Positions 1 to 64,000 of a stretch of DNA of 64,000 nucleotides are shown here, piece by piece (the stretch's first letter is position 1; each line of letters opens with the position of its first letter). Both the position numbers and the translations under genes were made by a program. Where the stretch lies: the NCBI GenBank assembly GCA_947624485.1, contig CANQKM010000002.1, positions 62,001 through 126,000 of the forward strand, read 5' to 3'. This stretch comes from an uncultured Clostridia bacterium. Lineage in GTDB: Bacteria > Bacillota > Clostridia > UBA1381. The notes beneath the pieces are model-generated. The model was given only the letters and a program-made list of their open reading frames with translations, was not told the origin of the DNA and made no database searches.

Positions 1-16
1 TTTTGGAGGGGAGAAT

Positions 17-508
17 ATGACTTTTGAAAAAGCAAATTCAGACGATATAAAAGATTTGGTCGAATTAAGAATCGAATACTTATTAGAGGATTATGGCGAA
101 TTGACGCAAAATAAATTAACATTGATTACTGATAATTTACCTACTTATTTCAGCAATCATCTTAATAAAGATTTATTTGTTTTTGTGTGTAGAATTGAGA
201 ATATAATTATAAGCTGTTGTTTTTTACACATTTCAGAAAAGCCTCCGAATCCTGCTTTTATTAACGGAAAAATAGGTACAATACTGAATGTTTATACAAA
301 ACCTCAATTCAGAAGAAAGGGTATCGCAGGAGAACTTATTAAGTTATTGTTGATTGAATCAGAAAAACTACGCCTTGATTTTGTGGAACTGAAGGCTACA
401 GATTCGGGATATAGCCTTTACAAATCACTGGGATTTGAAGATGTTACTTCAAAGTACCACAATATGAAATATATTATAGATAATCGAAATATAGGGAGGT
501 ATTTATGA
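17..508 (+). CDS. GNAT family N-acetyltransferase
   Basis: Predicted acetyl-CoA-dependent N-acetyltransferase of 163 residues, a normal length for a single GNAT domain. The acetyl-CoA binding motif A is visible as VYTKPQFRRKGIAGEL around residues 92-107 (R-x-x-G-I-A pyrophosphate loop), followed by LYKSLGFE near residue 135, the typical last strand and helix. A GGAGGGG Shine-Dalgarno lies 5 bases before the ATG. Its stop overlaps the start of the next gene (ATGA), so the two are co-translated. The substrate cannot be inferred. The upstream end of the transcription unit lies outside the window. Confidence 0.85.
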   Translation: MTFEKANSDDIKDLVELRIEYLLEDYGELTQNKLTLITDNLPTYFSNHLNKDLFVFVCRIENIIISCCFLHISEKPPNPAFINGKIGTILNVYTKPQFRRKGIAGELIKLLLIESEKLRLDFVELKATDSGYSLYKSLGFEDVTSKYHNMKYIIDNRNIGRYL

Positions 509-1020
509 CTGTAAGAACAATAATGATATTTCCTGAATTTAAAAATATGGAGATAATAGATAAAATACGAAATCAATATGACTCTTTAGCTAATTTAGTG
601 CGCCCGCATATAACATTAGTATTTCCTTTTAAAAGCAATATGGGCAATGAGGAATTGGAACGGATTTTGAATGTGCGCTTAATGCCTGTGAAGCCATTTA
701 AGCTAAAATTGGGTGGTGTCAGCAAACAAAAAGATGCTTTTGGAAATTATCTTTTTTTAGATGTCTTGCATGGAATGGAAGAACTATGTTGTATTCATCA
801 AATATTATATGAAAATGAATTTAAAAGGTTTGAATCGGGATTGCCGTATGTGCCGCATATGACTATAGGAAAATTTCCTACCGCAAATTTGTTAGAAAAC
901 GCTTTCAATGATATTCAATCTATGGATAATACTTTTAGTACAATAGTTAATAAGGTATCTGTCGAAATGATTGGTAATAATGAAGAATCAATTATTGTAA
1001 TTGAAAAGGAATTAACTTGA
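505..1020 (+). CDS. 2'-5' RNA ligase-like 2H phosphoesterase
   Basis: Member of the 2H phosphoesterase superfamily (LigT/CPDase/YjcG-like), 171 residues. Both signature HxT motifs are present: PHITLVFPF near residue 36 and PHMTIGKF near residue 118. The paired histidines hydrolyse or form 2',3'-cyclic or 2'-5' phosphodiester bonds in the family. The start overlaps the stop of the upstream acetyltransferase by four bases. Pairing of a GNAT with a 2H protein suggests a small tailoring or RNA repair unit, but nothing in the sequence names the substrate. Cytosolic; no signal or membrane segment. Confidence 0.85.
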   Translation: MTVRTIMIFPEFKNMEIIDKIRNQYDSLANLVRPHITLVFPFKSNMGNEELERILNVRLMPVKPFKLKLGGVSKQKDAFGNYLFLDVLHGMEELCCIHQILYENEFKRFESGLPYVPHMTIGKFPTANLLENAFNDIQSMDNTFSTIVNKVSVEMIGNNEESIIVIEKELT

Positions 1021-1021
1021 T

Positions 1022-1037
1022 AAATTCCCGTTTATCG
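1022..1037 (+). repeat. Direct repeat, left copy
   Basis: AAATTCCCGTTTATCG recurs at 3285-3300 with one change (A to G at position 13). The two copies bracket the relaxase and the second acetyltransferase (about 2.25 kb). They could be oriT-associated repeats or the scar of a mobilizable segment; the sequence alone does not decide. Confidence 0.5.
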
Positions 1038-1065
1038 GATAGATAAAAACCAAATATCGCAATTC

Positions 1066-1096
1066 AGAGCAATCGAAAAACGGTTGCTCTTTTTTT
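1066..1096 (+). terminator. Rho-independent terminator after the GNAT/2H pair
   Basis: AGAGCAATCG pairs with CGGTTGCTCT (10 bp with one wobble) around an AAAAA loop, followed by six T residues. It ends the upstream two-gene operon immediately before the relaxase gene. Because it sits only about 10 bases from the relaxase SD, it could also attenuate relaxase expression. Confidence 0.8.
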
Positions 1097-1118
1097 GCGC
1101 TTGAAAGGAAGTGATTTT

Positions 1119-2609
1119 ATAGCAATCTATCATTGCAGTATCAAAATTATCAGCCGTGGGAAAGGCAAATCGGCGGTAGCCGCCGCTGCTTATCGGAGCG
1201 GTGAAAAGCTGACAAACGAATATGACGGAGTTACCCACGACTACACAAGAAAAAGCGGAATATCTCATACAGAAATCCTGCTGCTCGCTCACGCTCCGCA
1301 CGAATTTTCAGACCGTTCTACTCTTTGGAACGCCGTTGAGAAAATCGAAAAAGCGAAAAATTCACAGCTTGCGAGAGAGATTGAACTTGCTATCCCGAAA
1401 GAACTATCAGACGAACAGCAGCTTGCGCTTGTCCGTGAGTATGTGAAACAGAATTTTGTGTCAGTCGGTATGTGCGCCGACATTGCCATTCACGACAAAA
1501 AAGACGGAAATCCTCACGCACATATCCTGCTCACTATGCGTCCGATCGAGCAGGACGGAACGTGGGGAGCAAAGTCCAAAAAGGAATATATCCTTGACGA
1601 AAACGGCGAGCGTATTAAACTGAAAAGCGGAAATTTTAAAACGAGAAAGGTCAATACCGTTGATTGGAATGAGCAGGATAAGGCGGAATTGTGGCGGGCA
1701 AGCTGGGCGGAAATCGCCAATCGGTATCTGGAGCAAAACGATGTTCCCGAACGGATAGACCACCGCTCTTTCGAGCGTCAGGGAATAGAACAACTGCCCA
1801 CTATCCATTTAGGAACAGCCGCCAGTCAAATGGAGCGCAAAGGTATTCCTACCGAGCGCGGCAGGATAAATCGTATGATACAGAAAGCAAATCAGATTTT
1901 ACGGCAAATCAATTTAAAAATCAGCGGCTTGAAGGAGTGGCTCGCGAAATGTTTTGTCGCAAGAAATACAGCTTCTTCCGAATCTCTCGCAATATTCCTC
2001 TCAAAATATTTAAACATGGAGCGCGAAAGAATCCGCAAATATTCGCAAAGTCAACAGCGGCAGTACGCAGCGGAAAACTTAAACAAAATCAGTAAAACGG
2101 TGAATTATCTGACCGAAAAAAGTATTTTTACCCTCAAAGACTTAGACACCGCTCTTTCCGGTATAAGCGAAAAAGCGTATCGGCTGAATGACAGCATTAA
2201 AACCAAGCAGACCCGCATTAAGAAACTGCAGGCTCTTATTGAACACGGAAACAATTACAACCGCTTGAAGCCTATCCATGATGAACTTAAAATTCTAAAA
2301 AGTGCGCGGAACAAAAAGCGTGAAAAGTTTGAACGCGAACACGAAAGCGACCTGATAATCTGGAACGCCGCCAACCGTTTCTTACACGCCAATCTGCCGG
2401 AGGGGACAAAATCATTCAGTGTTTCCGAGTGGCGGAAAGAATATACCGCGCTGAAAGCACAGTCCGCAAGCGAATATGAGGAACTGAAATCGGTCAGAGC
2501 AGAGGTGAAGGAATTACAGCAAATCCGCCGATGTGTTGACGTCGTGGAGCGAAGCGAACAGCGGGAGCGTATCACCGAACAACAGCGGCATACGGAACAG
2601 GAACTATAA
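1119..2609 (+). CDS. MobA/MobL family relaxase with ATA at the start position
   Basis: Conjugative relaxase of the MobQ (MobA/MobL) class that nicks oriT and carries the strand into the recipient. The diagnostic N-terminus IYHCSIKIISRGKGKSAVAA, the AYRSGEKL stretch and the metal-binding HAHILLTMRP histidines (about residue 138) are all present. The C-terminal half is a long charged coiled-coil region. Homologues begin Met-Ala-Ile-Tyr-His; here that methionine codon is ATA, six bases after a good AGGAAGTG ribosome site. In-frame TTG codons at 1095 and 1101 exist but have no SD, so I place the start at the ATA. Expression may be weak or lost. No coupling protein or type IV secretion gene is nearby, so it would need a helper element. 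Confidence 0.8.
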   Translation: MAIYHCSIKIISRGKGKSAVAAAAYRSGEKLTNEYDGVTHDYTRKSGISHTEILLLAHAPHEFSDRSTLWNAVEKIEKAKNSQLAREIELAIPKELSDEQQLALVREYVKQNFVSVGMCADIAIHDKKDGNPHAHILLTMRPIEQDGTWGAKSKKEYILDENGERIKLKSGNFKTRKVNTVDWNEQDKAELWRASWAEIANRYLEQNDVPERIDHRSFERQGIEQLPTIHLGTAASQMERKGIPTERGRINRMIQKANQILRQINLKISGLKEWLAKCFVARNTASSESLAIFLSKYLNMERERIRKYSQSQQRQYAAENLNKISKTVNYLTEKSIFTLKDLDTALSGISEKAYRLNDSIKTKQTRIKKLQALIEHGNNYNRLKPIHDELKILKSARNKKREKFEREHESDLIIWNAANRFLHANLPEGTKSFSVSEWRKEYTALKAQSASEYEELKSVRAEVKELQQIRRCVDVVERSEQRERITEQQRHTEQEL

Positions 2610-2633
2610 TTACTTTAAATACAGAAAAAGAAC

Positions 2634-2663
2634 TGGACAAAACTTCAATGTGTATGGTATAAT
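2634..2663 (+). promoter_or_regulatory. Sigma-A type promoter for the second GNAT gene
   Basis: TGGACA, an 18-bp spacer, then a perfect TATAAT; the start codon of the acetyltransferase follows about 55 bases downstream of the -10. Confidence 0.6.
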
Positions 2664-2717
2664 TATGCCATAGTTGAACAGAACGATAAATCGGGATTTA
2701 ATTTGGAGGCATTGTAA

Positions 2718-3263
2718 ATGGCAACAAAAAATTTAACTGACAAAGATTATATAGAAACCGATCGTCTTGTCATTAGAGAGATGAAGCAATCAGATTATGC
2801 TGCACTATGCAGGATAATGTGCGATGAAGACGTAATGCACGCCGCCTATGGAAGCGCATTTAATCATGATGAGGTGCAAGGTTGGCTCAACAGGCATTTG
2901 GAAAGATATATAAAGTTTGGTTTTGGCCTTTGGGCAGTTGTATTAAAAGAAACAAATGAAATGATTGGTCAATGTGGGTTAACGTGGCAGCGCTGGAGAG
3001 AGAAAGAGGTATTGGAAATCGGTTACTTGTTTCAAAAAGCATATTGGCACAATGGTTATGCGACCGAAGCAGCTATTGCCTGCAAGGAATATGCGTTCTC
3101 AGTTCTTAATGCAAGTGTTGTTTATTCCATCATCAGAGATACGCACACAGCATCGCAAAAAGTTGCACTTCGTAATGGTATGAAAATTATTGATAAGGAT
3201 AGTAAGATTTTCAGAAACATAAATATGAATTTTTACTTATATTCAGTAGAACGCAAGAGTTGA
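2718..3263 (+). CDS. RimJ/RimL-type GNAT acetyltransferase
   Basis: Predicted N-acetyltransferase of 181 residues in the RimJ/RimL branch: it opens with the typical ETDRLVIREMKQSDYAAL segment, has IGQCGLTWQRW in the central strands and LEIGYLFQKAYWHNGYATEA as motif A (residues about 97-116). This branch acetylates protein N-termini, amino acids or antibiotics; the target here is unknown. GGAGG lies 9 bases before the ATG and a separate promoter lies upstream, so it is transcribed independently of the relaxase. It appears to be cargo of the mobilizable segment. Confidence 0.85.
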   Translation: MATKNLTDKDYIETDRLVIREMKQSDYAALCRIMCDEDVMHAAYGSAFNHDEVQGWLNRHLERYIKFGFGLWAVVLKETNEMIGQCGLTWQRWREKEVLEIGYLFQKAYWHNGYATEAAIACKEYAFSVLNASVVYSIIRDTHTASQKVALRNGMKIIDKDSKIFRNINMNFYLYSVERKS

Positions 3264-3284
3264 GACGAACCGATATGTCGCGAA

Positions 3285-3300
3285 AAATTCCCGTTTGTCG
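3285..3300 (+). repeat. Direct repeat, right copy
   Basis: AAATTCCCGTTTGTCG, 15 of 16 bases identical to 1022-1037. Confidence 0.5.
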
Positions 3301-3347
3301 AGGTGATATTTCTCAAATCACAACACAAATAAGGGCAAGTAAACAAC

Positions 3348-3380
3348 TGGTCTTTTCATTTGGGCGCATTATACAGACCA
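3348..3380. other. Short inverted repeat enclosing GGGCGCATTATAC, possible oriT remnant
   Basis: TGGTCT (3348-3353) and AGACCA (3375-3380) form an inverted repeat. The enclosed GGGCGCATTATAC resembles the complement of MobQ nic cores of the GTGCGCCCT type, but with differences. This is a weak resemblance noted because a MobQ relaxase lies just upstream. Confidence 0.2.
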
Positions 3381-3470
3381 TTGAAATAATTTTCTGTAAT
3401 TCTGCCGCTGGGCGCGGGTTTGGGTTCATGATATAATCTTCTTAAATAAATTTTTACGGAGGGTTATACC

Positions 3471-3749
3471 ATGAATTTTATTGAAGAATTATACTATGGA
3501 AATATCAGACTGAGCACACAGGAGCATATCTCAACGGAAACGTACAAACAGGCAACGGCAATCATTTCAAGAATAACGGCGCAGCTGCGGGAGGCACTTT
3601 CCGATCCGGAACGTACTTTGTTAGAGCGGCTAATTGAAGCCAACAATGAAGTTATCGGAGAAACGGGCGCAGCCGAATTTAAGATTGGTTTCAGTCTGGG
3701 TGTTCAAATGATGATTGATTGCTATACTGTAAATATTGAGGAAAATTAA
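3471..3749 (+). CDS. Small conserved Clostridia protein (DUF6809-like)
   Basis: A 92-residue helical protein beginning MNFIEELYYGNI, the hallmark start of a small Clostridia family that I believe is catalogued as DUF6809. The rest is amphipathic helix rich in Glu, Ala and Leu (about residues 20-60) and ends in FSLGVQMMIDCYT. No catalytic motif, signal peptide or membrane helix. A strong SD (CGGAGGG) precedes the ATG, and a terminator follows immediately, so it is a monocistronic unit. These proteins are commonly seen in mobile and accessory regions; function unknown. Confidence 0.7.
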   Translation: MNFIEELYYGNIRLSTQEHISTETYKQATAIISRITAQLREALSDPERTLLERLIEANNEVIGETGAAEFKIGFSLGVQMMIDCYTVNIEEN

Positions 3750-3758
3750 ATCGTATTC

Positions 3759-3795
3759 GAGCCGTTCTCTTTGGTTTGAGAACGGCTCTTATTTT
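3759..3795 (+). terminator. Rho-independent terminator
   Basis: GAGCCGTTCTC pairs perfectly with GAGAACGGCTC (11 bp) around an 8-base loop, followed by TTATTTT. Confidence 0.9.
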
Positions 3796-4481
3796 GTAGG
3801 TCACTCAATAGGACTGTTATTTTGGATTATGCCATATACTTTTATTCCTTTGCGAAAATCATCGCTGAAAATCCGCATAATACCTTGATAAACAACGCTC
3901 TATTGCGTGACATCGCAGGAAGTATCGGCAGCATAATAAACAGCTGCTTTTTTGCTTCATAGTGTAGAAATTTAATGCCGTTGTTGTGCTCGGTACTATC
4001 AAAAATATCCGCATTTTTAATCCGTTTTCGGTGCGGTTGAATGTAAACATAAGGGCATAATAATTTTTAAGCCCAAAAGCCTCGATTTTATGCGGTCGAA
4101 TAAGCCAAAAATGCGGACAAAAGTGGGATGTTAGAACGGCGATTTTGGGGTAGGCAATATAGCGATATAGGATATGTCGGTTTTAAGGCAAAAAGCATAG
4201 GTTTTATGCGGTCGGGAAATCGTCTAAACTTCTACTGAAGCGGGTTAATCCTGTCCTCGTGAAAATGTAGAAATTTTTAAGCGCGTTTTCGACGCAGGCA
4301 GTATAACTATACGTTGGTAATCAAATTTGGCGGCTTCATATATGAAAAATTAAGCGCCAATGCGAATTTTACAAAATAAATTTTCTACTAAATATTAAAA
4401 ACTGTAAGGCATATAGGAATTATTCTAACTGTCAAAATTTACAATATACAATGGCAATGCACGGACTCAGAAAGCCCGTCA
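3796..4481. other. Non-coding, degraded stretch with diverged direct repeats
   Basis: No supported gene. TTTTATGCGGTCG occurs at 4086-4098 and again at 4202-4214, 116 bases apart, each within a diverged repeat of about 30 bases. The segment looks like decayed mobile DNA. Confidence 0.4.
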
Positions 4482-4510
4482 TTGACATACCGGAAAATCC
4501 ATGCTATATT
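4482..4510 (+). promoter_or_regulatory. Near-consensus sigma-A promoter
   Basis: TTGACA, 17-bp spacer, TATATT. It points into a strong hairpin at 4519-4549 and a degraded acetyltransferase fragment, not into an intact gene. Confidence 0.65.
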
Positions 4511-4518
4511 ATAGCTAA

Positions 4519-4549
4519 GGCAGGAAAGTCGTGATCCGACTTTCCTGCC
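4519..4549 (+). ncRNA. Strong hairpin at the predicted 5' end of a transcript
   Basis: GGCAGGAAAGTCG pairs perfectly with CGACTTTCCTGCC (13 bp) around TGATC. It begins about 8 bases after the -10 box of the promoter at 4482-4510, so it would form the extreme 5' end of that RNA. No T tract follows, so it is not a typical terminator. It could stabilise a small RNA or be a leader element. Confidence 0.35.
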
Positions 4550-4561
4550 GGTAAAACAACG

Positions 4562-4636
4562 TTATTTTATCATAGAAAAATTGGATTTAAAGAAATTCTT
4601 CACACAGTCACGTTTGTTGTCTACTTGACGAGGAAT
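4562..4636 (+). pseudogene. C-terminal remnant of a GNAT acetyltransferase
   Basis: The frame starting at 4562 reads LFYHRKIGFKEILHTVTFVV, matching the usual end of a GNAT domain (F-Y-x-x-x-G-F). Nothing upstream in the frame resembles the rest of the domain. It is a decayed fragment downstream of the promoter and hairpin. Confidence 0.4.
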
Positions 4637-4675
4637 AGTCTATGGTTGCCACTTTTATATTATCTTTGGTTTTGA

Positions 4676-6472
4676 TTACTTTTCCTCACAGTACAGCTGT
4701 CCGCAGTTCATATTATCATTTTTATCGGAGCAAAATACGTAAGCCCTTATTCCATTATCCACTAATTTCTGCTTTAGTTCGTCTAATTTTTCTTTATCCG
4801 TACTTTTCAAATTATTTAGCCTGGTAGCGCTTGTTTCGTTTAATTTTGACACGCGGACAGTTATTTTTTCCTTTACATGCTTAAGTTTGTCTGCCAGGCG
4901 ATTCACATCCTCGACTGAATCGTTTTTCCCTCTTATAACGATATAGTTGATACGGAAAAATTTTTCCTCGCTTGTTGATACGAATTTCAGGAATTCGTCC
5001 AAACCGGGCAACTCCGAAAAGTTATATATGGGAATCAGCTTCTTGACAAGGTCGGGATTATAGCTTACATATGTGTATTGAATATAGCGTATCGGTACAT
5101 ATCGGTTCAGAGATATAGTCTGTTCAAGCAAATCCCCGTCCCAGAAATTGGATGAAAATGTTATATTCAAATTACGGTAGCTCTCTAACATTTTCACAAA
5201 GCGAAATACGCTGTGTCTGTTAAAACGCAAATCACCCATTCCGGTTATTGAAAGCAACACGTAGGCGTGTTTATGCAACTCCTTTTTGTCATATATGTAA
5301 TCGAATATGGTCTTCATTTGATTTATTTCCAGAGGATAGAATATATTGATATTCGAGGATGCACAATAGGTGCACTTCGAAGGGCAGCCGAAGCTTACAG
5401 GCATTTCAATAACCGATTTCTTAAATTCATCCTGAGCGTAATGCTCAAAATACCCCACTTCATACACACCGAACGAATCCTCAAAAACATATTTTGTTGT
5501 TATCTCGCGGTCCCAATCGCTGCCCGAATATTTATTTTCTGTAGAAAAAACCTTTTTTAATCGCATATCTGTCACTTCTCCGCTTATTGTTTGCATTTCC
5601 ATATCAATTGGGTCCAGCGTTTCGATAAAATCCGCCATATCATCATCTATCAGCTTCGCATATCGAGTTCCGGGCTGCAGCTCTATAAGCAAACTATCCT
5701 GCTGCCCGCTCGAGTTATGCGTATACGGGGACATAATACACTGCGTATCCGTTCTGATATAAAGATATGTAACAGATATCAAATCTACGATATATATTTT
5801 TAAATTATTCCAATATTTACTATCGACCTTCTCATGCAGCAGCACATAGAAATCAAACAATGTTCTCTCCAATTTGCTCATCGCTTTGGCGTGTGTTCTC
5901 TGCTGTCTTAATTCATATTCCCGTTTAACCCTATCAAGCATGGTTCGCGTTGCTTCCGGCATCAAATTGTCCATTGAGAGGACAATATTAACCATTTTGT
6001 TGTCGTTAAGCATACTTGCTATTTTTTTTACGAATATATCTCTGTATTCCGGCTTAAACCACTTGCTCAAGGAATGACCCACCAAATCAAGCCTGTTTCC
6101 GGAGTTGTTTATGATTTCATTCCAAAATTTTTGTTCACTATCAAAATATGATTTCGGACGTATGCTTATGACTCCCTGCTTGTATAATTTATTGCTTTCC
6201 TGCAAGCCGGCTTCTATGTCTTTAAGCCCTGCCGCCAGCTCGTTGTGGTCATCGTTTGTATATGCGCGCTGCAGTATTGCAAAAATACCGGAGGCAATGA
6301 CCGAGCATAAAATCCCGAGCATGACATCCTTCCATAAAGCCGCGCTATCCGGAGAATTCGATCTTGAATCAACTATAAATACGCATACGATCAGCAAAAC
6401 AGATACAATCGCGAACACAAGCCAAATATTGGAATGTCTGCCCCATACTTTATTTTTCTTTTTCTTTTCCAT
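4676..6472 (-). CDS. Membrane-anchored RlmN-like radical SAM protein
   Basis: 598 residues. Two N-terminal membrane helices (about residues 16-34 and 50-68) anchor it. A middle domain (about 100-250; DLVGHSLSKWF, NIVLSMD) resembles inactive PLD-like sensor folds. The C-terminal half is a radical SAM domain: CPSKCTYC (CX3CX2C, Cys363/367/370) binds the 4Fe-4S cluster, GMGDLRFN matches the GMGEPL motif of RlmN/Cfr, IVIRGKNDS matches its later strand, and NCGQL (Cys590) matches the methyl-carrying cysteine of RlmN. The second RlmN cysteine, seven residues before the cluster, is absent (Glu). The start was moved to the internal ATG with GAGGGGG upstream, giving a 23-base overlap with the HD gene. 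Probably a nucleic-acid-modifying effector of a defence pair; unproven. Confidence 0.75.
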   Translation of the reverse strand: MEKKKKNKVWGRHSNIWLVFAIVSVLLIVCVFIVDSRSNSPDSAALWKDVMLGILCSVIASGIFAILQRAYTNDDHNELAAGLKDIEAGLQESNKLYKQGVISIRPKSYFDSEQKFWNEIINNSGNRLDLVGHSLSKWFKPEYRDIFVKKIASMLNDNKMVNIVLSMDNLMPEATRTMLDRVKREYELRQQRTHAKAMSKLERTLFDFYVLLHEKVDSKYWNNLKIYIVDLISVTYLYIRTDTQCIMSPYTHNSSGQQDSLLIELQPGTRYAKLIDDDMADFIETLDPIDMEMQTISGEVTDMRLKKVFSTENKYSGSDWDREITTKYVFEDSFGVYEVGYFEHYAQDEFKKSVIEMPVSFGCPSKCTYCASSNINIFYPLEINQMKTIFDYIYDKKELHKHAYVLLSITGMGDLRFNRHSVFRFVKMLESYRNLNITFSSNFWDGDLLEQTISLNRYVPIRYIQYTYVSYNPDLVKKLIPIYNFSELPGLDEFLKFVSTSEEKFFRINYIVIRGKNDSVEDVNRLADKLKHVKEKITVRVSKLNETSATRLNNLKSTDKEKLDELKQKLVDNGIRAYVFCSDKNDNMNCGQLYCEEK

Positions 6473-8765
6473 TTGATTTATCCCCCTCGGGTGGGATTTT
6501 CCCATAAATCTCCCGGTATTTTTTCAGCATATTTCTTTTGCTTATATTTTCATTTTCTGCCCTTTCTTCTTTGGTTTTGTCCGGAGAAAAATGCGCCTGG
6601 AAGTATACTTCTCCACGTTGAATAAATTGAGTAGCCACAAAAACAAAGATTTTTTCTATAAGCTTATAATGCCGCCTTTGCTTTTTTAAACTCAATTTAT
6701 CGTCCGAATTGTTTGCGTCGGATGGGCCTGAAATCTCGTTAGGAGTAAGCTGACGCAAAAAAATATAGAAGCTTTTTTCCGCATATATCGAATAGTAGTC
6801 CCTCGCAGGAATAATGGTTGTTAACGACTTAATGTAATACTCGTCCGCCCTATATTTTACGTCCGCATCATTGCCTGACATTTCATTCGTTTTCTGTGCT
6901 ACATCAAGCTCGCGGACAGTCTCCGGCTTGCAGAAACGCGCCGCCCGCTGTATCACAAAAAAGTCTCCGTCCTTAAGGGGTTGAATAAGATCGGATTCGG
7001 ATTCATCGTTGGCTATCTGCTGAGTGATATATCTCACATGCTTCGCAATCTGAGAGCGGAATTCATCACCCGCAAATTCTTTGGTGTCTCCTTGTCCTAT
7101 CCACTGACAAAGCTTCTCGCGAATGTTATCATCCGGGAAGTTAATGTCAATAAAGCTGTTAAACTCCGAATATGTCTTCCACCAAGGCTTAAGATATTTT
7201 CTTTCAAGACAGTCACCTATCAAATCATATACATGATTTACATTTTTCGCGACCTTTTCGAACTCCGGAATTTTATCGTGAGAACCGTCGCTGCACACAT
7301 TATACACGGCGGAACGTATATCCTCCATGGATATGTTTCCTTTACTCAGAGAATTAATTATCTTATAGATTGCCTCTAGCAAAGGCTGCTCAAACGCGTC
7401 TTTTTTATCCTCGGTCGGTTTATCCTTGATCGATTCATCCTCGGTCGATTTTGCCTCGCTCATTTTGTTGTAAATATCGTTTAGCAAGAAAATCCAATCG
7501 CTGTCGGAACAATGCCGGTCGATAATTGCTTCCGGCGAAAACAGGCGGCTTTTCGATACCATTCCCAGCCGGGCGGTTCCGAATTTCTCTATTTCCTGAA
7601 ATATTTTATTTTCCTCCGCTTTAATATTATCAAGCTTCTTGCAAAGCTTCGCGATTAAATTTTTAAAGTCGCGCATATTGTGATTCAGCCTTCTGAATAT
7701 GTACGTATTTATGAAGTCGGAATATACAACGGCATGATGATTGTATACGTACATATATAAATCGTCTCTCGCTTCGATCATATTTTGCAGCGCGGATACC
7801 GCTCGGTTTGTAAACACTATCGAGTATTCTCCGTTTAAATGCATATTCCTGAACAAGCGCGAGGTGTCGATTCCCGGTGTTCCTATCTGTGTCATATATG
7901 AATCGCGCATAATATAATCAAGCTTGTCCATATCAAATATGGGCGAATTTATAAGCCGTACCATAACGTTCTTTTTTTGATTTTCCTTTAATGCTTTTTC
8001 GCCTTTTTCTTCGCCATCTGAAAAAAGATTTACAGACGTATCATATTCATATCCGAGAATACAGCGAATGACTAATTCTATGTCCACATATAAATTGTCT
8101 TCTAAATTTTCTTCGGGAAATAAATCGGCAAATTGTGTCAATTTATCATAGAATGTGTCCATAATAATTATACAGGATAGCTTTTCGTGAACCGCGCCGG
8201 GGATTTTTTTGCCATCGTCTATACGTTTTTTAAAAGCATCTTCCAAATTTTTTAAACGGTCTAATATTTTAGCCTTGTTTGAATCCTCGTCTGGGGCCTT
8301 GTTTGAGGTTCTAGCTGAAATTATAGCAAGCAGTTTGTTATCTACTTCTTTTTCGTCGTATTGCGTCTCGCCGAGATGAGAAAACGGGCAATGCCCGACG
8401 TCGTGCAGCAGTGCCGCTTCTGACGCGCTGAGTTCCATCCATGGCGTGAATATTTCCCCATCGTTACGGTTAGATGAAGTCGTCAACAAACCGGAGTCGT
8501 CATTAAGCAGACGCTCATTATGCTTAAGACTTTTTATTGCGCGCCTTGTCAATTCCATTACGCCTAAGGAATGTTCAAACCGGGTATGACGCGCTCCGGG
8601 ATATACCGCCTGACATGTCAGCTGCCGAATGTCTTTCAGACGCTGAAACTCTCTTGTGTCAATGATGTCAAGTTCAAATTTTGTCAGAGATATATATCCG
8701 TGAACATGATCTCGTATGGATTTGGCTATTTCCGTGTAGTATTTTTCTTCAGTTGGATTGTACAT
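6450..8765 (-). CDS. SAMHD1/dGTPase-like HD phosphohydrolase
   Basis: 771-residue HD-domain protein of the SAMHD1/dNTP triphosphohydrolase family, which converts dNTPs to nucleosides plus triphosphate. Visible landmarks are HGYISLTKFELDIIDTREFQ near the start, RHTRFEHSLG (His60, His65), the ALLHDVGHCPFSHLGE core (His121-Asp122) and FDMDKLDYIMRDSY (Asp280), all in the order found in SAMHD1. The C-terminal 400 residues are helical and unassigned. It is first in a two-gene operon with the radical SAM gene, behind its own promoter, with AAGGGGG as SD. dNTP depletion by such enzymes is an established antiphage strategy; the role here is inferred from that and from the island context. Confidence 0.85.
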   Translation of the reverse strand: MYNPTEEKYYTEIAKSIRDHVHGYISLTKFELDIIDTREFQRLKDIRQLTCQAVYPGARHTRFEHSLGVMELTRRAIKSLKHNERLLNDDSGLLTTSSNRNDGEIFTPWMELSASEAALLHDVGHCPFSHLGETQYDEKEVDNKLLAIISARTSNKAPDEDSNKAKILDRLKNLEDAFKKRIDDGKKIPGAVHEKLSCIIIMDTFYDKLTQFADLFPEENLEDNLYVDIELVIRCILGYEYDTSVNLFSDGEEKGEKALKENQKKNVMVRLINSPIFDMDKLDYIMRDSYMTQIGTPGIDTSRLFRNMHLNGEYSIVFTNRAVSALQNMIEARDDLYMYVYNHHAVVYSDFINTYIFRRLNHNMRDFKNLIAKLCKKLDNIKAEENKIFQEIEKFGTARLGMVSKSRLFSPEAIIDRHCSDSDWIFLLNDIYNKMSEAKSTEDESIKDKPTEDKKDAFEQPLLEAIYKIINSLSKGNISMEDIRSAVYNVCSDGSHDKIPEFEKVAKNVNHVYDLIGDCLERKYLKPWWKTYSEFNSFIDINFPDDNIREKLCQWIGQGDTKEFAGDEFRSQIAKHVRYITQQIANDESESDLIQPLKDGDFFVIQRAARFCKPETVRELDVAQKTNEMSGNDADVKYRADEYYIKSLTTIIPARDYYSIYAEKSFYIFLRQLTPNEISGPSDANNSDDKLSLKKQRRHYKLIEKIFVFVATQFIQRGEVYFQAHFSPDKTKEERAENENISKRNMLKKYREIYGKIPPEGDKSNGKEKEK

Positions 8766-8843
8766 ATAAGCAGCCCCCTTTTCTTAAAGATTCCTCATAT
8801 TTATTTTTTGAGACTTGCAGCCGCTATAATTATATTTAAATAT

Positions 8844-8872
8844 ATTTTAACATAATAATATATTTTTTTCAA
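8844..8872 (-). promoter_or_regulatory. Promoter of the HD/radical SAM operon
   Basis: On the minus strand TTGAAA, 17-bp spacer, TAAAAT, about 80 bases upstream of the HD start codon. Confidence 0.6.
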
Positions 8873-9388
8873 TACATAAATTCATTTAAGCAAATTTATT
8901 TGATTTTTCATTTTTATTCCCCAGCCAAAGTAAACGTTGGCAAATAACAATAATTGCATATATTTGGGCTTCTTTTTGAATATATCAGCTATGCTTTGCT
9001 TACGTTTTGACAGCAAAATAACAAGGCATTCGGCTATGATATAAAATATAAATTTTTTTGCTCCACAAATTCGTTTGGGTTATTCAATTATCTTTATTAC
9101 CAATTATCAGCTTATTACTTTTTGACTGATAAATTCTATAGCCCGGCGATAATTGTAAGTATCATATTAGGACTCAATATCGAAGAAAATAATCTTTACA
9201 ATGTGAATTGGAATTATAAAACGAAGAGCTTTTTGAAATTTTCAGAAAATTTTAAAATATCTTTTTTCAAATTATGGATTTGTGTGTTAAAATAGTTATA
9301 CATAATGCAATAATAGCTCCAGTAATTTTAAAATGCCTGAAATAAGTCTACAATAAATATTTAAATCGGTTCAAAACTACTCAACCGC
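8873..9388. other. A+T-rich intergenic region with no visible gene
   Basis: No reading frame with a credible SD or family resemblance is visible on either strand. It separates the minus-strand HD operon from the attachment region. Confidence 0.4.
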
Positions 9389-9417
9389 TTGACATTTTAG
9401 CAAATAAACAGTATAAT
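9389..9417 (+). promoter_or_regulatory. Perfect consensus sigma-A promoter pointing across the attachment site
   Basis: TTGACA, 17-bp spacer, TATAAT. The next rightward gene is more than 1.2 kb away, past a bidirectional terminator. The predicted transcript runs through the arm-type repeats and the GAGTGGGAAT core. A 13-bp bulged inverted repeat (9454-9466 with 9481-9494) overlaps the arm repeats in its early part. Confidence 0.7.
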
Positions 9418-9469
9418 GATACCATAAACAAGGAGCACCTTCCACAGCTAAAATGCTCTGTTATCACCT

Positions 9470-9491
9470 TGATAACAAAATGATAACAAGA
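9470..9491 (+). repeat. Tandem 11-bp integrase arm-type site (left neighbour element)
   Basis: TGATAACAAAA followed directly by TGATAACAAGA. The same pattern (TGRYARCAAWA twice in tandem) recurs at 9659 and 18907. It ends 98 bases before the GAGTGGGAAT core at 9589, exactly as the 18907 site ends 98 bases before the core at 19026. Confidence 0.65.
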
Positions 9492-9588
9492 GCATAAAAC
9501 GGCGGAATAATATGAATTATTCAAATTTTAAAAAGACCTGTAAATAATACAAAAAATAATATCAAAACAAATTTGTTTAATAAGCATG

Positions 9589-9610
9589 GAGTGGGAATAG
9601 TAGACGACTC
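9589..9610 (+). other. Attachment core of guaA type (left end of the element)
   Basis: Begins GAGTGGGAAT and ends ACTC, an imperfect inverted repeat. GAG TGG GAA is the last three codons of guaA (Glu-Trp-Glu), a known target of a class of island integrases; here it is followed by a stop (TAG). The bases before it do not encode GuaA, so this is an element end rather than guaA itself. Confidence 0.6.
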
Positions 9611-9658
9611 GGCAGAAACCGCGCTGTTATGCGGTTTTAGCGGATTTCAGACTTGATT

Positions 9659-9680
9659 TGATAGCAAAATGATAGCACAT
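9659..9680 (+). repeat. Tandem 11-bp integrase arm-type site (left inner)
   Basis: TGATAGCAAAA followed by TGATAGCACAT, 49 bases inside the left core. Confidence 0.6.
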
Positions 9681-9740
9681 CGAAAAACACATTTATTGTA
9701 AGTTTCCGGTGGCTTTGGCGTAAAGATTACGTTTATATAG

Positions 9741-9780
9741 AAAAGGCATTATCGACTTTTGCGGTCGGTAATGCCTTTTT
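9741..9780. terminator. Bidirectional rho-independent terminator
   Basis: AAAAGGCATTA pairs with TAATGCCTTTT and an inner CGAC pairs with GTCG, leaving a 7-base loop. T tracts exist on both strands. On the minus strand it ends the repressor gene. Confidence 0.8.
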
Positions 9781-9783
9781 GCG

Positions 9784-10311
9784 TTATTTGTTGGGTTTAT
9801 CCTTAAGATCATCTACAAGCATATCGCTTAACTCCTGTGACGGTGTTACTTTGACATATCCTTTTAGATTTGCAAAATCCGGATAACGATAACGCCATTT
9901 GTCGTATTCTTCTTTGGATATTTCACCTGCGTTATATTTCTCCGATTGCTCCGCCCATTGATAAACCATTTGAAGCAATTCGGGATTGAGCGTTTTGGTA
10001 TTGGTGAAATGCAGCGTTACTTCACCGTTTTCGAGCGATGCTTTAATGCCGTGTATATCCTCAATCGCAAAGAAGGTGTGCATTAAGCCAAAGTCGCTGT
10101 CTATATCGGGAACCGCTAACGCAAGAGGAGAAACGTCAAGAATGTTCGCAAGAGATTTCGCTACGTTTTCTTTCGGCGTTCTCGTGGAACATTCATACTG
10201 CGCCATGCGTATATCGGCGGACTTTTCAGGAAAACCGACAGCAATACCGAGCCACTTCTGCGTCATACCGCGCAGATTGCGAATAAACCGTATTCTTTCG
10301 CCTATTGCCAT
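9784..10311 (-). CDS. XRE-family repressor of the element
   Basis: 175 residues. The N-terminal helix-turn-helix (about residues 4-63) reads GERIRFIRNLRGMTQKWLGI with the recognition turn at about residues 17-40, then a C-terminal segment with KYNAGEISKEEYDKWRYRYP, commonly seen in repressors of Firmicute integrative elements. It is transcribed away from the excisionase/integrase genes from overlapping divergent promoters, the classical repressor layout. Repeated TTTGTTTAA boxes between the promoters are candidate operators. It probably controls excision and mobilisation genes and its own expression. Confidence 0.85.
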   Translation of the reverse strand: MAIGERIRFIRNLRGMTQKWLGIAVGFPEKSADIRMAQYECSTRTPKENVAKSLANILDVSPLALAVPDIDSDFGLMHTFFAIEDIHGIKASLENGEVTLHFTNTKTLNPELLQMVYQWAEQSEKYNAGEISKEEYDKWRYRYPDFANLKGYVKVTPSQELSDMLVDDLKDKPNK

Positions 10312-10344
10312 AATAATTCAACTCCTACAATATGTTATTGATAA

Positions 10345-10374
10345 AGTATATCATATATGTTTAAGAAATGTCAA
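10345..10374 (-). promoter_or_regulatory. Promoter of the XRE repressor
   Basis: Minus strand: TTGACA, 18-bp spacer, TATACT, 34 bases upstream of the repressor ATG. Confidence 0.65.
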
Positions 10375-10468
10375 GATATAATAAATAAATTTGTTTAATA
10401 TTTTTATATAAAACCTCTTGACATAAGCATAATAGTTTAGTATAATTAATATAAACTTATTTGTTTAA
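10356..10468. promoter_or_regulatory. Candidate operator boxes (T-W-T-GTTTAA) between divergent promoters
   Basis: TATGTTTAA at 10356, TTTGTTTAA at 10390 and TTTGTTTAA at 10460 flank and overlap the two divergent promoters. A further ATTTGTTTAA lies near 9570, next to the attachment core. Likely binding sites of the adjacent XRE protein. Confidence 0.4.
10418..10446 (+). promoter_or_regulatory. Consensus promoter for the excisionase/integrase operon
   Basis: TTGACA, 17-bp spacer, TATAAT. A leader of about 190 bases follows before the excisionase ATG and contains short hairpins (TTCTC/GAGAA at about 10515; TATCTC/GAGATA at about 10535). Confidence 0.75.
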
Positions 10469-10638
10469 GTAAAAAAATAAATGACCGTCCGAGCAGACAT
10501 ATCCCGCCAAGACTTCTCATAGGAGAACGAGCGTATCTCGCCAAAGAGATAACGACACAGCGCCCAAAAAGGTTGCCTGTTAGGAAACTGCATCGGGTAG
10601 AACGGCGAATAACTATTATAGGAAAGAAGGTAAGGAAT

Positions 10639-10851
10639 ATGACTAGCAACACTTTTATGCGCGAGGACGATGTTGCCGCCGAACTTGGCGTTTCAAAATC
10701 TTACGCATACAAAATTGTGCGGCAGCTTAACGCCGAACTAAAAGAAAAAGGCTTTCTTACGGTTTCCGGCAGAGTAAACAAGAAGTATTTTATGGAAAAA
10801 GTATGCTATGGCACACACGAAAGGAGCGAAAATAACAATGTCGGTTTATAA
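10639..10851 (+). CDS. Excisionase-like small helix-turn-helix protein
   Basis: 70-residue protein (MTSNTFMREDDVAAELGVSK start) with a winged-helix/MerR-like fold signature: DDVAAELGVSKSYAYKIVRQ is the helix-turn-helix, and GRVNKKYF resembles the wing. Such proteins precede tyrosine integrases in Clostridia elements and act as recombination directionality factors or activators. The internal ATG with AAGGTAAGGA upstream was chosen over a longer frame with no SD. Its last 14 bases overlap the start of the integrase fragment, typical of an xis-int pair. Confidence 0.75.
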   Translation: MTSNTFMREDDVAAELGVSKSYAYKIVRQLNAELKEKGFLTVSGRVNKKYFMEKVCYGTHERSENNNVGL

Positions 10852-11095
10852 GGATACAAAATCTAACACATGGAGAGCGGTTTATCGGTACACGGATTGG
10901 AAAGGAGACCGTAAGCAATCCCAGAAAAGAGGTTTTGCTACTAAACATGAAGCCCAGTCATGGGAACGTGAACAGCTTAACAAGTCAAAAGCAGATTTGA
11001 ATATGACGTTCGGAAGCTTTGTGAAAATCCATTCGGAGGATATGAAAAGCCGTATTAAGGAAAACACATGGCACACGAAGAAAACGAGGTATTAA
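10838..11095 (+). pseudogene. Tyrosine integrase, N-terminal fragment only
   Basis: 85 residues remain. MSVYKDTKSNTWRAVYRYTD and the KRGFATKHEAQSWE stretch are the AP2-like arm-DNA-binding domain of Tn916-type integrases, and FGSFVKIHSEDMKSRIKENT starts the core-binding SAM-like domain. The frame then ends abruptly. A full integrase is about 380-400 residues with catalytic R-H-R-Y, all missing here. The final codons run into sequence belonging to a MobC-like gene, so the C-terminal three quarters were lost in a deletion. An arm-site-binding peptide could still be made. Confidence 0.85.
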
Positions 11096-11331
11096 ATGCC
11101 GCGGTGGCGCTATCCGGCTTGCCAAAGCAGGAATACTGCTATCGTCATTGTATGAACCGTGATGTGGTAGTACAAGGAAACCCGAAAGTGTATAAGGCGC
11201 TCAAAGATGAACTGAAAAAGGTACTAACCGAACTGGAACGCATCAGCAACAGCAATGTTTCTGATGAATTGTTAGAAACCATTCAGCTAACAACGACTAC
11301 TTTGGATGGTATGCGAGGTGATGAAGTATGA
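11068..11331 (+). CDS. MobC-like mobilisation protein, N-terminally truncated
   Basis: 87 residues. The run SGLPKQEYCYRHCMNRDVVV and QGNPKVYKALKDELKKVLTE is typical of Firmicute MobC-like relaxosome accessory proteins, which bind oriT beside the relaxase. Normal members carry an extra N-terminal ribbon-helix-helix segment of roughly 25-40 residues; here the frame begins inside the integrase fragment, so that DNA-binding part is missing. The ATG at 11068 has no clear SD. Probably a deletion product, functional status doubtful. Family assignment is from remembered motifs. Confidence 0.55.
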   Translation: MAHEENEVLNAAVALSGLPKQEYCYRHCMNRDVVVQGNPKVYKALKDELKKVLTELERISNSNVSDELLETIQLTTTTLDGMRGDEV

Positions 11332-11501
11332 ACAAAGAAAAAGAAATGACTGCCGTAAACGCTTCTGAGGCAACAGAAGCACAGCAGTCATCACAACCTG
11401 ATAATATTATAACCGAAAACAGCGGCAAAATCAAGTCTTTTGATGAAGATTATGATTTGTATCGGCGTGAAATGCTGCGTCAAATTGATATGACGTATTA
11501 A
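11328..11501 (+). CDS. Small hydrophilic protein in the mobilisation operon
   Basis: 57 residues, starting at an ATG that overlaps the stop of the MobC-like gene (ATGA). It is rich in Glu, Gln, Ser and Asn, with a C-terminal segment FDEDYDLYRREMLRQIDMTY. No domain is recognised. Small acidic proteins of this kind are often found between accessory and relaxase genes in mobilizable elements. Translational coupling to the upstream gene supports it being real. Confidence 0.55.
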   Translation: MNKEKEMTAVNASEATEAQQSSQPDNIITENSGKIKSFDEDYDLYRREMLRQIDMTY

Positions 11502-11689
11502 GTATGAAAACACGCGCTCCCATGAGGGACGGAAAATATCGTTGCTGCGGGAAAGTGCGTGACGATGGTGACGGTCATGACGATGTTTTGGCGGTATGTA
11601 AAAGACCGTCACTATCGTCACCACCGTCACGGAAAAGGCGGCAAGCGAAGCGACGAAGCCTTCCAAACGGTGAACGAAATGTTCGCCGT
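11502..11689. other. Region without a confident gene, upstream of the oriT-like field
   Basis: Two overlapping open frames run rightward here (11504-11782 and 11559-11837), rich in Arg/His/Val repeats from a GTCAYGR-like repetitive sequence. Neither resembles a known family, and both run into the hairpin array. Confidence 0.35.
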
Positions 11690-11873
11690 ACACATACTCA
11701 GTCCCATATCGGTATTGAGTATGTGTTCCGTGTGCGAGGGCTGTACTTGCACACGGAAGCGGAAGTGGCGCTTACGCAATAAAGCCTCGCAGAGCGCAAA
11801 CAGTCGCAGACTGCCGCATTTTTGTCGGCTCCGCTGACAAAAGTGCTTTTGCGTTACTCTTGACAAGAGTAAC
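11690..11873. other. Candidate oriT: four hairpins in tandem before the MobV gene
   Basis: Four stems follow one another: 11690-11700/11716-11726 (11 bp), 11727-11736/11749-11758 (10 bp), 11820-11829/11833-11842 (10 bp, 3-base loop) and 11853-11861/11865-11873 (9 bp, 3-base loop). The relaxase start is 36 bases further on. Inverted-repeat arrays directly upstream of a relaxase gene are the usual form of oriT. AAGTGGCGCTTACG at about 11762-11775, between stems two and three, is a possible nick region. Confidence 0.5.
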
Positions 11874-11909
11874 AGAAATCTAAATTAGTTGAACTGGGGT
11901 GATAATTCT

Positions 11910-13043
11910 ATGAAAAGAACTATAAGCGTTATGATGGGAAAAGGTTCGTTGACACACAACAACAGAGATTTTGTTGCCGAAAATGTAGACAAGGAACGTA
12001 TTCAAAACGACATCACATATTGCAATGAAAACATCAAAACAGTTTATCACAAATTATTCGATGAAGCGCTTGAAAAATATAACGCTAAACAAACACGCAA
12101 GGACAGAATGATTGGCGACTACTACGAAAAAATCCGAACAGGTAAGCAGGAAAAGCCGTTTTGCGAGATTATACTTCAAATAGGTGATAAAGACAACATG
12201 GGAGCGGAAACCGAAAATGGACAGCTTGCGAAGAAAATTCTTGACGAGTATATGAAAGGATTTCAAGACCGCAATCCAAACCTTTATGTATTTTCAGCTC
12301 ACCTGCACATGGACGAAGCCACACCGCATCTGCACATAGATTTCGTACCGTTTACCACAGATAGCAAGCGCGGACTTGAAACGCGTGTGTCTCTCAAAAA
12401 GGCGCTCGAAAGTCAAAGCTTTGTGGGAACGGGCAGGAGCGATACGGAATGGAACAGGTGGGTTGAGTCCGAAAAAGAAGCCTTATCTCAAATTATGCTT
12501 GTCCACGACATAGAGTGGGAGCAAAAAGGCACACACGAAAAGCACAAATCCGTCAGCGAGTTTAAACGGGATAAGCTGGTTGAGGAAGTTGAAACTCTTG
12601 AAGACAAAAAACAAGATTGTATAGACGATATTTCCAAATATAAAAAAGCGGAGGACTTTGCACTTGCCACCGCTAAAAAGTTGGAAAATGAAGCGTTAAA
12701 ATTGCAGGAACCAACGCCGTTGATGTCGGCTAAAACATATAAGACAAAATACGCGGAGCCATTTATAAAGAAGCTGATTAAAATCATCAAAGACCTCGCC
12801 CGAAGGTGTTTTAGGGCTGAAAAAGAAGCAAAACAGTCTGTTACCGAGATTGCAAGGCTGACCGATGAGAACAGTAAACTAAAAGCACGGGTATGGGATT
12901 TGAATATGGAGAACAGCCGCCTAAAGGTTCAAGTTCGTGATTTTTATAGGTTGAAGGAACATTTTGGGATTGATAATGTAAGGGAGATTTTGAAAACGGT
13001 GGGTAAGTTAAGACAAAAGAAAAAGACTGATTTATCGAGATAA
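11910..13043 (+). CDS. MobV (Pre/Mob) family relaxase
   Basis: 377-residue plasmid recombination/mobilisation relaxase. The metal-binding 3-His motif HLHMDEATPHLHIDFVPF (about residues 131-148) is intact, preceded by the early catalytic-region motif and followed by the conserved GTGRSDTEWNRW stretch. The C-terminal 150 residues form a coiled coil (KAEDFALATAKKLENEALKL; later LTDENSKLKARVWDLNMENS). It nicks and joins one strand at oriT and remains 5'-linked to it. ATG at 11910 with GGGGTGAT upstream is preferred to the frame's first ATG. It has the full length of the family and is probably functional, unlike the integrase. Confidence 0.9.
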   Translation: MKRTISVMMGKGSLTHNNRDFVAENVDKERIQNDITYCNENIKTVYHKLFDEALEKYNAKQTRKDRMIGDYYEKIRTGKQEKPFCEIILQIGDKDNMGAETENGQLAKKILDEYMKGFQDRNPNLYVFSAHLHMDEATPHLHIDFVPFTTDSKRGLETRVSLKKALESQSFVGTGRSDTEWNRWVESEKEALSQIMLVHDIEWEQKGTHEKHKSVSEFKRDKLVEEVETLEDKKQDCIDDISKYKKAEDFALATAKKLENEALKLQEPTPLMSAKTYKTKYAEPFIKKLIKIIKDLARRCFRAEKEAKQSVTEIARLTDENSKLKARVWDLNMENSRLKVQVRDFYRLKEHFGIDNVREILKTVGKLRQKKKTDLSR

Positions 13044-13063
13044 ACAATTATAAATATTGCTTG

Positions 13064-13096
13064 CCCACACAGAAATGCAAAACATTTCTGCGTGGG
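13064..13096. terminator. Hairpin after the MobV gene
   Basis: CCCAC-A-CAGAAATG pairs with CATTTCTG-C-GTGGG (13 bp with a single mismatch) around a CAAAA loop. No clear T tract, so it is a weak terminator or an RNA-stability element. Confidence 0.5.
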
Positions 13097-13129
13097 TAGG
13101 TGAAAAATAGAAATGTGGCTTAAAAACTG

Positions 13130-13158
13130 TTGACTTATTTGCGGATTTGTGCTACTAT
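13130..13158 (+). promoter_or_regulatory. Promoter of the restriction-modification operon
   Basis: TTGACT, 17-bp spacer, TACTAT, about 47 bases before the controller ATG. Confidence 0.65.
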
Positions 13159-13205
13159 ATATTGTATATGATTAGGTGTAATAAAAGCAGAGAGGATATA
13201 GATAT

Positions 13206-13415
13206 ATGATTACTGAAAAAATCGGCAAACGCATCAGAGAGTTGCGCAAAGAAACAGGGCTGAGCCAAGAAAAATTTGCAGCAAAAATTGGCATGGACAG
13301 AACTTATTATGCAAGCGTTGAATTGGGGAAAAGGAATATATCTATCATAAATCTTGAAAAGATAGCGCAAGGGTTAAACATATCGTTGTATGATATGTTT
13401 AATGGAATAGAATAA
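13206..13415 (+). CDS. XRE/C-protein type controller of the R-M system
   Basis: 69 residues forming a single helix-turn-helix domain: GKRIRELRKETGLSQEKFAA, then DRTYYASVELGKRNISI and LEKIAQGLNISLYDMF. Size and sequence match controller (C) proteins of type II restriction-modification systems, small dimeric regulators that delay nuclease expression until methylation is complete. It is the first gene of the operon, 19 bases before the first methylase. A dedicated C-box was not resolved in the promoter region, so a generic repressor role is also possible. Confidence 0.8.
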   Translation: MITEKIGKRIRELRKETGLSQEKFAAKIGMDRTYYASVELGKRNISIINLEKIAQGLNISLYDMFNGIE

Positions 13416-13434
13416 TTTATTAGGAGTAATCAAA

Positions 13435-14445
13435 TTGAGTTATGATATATGGAATAGACGATATACTGGTAGTAAGTATAAATTAGCAGAATGGATCGTC
13501 AGTCTTATAAATAAGAATTGCGTCGGTAATTCGTTTTGTGATATATTTGCCGGTACAGGCATAATAGCATATTCTATGATGCACAGCGTAGATAGCGTAT
13601 GTATAAATGATTTTCTATTCTCAAATGATGTAATATATAGGGCTTTTTTTGAAGACGCTTCATATGATGCTGCAAAGCTTGAAAGCATAAAAGAATACTA
13701 TCTCAAGAAAGACGCTGAAAACTTATCTGATAACTATTGCTCTAAATGGTATGGCGGTAAATTTTTTTCCCATAATGATGCAAAAATTATCGGGTATATA
13801 AGAGATAACATTGACTCATTAAGACACGAAATTAATGAAAAAGAAAGGAACATTTTGATATCATCACTTTTGTATTCGGCGGATAAATCAGCTAACACAG
13901 TTGGTCATTATGACGCATATATAAAAGGGAAAGAAATTAAAAATAGATTTACATTTGATTTAATAAAACCGTATAATACAAAAGGAAAAAGAATTATAAT
14001 AAGTCGAAATGATGCGAATGAATACGCAAAAAAGCTGAAGTGCGATATAGTATATATTGATCCTCCTTATAATTCACGGCAATACAGTAGATTTTATCAT
14101 GTCTTGGAGAATATAACTTCTTGGAATAAACCGAATTTATATGGGGAGGCATTAAAGCCGAAACCTGAAAATATGAGTGAATATTGCCGCAGCAATGCCC
14201 CAGTGGCATTCAAAAATCTCATAGATACTTTGGATTGTCAGTATATTGTTGTTTCATACAATAACACATACAAATCCAAAAGCTCCTCTTCAAGGAATAA
14301 AATAACTCTTGAAGAATTAAAAAATATATTAGAAAACAAGGGTACAGTGATGGTATTCAGTAAACCTCATCAGTATTTTAATGCAGGGAAAACTGATTTC
14401 ACTGACCATAAAGAATATGTATTTATTGTAAAAGTTGGTGATTAA
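13435..14445 (+). CDS. Adenine-specific DNA methyltransferase (strand 1)
   Basis: 336-residue D12-class N6-adenine methyltransferase. FCDIFAGTGIIAYSM (about residues 34-48) is the SAM-binding motif I, and DIVYIDPPYNSRQYSRFYHV (about residue 205) is the catalytic DPPY motif, in the NSRQYS form seen in FokI-type methylases. It starts at a TTG with TAGGAG 8 bases upstream; no ATG is available nearby. It is followed after one base by a second, different adenine methylase. Two methylases are needed when the recognition site is asymmetric, each protecting one strand, which fits the type IIS nuclease downstream. Confidence 0.85.
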   Translation: MSYDIWNRRYTGSKYKLAEWIVSLINKNCVGNSFCDIFAGTGIIAYSMMHSVDSVCINDFLFSNDVIYRAFFEDASYDAAKLESIKEYYLKKDAENLSDNYCSKWYGGKFFSHNDAKIIGYIRDNIDSLRHEINEKERNILISSLLYSADKSANTVGHYDAYIKGKEIKNRFTFDLIKPYNTKGKRIIISRNDANEYAKKLKCDIVYIDPPYNSRQYSRFYHVLENITSWNKPNLYGEALKPKPENMSEYCRSNAPVAFKNLIDTLDCQYIVVSYNNTYKSKSSSSRNKITLEELKNILENKGTVMVFSKPHQYFNAGKTDFTDHKEYVFIVKVGD

Positions 14446-14446
14446 A

Positions 14447-15361
14447 ATGATTGCAAAAGTAAAAGAAACGCTTAATCGTTCCCCATTTTTTTATGTTGGT
14501 GATAAATTTAAACTTTTGCCGCAGCTTAAAGATAATTTTCCAGATAATATAAATAGATTTATAGAACCATTCTGTGGAGGGGGAAGTGTGTTTCTTAATG
14601 TTGATGCAAATGAGTATTTGTTAAATGATATTGACACATATATGATACAACTTCACAAATTCCTACTCTCATACAGCGACAATCAGCAAGATTTTTGGGA
14701 TGAATTAGAAAAAAACATCGAAAAATATAATTTGTCTGCAACATTTATGGGTAGAGATGTTCCTAAAGAAACAAGGAAGGAATTTGTTAAAACATACTTT
14801 GCAAAGTATAATAAAGAATCATATATAAAATTAAGAACCGATTTTAATCAAAACAAAGAAAATATGATGCTTCTGTATATGCTACTCATATATGGTTTCA
14901 ATAGGATGTTAAGATTTAACGCCAATGGTGATTTTAATTTACCTGTTGGTAATGTGGATTTCAACAAAAATGTTGTCAATGCGCTTAATGCTTATTTTGA
15001 CTATGTAAAGGACAGAGATATTCAATTCTTTAATATGGATTATCAAGATTTTATCAATAAAATAGAACCTACAAAGAATGATTTTATCTATTTAGATCCA
15101 CCATATCTTATCACTTTTAGTGAGTATAACAAGTTGTGGGATGAGGACAGCGAAATGCGCTTGATACACTTCCTTGATGAAATAGATGAGCGTGGGATCC
15201 GCTTTGCCGTTTCAAACATTCTTTGGCACAGAACAAGATATAACGGAACATTTAATGAGTGGGCGCAACAGTATAATATTGTTCGAATACAGAGTAACTA
15301 TATAAGCTATCATGATAATACTGAAAAAGATTCTTATGAAGTTTTAGTGAAAAACTATTAA
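14447..15361 (+). CDS. Dam-like adenine DNA methyltransferase (strand 2)
   Basis: 304 residues, Dam/DpnM branch of the D12 class. FYVGDKFKLLPQLKDNFPDN leads into FIEPFCGGGSVFLNV (motif I, about residues 38-52), and DFIYLDPPYLITFSEYNKLW is the catalytic DPPY region (about residue 208). Dam-like enzymes methylate A in GATC-containing sites, consistent with a GGATC target for the adjacent AlwI-like nuclease. The ATG one base after the previous stop, with GGTGAT as SD, was chosen over upstream TTG/GTG codons. Confidence 0.88.
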   Translation: MIAKVKETLNRSPFFYVGDKFKLLPQLKDNFPDNINRFIEPFCGGGSVFLNVDANEYLLNDIDTYMIQLHKFLLSYSDNQQDFWDELEKNIEKYNLSATFMGRDVPKETRKEFVKTYFAKYNKESYIKLRTDFNQNKENMMLLYMLLIYGFNRMLRFNANGDFNLPVGNVDFNKNVVNALNAYFDYVKDRDIQFFNMDYQDFINKIEPTKNDFIYLDPPYLITFSEYNKLWDEDSEMRLIHFLDEIDERGIRFAVSNILWHRTRYNGTFNEWAQQYNIVRIQSNYISYHDNTEKDSYEVLVKNY

Positions 15362-15373
15362 GGTGGTGTTAGT

Positions 15374-16942
15374 ATGGCAGGAACACGGAATGCAGAATAT
15401 AAGCCGTTGTCATTTTCAACAACGATGAGAAATCCGGAAAGAATTGTTGATTTCTTGAATTGTATATTGCCTTATGAGGGACAACTTTTAAGTAATAGTG
15501 TAATTAACCAAGTGGCAATCAATCTTATTAGAAGGAAATTATATTGCCCTGTTTATATTAACCGGACACAAAGACTAAAGGATATATTAGGTAGTGATGA
15601 ATATTTTGATATATCTAATGTCCAAGAGATAATGGAAAACAGCCCACAAGATCATAAAGAAGCCGGATTTGAAAAAGGCTGGCCGTCAAGATTTGATACT
15701 TGGTATAAACTACCCATGGAGTTTGGCTTCATATATTATGAAATGAACAAACCCATTGAGATTTCAACAACAGGACATATGCTGATTGATGCATTAAATG
15801 AAACACCTAAAAATGATGAAAAAATAAGGAATGTGTTTCTTAATGCCTTGATGAAGTATCAAACAAATAATCCATTTCGCAAAAATGCTAACGCAAACGC
15901 TCCGCTTTCGTTATTATTGAAAGTGATAAGATTGTTAAAAGGTGATAATGATGAAAATAATGCCGGAATATTCAGAAAAGAACTTTCGCTTTTAATATGT
16001 TGGCCGGATAATGATGCTGTATCGTTATATAATAAAATTAAAGAAATCCGGGGAATGCACGGATATAATTACGGTGATGAAATAATTTATGAAACGTGTT
16101 TGCAAATTCTGAATGCCACAGATGACCAAAGGAATAGATTTAAAATGAATCAAATAACCGGTGAAGCGGTTGATGAATTTATACGCAAAATGCGTATTAC
16201 GGGTATAGTATCTTTGCGCGGGAACGGTAGGTTTTTGGACTTCAATTCTTTTGAATTGGATAAAATTAATTACATAATAGAAAATTATTCTGCTTATGAC
16301 ACATATACGGAAAAATATAATTATTTCAAGTATATGGGAGAGATTGACAGTAATATACTGACAGTTAACGAAGTGGAAAAGGCTGCAATTGATGATGTTA
16401 AGATTAAAACATTAAATCAATGGGCAAATGATTATAGCAAAGAGGATATTATAAAAGAATTACATATAGTTTGCAAAAAAACAGAGAGTAAAAATGATAT
16501 ACTTAAAATTATTGACAAGCCGACAAGATTGGAGTTCTTGACAAGCATAGCTTTAAAGCAAAACTTTGAAGATTTAGAGGTGTATCCAAATTATCATGTT
16601 GATGATGAGGGTCTGCCAACATTTACTGCTTCTGGAGGGATGGCTGACATTGAATGTTTTGATACGAATTGCAACTCTCTTGTTGAAGTTACACTTATGC
16701 GTTCAAAAAATCAAGCCACAAATGAAGTTCCAGCAATAACGCGGCATTTGCAAGAGGCTATTAGCAAATATCCAGATAAAATTGTATTTACTATGCTGGT
16801 AGCACCTTCAATTCATGCTGATACAGTATATATGACTGAATTTTCAAAAAGTCATTATCATGTAGATATTTTGCCGCTAACTATCATTGAGTTTATAGAC
16901 CAAATTGTTTCTAAAGAAAGTATAGGGGAAATGCTGGAATGA
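15374..16942 (+). CDS. AlwI-family type IIS restriction endonuclease
   Basis: 522 residues. The N-terminus, KPLSFSTTMRNPERIVDFLN, is the signature opening of the AlwI family of type IIS nucleases (AlwI itself recognises GGATC and cuts outside the site). The likely PD-(D/E)xK-type cleavage domain is C-terminal: GGMADIECFD followed by LVEVTLMRSKNQ at about residues 415-445. Middle residues carry helical DNA-recognition segments. AGGTGGTG lies just before the ATG, 12 bases after the second methylase. Together with the controller and two methylases it forms a complete system. Specificity is inferred from family only. Confidence 0.85.
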   Translation: MAGTRNAEYKPLSFSTTMRNPERIVDFLNCILPYEGQLLSNSVINQVAINLIRRKLYCPVYINRTQRLKDILGSDEYFDISNVQEIMENSPQDHKEAGFEKGWPSRFDTWYKLPMEFGFIYYEMNKPIEISTTGHMLIDALNETPKNDEKIRNVFLNALMKYQTNNPFRKNANANAPLSLLLKVIRLLKGDNDENNAGIFRKELSLLICWPDNDAVSLYNKIKEIRGMHGYNYGDEIIYETCLQILNATDDQRNRFKMNQITGEAVDEFIRKMRITGIVSLRGNGRFLDFNSFELDKINYIIENYSAYDTYTEKYNYFKYMGEIDSNILTVNEVEKAAIDDVKIKTLNQWANDYSKEDIIKELHIVCKKTESKNDILKIIDKPTRLEFLTSIALKQNFEDLEVYPNYHVDDEGLPTFTASGGMADIECFDTNCNSLVEVTLMRSKNQATNEVPAITRHLQEAISKYPDKIVFTMLVAPSIHADTVYMTEFSKSHYHVDILPLTIIEFIDQIVSKESIGEMLE

Positions 16943-17135
16943 GATAAATCTCATGTTAATCAGATCAAAAGAAAAATGATGATATTGAACAAGTTCAAAA
17001 TTATGACAATGGTAATGATATTATGCTGGAAATTCAAGTTCTGTGTATTTAGATAATAGAACTAAATTAAGCAGTCTTTTGCCTTAGAGGGGGTACTGCT
17101 CATAATATACGATTTTGTTGAGAGCAATAAATCAC

Positions 17136-17164
17136 TTGATTTTTTTGCAAGATTGTGGTATTAT
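17136..17164 (+). promoter_or_regulatory. Promoter of the DUF4145-like two-gene unit
   Basis: TTGATT, 17-bp spacer, TATTAT, about 38 bases before the ATG. The preceding gap (16943-17135) holds an AGCAGT/ACTGCT hairpin near 17072-17095 and no gene. Confidence 0.55.
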
Positions 17165-17201
17165 TAGAATATAATCGAAATAAACATAAGGATGACAAAT
17201 A

Positions 17202-17942
17202 ATGGAAATTATTAAATTTATTAATTCAACAGACTTAAATAATAAGAATGAAATTACCCGCTCCAAGCTACTGTGTTTTTATCATTATAAAGAAACTGGC
17301 GAAAAACGGTTTTCAATGTCTCTAATTTCCAATCTTTTGATTCAAAGCGGTTTTAATGCTCCGAATACATCTAGACTAAAGCAGCGACTTGTTAAAGGTA
17401 GAGATAAAGCCTTTATAGAATCAAAAAACGGAACGCCAACGCTTGAGTTTATACCAGTTATTTTACAAAGTATGGATAAAGATATTGGAAATTTGTGGGA
17501 AGATAGCGTGACGATTGTTTCAAATAGTGCATTAATTGATGAAGAGAAATTTTGCAACAAGAGAAATTATTTGGATAAATTAATATATCAAATAAATCAT
17601 TCTTATGAAAATAATTGTTATGATGCAACCGCAGTACTAATGAGAAGATTATTTGAAGTGTTATTAGTGCTATCATACCAGAATATGGGTATTGATAATG
17701 AGATAAAAGATTCCTCTGGCAAAGGATATGTAATGCTTGAAAGCATTGTTGGTAATGCAAAGAACAATCAAACATTGAAACTATCAAGAATAAAGAACGA
17801 ATTTGATTCTTTCCGTATGGTTGGCAATTTCTCTGCACATAACATTACATATACAGCCGGGAAAAAAGATATAGATAATATTAAACTTAATTATCGGGTA
17901 ATGCTTGAAGAACTATATAATAAAGCGGGGTTAATAATATAA
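17202..17942 (+). CDS. DUF4145/HEPN-like protein with N-terminal winged-helix-like region
   Basis: 246 residues. The N-terminal 90 residues (SMSLISNLLIQSGFNAPNTS, then RLKQRLVKGRD) look like a small DNA-binding or adaptor fold. The C-terminal half (SYENNCYDATAVLMRRLFEV to RMVGNFSAHN) resembles DUF4145, a helical HEPN-related domain in which R...N..AH corresponds to the HEPN active or nucleotide-binding segment. HEPN proteins are frequent RNase effectors in defence and toxin systems. Its stop overlaps the next start (TAATG), so the two proteins are made together. It sits with R-M genes inside the element. Function is inference. Confidence 0.55.
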   Translation: MEIIKFINSTDLNNKNEITRSKLLCFYHYKETGEKRFSMSLISNLLIQSGFNAPNTSRLKQRLVKGRDKAFIESKNGTPTLEFIPVILQSMDKDIGNLWEDSVTIVSNSALIDEEKFCNKRNYLDKLIYQINHSYENNCYDATAVLMRRLFEVLLVLSYQNMGIDNEIKDSSGKGYVMLESIVGNAKNNQTLKLSRIKNEFDSFRMVGNFSAHNITYTAGKKDIDNIKLNYRVMLEELYNKAGLII

Positions 17943-18904
17943 TGGGAGAAAAGAAAGAAATTCGCGTAAAATTTGAAATTGGTGATATAAAGTTTGAGGC
18001 AGAAGGCTCTGCCGACTTGGTTGAAAGAGAACGTAGTATTTTTAATAATACACTTCTGCCGGCAGCAATAGAGGCAATTGTTCGTACTCGTGGCATTGCC
18101 CAAAATACGCAGCATCCGGACTCATTAGAAGCATCAGCTCAACCAGTTATTGCAGCCCCTGTAAACGCACCAACATTATCTGAACAAACCGATATAGCAT
18201 TGACTGAAGATTTTTCTCGCATAAGTTTAGCATCTTTCGTTAATGCTAAAGGTGCAAATGAGCATTATGATTTTATTATCTGTGCAGTGTATTATAATGA
18301 AAAGCGAAATGGGATTTCCACCTTTTCTTCAGCTACATTAAAAGAATTATATTCGGATGCAAAAAGACCATTGCCAGGGAATCTGAGCATGTCTTTAAGT
18401 GAGCTGGTAAAAAAAGGGCTTATTATGGAAGACTTTTCAGCTAAAGGCGCAAGCCCTAAAGTTTATATTTTGACTTCAGAGGGTGAGAACGCTGTTATTA
18501 AAATGCAGCCAACAGCGTCAAAAGAAAAGAAAACCACATCCAAAACTCGCAAACAACGTCAAAAAACTGAATCATTATATGCTCAAATTAGTTGTGATGA
18601 ATTGAATTTAAGCAAATATCCTGAAGTGAAACTGCTTAAAAGCTTCAAAGAGAAAATGATGCTTATCCTTTACATTGTCACCAATGAAGGGAAAGGCGAA
18701 TGGTTTACAATGGCAGATGTTATTTTCCTTATGACAGATATTTTTGGCGAAGCAGCCACTAGCAGTCAAGTTAATGGTGTGTTTAGAAGAGAAAAAAGAT
18801 GGTTTAAATCTGAAAACATTGACGGAAATAATAAATTAGTACATAGGAAGCTACTGAATGAAGGAAAATCCTATGCTCAATCTTTAGGTATTGCTATCGA
18901 ATAA
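17942..18904 (+). CDS. Uncharacterised partner protein with winged-helix segments
   Basis: 320 residues, not assigned to a family. It opens with a beta-rich segment (IRVKFEIGDIKFEAEGSADL) ending in a helix VERERSIFNNTLLPAAIEAI, then an Ala/Pro-rich linker (about 60-85). Two later segments look like winged helices: GISTFSSATLKELYSD with a PKVYILTSEGENAV wing (about 118-180), and EWFTMADVIFLMTDIF (about 258-273). A basic linker SKEKKTTSKTRKQRQKTE separates them. It overlaps the DUF4145 gene by one base and ends two bases before the right arm-type repeats of the element. A DNA-associated regulator or sensor is plausible. Confidence 0.5.
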   Translation: MGEKKEIRVKFEIGDIKFEAEGSADLVERERSIFNNTLLPAAIEAIVRTRGIAQNTQHPDSLEASAQPVIAAPVNAPTLSEQTDIALTEDFSRISLASFVNAKGANEHYDFIICAVYYNEKRNGISTFSSATLKELYSDAKRPLPGNLSMSLSELVKKGLIMEDFSAKGASPKVYILTSEGENAVIKMQPTASKEKKTTSKTRKQRQKTESLYAQISCDELNLSKYPEVKLLKSFKEKMMLILYIVTNEGKGEWFTMADVIFLMTDIFGEAATSSQVNGVFRREKRWFKSENIDGNNKLVHRKLLNEGKSYAQSLGIAIE

Positions 18905-18906
18905 CA

Positions 18907-18928
18907 TGGCAACAATATGGCAACAAAA
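18907..18928 (+). repeat. Tandem 11-bp integrase arm-type site (right)
   Basis: TGGCAACAATA followed by TGGCAACAAAA, ending 98 bases before the right core. Confidence 0.65.
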
Positions 18929-19025
18929 AATCAGACAGCTCAAAAATAATGAATAATACAGGCAGTACAAACACTCCAAGACAAATCACCCATACAAAAT
19001 AGTTTAAGTGCGATTTGTCAGGAGC

Positions 19026-19047
19026 GAGTGGGAATGATATTCTACTC
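19026..19047 (+). other. Attachment core of guaA type (right end of the element)
   Basis: Begins GAGTGGGAAT and ends ACTC at the same offset as the left core; GAG TGG GAA is followed by TGA. The following sequence is a different junction from the left copy, as expected for an element end. Confidence 0.6.
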
Positions 19048-19411
19048 ATACGAAAAAATCAAGTAATTATGCGTTTTTTCGGATTCACAAACGGTCTTTT
19101 GATAACAATTGGACAACACTCGATACATATAAAAGACCTTACTGATAGTAAAGCATCGGTGAACAGAACCGGTAAAACGGACAATAAAAAAGAGAAGGTC
19201 ACCGCAGACTTACAGCTCCACGGTGACCAAGGCTTTCAGTATACTTCATATGCGTACTTTAATATGACTACATCATCCCAACATAACACAGTCAATGTCA
19301 ATACGCAGAAATCCATATAATAATGCGATGGCAGAGAAATTTTCTCCATAGCCACTCTTTTTTGTACTGTCCGTATATTCTGGTACAGTTCAATGACAGC
19401 CTCTGTTCAAC
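19048..19411. other. Intergenic region right of the attachment core
   Basis: No supported gene. Small rightward frames here lack SD sequences and family resemblance. It contains the minus-strand terminator at 19186-19228. Confidence 0.4.
19186..19228 (-). terminator. Terminator of the nine-gene operon
   Basis: GGTCACCG pairs with CGGTGACC (8 bp, 16-base loop). On the minus strand it is followed by TTCTCTTTTTTATT. Confidence 0.6.
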
Positions 19412-20728
19412 TTATTTTTCAGACAACTCATCCAATTTTTTCTGCATTTTTTCTTTTAAGACATTTTTTTGCTCTTCGGTAAGCGGTGCTTTAACGGCTG
19501 AAACAGTGTTATCCTTTGCTGTGGATAAATCCGTTATTTCTTTTTCAACCTTAGAGCATGCTTTTATAAAATCATTCTGCTCTACATAGTCTCTTGATTC
19601 CATTGCGGCGTTTACACATGCCGAAACAACAGCTTTGCGTATTTCTCTGCCGCAGAATTTGTAATTATCCGCCAGCGTTTGCGTATCTACATCTGCCGCC
19701 AACGGGATGCGGATATTATCACCCTTGATATGTACGTCCCATATTTTTTTCCGGCTTTTTGCATCGGGCTCGGTAAATTGTATGCTTATTAAACGTGTAA
19801 GAAATGCCTGATCGTAATTTATAACAAGGTTAGTCGCGAATATGACAATGCCCTTAAAACGCTCAAGACTAATTAAAAGCTGGCTTCTCATAGAATTGAT
19901 TGCCTGCGCGGAACCGTCTGAAACGTTTGTTAATCGCTTGGACAGCAGAGAATCGGACTCATCGATAAAAAGAACTGCATCTTCACGTTCTGCCGCGCGG
20001 AAAATTGCCTTGACCATTTTTGGACCTTCGCCATGGAATTTACTTTCTATATCAGCGTATGTGGCGCAAAGTATTTTTTTGCCCAGCATTTTTGCGACAG
20101 CCTCCGCGGCCATAGATTTTCCGGTGCCCGGGGGACCGTAAAAACTGAGCGCCGACGTCGCCTGAGGAACAATAGCTCTTAATCCCCAATCATCAAACAC
20201 CTTCCGCTCAACCTTAATTATACCTACAACTTCCTCTATTTGCTTCTTTACACTTTCCGGGAGTATTACCTGCTCAAATGAATATCGCGGCTCTTCCGCG
20301 TGGTAATTATAGGATAATCGTTCGTAATCATATTCGCTGCTTGCCGCCCGGGTATTTTCGGATTTGGGTTCATTATTACCTGCGCCTTTGCCGTCACCGG
20401 CGATATTGCCGGATTTCATCGGATTAAAAGTCGGATTAAAAGCCGCATAATTCATTTTAACGGTTATATTTTCAGCCGGGATACCAACGAAGGTATTCTT
20501 TATAATGTCGATTATGCAGTTCCGTATATCAAGTTCATAGCCCTCATACTTAGGCGTTCCCATCACATACACCTCACAGGCGCCAATGTTCGGTTTTACA
20601 GTTATTTCAACGTCTGTACTGCCGTAATATTTTTTTAATGCAGACGTCAGAGCTGATTTTACTGCACGCTGCTGTTCCGATCCTGCAAATTTTTGCATTG
20701 TCTCTGAAATACAAATATATACTTTCAT
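19412..20728 (-). CDS. AAA+ ATPase, last gene of the TerB-HNH-AAA operon
   Basis: 438 residues. Residues 1-100 form an uncharacterised alpha/beta domain (MKVYICISETMQKFAGSEQQ start), followed by a Gly/Asn-rich linker (about 100-140). The AAA+ module of the FtsH/spastin/katanin class begins with FEQVILPES, then Walker A GPPGTGKS (198-205), Walker B LFIDE (253-257), sensor-1 IFATN and a C-terminal helical lid with FCGREIRKAV. A helical tail rich in Lys/Glu ends the protein. No protease domain is fused, so it is a remodelling or unfolding ATPase, perhaps acting on the membrane proteins encoded beside it. Its gene is adjacent (no gap) to the small membrane protein upstream. Confidence 0.85.
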   Translation of the reverse strand: MKVYICISETMQKFAGSEQQRAVKSALTSALKKYYGSTDVEITVKPNIGACEVYVMGTPKYEGYELDIRNCIIDIIKNTFVGIPAENITVKMNYAAFNPTFNPMKSGNIAGDGKGAGNNEPKSENTRAASSEYDYERLSYNYHAEEPRYSFEQVILPESVKKQIEEVVGIIKVERKVFDDWGLRAIVPQATSALSFYGPPGTGKSMAAEAVAKMLGKKILCATYADIESKFHGEGPKMVKAIFRAAEREDAVLFIDESDSLLSKRLTNVSDGSAQAINSMRSQLLISLERFKGIVIFATNLVINYDQAFLTRLISIQFTEPDAKSRKKIWDVHIKGDNIRIPLAADVDTQTLADNYKFCGREIRKAVVSACVNAAMESRDYVEQNDFIKACSKVEKEITDLSTAKDNTVSAVKAPLTEEQKNVLKEKMQKKLDELSEK

Positions 20729-21082
20729 TTATCCCTCCACTACAACCATGCCTTGACTGCCCAGAAGCCTTTTCACGTCCTCATCCAAATAGTCATTTGT
20801 ATCTTGTATTACTTCTACGTTGTCAATTTTATTATTATTGTCAACTTCAACCATGACATGTGAATACCCCTCATTAACGAGATTGTCAAGAGCATCTACG
20901 GATACTCTGTTTTCACATTTATCAATAAGCTCCTCAAGATCGGCAACTGCCACCTTCTTTACTCTTTTTGCCGCGAGCTTTTCCTTAATTTTATTTTTTA
21001 ACCATCTGAATGTCAGACTGACAGCATATGTAATAATTGCGCCTATGGTTATTAAGCCGACTATTGTTAAAAATAATCCCAT
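20729..21082 (-). CDS. Single-pass membrane protein, paralogue A
   Basis: 117 residues. One N-terminal membrane helix (about residues 4-26, LFLTIVGLITIGAIITYAVS), then a basic stretch RWLKNKIKEKLAAKR, then a soluble domain ending LLGSQGMVVVEG. The soluble tail aligns by eye with those of two other proteins of this operon (at 21520-21768 and 21771-22196): all have L/V-I/V..D..N.(K)...(L)..D.. and a hydrophobic end. The basic residues after the helix predict a cytoplasmic soluble domain. Function unknown. Confidence 0.75.
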   Translation of the reverse strand: MGLFLTIVGLITIGAIITYAVSLTFRWLKNKIKEKLAAKRVKKVAVADLEELIDKCENRVSVDALDNLVNEGYSHVMVEVDNNNKIDNVEVIQDTNDYLDEDVKRLLGSQGMVVVEG

Positions 21083-21103
21083 AATATTACCTCCTGTAAT
21101 GTA

Positions 21104-21502
21104 TTATTGCTTATCCGTTACGATTTTAGTTTCCGCGCCGTTCATAAGGGAAACCAATTGATTGTCTATGGTTCTTGTATGTACTATACGGCTGAGCGTA
21201 TCTGCATCTTCGGTTTCGATAGGTTTATTATTTTTATCAAGCATAGCCTGAATAATAATCAGCTTATCATTTTCGCTCTGCGGATCATAATTTTTCTTTA
21301 CCGAAATTATAAAACCCGCCACATCAGAGTTCTTGCCTTTACATTCCTTATAAAACGCAAGACATTCTTCCAATGTAAAAATTTCCTTGTAGCCTTTTAT
21401 ATACATATACTGAGCCGCAGCATCTGTAAATTCGTCCGTCAGCTTCGACAGCTTTCCAAGGAGCTTGTCCCCAAACGTTCTGTTATCATTGTTTGAAGTC
21501 AT
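21104..21502 (-). CDS. Uncharacterised helical cytosolic protein
   Basis: 132 residues without signal or membrane helix. FGDKLLGKLSKLTDEFTDAA is amphipathic helix; later LIIIQAMLDKNNKPIETEDA and a C-terminal TIDNQLVSLMNGAETKI. No recognised family. Encoded between two paralogous membrane proteins in a contiguous operon with short gaps, so it is probably a stoichiometric component of the same complex. Confidence 0.7.
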   Translation of the reverse strand: MTSNNDNRTFGDKLLGKLSKLTDEFTDAAAQYMYIKGYKEIFTLEECLAFYKECKGKNSDVAGFIISVKKNYDPQSENDKLIIIQAMLDKNNKPIETEDADTLSRIVHTRTIDNQLVSLMNGAETKIVTDKQ

Positions 21503-21519
21503 TGTATACGCCTCCCTTT

Positions 21520-21768
21520 TTATATTCTTATAATATCGTATTCATCCAAATCATCTGACACATCATCGCCGCGGATTTCCATCGTTTGATCGCTGTAGAG
21601 ATCCGACAATTTAACGGTGTTAGTGCAAGAGTCTATTTCAGTAACCAGCATCTCTTTAAGGTTTTTGTTCTGCATTTGTTCTCTTATGCGCATTTTGGTT
21701 ACTGTTCCGCTGATTACAATAACGCCTACCGCAACCGTGGCAAGACCTAACAAAATCCATCCTAACAT
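21520..21768 (-). CDS. Single-pass membrane protein, paralogue B
   Basis: 82 residues. An N-terminal membrane helix (MLGWILLGLATVAVGVIVIS) is followed by charged sequence, then a short soluble domain MLVTEIDSCTNTVKLSDLYS and the tail DDLDEYDIIRI. It looks like a shorter relative of the proteins at 20729-21082 and 21771-22196. It starts 2 bases downstream of the end of the larger paralogue's gene, indicating tight coupling. Confidence 0.7.
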   Translation of the reverse strand: MLGWILLGLATVAVGVIVISGTVTKMRIREQMQNKNLKEMLVTEIDSCTNTVKLSDLYSDQTMEIRGDDVSDDLDEYDIIRI

Positions 21769-21770
21769 AA

Positions 21771-22196
21771 TTATGCCTCCACTACAAGAACGCCGTCGCC
21801 TGTTTGTAACAAAGATTCAAGTTTATCGTCAAGCTTGTCGTATTTGATAAGCACAGAATCCTTTATATCATTTGTAGCCGTATCTATAACGGCAATAAGA
21901 AGATTATTACCGGAGATTGCGTCCAAATTTATATTTTGTCCTATTTTTGTTAATGTTTTCGGATTAACCTTGATAACGAGTCCCTTCGCTCCGGTTTTGA
22001 TCACGCTTTCACGGCTTTTGAGCCAGTCTCTCACCTCAGCCATAGAAAACGTACTTGCATACATGGGAGCACCGAAACATTTTTGTAATATTTTTGAACC
22101 GTCAACATTTTGTTCGGAATTCATCCGATGTACCAAAGCATAAACCGCAACGCCAACCGCTATCACGCCTACACCGATTACCACATACTTTATCAT
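21771..22196 (-). CDS. Single-pass membrane protein, paralogue C
   Basis: 141 residues. N-terminal membrane helix (YVVIGVGVIAVGVAVYALV, residues 4-22), a linker, then an extra segment absent from its relatives (FGAPMYASTFSMAEVRDWLK) and the shared soluble domain LLIAVIDTATNDIKDSVLIK ending LLQTGDGVLVVEA. The FSMAEVRDWLKSRE portion looks like a small helical module. Function unknown; membership of a membrane assembly is inferred from the operon. Confidence 0.7.
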   Translation of the reverse strand: MIKYVVIGVGVIAVGVAVYALVHRMNSEQNVDGSKILQKCFGAPMYASTFSMAEVRDWLKSRESVIKTGAKGLVIKVNPKTLTKIGQNINLDAISGNNLLIAVIDTATNDIKDSVLIKYDKLDDKLESLLQTGDGVLVVEA

Positions 22197-22208
22197 AAGT
22201 TTACCTCC

Positions 22209-22580
22209 TTATTGATTTTGTTTGATTACTTGTTTTATAAACTCCTCAAAGGAAGACGCCAGCTTTTCTGCTTTTGAGCCGTCGCTCCCATGAAGCGTTG
22301 TATATACCTGCCCGTTCTTCATATATATAGGATCGCCGTTGCAGTCTGCGAAAATGCAGTCCGCATCGACGTAGTTATAAATACTTTGAAGCTCATTCAT
22401 TTCCGAAAGAGACGTCATTCTTGTTATCCCGTGATTATACTTAAATTCCACATCAACCGGATCATACAAACTGTATAATGCCGGCATAGCTTGTGATACC
22501 TTGTTGTTATCACGGACTTTTTTGAACACATTTCGGCTGTCATTTTTTATCAGAGTGCTTACAAAATCATCATATATCAT
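22209..22580 (-). CDS. SUKH (SMI1/KNR4)-like protein
   Basis: 123 residues. The order of motifs, PALYSLYDPVDVEFKYNHG, ITRMTSLSEMNELQ, then CIFADCNGDPIYMKNGQVYT and LASSFEEFIKQV at the C-terminus, resembles SUKH-fold proteins, a superfamily that includes many immunity proteins against polymorphic toxins. The nuclease-like gene lies immediately upstream in the operon, eight bases away, so an immunity or adaptor role for that protein is a reasonable inference. Assignment rests on motif order only. Confidence 0.55.
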   Translation of the reverse strand: MIYDDFVSTLIKNDSRNVFKKVRDNNKVSQAMPALYSLYDPVDVEFKYNHGITRMTSLSEMNELQSIYNYVDADCIFADCNGDPIYMKNGQVYTTLHGSDGSKAEKLASSFEEFIKQVIKQNQ

Positions 22581-22588
22581 TTTTTCCT

Positions 22589-23731
22589 TTACTCCGTCAA
22601 CAATTTTCTGTAATTCTCTATAACGTATTCCCTCAGATTTTCCTCTACTTGACGATTATGTAGTGTTTTTGCAATGTTTACCGTAAAAAACAGTATCCCT
22701 GCAGCGGTGGACACAACAAGTCCCGCATGACCGCCATATATACCTTGAGCTGCAATCGACACAGCCAAAATTGACATTGAAAACAACGCCTGACTTAATG
22801 TTGCATCTGTGGCAGCCTCGGGTGGCATTCCGTTGAGTCTGCATTGTACATATTGATAAACAGATACGATTACAATGGATAATATTCCTATGGACGCAAA
22901 ATTTACCGTCATGCCTAAATTGGTTGTCAAATCAATTCCTATCCTTTCCAAAGCAACGCTGACAAGTCTTCCGCTCAAATAAGTCATCCCGGCAACTATG
23001 CCGGTCTCCGTTCCGGACTTGAGGGAATCGGTCATAATCGCACCTACATCGACGGAATCGATTCCGATTCTCGCAAGGTCGGCAATTACGTTCAATGCGA
23101 AACCTACTCCAACCCCGATGACGGCTGTTGCTGCGAGCCCTTTAAGCTCGTTGCCTATTATCCGCCGCCTGTTCGTGCGGGCGAGCATACTGTCTTTATC
23201 TATCAGTTTGCTGTCAGAATTGTTGCGGAAGTCGCCTCCATGCCCCTTTTGAAGGTGTTCTTGATGGCTTCTGTAAAATTTAATATTATCCGCGTCAACC
23301 TGCATATCGGGATAATCAGCTACATTTTTTTGATGGTGTCCCTCAGCGTGTCTTACCGAACCGTACTCCATTATTTGCGCTCTTTCGGAATCATTCCAAT
23401 GCGCGGAACCATGTCCGCCCATTTGAATGTCAGCCTTTTCATACTTCCATGCAAGATCAACACCCTGATTTCTTGATCCTGTATACCCCGGATCTATAGA
23501 CAGCTTTTCCGCAAGATTATTTTGCAGATTAGCCTGCTGCATAGTAAGCGTGTTTGACAACTCGGCGAACTCTCGATTAAACGATGCGGTGATTGAACCG
23601 TAATGCATGCCCGACGCAATGGAAAAGGCCTGTGCCAATCCGGACTGCTCCGGTGCAGGAAATCCCCGTTGCTTCAATTGATGTGTATATACTGATAGAC
23701 TTCTGTTGCCCGCAAGTGGAAACATCACCAT
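22589..23731 (-). CDS. HNH-like nuclease fused to a membrane-spanning C-terminus
   Basis: 380 residues. After an N-terminal helical part (1-100), residues about 105-170 carry GGHGSAHWNDSER, AEGHHQKNVADYP, DADNIKFYRS and HQEHLQKGHGGDF, the spacing of histidines and asparagine expected for an HNH/GHH-type nuclease of polymorphic toxins (His132, His133, Asn149, His159, His164). Residues about 195-350 include several hydrophobic helices (AATAVIGVGVGFALNVIADL; FASIGILSIVIVSVYQYV; LVVSTAAGILFFTVNIA). A nuclease tied to a membrane domain suggests either DNA entry-coupled cleavage or a delivered toxin. Not a described architecture to my knowledge. Confidence 0.6.
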   Translation of the reverse strand: MVMFPLAGNRSLSVYTHQLKQRGFPAPEQSGLAQAFSIASGMHYGSITASFNREFAELSNTLTMQQANLQNNLAEKLSIDPGYTGSRNQGVDLAWKYEKADIQMGGHGSAHWNDSERAQIMEYGSVRHAEGHHQKNVADYPDMQVDADNIKFYRSHQEHLQKGHGGDFRNNSDSKLIDKDSMLARTNRRRIIGNELKGLAATAVIGVGVGFALNVIADLARIGIDSVDVGAIMTDSLKSGTETGIVAGMTYLSGRLVSVALERIGIDLTTNLGMTVNFASIGILSIVIVSVYQYVQCRLNGMPPEAATDATLSQALFSMSILAVSIAAQGIYGGHAGLVVSTAAGILFFTVNIAKTLHNRQVEENLREYVIENYRKLLTE

Positions 23732-23733
23732 GT

Positions 23734-24546
23734 TTACCTCCTTTTTTCACTGAGAATGGCATATTTTGTAAACTTAAACTTGCCGTCGTCATCCAGTTTA
23801 TTCATTATGTAATTGTAAACATGGTTATAATAGATGATTGTTTCATTGTATAATCTTGACACATCAAAAGAAAAGAAATCTTTTATTATATCCTTATGGA
23901 ATTCCTCTCCGGAAGCGTTTTTGAAAAATTGAAATGCCCTTTCATACGCCTCGACTGCCTTTATATTGTATTCTTTGTTGCTTTTATCCTCAAATTCCTT
24001 GAGTTTTGCACTGACAGTTTCCGAACATGTTTTTGTCAAATTATCATAATTATCCTTTTGCTGATCCGTCAGGTAATCTTGCTTCAGACTCTTGTCGATT
24101 TTGCTTATCTGTTCAAGAACATGATTGAAATCATTGCGGTTGCTTGCTTTTTTCAGCTTTTCCTCTATGAGACGCTTTACGAGATCAAGAGCCTGGTTGT
24201 TATATTCTATGGCTGAAGTTTCGTTCCGGCTGCGCAGCCTATTCTCGTACTCAAGCAGCTTCTGATATATATCGTTAAGCTGTTTTTCCTTTTCCAGTAT
24301 ATCGCTTACCACGCTTTCGTCAAGCTCTGCATTATCGGAAAAAAAGGCAAGAGCCGCCGAAGCCTGCTGCCAGTAATCCGTTTTTATATTGTGATTATCA
24401 GCCTTATTACATAATTCAATCAGCAAATCATAGTACATATTAAAAATATCCACATCACATGAGCCGCGGTTTAACGCATTTTGCCCTACTATGAGTGCTT
24501 CTTTTGTTTTGCCTTGAGCTATATAACTGTTAAATAATTGTCTCAT
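23734..24546 (-). CDS. Helical repeat (TPR-like) protein
   Basis: 270 residues, all helical. YIAQGKTKEALIVGQNALNR has the TPR spacing at the N-terminus; further coiled-coil segments follow (LEKEKQLNDIYQKLLEYENR, YDNLTKTCSETVSAKLKEFE) and a C-terminal YERAFQFFKNASGEEF. No catalytic motif. Likely a scaffold for the complex encoded by the operon; the next gene begins 2 bases after its stop. Confidence 0.65.
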   Translation of the reverse strand: MRQLFNSYIAQGKTKEALIVGQNALNRGSCDVDIFNMYYDLLIELCNKADNHNIKTDYWQQASAALAFFSDNAELDESVVSDILEKEKQLNDIYQKLLEYENRLRSRNETSAIEYNNQALDLVKRLIEEKLKKASNRNDFNHVLEQISKIDKSLKQDYLTDQQKDNYDNLTKTCSETVSAKLKEFEDKSNKEYNIKAVEAYERAFQFFKNASGEEFHKDIIKDFFSFDVSRLYNETIIYYNHVYNYIMNKLDDDGKFKFTKYAILSEKRR

Positions 24547-24559
24547 ACGTCTATCACCA

Positions 24560-24970
24560 TTAAATAGATTTACCGGTCAAAAACTGTGCAAACTTTTCAT
24601 AAACAGAATATAATTCACTGATAGTCCCAATTATTTTTTCTGTTTCAGAATAAGGAATTCCAAATATCTTGGAGAGAGTTAACATGAGTTTTTTCTCATT
24701 ATCGCTGTAATCGTTATCAACCATTATAATTCCGGCAGCTTCAATAATAATTATTCTTTTTTCGCGCTCCGTCGTATTTTTGGCTAAACTTTTGATTACA
24801 TCATTTACATTCAAATCGGTAGAATATCTTTCCGGAATATTCATTTCCGCGCACAGCTGTTTAATAAGAACCTTTTCCTCGTGCGAAAAATGAAGATCGC
24901 TCATTGACAAGCAAATGCACAAATCAAGGAACAAATCCTTGTTTTCTGGGTGTAATTCATTCAAATACAT
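24560..24970 (-). CDS. TerB-like protein, first gene of the operon
   Basis: 136 residues. FLDLCICLSMSDLHFSHEEK, LIKQLCAEMNIPE, then AGIIMVDNDYSDNEKKLMLT and LSKIFGIP form the two-repeat helical pattern of TerB/DUF533 proteins, with acidic residues (D..H...E and D.D....E) resembling the metal-binding sites of TerB. TerB domains sit at the membrane in stress and phage-defence assemblies. It is the promoter-proximal gene, about 65 bases below the -10 box. Confidence 0.75.
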   Translation of the reverse strand: MYLNELHPENKDLFLDLCICLSMSDLHFSHEEKVLIKQLCAEMNIPERYSTDLNVNDVIKSLAKNTTEREKRIIIIEAAGIIMVDNDYSDNEKKLMLTLSKIFGIPYSETEKIIGTISELYSVYEKFAQFLTGKSI

Positions 24971-25036
24971 TTTTTATACCTCTTTTCCGATATAGTTTTG
25001 CATATAAAATTATTTGTCGACAATTTTACCAAATAT

Positions 25037-25065
25037 ATACTACCATAAATTGAAACTCTTGTCAA
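25037..25065 (-). promoter_or_regulatory. Promoter of the nine-gene operon
   Basis: Minus strand: TTGACA, 17-bp spacer, TAGTAT. Confidence 0.7.
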
Positions 25066-25148
25066 TAATAATCATAATTTTGGAATAAAATTCATATCAG
25101 CATCGAATTTATGAGTGGTATGTTATCTCAATTTTGTAAATTAAGCTG

Positions 25149-25270
25149 CGCTTGCACGCATACATAGACGACATTGCGGTTGACGGAAATTACCGCAGAC
25201 AAGGAATCGGTACGGAGCTTTACAAGGAAGTGGCAGGATGAGCCAAAGAAAGCGGAGCGAGAGAAGAAAA
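25149..25270 (+). pseudogene. GNAT acetyltransferase remnant with in-frame stop
   Basis: The frame with TAC at 25161 reads YIDDIAVDGNYRRQGIGTEL then YKEVAG, a stop, and AKESGAR. That is motif A of a GNAT domain (R-R-Q-G-I-G) interrupted by TGA at about 25239. Flanking parts of the domain are absent or out of frame. Confidence 0.6.
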
Positions 25271-25468
25271 TCAAGGTAAAAGTAATTAAAGCACATACAA
25301 AGGCGTGAAAATCGCGAACATATGCGGCTCGTGTGGGGAGGTGAGATCGCTCAAAATTTGAAGGGTAGTAACATACTATCATTACTTTGCCGATTTTTGC
25401 TTCTGAAATCCTTGATCTTGCCGGGATTAAGAATACACCTATTGTTCCATCATATCTATTTTTGAAAC

Positions 25469-25497
25469 TTGACAAAAAAACTTGGGTATACTATAAT
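25469..25497 (+). promoter_or_regulatory. Perfect consensus promoter of the RloA/RloB pair
   Basis: TTGACA, 17-bp spacer, TATAAT. Confidence 0.75.
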
Positions 25498-25812
25498 AAA
25501 GGTAAAGTATACAGAATGTAGTATAAGAACGAATTCGTAGCTTTCAAAGGCGTCTCAAGATAATTTGAAAAGCCTAGGAGGGCATTCGCCGTTGAACGAA
25601 TGACAGTTAGGCATTAACTGAAAAATAAGTAGATTATATTATCAAATTGTCTTTTAATTTCTAGAGAATAGCCAAAAAGGGTTTTGGGAAGCGAAACGAG
25701 AATTATAGTGTGTGATGCGGTAGTTGATTAGCTTAAAGATTTCTTTAAGTTTTCTAAAGAAGCTATTGTATATAGATTGACGGAATTGAATATTAAATAG
25801 GAGGTATGTTTT
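25498..25812 (+). other. Long untranslated leader before the RloA-like gene
   Basis: About 300 bases between the promoter and the ATG without a supported reading frame. It contains a CATTCG/CGAATG hairpin (near 25585-25608) and several GGCRT repeats (GGCGTC, GGGCATTC, AGGCATTAAC). It could be a structured leader or a small RNA; no known riboswitch was recognised. Confidence 0.35.
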
Positions 25813-27144
25813 ATGCTCTTAAAATATATAGTAAGTAATTTCAAGTCTATAGGACATTCTGTAGAGTTTAGCATGATACCTACAGAGAACAATACTGACA
25901 AAAGATTTTTAACAAAACTGGAAACAAAATACGGAGATATTGATGTTTTAAGACGCGGTGCTTTTTTTGGACCGAATGCATCCGGTAAATCTACTTTTGT
26001 GGAATCCATACAGTTCGCAAAAGAATACATTGTTGATGGACAAAAAAGTGGTAAAAGCACGCGAGTTCCGCAATTTAAGGGAAATCTTGATGGTGTAGAG
26101 GAAATATCACTATTTCAATTTGTGTTTTACATGGACAAAAATGTATTTGAATATGGGTTTACTTTGACACCGAAAAGAGTATCAGAAGAGTGGTTAATGG
26201 TTCGTGCCAAAGAAGGGTTTGTTCCAATGTTTACTCGTGCGACAGATGAAAATGGTGTAACTGACATTGATATTGAAACAAGATTTGGCAGGAAGAACTC
26301 AAAAGATAGACAGCTGTCGGATATTTTAAAATCTAGCATGAAAGAAAACCAGAAAAATCAGCTTTTCTTATATAAGCTCAAAGAAAATGGAATAAAAAAA
26401 GCTGAAAAAATTGTTGGGTGGTTTGAAAATATTCAGGCTATTTTTCCAAATACTAAAATACAATGGTTGCCAATTAGAGTTAAAGAGGATGAGGATTTTA
26501 GAAAGTTTTTATCGGAGTCTTTAAGCAAACTTGATACGGGTGTATCTAAAATCAGTGCTTACGGTGCTGAAATTAACTTTCAAGAATTTGCAGAAAAAAT
26601 GAATTTACCCAAGGAGCTTGTTGCAGATATTGAAAACAAAGAAAGTGGGTTAATAAGCTTAAACGGAAGATACTTTATATTTTTTGAAAATAGAAATAGA
26701 ACTTCCTTAATACAGGTTAAGTTTGAGCATGCATTAAATAACAAAATTGTTAGTTTTAATATAGATGATGAATCTGACGGTACACAAAGATTGTTGGACA
26801 TATTACCTATTCTTTTTCAAATGGATAAAAAAAATAATGCAATATATTTTATTGATGAAATTGATCGTAGCTTGCATACAAAATTATCAAAATATATATT
26901 AAAAACTTTTGCCGAGAAATCCAAAGATCTCCTTAATCAAATTATTTTCACAGCACATGATGTGAACCTAATTAATCTCAGAGATTTCACAAAAGAAGAA
27001 ATCTGGTTTATTGAAAAAAATAATATGGGAGAAACATCGTTAAAGCCATTCTCTGATTTTAAAATAAACGATAATCAAGATATAATTAAAGATTATCTAA
27101 ATGGAAGATTTGGCGCGATTCCGGTAATTGGAGGCGATGCATAA
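25813..27144 (+). CDS. RloA/AbiLi-like AAA ATPase
   Basis: 443-residue ATPase of the OLD/RloA/AbiLi type. It opens LLKYIVSNFKSIGHSVEFSM, has Walker A GPNASGKST (about residues 54-62) and a Q-loop-like QFVFYMDKN. The ABC-like signature DESDGTQRLLDILPIL (about 318-333), Walker B AIYFIDEIDRSLH and FTAHD (H-switch) follow in order. It overlaps the next gene by one base (TAATG). In AbiL, PARIS and related systems such an ATPase senses a phage product and controls a TOPRIM-like partner. SD AGGAGG lies before the ATG. Confidence 0.85.
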   Translation: MLLKYIVSNFKSIGHSVEFSMIPTENNTDKRFLTKLETKYGDIDVLRRGAFFGPNASGKSTFVESIQFAKEYIVDGQKSGKSTRVPQFKGNLDGVEEISLFQFVFYMDKNVFEYGFTLTPKRVSEEWLMVRAKEGFVPMFTRATDENGVTDIDIETRFGRKNSKDRQLSDILKSSMKENQKNQLFLYKLKENGIKKAEKIVGWFENIQAIFPNTKIQWLPIRVKEDEDFRKFLSESLSKLDTGVSKISAYGAEINFQEFAEKMNLPKELVADIENKESGLISLNGRYFIFFENRNRTSLIQVKFEHALNNKIVSFNIDDESDGTQRLLDILPILFQMDKKNNAIYFIDEIDRSLHTKLSKYILKTFAEKSKDLLNQIIFTAHDVNLINLRDFTKEEIWFIEKNNMGETSLKPFSDFKINDNQDIIKDYLNGRFGAIPVIGGDA

Positions 27145-27896
27145 TGCCAATTTTAATTAACAGACGAGAAACCCCATTAAAAAGAACGGTTAGACCAACT
27201 TCAAATAAAATTATTTTTATATCATGTGAGGGGCAGGTAACAGAAGAAGAATATTTCTTAATGATATCGGAAATGTTTGATGGCGTAAAAAGTAAAATTA
27301 GACTTATTTCTGTTATGGAGGAGGCTGTAAATACTCCACAGAATATGAGAACACAAGAACAGAAAAAAGAATTAAGCAAAAGTATGCCTTGGCAGCTTGT
27401 TAAAAAAATTGATATATTTAAAGAAAAAGAAGCAGCAATATATGATTTTGAACATCATCCCGAAGATGAATTTTGGATTATTGCTGATGTAGATAACCAC
27501 ACAAATGAAGACAACATTGAAAAATGGGATAAAATGTTGATTGATTGCAATGACAAAAAATATGGATATGCAATTAGTAATCCGTTTTTTGAAGTATGGC
27601 TGCTGTTACATCATCTTGAGCCTATTGCAGAAGACTATAAATATGCAGTAACAGATCAACATGAATACGAAAAGACATCTCACTTTAAAGACAGACTGAG
27701 GAAAGATGCTCATGCGGGATTAGTTGGTGGAAAAGGTATAAACAAGGAGTATTACGATTTATCAAAAATAAGGAAAGCAATCCATCAAGCCGAACAATTA
27801 CATAACAAATCAGAAGAATGGCCTCATAATTTGGGAAGCACTGTTTATTTGTTACTTAACAAGATTATTGATATAGCCGACAGTACTACAATTTAA
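27144..27896 (+). CDS. RloB/AbiLii-like TOPRIM protein
   Basis: 250 residues, RloB family. IIFISCEGQVTEEEYF near the N-terminus holds the conserved Glu of a TOPRIM fold; DEFWIIADVDNHTNEDN supplies the D-x-D motif; YAISNPFFEVWLLLHH is the highly conserved RloB signature (S-N-P-x-F-E-x-W). It is expected to be the nuclease or effector subunit working with the upstream ATPase. Gene order and one-base overlap match RloA-RloB/AbiL loci. It is the last recognisable accessory gene before the chromosomal half of the window. Confidence 0.88.
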   Translation: MPILINRRETPLKRTVRPTSNKIIFISCEGQVTEEEYFLMISEMFDGVKSKIRLISVMEEAVNTPQNMRTQEQKKELSKSMPWQLVKKIDIFKEKEAAIYDFEHHPEDEFWIIADVDNHTNEDNIEKWDKMLIDCNDKKYGYAISNPFFEVWLLLHHLEPIAEDYKYAVTDQHEYEKTSHFKDRLRKDAHAGLVGGKGINKEYYDLSKIRKAIHQAEQLHNKSEEWPHNLGSTVYLLLNKIIDIADSTTI

Positions 27897-28217
27897 AAAT
27901 AGTGAAGCGATATGAGCCTGTTATTGAGTAACATGCATTACGCTTTCCAGTTTCTTGAGGTATAAACTTGACAACCTTCAGCACTAAAAACGGCGCTTAT
28001 TTTACATATATAAAAGTCATGATAAAGCTTAAAGTATCAAAACCACTACCGTTAATCAATGTATTCAGGTAATGGGAGCGAGGGTTTTGCATTGAACGCC
28101 GAAAGGGGCTTGACCGTTTAATCTTGAGTCAATTAAAAACCAATCCGACGATAGCATAAAGCAACAAACGAAAAGGTTGACAGACCGATTGAACAGCTAA
28201 AGAAATCGGCGTAACAC
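27897..28217. other. Junction region without a gene
   Basis: No supported reading frame. Composition changes here from A+T-rich accessory DNA to the more G+C-rich chromosomal half. A short open stretch near 27985 reads KLDNLQH then stop and may be the tail of a lost gene. Confidence 0.35.
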
Positions 28218-28248
28218 AAAAACAGTGTTCCGTGTGAACGCTGTTTTT
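28218..28248. terminator. Bidirectional terminator
   Basis: AAAAACAGTGTTC pairs with GAACGCTGTTTTT with one wobble. It faces both the RloB side and the GH31 gene, which ends 30 bases to the right. Confidence 0.7.
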
Positions 28249-28277
28249 ACGTATATGAAAATGTTATTCGTTTCGCC

Positions 28278-30242
28278 TTACGCAAAATACTCGATCGCGC
28301 CGCTGCCTTTTTTAACAAACGCTATAAACTCGTCAATCTCCGCGGCGCACGATACAAATTGTCCGCCGTCAAATTCCTGTTTATCGGTCGTTCTGATCCA
28401 TGTGCCCTTCGGCAGATACACGCGGCGTTCAGTTTGTCCCTCGCCCAAAATCGGCGCGAACAGAATGTCCGAGCCGAACATATACTGGTCGTCAAGGGCA
28501 TAGCAGTTTTCATCGTCATAGAAATCGAAAAACATCGGGCGCATGATCGGCGTTCCGGTTTCCGACGCGATATTCATATGCTTGATTATATACGGCTTGA
28601 GCCTTTCGCGCAGCTCGAGCAGGTCTTTTAATATTCCGTAATTTCTCTCGCCAAAGCTCCATATTTCGTTGTCGCCGCCGCTTTTTTCAAGTACCTCGGG
28701 GTGGCGGTCAACGTGGTTTTTCGGCTTTACCCTCGTGCCGTGCAGCCGCATTACGGGGCAGAATACGCCGAACTGGAACCAGCGGACGATAAGCTCGCGG
28801 AAATAGTCGCTTTCGATATCGCCGCCGTGGAAGCCGCCTATGTCGCTGTTCCACCACGGAATACCGCACATAGCCATCGACAAGCCCGACACCACGCTTT
28901 GGCGCAGCGCTTGGAATGTCGAGGGAATATCGCCGTTCCATACGACCGTGCCGAACTTCTGACTTCCCGGGTAGCTCGCGCGTATTAGAAGCGCGACATC
29001 GTTCTCACCCTCGGCTTTTAGCGCGTCATAGAATGTTTTCGCGTAGTAGTATGGGTACAGAAGCGCCGTCTGCGCGCCATTTCCTATATGGAGCTTTAAA
29101 TTGTCGATCTGCTGCGGATGCACCTCCGGCTCCGCCTGGTCGAGCCAAAAGGTTTTTATGCCGTACTCGTAATAGTTTTTCCGTGCCTGCTCCCATAAAA
29201 AGGCGCGTGTCGCGGGATTTGTCACGTCGATATACGTCTGCTGTCCGTTAAACGGGAAAATTCCGTATTGTCCGTTTTCCGTGCGGACGAGCATATTGTT
29301 GTCGTCCATGTACGCGTAGTTTTTGCTGTTCGGGTTTATCGTGGGCCAAATCGACACAACAGGCTCGATATTGAGTGATTTTAATTCCTCACACATTGCT
29401 TTCGGATCGTGCCAAAGCGTCGGGTCAAACTCCCAGTTGCCCTGCTCCGTCCAATGGAAAAAGTCTATAACGATCGCACTGATGGGGAGATTGCGCTTTT
29501 TGTATTCTCTCGCGACCGCCATTAAATCGTCCTGACTTTCGTAGCGCATTTTGCTCTGCCAAAAACCCGCCGCCCACTCGGGGAATTTCGGCGCAAAGCC
29601 GGTGAGGGAGCAGTATTTCTGCATTACGTCCGCCGGGGTGTCGCCGCCGATAATTATGTAGTCCGCCTGATACGCGCTGTCGCACGTCCACAGCGTGTGG
29701 TTTCGCGTAAGCTCGCAGCGTCCCGTTCCGGGACTGTTCCACAAAAAGCCGTAGCCGAGCGATGAATAGACGAACGGCATTGAGCTTTTTGTGTTATAAT
29801 GCACCAAATCATACGAGCAGCCCTTGCGGTCGAAGCAGCTTTGCTGTTCTTGTCCCAAGCCGTAAAAATGCTCGTTATCGTTTGCTTCAAAAACGGCTTT
29901 TACACAGTAATTGTTTCCCTCGATATGGCGGAAAATGCCGTCGTCCTCTTTTCTTGTGCAGAGAATTTCAACTCCGTTTCTATAGAAAACGAGCTGATAA
30001 TCGCACCATATTTTTGTAAGCTCAACCGACAGGCTGCCGTTCATGAGCACGGCTTTGTCCGCGTCTCCGGTTATATCGCATTCGGTTTCGGAGGGCGGTA
30101 TAACTGTCCATGTTTCGTCCGAAAGCGTTGTATTGCGGGACGCGCGGACGCGGATACTGTCTTTGCCGTACGGCTCAACGCGCACCACCTTATCCCTCAT
30201 CGAAAATGTAATATTATTTTCACCGATCAAAATCTGTCCCAT
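28278..30242 (-). CDS. GH31 family alpha-glycosidase (alpha-glucosidase/xylosidase type)
   Basis: 654-residue intracellular retaining alpha-glycosidase. The N-terminal beta-sandwich includes HFYGLGQEQQSCFDRKG; the catalytic barrel contains AIVIDFFHWTEQGNWEFDP, the nucleophile segment KTFWLDQAEPE and the acid/base segment VVWNGDIPSTF, followed by IPWWNSDIGGFHGG. These are all conserved GH31 landmarks. The start was set at the ATG with GGGAGG upstream, removing 20 residues of longer frame. No signal peptide, so it acts on imported oligosaccharides. Exact substrate (glucoside or xyloside) is not decidable. Own promoter; monocistronic. Confidence 0.92.
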   Translation of the reverse strand: MGQILIGENNITFSMRDKVVRVEPYGKDSIRVRASRNTTLSDETWTVIPPSETECDITGDADKAVLMNGSLSVELTKIWCDYQLVFYRNGVEILCTRKEDDGIFRHIEGNNYCVKAVFEANDNEHFYGLGQEQQSCFDRKGCSYDLVHYNTKSSMPFVYSSLGYGFLWNSPGTGRCELTRNHTLWTCDSAYQADYIIIGGDTPADVMQKYCSLTGFAPKFPEWAAGFWQSKMRYESQDDLMAVAREYKKRNLPISAIVIDFFHWTEQGNWEFDPTLWHDPKAMCEELKSLNIEPVVSIWPTINPNSKNYAYMDDNNMLVRTENGQYGIFPFNGQQTYIDVTNPATRAFLWEQARKNYYEYGIKTFWLDQAEPEVHPQQIDNLKLHIGNGAQTALLYPYYYAKTFYDALKAEGENDVALLIRASYPGSQKFGTVVWNGDIPSTFQALRQSVVSGLSMAMCGIPWWNSDIGGFHGGDIESDYFRELIVRWFQFGVFCPVMRLHGTRVKPKNHVDRHPEVLEKSGGDNEIWSFGERNYGILKDLLELRERLKPYIIKHMNIASETGTPIMRPMFFDFYDDENCYALDDQYMFGSDILFAPILGEGQTERRVYLPKGTWIRTTDKQEFDGGQFVSCAAEIDEFIAFVKKGSGAIEYFA

Positions 30243-30273
30243 AGCGGTATCCTCCCGATTTGTTGTTTTTTTC

Positions 30274-30302
30274 AGTATACCTATTTGTTGATATATTGTC
30301 AA
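30274..30302 (-). promoter_or_regulatory. Promoter of the GH31 gene
   Basis: Minus strand: TTGACA, 17-bp spacer, TATACT. Confidence 0.7.
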
Positions 30303-30435
30303 TACAATTTTGCCAAAGCATTATATTTTCACACACGCCGATTTTACGGCTGAATACGAAAGGAGCGCATCAAAAACACAAGTCGGACAATAGAAAGACC
30401 ATTGAGGAATTTACACGGGCTAACACAGTTTGCCC

Positions 30436-31476
30436 CTACTTTTTCCCGCCGAGAAGAACAAACGACAGCGGCGGGATTTTTCGTATCACGAACCGTGACA
30501 GAGCATACGGGATAGCTATACCCAGCACCGTCACAACGCACACGCACAAAACGGGCGGCAGCGGCGAATACGCGAGCAGTATTCCCGTAAGCCCCGACAC
30601 GAGAAACGGCGCGTGCATGAGGTATATATCGTACGAGTACGAGCCGAGAGATGTGAAAAACGTCTTTATTTTTGTTTTCGCTATCATGTCCGAAACGGAG
30701 CAAACCGTCACAATTCCCGCCGCGCTGCACACCGCGCGCGTCACGTAAAGCAAAGCCTTTACCGCGCCCTGCGGCATACCGAACACGTAAAAGCGGCTGT
30801 ATATTATGTTAGCCGTCACAAACACGACCGCCGCCGCGGTAATGTGCAGCGGCTTTTTCAAAACAGCGCTCATACCGTCCGCGCACATCACACGCGCAAG
30901 CGAGAAAAATACCAGATCAGCCGCGGTGTAGTCGAGTATGGCGGGGTATGTAACAAACGCCTTCGACACGTACAGCGCAAGCAGCACTATTAGCGTTATT
31001 TTCGATTTCATCACGCGTCCGAGCAGAATATTCACCGCGAACACGATAAAAAGCGAGTACACGAACCACAGATGCTGATCGACGTGACCGAGATAAAACA
31101 GTATGCCGAGCGCCATATCCTTAAGCGTCGGCGAGCCGTACCCTCCGCCGGACAGCACCGACGCGAGCGCCGGTATCTTCATCGAGACGAATATGACGGC
31201 GTACGCGAACAGCGAAAACACAAGGTACGGCAGCATTAAAAGCCGTGCCTTGCCCGCGATAAATCTTCCCTTGTCGGTATACCGTTTGATTCCTTTTTCA
31301 AACAGCCACCCCGACACAAAGAAAAACAGCGGCATATGAAAATTGTATATAAAAATCCAAACAAATTCCACACCCGTATACGCCTCACGCAGCTTCGGCA
31401 CGAGCGTGTGCGCGAAAACGACGAGAATTATACCTATTCCTCTCGCAATATCCGCCCAGTCAAGCCTTTTATCCAT
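30436..31476 (-). CDS. Acyltransferase 3 family membrane protein
   Basis: 346-residue integral membrane acyltransferase (OafA/WecH family) with about ten hydrophobic helices. The family start RLDWADIARGIGIILVVFAH contains the conserved His of the first helix; FIYNFHMPLFFFVSGWLF is the second conserved block, with HLWFVYSLF later. Such enzymes O-acetylate surface polysaccharides using cytoplasmic acetyl donor. It is divergent from, and shares an intergenic region with, the polysaccharide glycosyltransferase genes, so it probably decorates that polymer. Confidence 0.88.
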   Translation of the reverse strand: MDKRLDWADIARGIGIILVVFAHTLVPKLREAYTGVEFVWIFIYNFHMPLFFFVSGWLFEKGIKRYTDKGRFIAGKARLLMLPYLVFSLFAYAVIFVSMKIPALASVLSGGGYGSPTLKDMALGILFYLGHVDQHLWFVYSLFIVFAVNILLGRVMKSKITLIVLLALYVSKAFVTYPAILDYTAADLVFFSLARVMCADGMSAVLKKPLHITAAAVVFVTANIIYSRFYVFGMPQGAVKALLYVTRAVCSAAGIVTVCSVSDMIAKTKIKTFFTSLGSYSYDIYLMHAPFLVSGLTGILLAYSPLPPVLCVCVVTVLGIAIPYALSRFVIRKIPPLSFVLLGGKK

Positions 31477-31508
31477 GGCGGTAACACCCCCTTAAAGCCT
31501 TTGAAACA

Positions 31509-31538
31509 ATTATATAATCGGTGTCACGCTATTGTCAA
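31509..31538 (-). promoter_or_regulatory. Promoter of the acyltransferase gene
   Basis: Minus strand: TTGACA, 18-bp spacer, TATAAT. Confidence 0.6.
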
Positions 31539-31553
31539 TAGCTTATATTTGAT

Positions 31554-31582
31554 TTGCAATAAATTTTGTGATAATATATAAT
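31554..31582 (+). promoter_or_regulatory. Promoter of the polysaccharide glycosyltransferase operon
   Basis: TTGCAA, 17-bp spacer, TATAAT. Confidence 0.65.
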
Positions 31583-31618
31583 GGTATATATGATGTAATG
31601 GGGGAGGTATCGCTTCTT

Positions 31619-32818
31619 ATGAAAATACTGCTTATAAATAAATACCTGTACCCCAAGGGCGGAGCGGAAACGTACGTGTTCAGGCTCGGCAAAGCGCTGT
31701 GGGAGGCGGGCTGCGAGGTACAGTTTTTCGGTATGGCTGACAGCCGCAACGAAACCGGCAACGAGGCGAACGCATACGCGCAGGGTATCGACTTCCACAA
31801 AAAAAGCGCGAGCTATCTCACGTATCCGTTCAAAATAATATACTCTCGCGGCGCGAGAAAACAGCTTAAAAAGGTGCTTGACGACTTCAAGCCCGACGTC
31901 GCGCACCTCAACAACTTCAACTTCCAGCTTACGCCGTCGATCGTGTACGAGCTTAAAAAGCGCGGAATACCGATGGTTTACACGGCGCATGACGTGCAGC
32001 TTGTCTGCCCGTGCCACAAGCTCACGTACGGCGGCGCGTCGGGACTTTGCCGCGAATGTTACGGCGGAAAGTATATAAACTGCGTAAAGCACCGCTGCGT
32101 GCATGATTCGCGTATGCGCAGCGTACTCGGTGCGGCGGAGGGGTATCTGTACCGAAGACTGCGCACCTACCAAAGCATCGACAAAATAATCTGCCCGTCA
32201 AAATTCATGGAAAACGAGCTTTGCCAAAATCCGGACATTGCGGGACGGACGGAAGTGTTGTATAATTTTATCGAGGAGATAAAACCCTCGAACGCCAAAA
32301 AGAAAAACTACGTCGTGTACTTCGGGCGTTACAGCGAGGAAAAGGGCATAAAAACCCTGCTCAAAGCCGCACGCGCGCTGCCGCACGTAAAATTCGCGTT
32401 CTGCGGCAGGGGTGAACTGGAGGACGAAATAAACGGCGTAAGCAATATAAAAAATCTCGGATTTCTGAGCGGCGCGAAGCTCAACGGCATAATAGAACAG
32501 GCGCGTTTCAGCGTTATCGCGTCGGAATGGTCGGAGAACTGCCCGTTTTCGGTAATGGAGTCGCAGACATTACGTACGCCCGTACTCGGCGCGGACATCG
32601 GCGGCATACCGGAGCTTATCGACGAGGGAAAAACGGGTATGCTTTTCGAGAGCGGAAACGCCGGCGAGCTTGCGGCAAAGATAGACTACCTGTGGAAAAA
32701 CCCCGAAGTGTGCCTCGAAATGAGCAAAAACTGCGCCGATATAAGCTACGACACCGTGAAGGAATATACGGAGAAAATGATTGCCATATATGAGGATTTA
32801 ATCGGCAGGGACAAGTAA
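31619..32818 (+). CDS. Glycosyltransferase family 4
   Basis: 399 residues, GT-B fold. The N-terminal domain opens ILLINKYLYPKGGAETYVFR (nucleotide-sugar/acceptor glycine loop), and the C-terminal domain has VVYFGRYSEEKGIKTLLKAA, SEWSENCPFSVMESQTLRTP (E-x7-E-like motif) and GADIGGIPELIDEGKTG. An insert with several cysteines (LVCPCHKLTY, CRECYGGKYINCVKHRC; residues about 120-160) is a feature of a GT4 subgroup and may bind metal. ATG at 31619 with GGGGGAGG upstream. First gene of the polysaccharide operon; donor sugar unknown. Confidence 0.9.
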   Translation: MKILLINKYLYPKGGAETYVFRLGKALWEAGCEVQFFGMADSRNETGNEANAYAQGIDFHKKSASYLTYPFKIIYSRGARKQLKKVLDDFKPDVAHLNNFNFQLTPSIVYELKKRGIPMVYTAHDVQLVCPCHKLTYGGASGLCRECYGGKYINCVKHRCVHDSRMRSVLGAAEGYLYRRLRTYQSIDKIICPSKFMENELCQNPDIAGRTEVLYNFIEEIKPSNAKKKNYVVYFGRYSEEKGIKTLLKAARALPHVKFAFCGRGELEDEINGVSNIKNLGFLSGAKLNGIIEQARFSVIASEWSENCPFSVMESQTLRTPVLGADIGGIPELIDEGKTGMLFESGNAGELAAKIDYLWKNPEVCLEMSKNCADISYDTVKEYTEKMIAIYEDLIGRDK

Positions 32819-32831
32819 CGGAGATAACGTC

Positions 32832-33935
32832 ATGAAAATTGCAATGATAGGTCACAAGCGCATACCGTCGCGCGAGGGCGGCGTTGAGATAGTCGTCGGC
32901 GAACTGTCGCGGCGCATGGCTGCCGCAGGTCACAGCGTCACGGCGTACAACCGCCGCGGCAAGCACGTCTCCGGCGGCAAGACGGCGAACGTGAAGGAGT
33001 ACGGGGGCGTAAGGATAAAAAGCGTGCCGACGTTTGAAAACGGCAAGCTGAACGCGATTGTGTACTCCGTTATAGCGTCGTTTCTTGCGCTTTTCGGGCG
33101 CTACGACGTAATACACTACCACGCGGAAGGCCCTTGCTCTATGATATGGCTGCCACACCTTTTCGGCATACGCACCGTCGCGACGATACACGGTCTCGAC
33201 TGGCAGCGGGCAAAGTGGGGCGGCTTCGCGACGAAATTCCTCAAATTCGGCGAAAAAACAGCCGCGAAGTACGCCGACGAAATAATCGTCCTGTCGGAAA
33301 ACGTAAAGGACTATTTCAAAACAACGTACAGCCGTGACACGATATTTCTGCAAAACGGCGTTGACGCGCATAAAACAGACAGCGCGAAAATCATAAATGA
33401 AAAATACGGTCTTGAAAAAGACGGTTACATACTGTTTCTGGCGCGCATAGTGCCGGAAAAAGGGCTTCACTACCTCATAGACGCATTTAAGAACACCGAC
33501 ACCGAAAAAAAGCTCGTGATAGCGGGCGGCGTGAGCCACTCGTCGGAGTACGCGAAGGAGGTAAAGAGCCTCGCCGAGGGCGACGGGCGCATAATTTTTA
33601 CCGGCTTTGTAGAGGGTGACGAGCTTTGGGAGCTGTTTTCAAACACATTCTTATACGTGCTGCCGAGCGACGTCGAGGGTATGCCGCTGACGCTTCTTGA
33701 GGCTATGGGCTGCGGCGCGCAGTGCCTCGTGAGCGATATTCCCGAAACAAAAACGGTCGTAAACGGCTACGGCATGACGTTTGAAAAGGGAAACACGGAC
33801 GATTTGAGGCAAAAGCTCACCGCCGCGCTTGCCGCGCCGAAGCGCGACACGGCGGAGCAGGTGAAATATATAAAGGAAAATTACGGCTGGGACACGGTTA
33901 CCCGCAAAACGCTTGAAATATACGGGGGAAAGTAA
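32832..33935 (+). CDS. Rhamnosyltransferase-like glycosyltransferase (DUF1972 + GT1)
   Basis: 367 residues. The N-terminus IAMIGHKRIPSREGGVEIVV is typical of DUF1972 glycosyltransferases, several of which transfer rhamnose (Cps2T-like). The C-terminal half contains ILFLARIVPEKGLHYLIDAF and LPSDVEGMPLTLLEAMGCGA, the GT-B nucleotide-binding end. It is 13 bases after the first glycosyltransferase and one base before the acetyltransferase gene. It likely adds the second sugar of the repeating unit; rhamnose is a family-level guess. Confidence 0.88.
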   Translation: MKIAMIGHKRIPSREGGVEIVVGELSRRMAAAGHSVTAYNRRGKHVSGGKTANVKEYGGVRIKSVPTFENGKLNAIVYSVIASFLALFGRYDVIHYHAEGPCSMIWLPHLFGIRTVATIHGLDWQRAKWGGFATKFLKFGEKTAAKYADEIIVLSENVKDYFKTTYSRDTIFLQNGVDAHKTDSAKIINEKYGLEKDGYILFLARIVPEKGLHYLIDAFKNTDTEKKLVIAGGVSHSSEYAKEVKSLAEGDGRIIFTGFVEGDELWELFSNTFLYVLPSDVEGMPLTLLEAMGCGAQCLVSDIPETKTVVNGYGMTFEKGNTDDLRQKLTAALAAPKRDTAEQVKYIKENYGWDTVTRKTLEIYGGK

Positions 33936-33936
33936 A

Positions 33937-34509
33937 ATGAAAAAGAAGCTGTCGCTGTGTGTACGCGCATTCCTTTCGCTTATACATATAGCTTTCGTGA
34001 AAATCATGAATATAGGCGCGCTCAAGGGATCGGCGGTGCAGGATTTCGCTCTGTCGGTAAAGCTGTATCCGCATGACGGCGGTAAAATCGTGCTTGGCAG
34101 ACACATTCACGCGAACAGGAACACGGTGCTTGAAGCCGAGGGCGGCGTTCTCAAAATCGGGGAGGGCTGCTTCTTCAACAACGGCTGCATGGCTGTGTCG
34201 CACGAGAGCATCACGATAGGCGCATACAGCTGTTTCGGACCGAACGTCCTAATATACGACCACGACCATGCCGCGGCGGCGGGGCAGATCCTTCACGACA
34301 GCGGCTACAAGACCGCTCCCGTGACGATAGGCTCGAACGTGTGGATAGGCGCGAACTGCGTCATACTGCGCGGCACGGTTATCGGAGACGACTGCGTTAT
34401 CGGCGCGGGCAGCGTCATAAAGGGAAATTACGAAAGCGGCAGCGTTGTGATACAGAAGCGAAGCGAGGAAATACGCAAAAAACAAAAGGAGGCGGACAGG
34501 CTTGTTTGA
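33937..34509 (+). CDS. Left-handed beta-helix O-acetyltransferase
   Basis: 190 residues of hexapeptide-repeat (LbH) acyltransferase. Repeats such as IGAYSCFGPNVLIYDHDH (catalytic His), VTIGSNVWIGANCVILRGTV and IGDDCVIGAGSVIKG form the left-handed helix; the C-terminus is a charged tail. It belongs to the maltose/galactoside acetyltransferase group and probably acetylates a sugar of the polymer using acetyl-CoA. Its end overlaps the start of the polymerase gene by 8 bases. Confidence 0.88.
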   Translation: MKKKLSLCVRAFLSLIHIAFVKIMNIGALKGSAVQDFALSVKLYPHDGGKIVLGRHIHANRNTVLEAEGGVLKIGEGCFFNNGCMAVSHESITIGAYSCFGPNVLIYDHDHAAAAGQILHDSGYKTAPVTIGSNVWIGANCVILRGTVIGDDCVIGAGSVIKGNYESGSVVIQKRSEEIRKKQKEADRLV

Positions 34510-35812
34510 CGAAGAGACAGGTAAATACAGTAAGTTTCTTATGGCGGTCTACATCATCGTGCTTGCCGTGTCCGCGGTGGGCGACATGTCGATTTTCTCC
34601 GTCAGCATGACGAGAATGATGAAGGCGGTAAGCCTTATCATAGTCGTTATCGGCGCGGCTGTGCTGCTCATATCGGGAAACCTGAACAGGATACAGAAAA
34701 CGTCGAGCTTTGTCGGCGTGTACGCGTTTGTGCTTGTAGGCATAATAGTATGGTCGATATTCCTGTGGATAATCAACCTCGAAACGGTTGAGTTTATCAT
34801 ACGCGGAGCGTCGAAATTCATGTACCAGTTCCTTGTGCTGCTCATAATCTTCGCCGGCGTATACATGTTTGGCGAAAGGGCGATACACGCGACCTTTTAC
34901 GGTCTTGTACTCGCGAATTCGATAATGCTGGTAATAAACCTCGGAACGTACGGCATAGGTCCGAGCATTGAGTCCATGATGGCGATGTTCCGCGGCGCGG
35001 AGGCTCAGGAGGGCTTTGCGCGCGCCATGGAGATACACGACATAACCTTTGCGTTCGGCTTCTACATAATATATTTTGTCTTTTTCGCGAAGCACAACCG
35101 CGAGCGTGTCATAGATATTATGGCCGCGGCGTTCTTCTTCATACTCGGCTGGAAACGAATCGCGCTCGCGGCGCTGCCCGCGGCAATAGCGGCGGCTGTC
35201 GTGATGGGCTGGATGCGCCCGAAATCACGTAAGAGATTTATGCAGATAATCGCGTGGGGCTTTGTAATATTCTCGTTTTTGTACGTCGTCGCGACGCGTA
35301 CCGGCGTTTTCGACGCCGTGACGGAAACGCTCGGCATCAACACAATGGGACGAAACGAGGTTTACGACTACATAGAAAAATATTACGATATAAGTCTCGG
35401 CTTTATAGGCTACGGCTTTGAGTACACGACCGTGATTCTGCAGCAGGTAATGCTCGACAACCCCGAAGCGAAGATAGGCGTTGTCGCGCTGCACAACAAC
35501 ATTCTTACCGTATATATTGAGCTCGGCTTTATAGGCTTCTGGGCATGGCTTCTTTATACGTGGGTGTTCCAGCTTCGGTGGATGCTCACGCACTGGGGAG
35601 AAAAAGTGGCTATGCTGTTCTTTTTGAGCGAAATGTATATATTTATAACCTACATGACGGACAACACGCTTTATTACTACTACACAAGTATGTCTCTGCG
35701 ACTTATGCCCATGGCGTACGCGTTCCACATAGCGGACGACAAGGAGGTCAAACTTTGGCCCTGGGTAAAGGAGCAGAAGCCGAGCCGATTGTATAAATAT
35801 CTGACATCATGA
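34502..35812 (+). CDS. O-antigen ligase/polymerase (Wzy-like) membrane protein
   Basis: 436 residues with about ten to eleven membrane helices, including FLMAVYIIVLAVSAVGDMSI and VSLIIVVIGAAVLLISG at the start and IGFWAWLLYTWVFQL near the end. A large loop between helices precedes GRNEVYDYIEKYYD. The profile matches Wzy polymerases and O-antigen ligase-like proteins that join lipid-linked repeat units outside the membrane. It starts at TTG with a strong AAAGGAGGCGG SD overlapping the previous gene. Sequence is too divergent for a subfamily. Confidence 0.85.
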   Translation: MFDEETGKYSKFLMAVYIIVLAVSAVGDMSIFSVSMTRMMKAVSLIIVVIGAAVLLISGNLNRIQKTSSFVGVYAFVLVGIIVWSIFLWIINLETVEFIIRGASKFMYQFLVLLIIFAGVYMFGERAIHATFYGLVLANSIMLVINLGTYGIGPSIESMMAMFRGAEAQEGFARAMEIHDITFAFGFYIIYFVFFAKHNRERVIDIMAAAFFFILGWKRIALAALPAAIAAAVVMGWMRPKSRKRFMQIIAWGFVIFSFLYVVATRTGVFDAVTETLGINTMGRNEVYDYIEKYYDISLGFIGYGFEYTTVILQQVMLDNPEAKIGVVALHNNILTVYIELGFIGFWAWLLYTWVFQLRWMLTHWGEKVAMLFFLSEMYIFITYMTDNTLYYYYTSMSLRLMPMAYAFHIADDKEVKLWPWVKEQKPSRLYKYLTS

Positions 35813-35834
35813 CCAAAAAAAGGCGAGATAGGTA

Positions 35835-35863
35835 TTGCAATTTATGCACTTTTATGTTATAAT
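35835..35863 (+). promoter_or_regulatory. Internal promoter before the Wzz-like genes
   Basis: TTGCAA, 17-bp spacer, TATAAT, giving the chain-length/export genes an independent start. Confidence 0.65.
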
Positions 35864-35930
35864 ATTGTAACAATGCCGTTACATAGGCTTAACATAAGAT
35901 TGCAAACATCGTGAAGGAGCGCTGTTTCAA

Positions 35931-37328
35931 ATGAAGTGGAAGAGGAATAAAAAAAGAAAGGAACCGAGCAGACTTCTTGGGTTTTTCAGGAAAAGCGAGG
36001 AAAAGTATCAGGAAGTCAACCTGCAGGACGCCAATATCTTCAAAAAGATTTTCTTTATAGTTCTGAGCAACATAAAGAGCATATTGGTGTTTGTTTGCGT
36101 GTTTGCGGCAATATGGACGATTATCGCGTACGTGGGCAGCTTCGGCAGAAAGACCGTCATACTGTCACTGAACTACGAGGAAGCGTCCAAGGGACAGAAC
36201 CCGAACCTGACGCGCTGCAACGTGTATGAGCTTAAGTCGGACGAGGTTATGGAGCGCGTCATAGAGTACGCCGGACTTCAGGACGACGTTACGGCGGAGG
36301 AGCTTGCCGACCATGTGGATATAGCGGAAACCGACAGCGGAAAGACCATAGATCCGCTCGACACAAATACATACTACATATCCACAAGCTATACCGTCAC
36401 ATACACAAAGGACAAGAAAATACACAACATTTCCACGGATGACATGGTAGAGCTTATATGCAAGGCGTACAACGACATTTTCCACGAGAAGTACGTCGGC
36501 ACAAAATCGGTGCTCCAGTACGATCTGGGCGACATAGACGGCTTGGAGTACATAGAAATAGCGAGACTTTTCACAAAGAAATCGGATCAGATGCTGCGTT
36601 ACATTCAGCAGCGAATAGAGCAGAACGCGACCTACCGCTCGGACGTTACGGGACAGAGCTTCCAGACGATACGGCGCATGATCCAGAACGTCCAGTCGTA
36701 CAGCATAAAGAAATACTACGCGTTCGTGCTTGAATCGGGCATGGCGCGCAACAGGGACCACTATGTGCGCACGCTCACGTATAAAAACGATATGCTCGAC
36801 ATCCAGTACCGCAAGTTTATGATAGACTACAACGTAAGAAAGCAGGGCGTCGAGAATTACGACAGCGCGATGATAGGCACGGTAATGGTACCGTCCGTAA
36901 ACGAGCAGCGCGAGTATTACATGTCGCGTACAAACATAGGAACGGACTATCTCACAAAGGACGCGGACTACAGTCTGTCTCAGGGCAGCGAAGTGGAGCG
37001 TAACATGATCGAGAACAACGACATCATCTCCAAGGTTTCCGCGTCGGGAGCGACGGACGCCGACTACGCGAAGGCGGAGGAGCTTATAGCGAGCGTTGAC
37101 AAGGAGCTTAAGGACGTCGCGCTCTTAGCCGACACCACGGATAAGGAATACATAAAGCATACGACAAAGGATTATCTGACGTTCGCGGCCATGGAAGGCA
37201 GCGGCGACGGACTGTTTGTGCTGCGTTCGCTCATCGGCAGCGCGCTCGTGTTCTTCGCGCTGCTGTGCATAGCGTACTACTTCCTTGACGGATATATCAG
37301 AAGAAGGGAGGATGCGCTCGGTGAATAA
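35931..37328 (+). CDS. Wzz-like polysaccharide co-polymerase
   Basis: 465 residues: a basic N-terminus, a membrane helix (ILVFVCVFAAIWTIIAYVGS, about 51-70), a long extracytoplasmic helical domain, and a second helix near the C-terminus (LIGSALVFFALLCIAYYFL). This is the two-helix hairpin topology of Wzz/chain-length determinants, which set polymer length together with Wzy. No tyrosine-kinase domain is fused or encoded nearby. The final 8 bases overlap the next, related gene, suggesting the two form a hetero-oligomer. Confidence 0.8.
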   Translation: MKWKRNKKRKEPSRLLGFFRKSEEKYQEVNLQDANIFKKIFFIVLSNIKSILVFVCVFAAIWTIIAYVGSFGRKTVILSLNYEEASKGQNPNLTRCNVYELKSDEVMERVIEYAGLQDDVTAEELADHVDIAETDSGKTIDPLDTNTYYISTSYTVTYTKDKKIHNISTDDMVELICKAYNDIFHEKYVGTKSVLQYDLGDIDGLEYIEIARLFTKKSDQMLRYIQQRIEQNATYRSDVTGQSFQTIRRMIQNVQSYSIKKYYAFVLESGMARNRDHYVRTLTYKNDMLDIQYRKFMIDYNVRKQGVENYDSAMIGTVMVPSVNEQREYYMSRTNIGTDYLTKDADYSLSQGSEVERNMIENNDIISKVSASGATDADYAKAEELIASVDKELKDVALLADTTDKEYIKHTTKDYLTFAAMEGSGDGLFVLRSLIGSALVFFALLCIAYYFLDGYIRRREDALGE

Positions 37329-39441
37329 GTTCAATCTTCTCAGATACCTAAGCAAATGGAAATATCTTATATTTATTGTCTGCGTTTTGGGCGCGCTGCT
37401 CGTGTACAGATACGCCATGTCAAATCAGGAGTACACCGCAAGCACCGTTATACGCTACACGAATAATGACGCGTCGAGGGGCAAAACGCCGTCCGGCGAC
37501 GACATTGACGTTACGGAAATTTACAGCGCGACCGTTATAACGAACGTGCTGGAGGATCTCAACATAACGACGGGCGCGGACACAATTCGTTCAAAGTGCC
37601 GCGTCGAGGAGGTAACGCCGCCCGACGAGGAAATAAGAAAGCAGGCTCTGTTGGAGCAGGGCGAGGAGTACGAGTTTTTCGCGACGGATTACATCGTATC
37701 GTTCTCCGTCGGCAGCGAGTACAGCCAGAGCTTTGCCCGCACGGTTCTCGACTCGATAATAAAGAATTACTTTGCCACATACGGCGAAAAGTACATAAAC
37801 CAGCAGACGCTCCCGAATAACAGCGTCCGCGGCAGCGACGGTCAGTACGATTATATAGAGCGCGCCGAGATACTCGACTCGTGGACGATGAACATATCCG
37901 ACTACCTCGCGGCGAAAAAGGAGACGCAGCCGAATTACCGCAGCGCGGCGACCGGCTACTCCTTCACCGACCTTTACGAAATTTACCAGAGCTACCTTGA
38001 TTACGACCTGCCCGAAATATATTCGCTTATATTGGAGCAGGAGGTAACGGAGGACAAGGACACGCTCATAAAGAAGTACCAGAGCGATATAGGCACGTGC
38101 GAGCTTGACCTGCAGAACATGCAGACAAAGATAAACGACCTGCAGGATCTTATAAATAAGTACAGCGCGAAGAACAAGGAGGGTACGGAGTACCACTTCG
38201 GCACACAGGCTGACGAGGGTAACAATTCGAGCGACTATATATTAAAGGACGTTTACGACGAGCATCGCGAGGAGGACGTTATCGACAGCCAGACGACGTA
38301 CGACGGACTTATAAACGAGTACGTGGAGCTTGAAACGGAAAAGGAAAAGCTTGAAGTCGATCTCGAACACAAGCGCAAGCTTCTCGCGGTATTCACCGAC
38401 GGCGCGGCAAACGGCGATATGAGCAACAAGTCTCTTATCGAGGAGAGCCTCGACGAGCTGTCACAGGAGCTTAACGATATGTACCAGACCGTGTCCGACA
38501 CCGTTGACGAGTACAACCAGTTCGTCGGCGCGTACAACGTATCGACGCTTGCGAGCATAAGCACCGAGGAAAAGATAAACGTAAAAATGTATATCTTCCT
38601 TGCAATTATAATCTTCTTCTTCGGCGGCTGTATCGGCGCGATCATCCTCGGACGAAGCAAGGAATTTCTCGACTATATCATGTATACCGACAGAAAGACC
38701 GGACTTCCGAACCGTGCGATGTGCGATATTGAAATTGAGAAATACGCGGCTGAAAAGCTTAAGGATAACTTCGTATTCGCTCTTGTCAAGATCAACAACC
38801 TGAAATACGTAAACGAGAAGGGCGGACGTGAAGCAGGAGACGCGCTGCTTAAGGCGTTCGGTAAGATTATGAAGCGCGCCGCGTCGAGCTACGGCTTCGC
38901 GGGCTATAACGGCAGCGAGCAGTTTATCTGTATGTTCGAGGACTGCACGCTTGAAAGAGCGAACGACTTTAAGCAGTATCTGGAAGAGCTTGTGCGTTAC
39001 CACAACGTTCAGACGCCGAACAGCACCATAGAAGTGAGCGTAACCGTCGCCGAGACAAACGACGAACAGGTTTACGATATAAGAAAGCTCATGGGCGCTA
39101 CGTTCCGTAAGGCGGCAGCCGAGGACAGACGCGACAACGCGGCGAAGATAGCAAAGTCCGAGGCGGCGCAAAAGAGCGGCGGCAAAACGAACGAAAAGCC
39201 GGATGTTAAGACCGCGGTCGGAGAAAAACCCGCCGAAGCAAACCCCGAAGCAAAGCCGGAAATAAACAGCGCCGACAATACCGAGCCGAAATCGGAGGAA
39301 AAGCCGCAGACCGAAGAGCCTCACAGCGGCATAAGAAAGCCGACGACCTTTGAGGTAAGCTTGGAGGACGACGCTCCGCAAACGCCGGTTAACGGCAAAA
39401 AAGGCTCTAAAGGTATCGGAAAATTTTTCGGAAAGAAGTAA
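37321..39441 (+). CDS. Wzz-like protein fused to a degenerate GGDEF domain
   Basis: 706 residues starting at GTG with GGGAGG 9 bases upstream. An N-terminal helix (LIFIVCVLGALLVYRYAM), a long periplasmic-type coiled-coil region (LDLQNMQTKINDLQDLINKY and others) and a second helix (MYIFLAIIIFFFGGCIGAII) give Wzz topology. A cytoplasmic GGDEF-like domain follows: RKTGLPNRAMCDIEIEKY, then GREAGDALLKAFGKIMKRA, but the signature is GYNGSEQF rather than GGDEF, so cyclase activity is not expected. A low-complexity Lys/Glu/Pro/Ala tail ends the protein. It may couple polymer length control to nucleotide binding or partner sensing. Confidence 0.82.
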   Translation: MNKFNLLRYLSKWKYLIFIVCVLGALLVYRYAMSNQEYTASTVIRYTNNDASRGKTPSGDDIDVTEIYSATVITNVLEDLNITTGADTIRSKCRVEEVTPPDEEIRKQALLEQGEEYEFFATDYIVSFSVGSEYSQSFARTVLDSIIKNYFATYGEKYINQQTLPNNSVRGSDGQYDYIERAEILDSWTMNISDYLAAKKETQPNYRSAATGYSFTDLYEIYQSYLDYDLPEIYSLILEQEVTEDKDTLIKKYQSDIGTCELDLQNMQTKINDLQDLINKYSAKNKEGTEYHFGTQADEGNNSSDYILKDVYDEHREEDVIDSQTTYDGLINEYVELETEKEKLEVDLEHKRKLLAVFTDGAANGDMSNKSLIEESLDELSQELNDMYQTVSDTVDEYNQFVGAYNVSTLASISTEEKINVKMYIFLAIIIFFFGGCIGAIILGRSKEFLDYIMYTDRKTGLPNRAMCDIEIEKYAAEKLKDNFVFALVKINNLKYVNEKGGREAGDALLKAFGKIMKRAASSYGFAGYNGSEQFICMFEDCTLERANDFKQYLEELVRYHNVQTPNSTIEVSVTVAETNDEQVYDIRKLMGATFRKAAAEDRRDNAAKIAKSEAAQKSGGKTNEKPDVKTAVGEKPAEANPEAKPEINSADNTEPKSEEKPQTEEPHSGIRKPTTFEVSLEDDAPQTPVNGKKGSKGIGKFFGKK

Positions 39442-39465
39442 AGCGACTGACTGGAGGAAACGGAT

Positions 39466-40551
39466 ATGGCTGAAAATGAGGAAAAGCTGAATATCGGCGC
39501 GGACACAAATGACGCCGACGCTGCCGAAACCGGAGTAACCGCGGAAGCCGAAACAGCGGCGGAAGCTGAAGCGGCTTCAGAAGCCGCAGCCGCACCCGAA
39601 GAGGAAACGGAGACTGCGCCCGACACGGAAAGCGCTGCGGACGTTGAGACCGCGCGCCGCAGACGCAGGTTTGCTCTTAGGGACAGAAGCAAAGGCAAGG
39701 ACGGCAAAAAAAGCAAAAAAGCGAAAGTACTCACCGCTGTACTGCTTGCAGTCGCCGTGCTTTTGGGAGCGGTAGGGATTTCCGCGATTATAGACAGCAA
39801 CAGACTTGAAAAGACGTTCTATCAGGTGAAATCGAACAAGGTGACGGACAATATACGCATCGTATGCCTTTCGGATATGCACCTTAAGGAATTCGGCAAG
39901 GACAACGAAAATCTCATACATGAGGTTGACAAATTAAGTCCCGACATAATCGCGCTTGTCGGCGACATGAACATGGAAAACAAGCCCGATAAGTACGACG
40001 CGGTTATAAATCTCTGCGTAAAGCTCAACGAAATCGCGCCCGTATACTATTCGCTCGGCAACCATGAAATAGACGCGATGCTGTTCCGCGGCTCGAACAT
40101 ATACAAGGACGTAAAAAAAGCCGGCATAAAGATAATGAACAACGAGACGGAGACCGTCACCATAGGCGGCACGGATATAGACATAATCGGACTTACGCAG
40201 AATCCGACGGAGTTTGAGGAATACGGCAAGGCGTTTTTCGACAAGGCGATGAGCGCGACGGATAACTTTAAGCTTGTGCTTAATCACTATCCCGAGCAGT
40301 TTTTCGGCACGCTCGACGACTACAACATAGACCTTGCGCTCGCGGGACATGCGCACGGCGGACAGGTAAGGCTGCCGTGGATAGGCGGAATGTACGCCGC
40401 CGACCAGGGATTTTTCCCGAAGCTCTGCGACGGCTACCACGAGATTGGCAACAGCCGTCTGTTGATCACGAGAGGTCTGGGTAAATCGGGACTTTGTCCG
40501 AGAATATTCAACAAACCCGAAATTATGGTTGTTGACATAGGTTGGTACTAA
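39466..40551 (+). CDS. Membrane-anchored metallophosphoesterase (YkuE-like)
   Basis: 361 residues. An acidic, Ala/Glu-rich cytoplasmic N-terminus (1-75) precedes a membrane helix (VLTAVLLAVAVLLGAVGISA), then a calcineurin-type phosphoesterase: LSDMHLKE, ALVGDMNMEN, SLGNHEIDA and LAGHAHGGQVRLP supply the D-x-H, G-D, G-N-H and G-H-x-H metal ligands. The catalytic part is outside the membrane. In the YkuE family it may hydrolyse phosphodiesters such as lipid-linked precursors. It lies inside the polysaccharide cluster, so a housekeeping role in undecaprenyl or lipid phosphate turnover is plausible. Confidence 0.88.
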   Translation: MAENEEKLNIGADTNDADAAETGVTAEAETAAEAEAASEAAAAPEEETETAPDTESAADVETARRRRRFALRDRSKGKDGKKSKKAKVLTAVLLAVAVLLGAVGISAIIDSNRLEKTFYQVKSNKVTDNIRIVCLSDMHLKEFGKDNENLIHEVDKLSPDIIALVGDMNMENKPDKYDAVINLCVKLNEIAPVYYSLGNHEIDAMLFRGSNIYKDVKKAGIKIMNNETETVTIGGTDIDIIGLTQNPTEFEEYGKAFFDKAMSATDNFKLVLNHYPEQFFGTLDDYNIDLALAGHAHGGQVRLPWIGGMYAADQGFFPKLCDGYHEIGNSRLLITRGLGKSGLCPRIFNKPEIMVVDIGWY

Positions 40552-40585
40552 TTCGGCGCTGCGGCAGATATAAGGAAATAGCAAT

Positions 40586-41245
40586 ATGATAAAAGAAGCG
40601 GCTGAAGACATCAAAATCAGAATAACGGACGAGGATCTTCACAAGCCGATGTACGAGTGTGTGAAGCGTATTTTGGATGTGTTTTTCTCGTTTGTCGCGC
40701 TGATCGTGCTGTCGCCGCTTTTTCTCGTTACCGCGATAGCCGTCAAAACCGACGGCGGCAGCGTGTTTTACGCGCAGACGCGGCAGGGCAAAAACAACAA
40801 GCCGTTTAAAATGTATAAATTTAGGAGCATGTGTCCGGACGCGGAGAAAATAAAGTCGGAGCTTATGCACCTAAACGAAATGGACGGGCCTGTGTTCAAG
40901 ATAAAGGACGATCCGCGTATCACCAAGGCGGGCAAATTCATAAGAAAGTACAGCATAGACGAACTTCCGCAGCTTATAAATATCCTAAAGGGCGACATGA
41001 GTATCGTAGGCCCACGTCCGCCGCTGCCGGAGGAGGTGGAGCAGTACAGCGAGTACCAAATGCAGCGGCTTCTCGTAAAGCCGGGACTGACGTGCTTCTG
41101 GCAGGCGTACGGCAGAAGCCAGCTCTCGTTTGAAGACTGGATGGATATGGATATGAAGTACATACAGCGCCGCTCTCTGAAGCTCGACGCGTGGCTTATA
41201 ATAAAGACAGTTTTCGCCGTACTTTTCACACGCGGCGCATATTAA
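40586..41245 (+). CDS. Priming sugar-phosphate transferase (undecaprenyl-phosphate)
   Basis: 219 residues, bacterial sugar transferase family (WbaP/WcaJ catalytic domain type). After a short N-terminus, VKRILDVFFSFVALIVLSPL is the re-entrant membrane helix; KMYKFRSMCPDAEKIK, SIDELPQLINILKGDMSIVG, PRPPLPEEVEQYSEYQ and KPGLTCFWQAYGRS are the conserved catalytic blocks. It transfers a sugar-1-phosphate to undecaprenyl phosphate, the first step of polymer assembly. It is the last gene of the cluster and is followed by a strong terminator. Confidence 0.92.
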   Translation: MIKEAAEDIKIRITDEDLHKPMYECVKRILDVFFSFVALIVLSPLFLVTAIAVKTDGGSVFYAQTRQGKNNKPFKMYKFRSMCPDAEKIKSELMHLNEMDGPVFKIKDDPRITKAGKFIRKYSIDELPQLINILKGDMSIVGPRPPLPEEVEQYSEYQMQRLLVKPGLTCFWQAYGRSQLSFEDWMDMDMKYIQRRSLKLDAWLIIKTVFAVLFTRGAY

Positions 41246-41274
41246 AAAACGTTCCGCATTGCGGAACGTTTTTT
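41244..41274. terminator. Bidirectional terminator between the sugar transferase and the MntR-like gene
   Basis: AAAAAACGTTCCGC pairs perfectly with GCGGAACGTTTTTT around ATT. Confidence 0.92.
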
Positions 41275-41643
41275 CTATTTCATATCCTTAAGCCGTTTTT
41301 TCAAAATATTAAATGTCTCGTCGCTTATAATATGCTCGATTTTGCAAGCGTCCTTTGACGCGGCGTCCTCGCTTACGCCTATCGCGATGAAATATTTTGT
41401 GAGGACTGTGTGCCTTTCATATATCTTTTCAGCCACCGCCTTGCCGGTGTCTGTAAGCAAAATCATGCCGTTGGGATCGAATGAAATGTAGCCGTTGTCC
41501 TTGAGCAGCGCGACGGCACGGCTTACGCTCGGCTTGGAAACGCCCATTTCGTTTGCAATATCTATTGAGCGCACGTATCCAAACTTGTTTTTCAAAATCA
41601 AAATAGTTTCGAGATACATTTCGCCCGACTCATGCAATTCCAT
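41275..41643 (-). CDS. MntR/DtxR-family metal-dependent regulator
   Basis: 122 residues. An N-terminal winged helix (YVRSIDIANEMGVSKPSVSR with LLTDTGKAVAEKIYERH) and the dimerisation/metal domain (ASKDACKIEHIISDETFN with E-H-I-I-S metal ligands) match MntR-type proteins. The C-terminal SH3-like domain of DtxR is absent, as in MntR. Such proteins repress manganese or iron uptake genes when metal is bound. No transporter gene is adjacent, so targets lie elsewhere. It has its own promoter. Confidence 0.88.
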   Translation of the reverse strand: MELHESGEMYLETILILKNKFGYVRSIDIANEMGVSKPSVSRAVALLKDNGYISFDPNGMILLTDTGKAVAEKIYERHTVLTKYFIAIGVSEDAASKDACKIEHIISDETFNILKKRLKDMK

Positions 41644-41676
41644 ACAAACAACCCCTTTGCTAACATTATTTACAAT

Positions 41677-41705
41677 ATTGTACCATAAAACAAAACTATT
41701 TTCAA
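41677..41705 (-). promoter_or_regulatory. Promoter of the MntR-like gene
   Basis: Minus strand: TTGAAA, 17-bp spacer, TACAAT. Confidence 0.6.
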
Positions 41706-41747
41706 GTCTTATTTGAACACGGCAGGAAACGCGGCTTGTAATTCATA

Positions 41748-41776
41748 TTGACAAACCGGCAAAGCTGTGATATAAT
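41748..41776 (+). promoter_or_regulatory. Perfect consensus promoter of the Rrf2 gene
   Basis: TTGACA, 17-bp spacer, TATAAT. A dyad-like TTCATAGTATACACGTGG follows and may be the autoregulatory operator. Confidence 0.75.
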
Positions 41777-41821
41777 TCATAGTATACACGTGGGAAAATA
41801 GTAAAAAGGGATGAAGTAAAC

Positions 41822-42262
41822 ATGAAAATATCCACAAAAGGAAGGTACGCGCTGCGGCTGATGCTCGACATCGCGCTGCACGGAGCAGACGGAAACGTGT
41901 CGATACGCGACATAGCCGTGCGCGAGGACATTTCGGTAAAATATCTTGAACAGATAGTGAGTATGCTTGTGCGCGTCGGGTATCTGCGGAGCGTGCGCGG
42001 CGCGCAGGGCGGTTACAGACTGGCGAAAAAAACGTCGGAGTACACCGTCGGCGACATACTGCGCATAACGGAGGGCTCGCTCGCGCCCGTGGCGTGCCTT
42101 GACGACGAGGTGAACGAGTGCCCGCGCGAAACAGCCTGCCCGACGATTGGGCTGTGGAAGGGCTTATACAAGGTGATCAACGATTACCTCGACAACATAA
42201 CGCTTGAGGATCTCGTAAACAAGGGATTACAGGAAAGCGGCTCACTGGATTTCTGCATATGA
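41822..42262 (+). CDS. Rrf2/IscR-family regulator
   Basis: 146 residues. MKISTKGRYALRLMLDIALH and IRDIAVREDISVKYLEQIVS, then GYLRSVRGAQGGYRLAK, are the winged helix of Rrf2 proteins. Three cysteines in ACLDDEVNECPRETACPTIG are placed as in IscR/CymR-like proteins that carry an Fe-S cluster. It probably senses cluster or cysteine status. Monocistronic between its own promoter and a terminator; no isc/suf genes are next to it in this window. Confidence 0.9.
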   Translation: MKISTKGRYALRLMLDIALHGADGNVSIRDIAVREDISVKYLEQIVSMLVRVGYLRSVRGAQGGYRLAKKTSEYTVGDILRITEGSLAPVACLDDEVNECPRETACPTIGLWKGLYKVINDYLDNITLEDLVNKGLQESGSLDFCI

Positions 42263-42288
42263 AAAAAGACTGTGAAAACAGTCTTTTT
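42262..42288. terminator. Terminator after the Rrf2 gene
   Basis: GACTGT pairs with ACAGTC around GAAA, flanked by A and T runs. It also serves the convergent minus-strand gene. Confidence 0.88.
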
Positions 42289-42289
42289 C

Positions 42290-43297
42290 TTACTTATTCA
42301 CGACCTCGCCTATGTTGTTTATCTGAATCGAGATAGTGCCGTCGTCGTTGTTTATAAACTCGATGTAATCCTTGTTGCTGTAATACTCCGCGGGGAACGT
42401 TATCTCCACGCCTATATCGGTGACGATTTTAACGTCCTTCGACAGCCGCTTTGTGACGTAGCGGTTCACCTCCACCTTTTCCGGCACCTGCGCCTTTTCG
42501 AGCTTTTCCTTAAACTCCTCGCGCATACCCGGCAGACCGTCGAATATCTTTTCGGCGACCTTGTCGGTTTCGATATACTTGCTTTCGCCCTCCTCGACGC
42601 TTTCGGTTATATACTCCTTCATGCGTGACATCGTTTCGAGCGAGTCGCCGCCGTTTTCCTCCGTGACCTTTTTCGCAATCCTGCGCACCGCGTTCACCGA
42701 CTCGCGCGGCGAAATATCGTACACGCACTCCAAAAGCACGTCGGCTATAAGGTCAGTTTTCTCGCCGTCAATATTGCGGTTTCTGCCCTTGTACCGCACC
42801 GTCATGTCGGCAAGGTCGATAAACGCGCACTCGCTTATTTTCTGCGTCGTGGTAGGGAGTATGGCGTAGTGGTTTATGATAAGATTTTTGACTCTGCCGT
42901 CGTCCTGCGTGACCTGGTGCGTGTAACCCTGTTTATTTTCAAACCTCAGTATACCGAGCATTTCGCGCTCATCCACGGAAAACTCGCACACTATAACGTC
43001 AGCCGCGTCGGGCGCGTCGGACGAAGCTGCGCCGTCGTAGAGCCGCTTCGCCGCGAACTGCGAAAACGGTACAATATCGCGCGTCTTGAGATACTCTGTA
43101 ACCTCGTACTTGAATCCGCTGCTTTCGGTAAACTCACCCTTGCGGAGCGACGCGTCGTCAAAAACCTTCTCTATATGCTTCGATATAAAGCTGTTTATGC
43201 TTCCGTCCGAAACGTCAAGCTCCTCGTCGCTTAAAACACACACACCGCCAGTAGCGTCGAGTATATGTAAAATTGCCTTACTTAATGATGCTATCAT
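42290..43297 (-). CDS. Nucleoid-associated protein (NdpA/YejK-like)
   Basis: 335 residues of the 37-kDa nucleoid-associated protein family. The N-terminal domain contains SLSKAILHILDATGG and FSQFAAKRLYDG; the middle has MLGILRFENKQGYTHQ and NLIINHYAILPTTTQK, the conserved family core. C-terminal residues are beta-rich (VKIVTDIGVEITFPAEYYSN). Family members bind DNA in the nucleoid; the biochemical role is poorly known. It is divergent from the GH3 gene. Confidence 0.82.
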   Translation of the reverse strand: MIASLSKAILHILDATGGVCVLSDEELDVSDGSINSFISKHIEKVFDDASLRKGEFTESSGFKYEVTEYLKTRDIVPFSQFAAKRLYDGAASSDAPDAADVIVCEFSVDEREMLGILRFENKQGYTHQVTQDDGRVKNLIINHYAILPTTTQKISECAFIDLADMTVRYKGRNRNIDGEKTDLIADVLLECVYDISPRESVNAVRRIAKKVTEENGGDSLETMSRMKEYITESVEEGESKYIETDKVAEKIFDGLPGMREEFKEKLEKAQVPEKVEVNRYVTKRLSKDVKIVTDIGVEITFPAEYYSNKDYIEFINNDDGTISIQINNIGEVVNK

Positions 43298-43342
43298 TTT
43301 AATACCTCTCTTTCCCGACTATTTTACCACAAAAACAAATGA

Positions 43343-43371
43343 TTGACAAGCCGTAATTTGTTCAGTATAAT
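43343..43371 (+). promoter_or_regulatory. Perfect consensus promoter of the GH3 gene
   Basis: TTGACA, 17-bp spacer, TATAAT. Confidence 0.75.
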
Positions 43372-43412
43372 TTTATCGGAACGTAATTTGCGAATAAAGG
43401 TGTGGAACGGAA

Positions 43413-45539
43413 ATGAAAAAATACACGGATAAAACGTTGTCTCCGTCGGAGCGGGCGGAGGATTTGCTAAAGCGCATGACGCTTGAAGAAAAGGCGAGAC
43501 AGATGCTCCAGGTGAGTTATAACGCCCTAAACCCCGTCGATTACGAGCGGTACAAAAAGCGCGGCATAGGCTCGTTTTTGCACGCGCTGGGCAAGGAGAG
43601 GGACGACATACGCGAAAAGTCCGAAAAAACTCGTCTCGGCATACCGCCGCTGCTCGGCATAGACGCGATACACGGTCACGCGCTTCTAAACGGCGCGACG
43701 GTGTTCCCGTCACAGCTTGCGATATCGTGCAGCTTTAACCGCGCGCTGCTTTTTGAAATGGCGCGCGCGACGGCTCTCGAGGTCGCGGCGGACGGTCTTG
43801 ACTGGACGTTTTCACCCGTGCTTTGCATAGCGCGCGACCTACGATGGGGGCGCGTGAACGAGACGTTCGGCGAGGACAGCTATCTCGTCGGCGAGCTTGG
43901 CAAGGCTGTCATAACGGGCTACCAGTACGACGGCAATATTATAGCGTGCGCGAAGCATTACATAGCCTACGGCGAGGCGACCGGCGGACGCGACGCGTAC
44001 GACAGCCCCGTGACGGAGCGTAAGATACGCGAGGTATTTCTGCCGCCGTTTAAGAAGGCGGTCGAGGCGGGCTGCGGCTCGGTTATGACGGCTTACGGCT
44101 CGATCGACGCGCTGCCGCTCACCGCGAACAAGCGAATGCTCACGGAAATTCTGAAGGACGAGCTTGGCTTTGACGGCTTTATCGTGACCGACTGGGAGAA
44201 CGTGAAGAGCCTTGTACATAAACAGCGCGCCGCGAAGGATATAAAGGAGGCGTCGTACCTTGCGGTAGAGGCGGGCAACGACATGAGCATGAACACGCAC
44301 AGGTTTTACAAATATGTTCCGGAGCTTGTGCGCGGGGGCAAAATATCGAGGGAGCGCATCGACGACTCCGTAAGGCGCATATTAAAGGCAAAATTCCGCA
44401 TAGGACTGTTCGATAACAAGAAGCGTCCCGACAAGAGCGTCATAGGCTGCGAAAAGCACAGAAAATTAAACCTCGAAATCGCGCGCGAAAGCATGGTGCT
44501 GTTGAAAAATGACGGCGTGCTGCCGCTTAGCGATAAAGTAAAGAAAATAGCCGTAGTCGGACCGAACGCCGACAGCATCCGCGCGCAGTTCGGCGACTGG
44601 ACGTTTTTCTCGCATCCGCTGCCGAGCGCGATAGCGAAGCCGCGCGGCGAGTACCACACCGTTTTGGACGGCATGAGAGAGGTTTTCGGAAGCGATAAAA
44701 TTATATTTGAAAAGGGCTGCGACATATTCGGACGCGGCGGCGGCATAGAAAAAGCCGTTGACGCGGCAAAGCAAGCCGACGCTGTTGTATGCGTGATAGG
44801 CGACTGCCTCGCGCAGAACGGCGAGTACCGCGACAGGGCGAACATAGACCTCACCGAGCCGCAGACCGAGTTTGTAAGCCGTCTTTGCGATACGGGAAAG
44901 AAGGTAATCGCTGTGCTTGTAAACTGCAAGCCCTTGTGTATCGGTATGCTGAAAAAACGCTGCGCCGCGGTTATAGAAACGTTTAACGGCGGCGCAATGG
45001 GCGGACTTGCGGCTGCGGAGCTTATCGCCGGACGGTTTAATCCGAGCGGCAAACTGAGCATATCGTTCCCGCAGACGAGCGCCCAGACGCCGTGCTACTA
45101 CAACCACTACCACGGCTGGCACGGCGGTCAGTACGTGGACTTAAAAAAGGACAGCGTCTACACCTTCGGCGACGGCTTGTCCTACACCGAATACGCGTAC
45201 TCCAATCTGAAGCTTAGCAAAAAGACGGCGAGCAAAGACGACGTTATAGAGGTGTCGGTCGACGTTAAAAATAAGGGCGGCATGGACGGCAAGGAAACGG
45301 TCATGCTGTTCGTGAACGACGTCGTAAGCTCCGTACTCACGCCCGTAATTGAGCTTAAAGGCTTCCGCAAGGTGTTTATAAAGGCGGGCGAAACGAAGCG
45401 CGTGACGATAAAGCTCAGCATCGACGACCTCGCGGTTGTAAAAAGCGACTGCACGCGCGAGGTCGAAAGCGGCGATTTTGAAATCATGGTCGGCGCAAAC
45501 ACGCATACATATTTGAAAGGGATATTAAAAGTGAAATAG
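43413..45539 (+). CDS. GH3 family beta-glycosidase
   Basis: 708-residue three-domain GH3 enzyme. The barrel contains RLGIPPLLGIDAIHGHA, ACAKHYIAYGEATGGRD and the nucleophile motif GFIVTDWENV (Asp); the second domain begins at about residue 350 (SMVLLKNDGVLPLSDKVKKI) and contains GDCLAQNGEYRDR; a fibronectin III-like C-terminal domain (about 600-690) starts near LSKKTASKDDVIEVSVDVKN. No signal peptide, so it is cytosolic. It would cleave beta-glucosides or beta-xylosides. With the GH31 enzyme it suggests plant oligosaccharide use. Confidence 0.92.
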   Translation: MKKYTDKTLSPSERAEDLLKRMTLEEKARQMLQVSYNALNPVDYERYKKRGIGSFLHALGKERDDIREKSEKTRLGIPPLLGIDAIHGHALLNGATVFPSQLAISCSFNRALLFEMARATALEVAADGLDWTFSPVLCIARDLRWGRVNETFGEDSYLVGELGKAVITGYQYDGNIIACAKHYIAYGEATGGRDAYDSPVTERKIREVFLPPFKKAVEAGCGSVMTAYGSIDALPLTANKRMLTEILKDELGFDGFIVTDWENVKSLVHKQRAAKDIKEASYLAVEAGNDMSMNTHRFYKYVPELVRGGKISRERIDDSVRRILKAKFRIGLFDNKKRPDKSVIGCEKHRKLNLEIARESMVLLKNDGVLPLSDKVKKIAVVGPNADSIRAQFGDWTFFSHPLPSAIAKPRGEYHTVLDGMREVFGSDKIIFEKGCDIFGRGGGIEKAVDAAKQADAVVCVIGDCLAQNGEYRDRANIDLTEPQTEFVSRLCDTGKKVIAVLVNCKPLCIGMLKKRCAAVIETFNGGAMGGLAAAELIAGRFNPSGKLSISFPQTSAQTPCYYNHYHGWHGGQYVDLKKDSVYTFGDGLSYTEYAYSNLKLSKKTASKDDVIEVSVDVKNKGGMDGKETVMLFVNDVVSSVLTPVIELKGFRKVFIKAGETKRVTIKLSIDDLAVVKSDCTREVESGDFEIMVGANTHTYLKGILKVK

Positions 45540-45557
45540 GTAAACGGTGCCTTAACT

Positions 45558-45633
45558 CCGTAGGGGCGACCCTTGCGGTCGCCCGCCATGAACATATTTA
45601 AAAAACGGGCGACCGCAAGGGTCGCCCCTACGG
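45558..45633. repeat. Perfect 28-bp inverted repeat (REP/MITE-like)
   Basis: Positions 45558-45585 and 45606-45633 are exact reverse complements around a 20-base loop. The arm contains GGGGCGACCCTTGCGGTCGC, itself partly palindromic. A related element, GGGACG/CGTCCC, lies at 45661-45682. Repeats of this GC-rich type are dispersed between genes in many bacteria. As RNA it would be a very stable hairpin that ends or protects the GH3 transcript. Confidence 0.85.
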
Positions 45634-45693
45634 TATGCGCTTTTTATAATCACAATGTAGGGGACGGCGCCCACGACGTCCCTCTTTGCTAAT

Positions 45694-46455
45694 TCATTTC
45701 CTCTTCACCATAACCGCCGCGCACAAAATAACCCCGACCGCGCCCGCGCCGCACGTAAGCAGCAGCAATGGCAGCAGCGCGCCCTCGCGCCTTTCGGTCT
45801 GCTCATCGGACTGCGTTTCACCCGTATCAATCCGCGGCACATACGACATAAGCGTTTCCCTGTCGGGCGGACTTTGCCCCATACCGAGCCTTAAAAGCGT
45901 ATACGTACCGTCCTCACGTTCGAGCAGCACGGCGTAGCTTTTTTCGGCTGTACGCGCGCCGCCCTCGGTGTAAACGTCGCTGAAATTCACAAGGAACACA
46001 CCGCCGCCGAGATGCTCCGCGCCGTCTATACTCGTTATCTCGGTGGAAAAATACGTGTTAAATCCGCCGGTATAGAGGTAGTATCCGTTATTAAAGCAGA
46101 ACCCGCGCTCCGTGAGGTCGCTTATCGGCGGTTTTTCGGGCGTAATACCAAGCACATTCTCCATAACGTAATCCATAAACTCACCGCTCACGAGCGAGAT
46201 TTTGTTGTACCTAAGCGTGCTGCTCTCACCCTCCTTCGGATCGATATCGGTAAGTATGCGGAAATTTTCATGCGTATACAGCGCGTAACGAAAAATTTTA
46301 TCGTAATCGTAATTTTTTATATCAAACTCCGCAATATCGGCGCAAGCCGCGACTGTCGCCCTCACGGCTGCCATGTCGCGCGGCCCGGCGTTATCGGCGT
46401 AAGCCGTCGGCACGGCAAGCGCGAGATATATCGCTGCCAAAATTATCTTTTTCAT
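45694..46455 (-). CDS. Exported, C-terminally membrane-anchored protein of unknown function
   Basis: 253 residues. A signal peptide (KKIILAAIYLALAVPTAYA, cleaved near residue 21), an extracellular beta-rich domain (GGFNTYFSTEITSIDGAEHL; GGGVFLVNFSDVYTEGG) and a C-terminal membrane helix LLPLLLLTCGAGAVGVILCA with a basic end, preceded by a Thr/Glu/Gln-rich spacer. The architecture is that of a cell-surface protein. No family recognised. Confidence 0.7.
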   Translation of the reverse strand: MKKIILAAIYLALAVPTAYADNAGPRDMAAVRATVAACADIAEFDIKNYDYDKIFRYALYTHENFRILTDIDPKEGESSTLRYNKISLVSGEFMDYVMENVLGITPEKPPISDLTERGFCFNNGYYLYTGGFNTYFSTEITSIDGAEHLGGGVFLVNFSDVYTEGGARTAEKSYAVLLEREDGTYTLLRLGMGQSPPDRETLMSYVPRIDTGETQSDEQTERREGALLPLLLLTCGAGAVGVILCAAVMVKRK

Positions 46456-46624
46456 CTTGTTCCCTCCGTCGGTTCAATAATTTTATGTTTCCCGAAAACG
46501 CCAAATGATTGTCTGTCAAATTATCGCGTGTGAAGTTATTTTTACAATAAGATAAAATTTCTGTAAAAAATATTAACCTTTGCGTAAAAGTGTGGTAGAA
46601 TAGAACGCGAATTTAAGGAGATGA

Positions 46625-47164
46625 ATGGCAATGAACAAGGATTTACAGGGAATACTCGTAACGGAGGACAAAATCCGCGAAACGGTAAGCGCGCTCGCGA
46701 AGCGCATAAACGCGGATTACGCGGGCAAAACGCTCATACTCATGATTATTTTGAAGGGCAGCGCGGTATTTTCGACCGACCTCATGCGTATGCTTGATAT
46801 GAACGTTTTGATCGATTTCATGCAGGTGTCGAGCTACGGCGCAGGCTCCGTGTCGGGCGAGCTTATTATAAAAAAGGACTGCGAAAACGACGTAAACGGC
46901 AGGGACGTGCTGATTATCGAGGACATAATCGACAGCGGAAACACTGTTGCCGCGATGCGCTCGCTTTTAGAGGAACGCGGCGCGAACGTCGAGATATGCG
47001 CGCTTCTGTCAAAGCCCGACAGGCGCGAAACGGAGGTAAGCGCGAAGTACATAGGCATGGAGATACCCGACGAGTTTGTTGTGGGCTACGGTCTCGACTA
47101 CGCCGAAAGGTACAGAAACCTCCCGTATGTGGGAATTTTGAAGAGGGAGGTCTACGAGAAATAA
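46625..47164 (+). CDS. hpt: Hypoxanthine phosphoribosyltransferase
   Basis: 179-residue purine salvage enzyme that makes IMP/GMP from hypoxanthine/guanine and PRPP. ILMIILKGSAVFSTDLMR carries the PPi-loop KG; FMQVSSYGAGSVSGEL is the flexible loop (SSYG); VLIIEDIIDSGNTVAAM is the PRPP-binding signature (E-D-I-I-D-S-G-N-T). YVVGYGLDYAERYRNLPYVG-like sequence closes the active site (here FVVGYGLDYAER). AAGGAG precedes ATGs at 46625 and 46631; either start is possible. A transporter gene follows 3 bases later. Confidence 0.95.
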   Translation: MAMNKDLQGILVTEDKIRETVSALAKRINADYAGKTLILMIILKGSAVFSTDLMRMLDMNVLIDFMQVSSYGAGSVSGELIIKKDCENDVNGRDVLIIEDIIDSGNTVAAMRSLLEERGANVEICALLSKPDRRETEVSAKYIGMEIPDEFVVGYGLDYAERYRNLPYVGILKREVYEK

Positions 47165-47167
47165 ACC

Positions 47168-48124
47168 ATGGCAGGATTTGAAACTATACTTTTAAGCATC
47201 GCAAAGCTCGCCGTTGCGATGCTTATCGGTTTTATATGCATTAAAACAAAATACATAACAAAGGAGCAGAACGACGGCATGTCGCGCATAGTCGTGCGCG
47301 TGACTCTGCCGCTTCTCATAATATCGTCGCTCACGAGCATGGACTTCGACTACAAAACGCTCATCACGTCGGCAAAGGTACTCATAGCCGCGCTCTGCAC
47401 CGAGACGCTTCTGTACGCGGTCGGCACGGTCATGATGAAGGCGAGCCGTCTCGAAAAGCCTAAGGCGGTAATGCTCCGCTGTATGATGTGCTTCGGAAAC
47501 GTCGTATTTATGGCGTTCCCGCTTATACAGGCGCTCTACGGCACGGAGGGACTTCTGTACGCCGCGGTGTACGAAATAGCGAACGACGGCTTTTTATGGA
47601 CGCTCGGCGTGTACGGCATACGCTCCGCCGACGCGGACGGCGGCAGGCAGAAAATAAGCGCGAACCTCAAACGCCTCGCCAACCCCGGAACGATCGCGTT
47701 CGTGATTGCGTTTATAATGATGGCGTTCCAAATCAAGATCCCCGGTATCGTCGGCGAGGTCGTAAGCGGCATAGGCTCGACTACGACGTACCTCTCGATG
47801 TTCTTTATCGGCGGCACGCTCGCAATGGTGGACTTCCGCCGCATATACAGGCGCGTCTGGCTTTACGTGCTTGTCGCGGTGAAGATGATACTGATACCGC
47901 TCGGACTTATATTCGTGCTAAAATGGCTGCACTTTGACAACGTTCCGGCCGCCGTCGTTGCGCTGCAGGCGGCAATGCCTACCTCGACAGTACTCGCGGT
48001 GCTTGCGAACGAGCATAAGGGCGACGTTATATACTGCGCGGAGGGCGTGTTTGTAAGCCACCTTCTGGGACTTTTAACTCTGCCGCTCGTGTACTGGCTT
48101 ATCGCCTTGGTTCAGGGAATATAA
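47168..48124 (+). CDS. AEC family transporter
   Basis: 318 residues with about ten membrane helices in two inverted halves: ILLSIAKLAVAMLIGFICIK begins the first, TIAFVIAFIMMAFQI begins the second. VRVTLPLLIISSL (conserved Pro) and QAAMPTSTVLAVLANEH in the last helices are characteristic of the auxin efflux carrier family, which moves small organic acids such as malate. Translation is probably coupled with hpt upstream. Substrate unknown. Confidence 0.88.
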   Translation: MAGFETILLSIAKLAVAMLIGFICIKTKYITKEQNDGMSRIVVRVTLPLLIISSLTSMDFDYKTLITSAKVLIAALCTETLLYAVGTVMMKASRLEKPKAVMLRCMMCFGNVVFMAFPLIQALYGTEGLLYAAVYEIANDGFLWTLGVYGIRSADADGGRQKISANLKRLANPGTIAFVIAFIMMAFQIKIPGIVGEVVSGIGSTTTYLSMFFIGGTLAMVDFRRIYRRVWLYVLVAVKMILIPLGLIFVLKWLHFDNVPAAVVALQAAMPTSTVLAVLANEHKGDVIYCAEGVFVSHLLGLLTLPLVYWLIALVQGI

Positions 48125-48141
48125 TTATATTGAAAAAGCTA

Positions 48142-48170
48142 TTGACTGCGCGGCGGAAATAATGTATAAT
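48142..48170 (+). promoter_or_regulatory. Promoter of the transglutaminase-like gene
   Basis: TTGACT, 17-bp spacer, TATAAT. Confidence 0.7.
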
Positions 48171-48236
48171 TATTATGTATACCCTGCGTATATATGCAAA
48201 TTTTAACTGGCATTACAGTAAACAGGAGGAACTTTT

Positions 48237-50612
48237 ATGAAAAAAATTTTATGCGCGCTTATTGCCGCTATAATGCTTGCGGTACAATGCGCGGTGTATG
48301 CCGAAACCGAAGCGGTAAACGATAACGCGGCGGACAGCGATATACAGCTCGCGGCTGTGCCGGTGGGGGATATAACGGGCGACGGTGCGCTCACCCCTGA
48401 CGAGAAGGACAAGATTACAGAGGCAATGCTGACAGCGTTTGAAACCGCTGAACCGCCCGAGGATATAAGCGATGAAAATCCCGCTTATATCACTATAGAG
48501 ATACCCGAAGACATTGAAATTACCTTGTATGACAGCAGTACCGGGGCGGAGGAAAATTACAGCAAGAGATTTACAGCCGCGGAGGGCATTGTCAGAAATT
48601 ATCTGGCTGACAATCCCAAATACTTTTACTTAAATCGTATCGGCTGCAGCTATGATAATAACAATAAGGTAAAATCGCTGAATATTAGATACAGCCGTAA
48701 CGCCGCGGAAATAGAAAAAATCCAAAGCGAGCTCGGCACGGTAACGAACGAGATAATCATGCAGATGAGCCTTGACGGCGTAAACCTTGACGCGATAACG
48801 AACGAGAACAGCACGGCTGAAGAAAGGGCGCAGGCTCAGTTTGACGCGGCTCTGTGGCTGCACGACTACCTTGCCGACACGATAACATACGACGAACGCG
48901 CGTACGATCCGACCGCGGAAGCGAAGGTGGAGCGCACGATCGACGCGGCGCTTCTTGACGATTGCCTGACGGTATGCGAAGGCTACGCCAACGCGTACAA
49001 GTACATTCTCGAAAAAATCGGTATGAAATGCGTCAACGTATACAGCGACACCGACTATCATGAGTGGTCTGCCGTCAACATCGGAGACGCGTGGTATTAT
49101 GTGGATGTCACGCAGGATGACGATGACGGGGCAAAATGGGTAAATCACAGCTATTTCCTTGTGACAGAGGAAGAACTGCTCGGCGGCGGCGGAACGCATG
49201 CGGACGGATATATAACGGAGATTGACGAGAGTACAATGAACTTCGGTGATGCGTTTGAAGGCGAACTGTGGCACGGAAACTGGCAGGAGGTACCCGCCGT
49301 CGGTGAAGAAGGCGAAGAGGGCGCTGAAGGAGAAGAAGGCACGGAAGGCGAAGAAAGCGAGCCGAAGCTTGAATGGCAGGACAGCGTTATAAGCACGAGA
49401 GTAGTATTCGACGGAAACGACAGATATTACTGCGGTTTTGACGATACAGCAAGGAAGTCGGTAATATACAAGTGCGGCGCGGATTTGACAAGCCCCGAAG
49501 AATTTTACGTTATGGAAGACGGCGTATGGTATGTAGATTCCGAGGACGTGACTCCACGCCACTTCATATTCGATTATTTGGGCGGATTGGGCAAATACAC
49601 GTATGAAGCAACGGGCGAAAACGCTGAAAAGACCTGCCTGTACTTCAACTCTCCCGCAAAGATATACGAGCTGGAGCTCGGCAAGGAAGAAGCGCAGCCG
49701 GAGGTTGTGTATACATATGTTCCGGAGGAAGGCGAAAACTATAACTGCGCAAGCATATGCGGCTTATCGACATACGATACCTTAAAATATCAAATAATGG
49801 ATTTGATACCCAACGAGGATCAAACAATAGACTTTGAATACGTGGGCGAGAACGAAGAAACCATAGCGTGCAGCGTCCGTCTCTACAACGGCACGGAAAA
49901 TCCCAAGCTTATGGATATTCTGACCTATCCGGAGGGTGTAAAATTAAATGTACCCGATTACAAACCGTACGGCATTGTGATTAAAGGCTGGGTTAAGGAT
50001 TTGGCGAACAATACATTATGGGATTTTGCAAACGACGATCTCACGGAGAGCGTAAGGCTTTACGCCGACGTGGAAGCAGCGCATTGGAAAATGCAGCCGC
50101 TGCTTAAAGTATCAGAGAATTGTCTTACGGGAACGGTTAACGCATCCGTAGCCGACTTTGATGATACGTACCGCGAAGCTCCCAAGTACATACTGGCGGT
50201 ATACGATAACAACACGCTTGCTGCGGTGAAGATGAGCGGCACGGGCGAGTTTGAGCTTACGGCTGAGGATAACATTCCTTACACGGAAACAACAACGGTT
50301 AAGGTATACGCGTGGAGCAGCGAGAATGAGCCGTATTTGGGCAGCGCACCGGTAAGAATACAGAAACCGTCCGGCGAAGGTGAAGAAGGCGAAGGCGGAA
50401 CAGGCGGCGAAACCGGCGGCGAAGGCGAAACCGGAGACGGCGAAGAAGGCGGCTCCGATGAAGGCGAAGAATCCGGCGGCGGTGAAGGCAGTGAGACCGG
50501 CGGCAGCGAAGGTGAAGGCGACAACGGAAACGAAAATGAAGGCGGCGGCGAGACAGGCGATACCGGAAGTGAAACCGGCAGCGGCGAAACAGGTGAAAAC
50601 ACCGGCGAATAA
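48237..50612 (+). CDS. Secreted transglutaminase-like protein with Gly/Glu-rich tail
   Basis: 791 residues. A signal peptide (KKILCALIAAIMLAVQCAVY) is followed by a dockerin/EF-hand-like loop GDITGDGALTPDE (residues about 44-56). The papain-like transglutaminase core (about 190-300) has the Cys in DDCLTVCEGYANAYKY, the His in DYHEWSAVNI and the Asp in YYVDVTQDD. A middle beta-rich region and a low-complexity tail of Gly/Glu/Ser/Thr (about the last 75 residues) follow, without LPxTG or membrane anchor. It may cross-link or cleave surface proteins. Confidence 0.82.
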   Translation: MKKILCALIAAIMLAVQCAVYAETEAVNDNAADSDIQLAAVPVGDITGDGALTPDEKDKITEAMLTAFETAEPPEDISDENPAYITIEIPEDIEITLYDSSTGAEENYSKRFTAAEGIVRNYLADNPKYFYLNRIGCSYDNNNKVKSLNIRYSRNAAEIEKIQSELGTVTNEIIMQMSLDGVNLDAITNENSTAEERAQAQFDAALWLHDYLADTITYDERAYDPTAEAKVERTIDAALLDDCLTVCEGYANAYKYILEKIGMKCVNVYSDTDYHEWSAVNIGDAWYYVDVTQDDDDGAKWVNHSYFLVTEEELLGGGGTHADGYITEIDESTMNFGDAFEGELWHGNWQEVPAVGEEGEEGAEGEEGTEGEESEPKLEWQDSVISTRVVFDGNDRYYCGFDDTARKSVIYKCGADLTSPEEFYVMEDGVWYVDSEDVTPRHFIFDYLGGLGKYTYEATGENAEKTCLYFNSPAKIYELELGKEEAQPEVVYTYVPEEGENYNCASICGLSTYDTLKYQIMDLIPNEDQTIDFEYVGENEETIACSVRLYNGTENPKLMDILTYPEGVKLNVPDYKPYGIVIKGWVKDLANNTLWDFANDDLTESVRLYADVEAAHWKMQPLLKVSENCLTGTVNASVADFDDTYREAPKYILAVYDNNTLAAVKMSGTGEFELTAEDNIPYTETTTVKVYAWSSENEPYLGSAPVRIQKPSGEGEEGEGGTGGETGGEGETGDGEEGGSDEGEESGGGEGSETGGSEGEGDNGNENEGGGETGDTGSETGSGETGENTGE

Positions 50613-50620
50613 TTAAAACA

Positions 50621-50652
50621 AAAAACAGGCGTATGAAACGCCTGTTTTTTTG
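50621..50652. terminator. Bidirectional terminator between the secreted protein and gyrB
   Basis: CAGGCGT pairs with ACGCCTG around a 5-base loop with A and T runs on both sides. Confidence 0.92.
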
Positions 50653-50662
50653 TATGAATTTA

Positions 50663-52594
50663 TCAAATATCGAGATTTGAAACGTACTTCGCATTCGCCT
50701 CGATAAACTCGCGGCGCGGCTCGACCTTGTCGCCCATGAGAATTGTAAACGTCCTGTCTGCCGCGATCGCGTCGTCGAGGCTTACCTTAAGCATCGTGCG
50801 CTTCGCTGGATCCATAGTCGTTTCCTTAAGCTCCGCGGGATCCATCTCGCCGAGACCTTTGTACCGCTGCACCTTCGCGCCCGGACCAAGCTCTTCGATA
50901 AGTCTGTCGCGCTCGTCCTCGTCAAACGCGAATTTCTCGACAAGCGTCTTGTTCTTACCCTTGAACACCTTGTAAAGCGGCGGCTGCGCGATGTAGATGT
51001 TGCCGTTCTCGATAAGCGGACGCATATATCTGAAGAAGAACGTCAGCAAAAGCGTTCTTATATGCGCGCCGTCAACGTCGGCATCAGCCATGATTACGAC
51101 CTTGCCGTATTTGAGGTTTGTAATATCGAAATCCTCGCCGATACCCGTTCCGAGCGCCTGTATGACGGGGAGCAGCTTTTCGTTCGAGTATACCTTGTCT
51201 ATACGCGACTTCTCGACGTTGAGCATCTTGCCCCACAGCGGAAGTATCGCCTGGAAGCGTCTGTTACGTCCCTGCTTCGCGCTGCCGCCCGCGCTGTCGC
51301 CCTCGACGATGAACAGCTCCGCGTAATCCGCACCCTCGTCGGTGCATTTCGCGAGCTTGCCGAGCAGAGACGAGTTTGTGGCGTTGTTGTTCTTGCGCGT
51401 AAGCTCACGCGCACGCTTCGCCGCCTCTCTCGCGCGCGAGGCGGTGATCGTCTTTTCCACGATCGTCCTCGCAACGCGCGGATTTTCCTCCAAAAATTCC
51501 GACAGCTTGTCGTTTAACGCGTACTCAACAAGCGTTCTCGCCTCGCTGTTGCCGAGCTTTGTTTTGGTTTGACCTTCAAACTGCGGCTCTGTCACCTTCA
51601 CGCTTATAACAGCCGTAAGACCTTCGCGCGTGTCCTCGCCCGAAAGATTCTGATCCTTTTCCTTGAGTATGTTGTTCTTTCTCGCGTAATCGTTTATGAC
51701 GCGCGTGAGACCTGCCTTAAAGCCCGTCTCGTGCGTGCCGCCGTCACCGGTGTGAATGTTGTTCGCGAACGACAGAAGTATCTCCGAATACGCTGTCGTA
51801 TACTGCATCGCGACCTCTACCATCATATCCTCGCGCGACGCTTCAAAATAAATAATATCGTCGTGCAGCGGATCCTTGCCGCGGTTTATATACGTGACAA
51901 ATTCCTTGATACCGCCCTCCGCGTGGAGCGTCACCGTTTCGGGATTTTCAACACGGTAGTCGGTGAGCAGTATTTTAACGCCCTTATTGAGGAACGCCTG
52001 CTCCCTCAAACGCTTTAAGAGTATCTCGTAGTCAAATTCAAGCACCTCGAAAATCTCCGGATCGGGCTTAAACGTTATCTTCGTACCCGTCTTATCGGTG
52101 TCGCCTATGACCTTGAGCTTACACGTCGGCTTACCGCGCTCGTAGCTCTGGTAATACACGTGCGTACCGTCCGACACCTCGACCTCCAGCTTTTCCGACA
52201 GCGCGTTTACGACCGACGAACCAACGCCGTGCAGACCGCCCGACACCTTATATCCGCCGCCGCCGAATTTGCCGCCCGCGTGCAAAATCGTAAGCACGAC
52301 CTCGACGGTCGGTATACCCTGCTGCGGATGAATACCGACGGGTATGCCTCGGCCGTTGTCGGTTACCGTCACGGAGTTGTCGGGGTTGATGTCGACCTTT
52401 ATTTCCGTACAGTAGCCCGCGAGAGCCTCGTCTATGGAGTTGTCCACAATTTCATACACAAGATGGTGCAGACCGGGCGAGGAGGTCGAGCCTATATACA
52501 TTCCCGGGCGCTTGCGCACCGCCTCCAGACCTTCCAGGACCTGTATCTGATTTTCGTCATAGGTCGTTTCAATCTTGTTTTCCATTTCACTCAT
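50663..52594 (-). CDS. gyrB: DNA gyrase subunit B
   Basis: 643 residues. GHKL ATPase motifs: [31 protein letters not shown] and [14 protein letters not shown]. Transducer: [35 protein letters not shown] and [21 protein letters not shown]-terminal: [18 protein letters not shown]. With GyrA it introduces negative supercoils using ATP. It is the last gene of the recJ-relA-yaaA-recF-remB run; gyrA is not in the window. Terminator follows at once. Confidence 0.97.
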
Positions 52595-52612
52595 CGTTTT
52601 ATCTCCTTGTTA

Positions 52613-52858
52613 TTATTTACTTCTGTTTGCTAATATTTTTGACGATACGGAGGAAATTAAAACCTCCGTCGCGCCCCTTGCGTTCGTCACGACAAAGGAT
52701 TTTGGCAAATCGTCCGTCGTGTTTATGATAAGACCGTTCTTTTCCGCGCTCGGCAGAAAATTCCGTCCGAGCCGCGACACGGTCGTGTTATCCATGTCAA
52801 AAATTCCCACTATATCATTGCCGCGCACGACGGCGTCGTCCTCTATTCTTATATACAT
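52613..52858 (-). CDS. remB: RemB-like (YaaB/DUF370) extracellular matrix regulatory protein
   Basis: 81-residue small protein of the RemA/RemB family. RIEDDAVVRGNDIVGIFDMD is the conserved beginning, and SFVVTNARGATEVLISSVSS is the second conserved block. In Bacillus the homologue lies between recF and gyrB, exactly as here. RemA/RemB proteins act as DNA-binding regulators of matrix and osmolyte genes. It is one base from recF. Confidence 0.85.
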   Translation of the reverse strand: MYIRIEDDAVVRGNDIVGIFDMDNTTVSRLGRNFLPSAEKNGLIINTTDDLPKSFVVTNARGATEVLISSVSSKILANRSK

Positions 52859-52859
52859 T

Positions 52860-53942
52860 TTATATCACCGCTCCGCCTTTTATATGAATGAGCCGCGTCC
52901 TGTCGGTGCTGAACTTCAAATCCGTGTCGGTCGAGGTTATAAGCACCTGTCTGCCGCGTATTCTTTCGGCGAGATAGCCGCGCCTGTGCGCGTCAAGCTC
53001 GCTCATGATGTCGTCCAGGAGAAGCACCGGGTACTCGTTCTTTATATTCTCTATATAATCCGCCTGCGCTATCTTCATCGAAAGCGCCGCCGTACGCTGC
53101 TGCCCCTGCGAGCCGTAAAGCCGCGAGTCCCTGCCGTTTACCGATATTACGAGGTCGTCGCGCTGCACGCCGACCTGCGCCGACGCGAGCTTGATCTCAC
53201 GGTACCTGTTTTGCTCGAAATAGTTGTATATCGTTTCCTTGTCGTACGCGCCGCACTTTATGCCCGGAAGATACTCTATTTCAAGCTTCTCCTTTGATAT
53301 TTCGCTCTGCACGCGTGACGCGAACGAATTTATCAGCTTCACAAATTCAAGGCGGTATTTAATGATTTTCTCCGCCTCAGCCGCCAAACGGTCGTTCCAC
53401 ACCGACAGCATTGTGTCACTTCGCGCGTCCGACGTTTTCAGCGTCTTAAGCAGGCTGTTTTTCTGCATGAGAGCCTTGTGGTAATCTATAAGGCTCGTGA
53501 GGTAGCGCGGGTAAAGCTGGCTTATCGCCGCGTCGGTGAACCGCCGTCTTGCCGACGGCGAACCCTTTACGAGCGTCAGATCCTCCGGCGAGAACATAAC
53601 CGCGTTCAGATAATTCATAAGCATCGACAACCGCGTTATCTGCACGCCGTTTATTCTGATATTCTTTTTGCCGTTTTTAATTATCTGCAGAACAGCCTTA
53701 TAGTCGCGCTCCGCGTCGTGGAACTCCAGACCGAGCTTCGCGAAATCCTCTCCGAACCGTATAAGCTCGCCGTCTGTTTTTGTCCTGTGGCTGCGCCCCT
53801 GCGAGAAGATGTACACCGCCTCGAGGATATTCGTCTTACCCTGCGCGTTGTCGCCGTATATGACGTTTGTGTTGGGCGAGAACTCTATCTTTTCTTTGCG
53901 GTAGTTGCGGAAATTCGTAAGCGTAAGTGAAGAAATGAACAT
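52860..53942 (-). CDS. recF: DNA replication and repair protein RecF
   Basis: 360-residue SMC-like ATPase that loads RecA at gaps. FISSLTLTNFRNYRKEKIEF and the Walker A GDNAQGKTN (about residues 30-38) at the N-terminus, RRRFTDAAISQLYPRY in the middle, GSQGQQRTAALSMKIAQADY (signature) and PVLLLDDIMSELD (Walker B) near the C-terminus. The ATG overlapping the yaaA stop (TAATG) with GGAGG upstream was used instead of a 31-residue longer frame. Confidence 0.95.
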   Translation of the reverse strand: MFISSLTLTNFRNYRKEKIEFSPNTNVIYGDNAQGKTNILEAVYIFSQGRSHRTKTDGELIRFGEDFAKLGLEFHDAERDYKAVLQIIKNGKKNIRINGVQITRLSMLMNYLNAVMFSPEDLTLVKGSPSARRRFTDAAISQLYPRYLTSLIDYHKALMQKNSLLKTLKTSDARSDTMLSVWNDRLAAEAEKIIKYRLEFVKLINSFASRVQSEISKEKLEIEYLPGIKCGAYDKETIYNYFEQNRYREIKLASAQVGVQRDDLVISVNGRDSRLYGSQGQQRTAALSMKIAQADYIENIKNEYPVLLLDDIMSELDAHRRGYLAERIRGRQVLITSTDTDLKFSTDRTRLIHIKGGAVI

Positions 53943-54172
53943 TATCCGTCCTCCACCGTAATTTCGACCGTTCCGTCCTCGAACACGACCGTCACAGCGT
54001 CGCCCGCGCGTATCTTTTTGCCGCGCATGGTGCACGTTTCGCCGTTTACGGAAACGATGCCGTCAAGTATCATTTCCTTCGCCATAGCCCCATGTTCCGC
54101 GAGCGCGGAAAATTTCAGGAGCTGGTCGAGCTTTATATATTCCGTTGTAATGGGTATCGTCATCTTTTCCAT
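53942..54172 (-). CDS. yaaA: S4-domain RNA-binding protein YaaA
   Basis: 76 residues, a single S4 domain: YIKLDQLLKFSALAEHGAMA, KEMILDGIVSVNGE and GKKIRAGDAVTV. Homologues lie between dnaN and recF in Firmicutes and act with ribosome assembly or RNA binding. Here the upstream neighbour is relA. It overlaps recF by one base. Confidence 0.9.
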   Translation of the reverse strand: MEKMTIPITTEYIKLDQLLKFSALAEHGAMAKEMILDGIVSVNGETCTMRGKKIRAGDAVTVVFEDGTVEITVEDG

Positions 54173-54182
54173 ATCTGTTACC

Positions 54183-56444
54183 TTAATTCGACAGTCTCGT
54201 CACGCTTATAACGCCCTGGAGCTGAATTATCTTCTTGCGCAGCAGCGCTAAATCAGACGTGTTACGTATTTCAACGCCAAGCTGTATTATCGCGATCTCG
54301 TCCTTGTTCACGTACGCGTTCACGGACTTGAACGGTATTTTGAGGTTCGCGAGTATGTTTGTGATTTCAAGCAGTACGCCGTCGCGGTTGTGGCACTCTA
54401 CCTTGAGATTTGCCGTGTACGATGTGGAGCGTTCGCTGTCCCACATTACCTCTATGAACCGTCCGCGGTCTTCCTCGCTCATAACATCGGGATTCATATT
54501 CGGGCAGTCGCGGCGGTGTACGCTCACGCCTCTGCCCTTCGTGATAAAGCCGACAATATCGTCGCCCGCTACGGGGTTACAGCACCGCGCCAGACGCACA
54601 AGGCAGTTGTCGATGTCCTTAACGACAATACCCTTGCTCGACGCGTACCGCTTAGCAGGCTCGGCTTCAATGGTTTTGCTTTCCTCGTTGTATACCGCTT
54701 CGAGCTTTTTCTTCTGCTCCGCCTCGCGATTCTGCTTTATCCATTCCTCGCGCAGCCTCATGACTACCTTCTGCGACGTAAGACCGCCGTAGCCGACGCT
54801 CGCGTAAAGGTCGTCGAGCGTCTGGAAGCCGTAACGCTTAATCAGTATATTTATCCACTCCGGCTTAAACAGCTGCTCGTGCGTGTTGCCTATGCGGCGC
54901 AAATCACGCTCTATAAGCTCCTTGCCGCGCTCTATATTCTCGTCGCGCCGCTCGCGCTTGAACCACTGATTTATCTTGTTCTTCGCCGTTGACGTGCGGC
55001 AGAGCTTTAGCCAGTCTCGGCTCGGGCCGTGCGTATTCGCGGTGAGTATTTCCACAATTTCACCATTCTGCACCTGATAGTTGTTCGGCACTATCTTGCC
55101 GTTTACCTTCGCGCCGCTCATTTTATATCCGACCTGCGAATGTATCGCGAACGCGAAATCTATAACGGTACTCCGCGCCGGCAGCGATATAACCTTGCCC
55201 TGAGGCGTGAACACAAACACCTCGTCCTCGAACAGGTCAAATTTAAGCGTGTTGTAGAAGTCGTCGGTGTCTATGAGGTTCGTCTGCGTGTCGAGAAGCT
55301 GCCTTACCCATTCGAGCTTTGAGTCCATATCGGTCGAACCCGATATACCCTCCTTGTACTTCCAGTGCGCCGCGATACCGTTTTCCGCTATGCGGTGCAT
55401 CTCCCATGTCCTTATCTGTATTTCAAACGGCGTGCCGTTAGGGCCTATGACCGTTGTGTGAAGCGACTGGTACATATTGGGCTTCGGCATCGCGATATAG
55501 TCCTTAAAGCGCATCGGCACGGGCGTATAAAGGTCGTGTACCATTCCGAGAACCGCGTAACAGTCCGCGACCGAATCAACTATGACACGCACCGCGAACA
55601 GGTCGTAAAGCTCGTCGAGCGTCTTGTTCTGTGTGTACATCTTGCGGAAAATCGAGTAAAAGTGCTTCGCGCGTCCCGTCACCTGACCTTTTATGCCCAT
55701 TTCCTCAAGCTTCGCGCGAAGTATATCCATAATGTCGCTTATGTATTTTTCGCGCTCTTCTTTTTTCTGATTTATGCTCTGTCTTATTTCCTCGTACGCG
55801 ACGGGGTCAAGATATTTAAGTGCCAGATCCTCAAGCTCTATTTTGATTTTCGACATACCGAGACGGTGAGCGAGCGGCGCGTAAACGTCAAGCGTCTCCT
55901 TCGATATGAGAAGTTGCTTCGCGCGCGGCATAAAATTGAGCGTGCGCATGTTGTGCAGACGGTCTATGAGCTTTATTATAACGACGCGTATATCCTTTGC
56001 CATGGCGAGGAACATCTTGCGGAGGTTTTCCACCTGCTGTTCTTCACGCGTGTTATACTGAATTTGCTTTAGGTGCGTAACGCCGTCCACAAGCTCCGCC
56101 ACGCTCTTGCCGAACAACGCTTCAATATCCTCGTAGGTGTACGGCGTGTCCTCGACAACGTCGTGCAGAAGAGCCGCGCTTATTGCCGTCGCATCAAGCG
56201 AGAGCTGCGACGCGATATACGCTATCTGAACGGGGTGCTCTATATACGGCGCGCCGCTGCGGCGGAACTGGTGCGAGTGCGCCGATTTCGCCAACCGGTA
56301 AGCCACATAAATAAGGTCGGTGTTCGCATTGGGGCTGTAACCCTTGACGGACTCTATTATTTTATCCACAAGAACGTCGGTGTCGTCAGCGTGCTGCGGT
56401 ATTTTTTCGGGTGAGAGTATTACCTGTTCCTTTGTTTCGGGCAT
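54183..56444 (-). CDS. relA: Bifunctional (p)ppGpp synthetase/hydrolase RelA/SpoT
   Basis: 753-residue long RSH enzyme controlling the stringent response. HD hydrolase domain: HSHQFRRSGAPYIEHPVQIA and ALLHDVVEDT (His94-Asp95), KLIDRLHNMRTL. Synthetase: GRAKHFYSIFRKM, DLFAVRVIVDSVADCYAVLG and HTTVIGPNGTPFEIQIRTWE. TGS (VFTPQGKVISLPARSTVIDF), zinc-finger/helical (CCNPVAGDDIVGFITKGRG) and ACT domains follow. All catalytic residues appear intact. Its gene is followed after 10 bases by yaaA. Confidence 0.96.
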   Translation of the reverse strand: MPETKEQVILSPEKIPQHADDTDVLVDKIIESVKGYSPNANTDLIYVAYRLAKSAHSHQFRRSGAPYIEHPVQIAYIASQLSLDATAISAALLHDVVEDTPYTYEDIEALFGKSVAELVDGVTHLKQIQYNTREEQQVENLRKMFLAMAKDIRVVIIKLIDRLHNMRTLNFMPRAKQLLISKETLDVYAPLAHRLGMSKIKIELEDLALKYLDPVAYEEIRQSINQKKEEREKYISDIMDILRAKLEEMGIKGQVTGRAKHFYSIFRKMYTQNKTLDELYDLFAVRVIVDSVADCYAVLGMVHDLYTPVPMRFKDYIAMPKPNMYQSLHTTVIGPNGTPFEIQIRTWEMHRIAENGIAAHWKYKEGISGSTDMDSKLEWVRQLLDTQTNLIDTDDFYNTLKFDLFEDEVFVFTPQGKVISLPARSTVIDFAFAIHSQVGYKMSGAKVNGKIVPNNYQVQNGEIVEILTANTHGPSRDWLKLCRTSTAKNKINQWFKRERRDENIERGKELIERDLRRIGNTHEQLFKPEWINILIKRYGFQTLDDLYASVGYGGLTSQKVVMRLREEWIKQNREAEQKKKLEAVYNEESKTIEAEPAKRYASSKGIVVKDIDNCLVRLARCCNPVAGDDIVGFITKGRGVSVHRRDCPNMNPDVMSEEDRGRFIEVMWDSERSTSYTANLKVECHNRDGVLLEITNILANLKIPFKSVNAYVNKDEIAIIQLGVEIRNTSDLALLRKKIIQLQGVISVTRLSN

Positions 56445-56460
56445 ATTGATGACCTCCTTC

Positions 56461-58185
56461 CTACGCTTTCGGCGCTCCCTTTTTCTTTATATCCTTTAAC
56501 ACAAGCCGAACGCTTTCTGTCCGCTGGTATGAATTTATATCCATCTGAAAGGCTATGTGAACGATGTCGCCCTCGTGAAGCGTACCAGCGAGCGCGCCCA
56601 TTCCGAAGCCTATGCAGTTTATTGTCTGATTGTTTTTGAACACCCGAAGCCTTAAATGCTTGCTGTCCGCGCCGACCGTTTCAGCCGACACGACAGTTAC
56701 GGACGAAACCGCGAACACGGGTTTTTCGTTGCCCATGCCGAACGGTTCGAGCCGCGTCAGCATACGCGCGTTTTCTATGGTCAGCGACTGCTCCGACAGC
56801 GGACAGTCAATCTCGACCGTCGGTATCATATCCTTTTCGCCAAGCGTTTCGTCGGCGTACTTGTTTATCGCCTTGTCAAAGCCTTCAATTTCGCTTTGGT
56901 TCACGTTAAGCCCCGCCGCGACCGCGTGACCGCCGAAATCCGTAAGGTGCTTTTCGCACGCGGAAAGCGCGTCGAACAGATTAAACGTCTTTATACTCCT
57001 GCCGCTGCCCTTACCCGCGCCGTTGTCGGTCGAGATAAGTATGCAGGGCTTATAATACATGTCGCACAGCCGCGACGCGACGATTCCGATAACGCCCTGG
57101 TGCCACCCCTCGCGCGCGAGGACGATAACCTTCTTTTTGGAGAAATTCGCGTCCTTCGCTATCATCTGCAAAGCCTCGTCGAATATTTCCTTCTCAGTCT
57201 GCTGGCGTTCCTTGTTTTCCTCGTCGAGCGCGAGCGCGATCTCACGCGCGCGGTTCTCGTCACGCGTAAGCAAAAGCTCAACAGCCGTAGTCGCCGTACC
57301 GAGCCTGCCGGCGGCGTTAAGGCGCGGCGCGATAGCGAACGCGACCTTGGACGCCGTTACGGGCTTATCGCTTACTCCGGCAACCTCCTCCAAAGCGCGT
57401 ATACCGACGCGCGACGGATTCTGCAGAGCGCACAGCCCCTTATCCACAATGATCCTGTTTTCACCCAGAAGCGGCACAACATCGGCTATCGTGCCGAGTG
57501 CCGCGAGGTCGATATATTCGTCGAACACCTCTCGGCTGCTCATGCCGCGGCTCACCGCGAGAGCCAGTATCAGCTTAAACGCCACACCCACGCCCGCGAG
57601 CGAATCAAACGGGTACTCGCAGTCGGGACGCTTCGGGTTCAAAATCGCCGCAGCCGCTGTCGGAAGTCTGTCCTTGCAGGTGTGGTGGTCGGTTATTATA
57701 ACGTCCATCTTCTGCAGCTTCGCAAACTCGACCTCGCCTATCGCCGTAATGCCGCAGTCGACCGTTATAAGCAGCTTAACGCCCTTTCGCAGCAGCTTAT
57801 TCACAGCCATTATATTTATGCCGTAGCCCTCGCCCTTGCGGTCGGGTATATAATATTCGGCGTTTGCGCCGAGCTTTTCAAGAAATTCGTACAAAAGAGC
57901 CGTGGACGTTATGCCGTCAACGTCGTAGTCGCCGTACACGACGATTTTCTCGCCGTTTTCAATAGCGGAGTTTATGCGCCCAACCGCCTTGTCCATGTCG
58001 AGCATCAGCGACGGAGCTATGATATTCGCCACTGACTTTTTTATAAACGCCGGAATATCCTCCTTGCTCACGCCGCGGTTCAAAAGTATGGTCGCGATCA
58101 TTTTGGGTATGTGATATTCATTCGCAATATCCGTAATGTCATTTTCTTTCAGACGCAGATGCCTGAAGATCCATGCTTTTTCCAT
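56461..58185 (-). CDS. recJ: Single-stranded-DNA exonuclease RecJ
   Basis: 574 residues. DHH motifs: VVYGDYDVDGITSTALLYEF, LLITVDCGITAIGEV, DVIITDHHTCKDRLP; DHHA1 end: GGHAVAAGLNVNQSEI, preceded by GSGRSIKTFNLFDAL. 5'-3' exonuclease for repair and recombination. The start is the ATG with GGAGCGGGAT upstream, 34 codons inside the longest frame. First gene of the minus-strand run through gyrB, behind a good promoter. Confidence 0.95.
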   Translation of the reverse strand: MEKAWIFRHLRLKENDITDIANEYHIPKMIATILLNRGVSKEDIPAFIKKSVANIIAPSLMLDMDKAVGRINSAIENGEKIVVYGDYDVDGITSTALLYEFLEKLGANAEYYIPDRKGEGYGINIMAVNKLLRKGVKLLITVDCGITAIGEVEFAKLQKMDVIITDHHTCKDRLPTAAAAILNPKRPDCEYPFDSLAGVGVAFKLILALAVSRGMSSREVFDEYIDLAALGTIADVVPLLGENRIIVDKGLCALQNPSRVGIRALEEVAGVSDKPVTASKVAFAIAPRLNAAGRLGTATTAVELLLTRDENRAREIALALDEENKERQQTEKEIFDEALQMIAKDANFSKKKVIVLAREGWHQGVIGIVASRLCDMYYKPCILISTDNGAGKGSGRSIKTFNLFDALSACEKHLTDFGGHAVAAGLNVNQSEIEGFDKAINKYADETLGEKDMIPTVEIDCPLSEQSLTIENARMLTRLEPFGMGNEKPVFAVSSVTVVSAETVGADSKHLRLRVFKNNQTINCIGFGMGALAGTLHEGDIVHIAFQMDINSYQRTESVRLVLKDIKKKGAPKA

Positions 58186-58258
58186 TCTATCCCGCTCCAA
58201 ACCACCGAATTTAAGTCCGTGCCGTTTTGCCGTAAAGGGCGGACACATATACACTCTT

Positions 58259-58287
58259 ATTATACCATTTTTTTGAAAAAAAAGCAA
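58259..58287 (-). promoter_or_regulatory. Promoter of the recJ-relA-yaaA-recF-remB-gyrB run
   Basis: Minus strand: TTGCTT, 17-bp spacer, TATAAT. Confidence 0.65.
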
Positions 58288-58328
58288 GTGAAATCAATAA
58301 AAAACCGCCTTTTTACCGCACAAAAAAA

Positions 58329-58357
58329 TTGCAAATTCAGCCGATATATGGTATACT
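58329..58357 (+). promoter_or_regulatory. Promoter of the ABC-F operon
   Basis: TTGCAA, 17-bp spacer, TATACT, divergent from the recJ promoter. Confidence 0.65.
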
Positions 58358-58387
58358 ACGTATAAGCAACGGAAAGGTAAAGGTTTT

Positions 58388-60304
58388 ATGATACTTATAA
58401 ACGCGAGCAATCTAAAAAAGACATTCGCCGACGAGACGCTTTTTGACGGCGTATCGTTCAGCGTTGACAGCGCGGACAAAATAGGCTTTGTCGGCGTTAA
58501 CGGCGCGGGCAAGTCCACGCTCATAAAGATGATAACGGGCGAAATCGACATTGACGGCGGCGAAATATACAAGAGCAGGGATTTGAAAATTGGCTACCTC
58601 GACCAGTACAGCGTCGCGGGCAGCGAAAAAACCGTGTGGGAGGAAACGCTCACGGTATTTTCCGAGGTCATGGAAATCGAGGAAAAGCTTGACGATTTGC
58701 GCTTTGATATAGAGAACGGCCGCGGCGACGTCGGGGAGCTTGTAAAAAAGCAGACGTATCTTCAGGAGCGGTTTGCGGAGCTTGACGGCTTTTACTACAA
58801 GTCGAAAGCGAAAGCCGCTCTCACCGGACTGGGCTTTACCGAGGACGAGATAAACCTTTGCGCCGACAAGCTGTCGGGCGGTCAGAAAACGCGCGTCTCA
58901 CTTGCGAAAATACTATTGTCTGACGCGAACCTTCTCCTGCTCGACGAGCCGACGAACCACCTCGACATTGACAGCGTGGAGTGGCTCGAAGATTTTTTGA
59001 AAAATTACTCTGGCGCGTTCATAATCATATCGCACGACCGCTACTTCCTCGACCGCGTGACGAACAGGACGTTCGAGATAGAGAACGGCAGGTTTTACTC
59101 TCACAGCGGAAATTACAGCGAGTACGCCGCGAAGCGCGAGGTTGAGCGCAAGACCGAGCGGCGCAGCTACGAGAACACCGTAAAGGAGATAAACCGTCTC
59201 GAGGGCATAGTCGAGCAGCAGCGCAGGTGGGGCAGGGAAAAGAACATCAAAACCGCCGAAAGCAAAATAAAGGTCATAGAAAAGCTCGAGGAAAATCTCA
59301 CCGCGCCGCAGCATGAAGCCGACAGGACGCGCTTTTCGTTTAAGGCGTGCGCCGGCGGCGGACAGGACGTTATTGAAACGGAAAACCTCGGCATGGCGTT
59401 CGGAGATACGAGACTTTTCCGCGGCGCGGACATGCTTATCAAAAAAGGCGAAAAGGTGTTTTTGCTCGGTCCAAACGGCTGCGGCAAAACGACGCTTTTG
59501 AAAATCCTTATCGGCGAATACGACATGACCGAGGGCAGCTGCAAAATCGGCGCAAACATTCACATAGGCTGCTACGACCAGGCGCAGGAAAGCCTTCACA
59601 TGGACAAAACCGTTATCGACGAGGTGTGGGACGAGTACCCGAAAATGACGCAGACCGAGATACGAAACGCGCTTGCGGTGTTCCTGTTCCGCGGCGAGGA
59701 CGTGTTCAAGGAAATACAAACCTTATCGGGCGGCGAACGGGCAAGGGTGGAACTTGTGAAGCTGATGCTTAAAAGCGTCAACCTGCTTATCATGGACGAG
59801 CCGACGAACCACCTCGACATCTACTCGCGCGAGGCGCTCGAAAACGCGCTCTCGGACTACGACGGCACGCTGCTCATGGTGTCGCACGACCGATATTTTA
59901 TAAACAAGCTTGCCGACCGCGTTCTGTACCTCACACCGAACGGCATAGAGAATTACATCGGCGGCTACGACGACTACCTTGCCGCGCGAAAGAGCGGCAA
60001 GGCTGAAAAAAGCGTCAAAAAGGAAACGGGCGGCGCGGCGGATTACAGGGAACAAAAACGCGCCGAAGCCGAAAAACGCAAAATCCTGAGCCGTTACGCC
60101 CGCGTTGAGGACGAAATAACCGCCAAAGAGGACGAGGCGGCGCGGCTCACGAAGGAGCTTGAAAATCCCGAAATCGCCATGGACTATATAAAGGCGGGCG
60201 AGATAACGGAAAAAATCGCGGCGGTAAACGCCGAAACGGACGCGCTTATGGAGGAATGGGAACAGCTGCGCGTGACGATAGAGGAAAGAGGGTATGAGGA
60301 ATGA
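58388..60304 (+). CDS. ABC-F family ATPase (translation factor type)
   Basis: 638 residues, two ABC domains without membrane domains. First: GVNGAGKSTLIKM, LSGGQKTRVSLAKILL, LLLDEPTNHLDIDS. Second: GPNGCGKTTLLKI, LSGGERARVELVKLML, LLIMDEPTNHLDIYS. The linker (P-site tRNA interaction motif region) is rich in Arg/Lys and Glu (SKIKVIEKLEENLTAP), and a C-terminal coiled coil (about 545-635) follows. Such proteins act on the ribosome; resistance (ARE) or Uup/EttA-like roles are both possible. No antibiotic-type leader peptide is evident. It overlaps dtd by 4 bases. Confidence 0.92.
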   Translation: MILINASNLKKTFADETLFDGVSFSVDSADKIGFVGVNGAGKSTLIKMITGEIDIDGGEIYKSRDLKIGYLDQYSVAGSEKTVWEETLTVFSEVMEIEEKLDDLRFDIENGRGDVGELVKKQTYLQERFAELDGFYYKSKAKAALTGLGFTEDEINLCADKLSGGQKTRVSLAKILLSDANLLLLDEPTNHLDIDSVEWLEDFLKNYSGAFIIISHDRYFLDRVTNRTFEIENGRFYSHSGNYSEYAAKREVERKTERRSYENTVKEINRLEGIVEQQRRWGREKNIKTAESKIKVIEKLEENLTAPQHEADRTRFSFKACAGGGQDVIETENLGMAFGDTRLFRGADMLIKKGEKVFLLGPNGCGKTTLLKILIGEYDMTEGSCKIGANIHIGCYDQAQESLHMDKTVIDEVWDEYPKMTQTEIRNALAVFLFRGEDVFKEIQTLSGGERARVELVKLMLKSVNLLIMDEPTNHLDIYSREALENALSDYDGTLLMVSHDRYFINKLADRVLYLTPNGIENYIGGYDDYLAARKSGKAEKSVKKETGGAADYREQKRAEAEKRKILSRYARVEDEITAKEDEAARLTKELENPEIAMDYIKAGEITEKIAAVNAETDALMEEWEQLRVTIEERGYEE

Positions 60305-60762
60305 GAGCTGTCGTGCAGAGAGTGACGCGCTCCGAGGTGGTAATAGACGGAACGGTTAAGGGCAAGACCGACAACGGCTTTGTCGTGCTGCTCGGTGTCG
60401 GCGCGGACGACACGGACGACGACATGGTTTACATTGCCGACAAAATAATAAATCTACGCGTATTCGGCGACGATGACGGCAAAATGAATTTAAGTCTTGC
60501 CGACGTTTGCGGCAGCATGCTCGTAATATCGCAGTTCACGCTTTACGGCGACTGCTCCCACGGCAGGCGGCCGTATTTCGGCGGCGCGATGGAACCCGTC
60601 GGAGCAAACGCGATGTATGAGAAATTCGTGGAGTACGTCCGCTCACAAGGCGTGCATGTAGAAACCGGCGAGTTCGGCGCGGACATGAAGGTGACGCTCA
60701 CGAACGACGGGCCGGTCACAATAATACTTGAAAGCGAAAACAAAAGGAGGAAACAAAAATGA
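60301..60762 (+). CDS. dtd: D-aminoacyl-tRNA deacylase
   Basis: 153 residues. MRAVVQRVTRSEVVIDG at the N-terminus, GSMLVISQFTLYGDCSHGRR (SQFTLYGD motif), and the NDGPVTI segment near the C-terminus (Gly-cis-Pro equivalent). It removes D-amino acids mischarged to tRNA. Start and stop overlap the neighbouring genes (ATGA), so the ABC-F, dtd, GNAT and small-protein genes form one operon of translation-linked functions. Confidence 0.95.
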   Translation: MRAVVQRVTRSEVVIDGTVKGKTDNGFVVLLGVGADDTDDDMVYIADKIINLRVFGDDDGKMNLSLADVCGSMLVISQFTLYGDCSHGRRPYFGGAMEPVGANAMYEKFVEYVRSQGVHVETGEFGADMKVTLTNDGPVTIILESENKRRKQK

Positions 60763-61220
60763 TAAGACGAGCGGAGCATAAAGACACGGACGGCATAATG
60801 AATTTGCTTTTGCAGGTGCTTACGGTACACCACAACGGCAGACCGGACTATTTTAAGCCGAACTGCCGCAAGTACACCGAAGCAGAGCTTGCGGAAATAA
60901 TCGACGACGACACGCGCCCGATATTCGTGTACGACGACGGCGGCGTGAAGGGCTACGCGTTCTGCGTGATGCAGGAAACAAAGGGTGACAACGTGCGCTG
61001 CGACATGAAAACGCTCTACATAGACGACCTGTGCGTCGACGAGCGCTCGCGCGGCAAGCATATCGGAAAGTCGCTTTACGAGCATGTAAAAAAATACGCG
61101 AAGGACAAGGGCTGCTACAATCTTACGTTAAACGTCTGGGAGTGCAACCCGTCAGCGCGCGCGTTTTACGATAAGCAGGGACTTAAACCCCTCAAAACCA
61201 CACTGGAGACGATATTATGA
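60759..61220 (+). CDS. GNAT family N-acetyltransferase
   Basis: 153 residues. IRRAEHKDTDGIMNLLLQVL at the N-terminus; TLYIDDLCVDERSRGKHIGK with SLYEHVKKYA is motif A, and NLTLNVWECNPSARAFYDKQ the last strand and helix. The RxxxxGK loop (R-G-K-H-I-G-K) is slightly off the Q/RxxGxG/A rule at the second glycine (His-Ile-Gly). It shares the YIDD motif with the decayed fragment at 25149. The target may be an amine or protein N-terminus. Confidence 0.88.
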   Translation: MIRRAEHKDTDGIMNLLLQVLTVHHNGRPDYFKPNCRKYTEAELAEIIDDDTRPIFVYDDGGVKGYAFCVMQETKGDNVRCDMKTLYIDDLCVDERSRGKHIGKSLYEHVKKYAKDKGCYNLTLNVWECNPSARAFYDKQGLKPLKTTLETIL

Positions 61221-61429
61221 TGTTCAAAAAGAAAAAAGCCGCGCCGCTGCCGTTACCCGACGGCTTCACGGCAGGCGACATTAAAACCGAGTCGAGCATA
61301 TGCACGGGCGAAACGACGATAGGCTTTTACAGCAGGGAAACGAACCGCCTCACGTACGCGGAGCTTGTAAAAACCGAGGCGGACATTGACGCGTACTACG
61401 CGAAATACGGCTTAACGCGCGAACGTTAA
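61217..61429 (+). CDS. Small conserved protein (DUF-type), operon end
   Basis: 70 residues with a basic beginning (MMFKKKKAAPLPLPDGF) and the stretch TAGDIKTESSICTGETTIGF followed by YAELVKTEADIDAYYAKYG. No known domain. It overlaps the GNAT gene by 4 bases and its tail overlaps the convergent gene by 18 bases. Confidence 0.6.
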   Translation: MMFKKKKAAPLPLPDGFTAGDIKTESSICTGETTIGFYSRETNRLTYAELVKTEADIDAYYAKYGLTRER

Positions 61430-61741
61430 AGCCGCGCTTTGCCTGCTTATTTCCGCGCCGTTTACGTAAAGCGCGCACGACATGACGTACACTTCGCCGA
61501 GCATCGGGCTGTACGTCAGAACGCTTTGCTTTACAAGAACCTTGCCGCCGGCTTTAACGGTAAAATCCGTCTCTGTCTTGCCGACGGTGTTTTCGTTCGC
61601 GTCGGTAAGGCGCGTCACAAGATGCGCCGCAATATCGCTGCCTGTGACGTTCACGATCTCCGTATCCGTAACCGCGTCCCACACGTCCGCGGTTTTCTTT
61701 TCGGGAAAAACCTTTACATCGGTTATTTTCAACTGAATCAC
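61412..61741 (-). CDS. Small beta-rich protein of unknown function
   Basis: 109 residues, beta-rich, of Ig/FN3-like appearance (KITDVKVFPEKKTADVWDAV; VKAGGKVLVKQSVLTYSPML). No signal peptide or membrane helix, although the fold resembles extracellular domains. The coding sequence converges on the preceding gene with an 18-base overlap at the 3' ends. Function unknown. Confidence 0.5.
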   Translation of the reverse strand: MIQLKITDVKVFPEKKTADVWDAVTDTEIVNVTGSDIAAHLVTRLTDANENTVGKTETDFTVKAGGKVLVKQSVLTYSPMLGEVYVMSCALYVNGAEISRQSAALTFAR

Positions 61742-61832
61742 CTCTTACCCTTTCATTGTACCATTTCCGCGCCGCAATTTCAAGCATGAGAAAAAAGTAA
61801 CAAATTGTAACGTAATTTTATTAAAAGAAATG

Positions 61833-61861
61833 TTGAAATTCTACAAAGAATATGTTAAAAT
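61833..61861 (+). promoter_or_regulatory. Promoter of the oxidoreductase gene
   Basis: TTGAAA, 17-bp spacer, TAAAAT. Confidence 0.6.
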
Positions 61862-61901
61862 ATAATTTAAGATAAATTTCGGATGAAAGGGAAGCGATAA
61901 A

Positions 61902-63137
61902 ATGGCAATAAATGTTATAAGTGAAGCGAAACGCTGTCTGAACTGCAAAAAACCGATGTGCCGCGAGGGCTGTCCGATACACACGCCCATACCGGACATG
62001 ATACATACCTTCCTCGGCGGCGACATAAACAAGGCGGGCGCGATGCTTTTTGATAACAATCCGCTCTCGATGATTTGCTCGATGATATGCAACCACGAGA
62101 AGCAGTGCCAGGGACACTGCGTGCTGAACCACAAGGGCGCGCCGGTGCATATTTCGAGTATTGAAAACTACATATCGGACAACTATTTCGACAAGCTCAA
62201 ATTCCCCGAGATAGAGAAAAACGGGATGCGCGTCGGCATAATCGGCTCAGGCCCCGCCGGGATAACGATAGCGATGATACTCGCGCGGCGCGGCTACGAC
62301 ATAACGGTGTTCGAGTCAAAGGAAAAAATAGGCGGCGTGCTTCAGTACGGCATACCGGAGTTCCGCCTGCCGAAAACGATACTCGCGCGCTACAAGCGCA
62401 AAATGTGGGAAATGGGCATAAAAATACGCCCGAATACGTCAATAGGCACAACGATAAGCATTGACGACATGTTCCGCGACGGCTACAGCGCGATATTTAT
62501 CGGCACAGGCGTATGGAGACCGAACACGCTCCACATAAAGGGCGAAACGCTCGGCAACGTGCATTACGCGATAAACTATCTCACAAATCCCGACGTGTAC
62601 CGCCTCGGCGAGACGGTGAACATAATCGGCGCGGGCAACAGCGCAATGGACGTCGCGCGTACAGCACTTCGTCACGGAGCGCGCACGGTGCGCGTATTCT
62701 CGAGAAGCGACCACCTTGCCGCAAGCGAGCGCGAGGTCGATTACGCGAAGATTGACGGCGTTGAATTTATCGTACACGTAGAGCCGGTGGAGATAGTGGA
62801 CGAGGGCGCGATATTCGTTGAGCTTGAATGTGACGGCAAAGGCACGCTCACGCCGATAAAAGGCACGGAAAGCCTGTACGCCGCCGACAGCACGATAATC
62901 GCGATAAGCCAAGGCCCGAAGGACAGAATAGTATCAACCACGTCGGGACTTGAAGTAAACGACAAGGGACTGCTTGTCACGAACACCTTCGGCGAAACGA
63001 CGCGCGACGGCATATTCGCGTCGGGCGACGTGGTGCGCGGTGCGAAAACGGTAGTCGAAGCCGCGGCGTACTCGAAACAGGTCGCCGACGCGATGGACAA
63101 ATACATGCAGGGACTTATGAAGGAAAGCGACCAGTAA
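61902..63137 (+). CDS. GltD-like NAD(P)-dependent oxidoreductase
   Basis: 411 residues of the glutamate synthase small subunit / NfnB / PreT family. N-terminal cysteines (RCLNCKKPMCREGCPIHTPI; ICNHEKQCQGHCVLN) bind 4Fe-4S clusters. GIIGSGPAGITIAMILARRG is the FAD Rossmann motif, VNIIGAGNSAMDVARTALRH the NAD(P) one, and GIFASGDVVRGAKTVVEA the C-terminal FAD motif. It passes electrons from NAD(P)H to a partner. No GltB-like or Nfn partner is next to it. Monocistronic. Confidence 0.9.
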   Translation: MAINVISEAKRCLNCKKPMCREGCPIHTPIPDMIHTFLGGDINKAGAMLFDNNPLSMICSMICNHEKQCQGHCVLNHKGAPVHISSIENYISDNYFDKLKFPEIEKNGMRVGIIGSGPAGITIAMILARRGYDITVFESKEKIGGVLQYGIPEFRLPKTILARYKRKMWEMGIKIRPNTSIGTTISIDDMFRDGYSAIFIGTGVWRPNTLHIKGETLGNVHYAINYLTNPDVYRLGETVNIIGAGNSAMDVARTALRHGARTVRVFSRSDHLAASEREVDYAKIDGVEFIVHVEPVEIVDEGAIFVELECDGKGTLTPIKGTESLYAADSTIIAISQGPKDRIVSTTSGLEVNDKGLLVTNTFGETTRDGIFASGDVVRGAKTVVEAAAYSKQVADAMDKYMQGLMKESDQ

Positions 63138-63160
63138 TCCCCCAATTATACAGCATAACA

Positions 63161-63190
63161 AAAACAGCGTTCCGATCGGAACGCTGTTTT
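63161..63190. terminator. Bidirectional terminator
   Basis: A perfect 30-bp palindrome, AAAACAGCGTTCCG-AT-CGGAACGCTGTTTT, between converging genes. Confidence 0.92.
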
Positions 63191-63194
63191 CCTT

Positions 63195-64000
63195 CTATTC
63201 CGTTATATACACCCTCGTCCTGAACGGCACATTCGCGGCGATCCAGTTAATATCCGACGGGTGAAGTCTCACGCAGCCGTGCGAGATATTCACGCCGACG
63301 CGTCCGTCGTATTCGCCGCCGCCGTAATAGAGCAGCGTGGAATGGAGCGCGTAGCCGTTATAGAAACGCAGCACCGGGCCCACATAATACGTGCCGTAAT
63401 CCCACTGTGTACGCTCTATGATCTCAAACTGCCCCGTTATCGTCGGCGTATCCCACGCGCCGAGCGCGCACGGGTACTCCTTAACGAGCTTCCAGTTATA
63501 CTGCTGCCCCTCGTAAACCCTCACCTTATATTCATGCTTTGAAACCCAGATAAGATAATTCGTACGGCTTCCGATACCGTCGCGGTTCACGGGTATTCTG
63601 TTCATAAGCTCGCGGTAATACGGCGCCTCACCTATCAAAATATCCATAAACTCGCCGTAATCCGTAACCTCGAGCGGACACTCGAACGCCTCCGCCAAAT
63701 CCCTTACCGGCACAAACAGCGCCCCCTCGATATACACGGGCTTATGCGACGCATTTTTATCGCCGCCGGGGTACGCCATATACTCGTTATTCGCCCAGAA
63801 CACCGTCTTATGATCCTCGATCGACAGCGTAACACTGTCCCATTCGCCGTTATAGTCAACGTCAAGCCCCATAGCATCACCCACGGCTCTGACCGGCATC
63901 ATCGTAACGCCGTCAACTATTCTCGCGTGCGGCTCTATGTCGTTGTACCACTCGTCCGTAATATACATATGTATTTCTTTTTCATACTCCGGATTCGCGT
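63195..64000 (-). CDS. L,D-transpeptidase with copper amine oxidase-like N-terminal domain (partial)
   Basis: The gene continues beyond the window: the frame stays open upstream of the first ATG (63968). The N-terminal domain (VDGVTMMPVRAVGDAMGLDV; EGALFVPVRDLAEAF) is the copper-amine-oxidase-N fold used by many Firmicute cell-wall proteins. The C-terminal YkuD catalytic domain has HSTLLYYGGG and GVNISHGCVRLHPSDINW (His and Cys of the S-H-G-C-V-R motif). It cross-links peptidoglycan by 3-3 bonds outside the cell. The signal peptide is outside the window. Confidence 0.9.
   Translation of the reverse strand, partial: ANPEYEKEIHMYITDEWYNDIEPHARIVDGVTMMPVRAVGDAMGLDVDYNGEWDSVTLSIEDHKTVFWANNEYMAYPGGDKNASHKPVYIEGALFVPVRDLAEAFECPLEVTDYGEFMDILIGEAPYYRELMNRIPVNRDGIGSRTNYLIWVSKHEYKVRVYEGQQYNWKLVKEYPCALGAWDTPTITGQFEIIERTQWDYGTYYVGPVLRFYNGYALHSTLLYYGGGEYDGRVGVNISHGCVRLHPSDINWIAANVPFRTRVYITE

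Follow-up and report, generated by a model that had tools for sequence, protein, structure and literature searches.

A horizontally transferred gene pair linking a SAMHD1-like HD protein to a membrane-anchored, RlmN/Cfr-related radical SAM protein may form a rare virus-defence unit in Clostridia

Analysis of a 64,000-nucleotide stretch of DNA from an uncultured Clostridia bacterium (hereafter, the window) outlined a two-gene locus on the minus strand, to which all gene features given below belong. It comprises a 771-codon gene encoding an HD protein (positions 6450-8765) and, downstream of it, a 598-codon gene (gene 2; 4676-6472) encoding two membrane helices, a middle domain and an RlmN/Cfr-like radical SAM domain. 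Read from its ATG at position 6472, gene 2 overlaps the HD gene by exactly the 23 bases of the original prediction, and a purine-rich, Shine-Dalgarno-like stretch is found at the start of each gene. When the coding strand was simulated 1000 times with an order-2 Markov model, the longest open frame spanned 233 codons, and frames of 771 and 598 codons are hence not attributable to chance. Both reading frames lie where they had been placed, the description of the region as mobile and defence-rich is correct for the window, and the observation as a whole was confirmed, with the interpretation attached to it being supported in part. The same two-gene unit, with other flanks, was identified in a second uncultured Clostridia metagenome-assembled genome (locus L018, CANQCK010000005.1), for which the isolate name ('Lapin') suggests a rabbit source. 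Since the overlap is present in each of the two known copies, translational coupling is probable.

The HD protein matches the Pfam HD family above its cut-off (26.2 against 22 bits), and structure comparison with VIA-align recovered the SAMHD1 catalytic-core fold. In an alignment of 22 sequences, encompassing those of the window and L018 and 20 chosen from at least 42 viral loci, residues R62, H65, H121, D122, H125, H130, D280, Y284, R287 and D288 are invariant, and H193 is kept in at least 90%. The invariant residues include the active-site His65 (8571-8573), which we take to be the counterpart of SAMHD1 His167, the His121-Asp122 pair of the HD motif (8400-8405), also conserved in 7/7 sequences of another alignment, and Asp280 (7926-7928), the expected metal ligand of the site. 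The SAMHD1-like character originally ascribed to this protein is hence borne out by fold and active-site residues, which point to a SAMHD1-family dNTP triphosphohydrolase that is presumably catalytically active. The protein differs from SAMHD1/EF1143-type dNTPases in its long helical stretch (residues about 360-600), where model confidence is low, in the absence of any Pfam SAM-domain match and in its operon partner. It also differs from anti-phage dGTPases, whose models match it over about 100 residues or fewer: the PADLOC dGTPase match (E 2.7e-8) is partial and restricted to residues 34-137, and NCBIfam antiphage_dGTPase yields 18.8 bits against a cut-off of 400, with no full-length family match. 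A weak match to PADLOC RT_UG33 (E 0.0057) was also recorded. The HD protein of L018 carries a repetitive Ala/Glu/Val/Gly insertion.

A more distant relative of gene 2 was detected in genome G175 (locus L019), where the membrane module and the radical SAM domain are encoded by two adjacent genes, and these halves present 24% and 36% identity to the gene 2 protein of the window. The two predicted membrane helices were confirmed as hydrophobic segments at about residues 16-34 (6371-6427; mean hydropathy 3.31), kept in L018 and L019, and 49-67 (6272-6328; 2.25), kept in L018 (2.14) and weaker in L019 (1.86). The Lys/Arg-rich N terminus that precedes the first helix would lie inside the cell. The middle domain (about residues 112-247; 5732-6139), delimited on the three-member alignment, includes a Cys245 kept in all three relatives. 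It had been described as PLD-like, a label that sequence comparison did not support: none of the three relatives contains an HxKxxxxD (HKD) motif, no PLD family in Pfam matches the domain up to E 1, and searches with it returned no Pfam match of any kind and no significant PDB sequence match. An AlphaFold model of gene 2, built from two sequences only, was too poor for use (mean pLDDT 42.2).

The C-terminal half of gene 2 (residues 301-598; 4679-5572) was delimited as a radical SAM domain through alignment and a profile search of PDB sequences. The predicted RlmN motifs are all present: the CX3CX2C [4Fe-4S] motif at residues 363-370 (Cys363-Cys367-Cys370; 5363-5386), conserved in 3/3 relatives, GMGD at 411-414, and CGQL at 590-593 (4694-4705), conserved in 10/10 aligned sequences and containing Cys590, which aligns with the methyl-carrying Cys355 of RlmN and Cys338 of Cfr. 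The Pfam Radical_SAM model scores below its cut-off (21.1 against 29.5 bits, E 4e-4), and the domain profile matches five PDB sequences at E 0.01 or better, every one of which is Cfr or RlmN. Together with the motifs, these matches support the proposed relationship of the domain to RlmN/Cfr, as judged from sequence.

The domain shares with RlmN and Cfr its radical SAM core, the CX3CX2C motif and the methyl-carrying cysteine in CGQL, but departs from them in three respects. The second conserved cysteine of these enzymes, RlmN Cys118 or Cfr Cys105, resolves the covalent adduct according to PMC13001441 and PMC5130265. The corresponding residue of gene 2 is Glu356 (5405-5407), and this position is Glu in 3/3 members of the gene 2 family and Cys in all seven RlmN-like controls, which were named RlmN from length and motifs. 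GxGD furthermore takes the place of GxGEP, and the N-terminal domain of RlmN/Cfr is replaced by the two membrane helices and the middle domain. The RlmN profile matches gene 2 only from profile position 81 (35.1 bits, cut-off 290) and the Cfr profile only from position 107 (34.6 bits, cut-off 550), and neither an RlmN/Cfr-type N-terminal domain nor a family-level score was found. Since both the resolving cysteine and this N-terminal domain are missing, RlmN-type RNA methylation in its simple form is not supported. The same absences, together with the membrane anchor and the low profile scores, make it extremely improbable that gene 2 is a Cfr-like rRNA modification gene of the kind that confers antibiotic resistance, borne by a mobile element, despite RlmN and Cfr being its nearest families and the setting being mobile.

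Comparison by blastn established that the window and L018 share a 4.9-kb unit (4623-9536) with differing flanks, and that a noncoding upstream stretch of 26.8% GC (8766-9536) travels with the pair; the upstream alignment comprises pieces at 8126-9158 (88.8% identity, partly coding) and 9233-9536 (86.6%). The pair has been transferred horizontally as one block between distantly related bacteria. The single promoter proposed for the two genes finds a candidate in TTGAAA-17-TAAAAT (8872-8844), kept in L018, but the promoter scan is noisy, with 33 sites against a shuffle mean of 20.1 (sd 4.6). No Rfam family matched positions 1-30000 at gathering scores, giving no indication of a functional RNA in the upstream block. 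At 11-13%, the divergence of this block does not fall below what would be allowed by the synonymous divergence of the genes, and the conservation of the block is therefore not evidence of function. The genes themselves are under purifying selection, with dN/dS of 0.33-0.54 by two methods and similar values for the HD gene and gene 2. These values argue against both genes being decayed, non-functional residents of the island, as do the open gene 2 frames in 3/3 relatives and the retention of Glu at the Cys118 position in all three, one of them at 36% identity. Decay, which would accommodate the rarity of the unit, the substituted catalytic cysteine and the insertion in the L018 HD protein, thus appears very improbable.

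Searches for further instances revealed a narrow distribution. Relatives of gene 2 were detected in 9/391 genomes of the class at E 1e-8, these being the source genome itself, G175 (E 2.3e-54) and seven weaker matches (E 1.8e-13 to 9.2e-9), which length and motifs mark as RlmN-like; the membrane module alone was found in 2/391, the source genome and G175. In the order (1/95) and in a phylum sample (1/398) only the source genome was recovered, and in the orders of G175 (1/3) and of genome G850 (1/245) only G175 and G850 themselves. No member of the gene 2 family was detected by tblastn in plasmids, phages or viral contigs, nor did the L019 radical SAM protein, used as query, yield further relatives in plasmids. 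A scan of genome contigs with a single protein query, which finds close relatives only, returned L018 alone, and no defence gene was recognised by eye in the L018 neighbourhood.

The pair was thus recovered together in one other instance, L018, and a joint system in the sense of an obligate pairing is not supported. No HD gene lies beside L019, and no HD protein match was obtained in the G175 genome at E 0.001. Conversely, none of 61 other HD-bearing loci encodes a gene 2 relative, and the partnership is therefore not general. These loci encompass seven regions of the 49 matched plasmid and phage records, 12 regions from 11 genomes of the class (the source genome excluded) and at least 42 viral loci, several of them near-duplicates and some short or cut off by the end of their contig. 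Outside this set lies a second HD relative, in G850. Both separations would be expected if the two were independent defence or accessory genes, adjacent by chance and travelling together, with the dNTPase acting alone and the radical SAM protein belonging to a separate system. The overlap in both known copies, probably with translational coupling, the transfer as one block and the similar dN/dS of the two genes speak against this explanation, to which we assign a minor but appreciable probability.

Neither protein was assigned to a named system by PADLOC: up to E 1 no family matches gene 2, and the HD protein presents the partial dGTPase match only. The pairing of a SAMHD1-like HD protein with a membrane RlmN-like protein was not found described in a literature search outside which most subscription papers lay, and the pair may represent a rare, undescribed virus-defence unit. 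Prokaryotic viperins are radical SAM enzymes in defence, and models for them are included in the PADLOC library. Gene 2 shares with viperins the radical SAM superfamily and a suspected defence role, but is nearest by sequence to RlmN/Cfr and matches none of the PADLOC models up to E 1. The Clover system, as described in PMC12265719, consists of the dGTPase CloA and the nucleotidyltransferase CloB, which restrains CloA. As in Clover and other anti-phage dGTPase systems, an HD dNTPase is encoded here with a partner in a mobile defence setting, but the partner is a membrane radical SAM protein, and neither Pfam nor NCBIfam gave a nucleotidyltransferase match for gene 2 up to E 1.

This precedent raises the possibility that the dNTPase activity of the HD protein is toxic and that gene 2 restrains it like an antitoxin, in the manner of CloB on CloA, with the radical SAM domain making or modifying an inhibitory nucleotide. 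An effector with exchangeable partners would fit the finding that, of 60 HD matches with sufficient DNA upstream, a set that includes near-duplicates, 20 have a short same-strand gene whose end lies between -46 and +27 nt relative to the HD start; these genes form five clusters and one singleton, with no similarity detected between clusters. Yet such a gene is missing from the other 40 matches, and gene 2 is located downstream, membrane-bound and devoid of a nucleotidyltransferase match, which leaves this arrangement unlikely.

The reading that we tentatively favour, at slightly under an even chance, is that the two genes move horizontally as a unit and most likely constitute an anti-phage system, in which a dNTPase operates with a membrane radical SAM partner. 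Once switched on, the HD protein would empty the dNTP pool and phage DNA replication would stop. Gene 2 would act as a two-helix membrane protein from the RlmN/Cfr lineage with a cytosolic radical SAM domain, in which Cys590 would be expected to carry a methyl and then a methylene group that becomes joined to an adenine in RNA or a nucleotide. With Glu356 in place of Cys118, release of the product would have to use this glutamate or another residue as proton acceptor, or would be slow or absent. By analogy with CloB and CloA, the most likely role of the gene 2 protein is that of a membrane-bound partner, either for sensing infection or for modifying a target that contains adenine, by which the dNTPase would be controlled or complemented; an RNA or nucleotide target, regulation of the HD protein and a role in phage defence would all follow from this proposal.

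In engineered C118A RlmN and C105A Cfr, covalent adducts form and the enzyme is frozen on RNA. A bolder version of the proposal, to which we give a very slim chance, is that gene 2 encodes a naturally dead-end RlmN, in which a methylene bridge forms at the membrane and welds Cys590 to adenines, either in RNA or in nucleic acid that is entering the cell. If so, the protein would be a one-shot radical trap that tethers translation RNA or the nucleic acid of the phage to the membrane, with the dNTPase starving replication at the same time. The natural Cys-to-Glu change hence poses a direct question, namely whether the chemistry serves as a trap or another base is used. In the pair, depletion of dNTPs in the manner of SAMHD1 would be coupled to a radical SAM enzyme that belongs to the RlmN lineage and is tethered to the membrane, which adds to the view of SAMHD1-like HD enzymes as mobile effectors whose partners can be exchanged.

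Both genes of the proposed operon were present on the minus strand at the positions claimed, with the HD gene (6450-8765, 771 aa), coding for a putative SAMHD1-like dNTP triphosphohydrolase, overlapping by 23 bases the gene for a membrane-anchored RlmN/Cfr-like radical SAM protein (gene 2; 4676-6472, 598 aa). The longest chance open frame on the coding strand in 1000 simulations spanned 233 codons, and frames of 771 and 598 codons are hence not the product of chance. The pair lies in a region of low GC content (37.2% for window positions 1-28000 versus 51.6% for 28001-64000) that also encodes MobA/MobL (1095-2609) and Mob_Pre (11889-13043) proteins, a restriction-modification set (13435-16942) in which an AlwI-like endonuclease accompanies two DNA adenine methyltransferases, an IetA-like AAA ATPase (19412-20728) and an AbiLi/AbiLii pair (25813-27896). 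PADLOC returned matches for six of the ten island proteins submitted. Region 1-28000 is a mobile defence island, in agreement with the original prediction.

A perfect sigma-70 promoter (TTGACA-17-TATAAT) with a leader was also observed at 9389-9456, directed away from the pair. This promoter-leader stretch is 83% identical to the leader (L061 1075-1143; G000:C4:259674-259742) that, elsewhere in the same genome, lies just upstream of two consecutive genes, the first for a RecQ-like helicase with a weak, below cut-off phosphoribosyltransferase match and the second for DprA. It constitutes a common leader preceding candidate defence genes.

The expectation that the pair would occur together elsewhere was borne out by L018, a locus in a Clostridia MAG (G850, contig CANQCK010000005.1) that retains the gene order of the pair, here with an overlap of 17 bases. 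The encoded proteins are 85% (HD) and 90% (gene 2) identical to those of the window, and DNA similarity spans 4623-9536 and ends on both sides; the one further match covers 69 bases at 75%. G850 is only distantly related to the genome of the window, with 66% identity in GyrB (90-91% within the genus, two genomes) and 47% in a RelA-like protein (88% within the genus, one genome). The high identity of the unit, the bounded DNA similarity and the distance between hosts thus indicate that the unit was transferred recently between the two lineages, in either direction. Substitution patterns between both copies point to purifying selection on gene 2 (dN 0.048, dS 0.142, ratio 0.34) and HD (dN 0.080, dS 0.240, ratio 0.33) by NG86, and to a weaker one by YN00 (0.54 and 0.49, respectively); residues 1-75 of gene 2, comprising few sites, presented dN 0.066 versus dS 0.041. 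The L018 HD protein (gene 7588-10011) contains a repetitive Ala/Glu/Val/Gly insertion at approximately residues 210-260, absent from the window copy, and no defence genes were recognised by eye in the 13.7 kb read at this locus.

HD relatives are common, being detected in 12 of 391 genomes of the class (own genome included), 38 plasmid records, 11 phage records and at least 42 viral-contig loci, whereas the gene 2 family is very rare. A profile search of 63 loci matched gene 2 only in L018 and in L019, a locus of genome G175, and the remaining 61 loci all carried an HD relative but not gene 2, so HD has other partners or none at the loci seen. The pairing is therefore preserved in L018, but it is not a general feature of HD loci, nor does the G175 gene 2 relative accompany an HD gene. 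A short same-strand gene (120-203 aa) was identified just upstream of HD in 20 of the 60 matches with sufficient upstream DNA, which include near-duplicates. These short genes, found at L047, L051, L056, L072, L074 and L105 among other loci, form five multi-member sequence clusters and one singleton; six of them, searched as whole sequences, yielded no Pfam match. They are possibly small partners of SAMHD1-like enzymes. At L048 (5140-11113), the HD relative directly adjoins an HsdR gene (Pfam), followed by an HsdS-like gene identified by eye.

At the G175 locus, the membrane module and its radical SAM counterpart are encoded by two adjoining genes, and this adjacency shows that the two modules of gene 2 belong together. 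No HD gene accompanies this unit, and no HD match was obtained at E 0.001 in the G175 genome (91% complete). The split unit adjoins a 1075-codon ORF (L019 10281-13508) in which short 'ELxDG'-type repeats form a long array. In the window protein, the two membrane helices previously proposed were recovered as N-terminal hydrophobic segments preceded by a lysine-rich tail, which suggests that the remainder of the protein would be cytosolic. The PLD-like assignment of the middle domain was not supported: this domain lacks the HKD motif, searches of Pfam and of PDB chains gave no significant match for it, and its structure model was poor.

The C-terminal half of gene 2 is a radical SAM domain related to RlmN, as anticipated, with NCBIfam matches to RlmN (E 7e-9, 35.1 bits, cut-off 290) and Cfr (E 1e-8, 34.6 bits, cut-off 550); all five PDB sequence matches of a three-sequence radical SAM profile at E 0.01 were Cfr or RlmN. 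An alignment of the three known gene 2 relatives with seven chromosomal controls, RlmN-like by length and motifs, revealed that all ten domains conserve the CGQL cysteine (Cys590 in the window protein) as well as those of the cluster motif. The position of RlmN Cys118 is occupied by Cys in the seven controls and by Glu (Glu356) in the three family members, which also present GxGD in place of GxGEP and only four invariant cysteines in this domain. According to two reports (PMC13001441, PMC5130265), the CGQL cysteine of RlmN and Cfr bears the methyl group, while the second cysteine accepts a proton, allowing the protein-RNA adduct to break; its replacement by Ala (or Ser in Cfr) permits purification of the adduct. 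Given the retained CGQL cysteine and the Glu at the Cys118 position, the gene 2 family appears to keep the base-joining half of this chemistry and to have altered the release half. The N-terminal half, however, contains two cysteines invariant in the three aligned relatives, Cys30 (helix 1) and Cys245 (middle domain). Cys245 could conceivably act in place of the missing resolving cysteine, which weakens the argument from its loss.

PADLOC models did not match gene 2 up to E 1, and the papers listed in literature searches on radical SAM/RlmN, HD domain/SAMHD1 and defence did not show the HD and radical SAM pairing, in line with the earlier statement that no described system with this exact pairing is known. 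The pair would comprise a dNTPase and a partner whose family was not found described. The nearest precedent is Clover (PMC12265719), in which an HD dGTPase (CloA) is controlled by its operon partner. On a conservative reading, gene 2 would modify an adenine of RNA or of a nucleotide, with Glu as proton acceptor; on a bold one, it might form a stable protein-RNA weld. The chemistry expected of HD, the island setting and the transfer of the unit all point to a defence unit that would deplete dNTPs; to the reading of the pair as a joint defence system we assign slightly less than an even chance.
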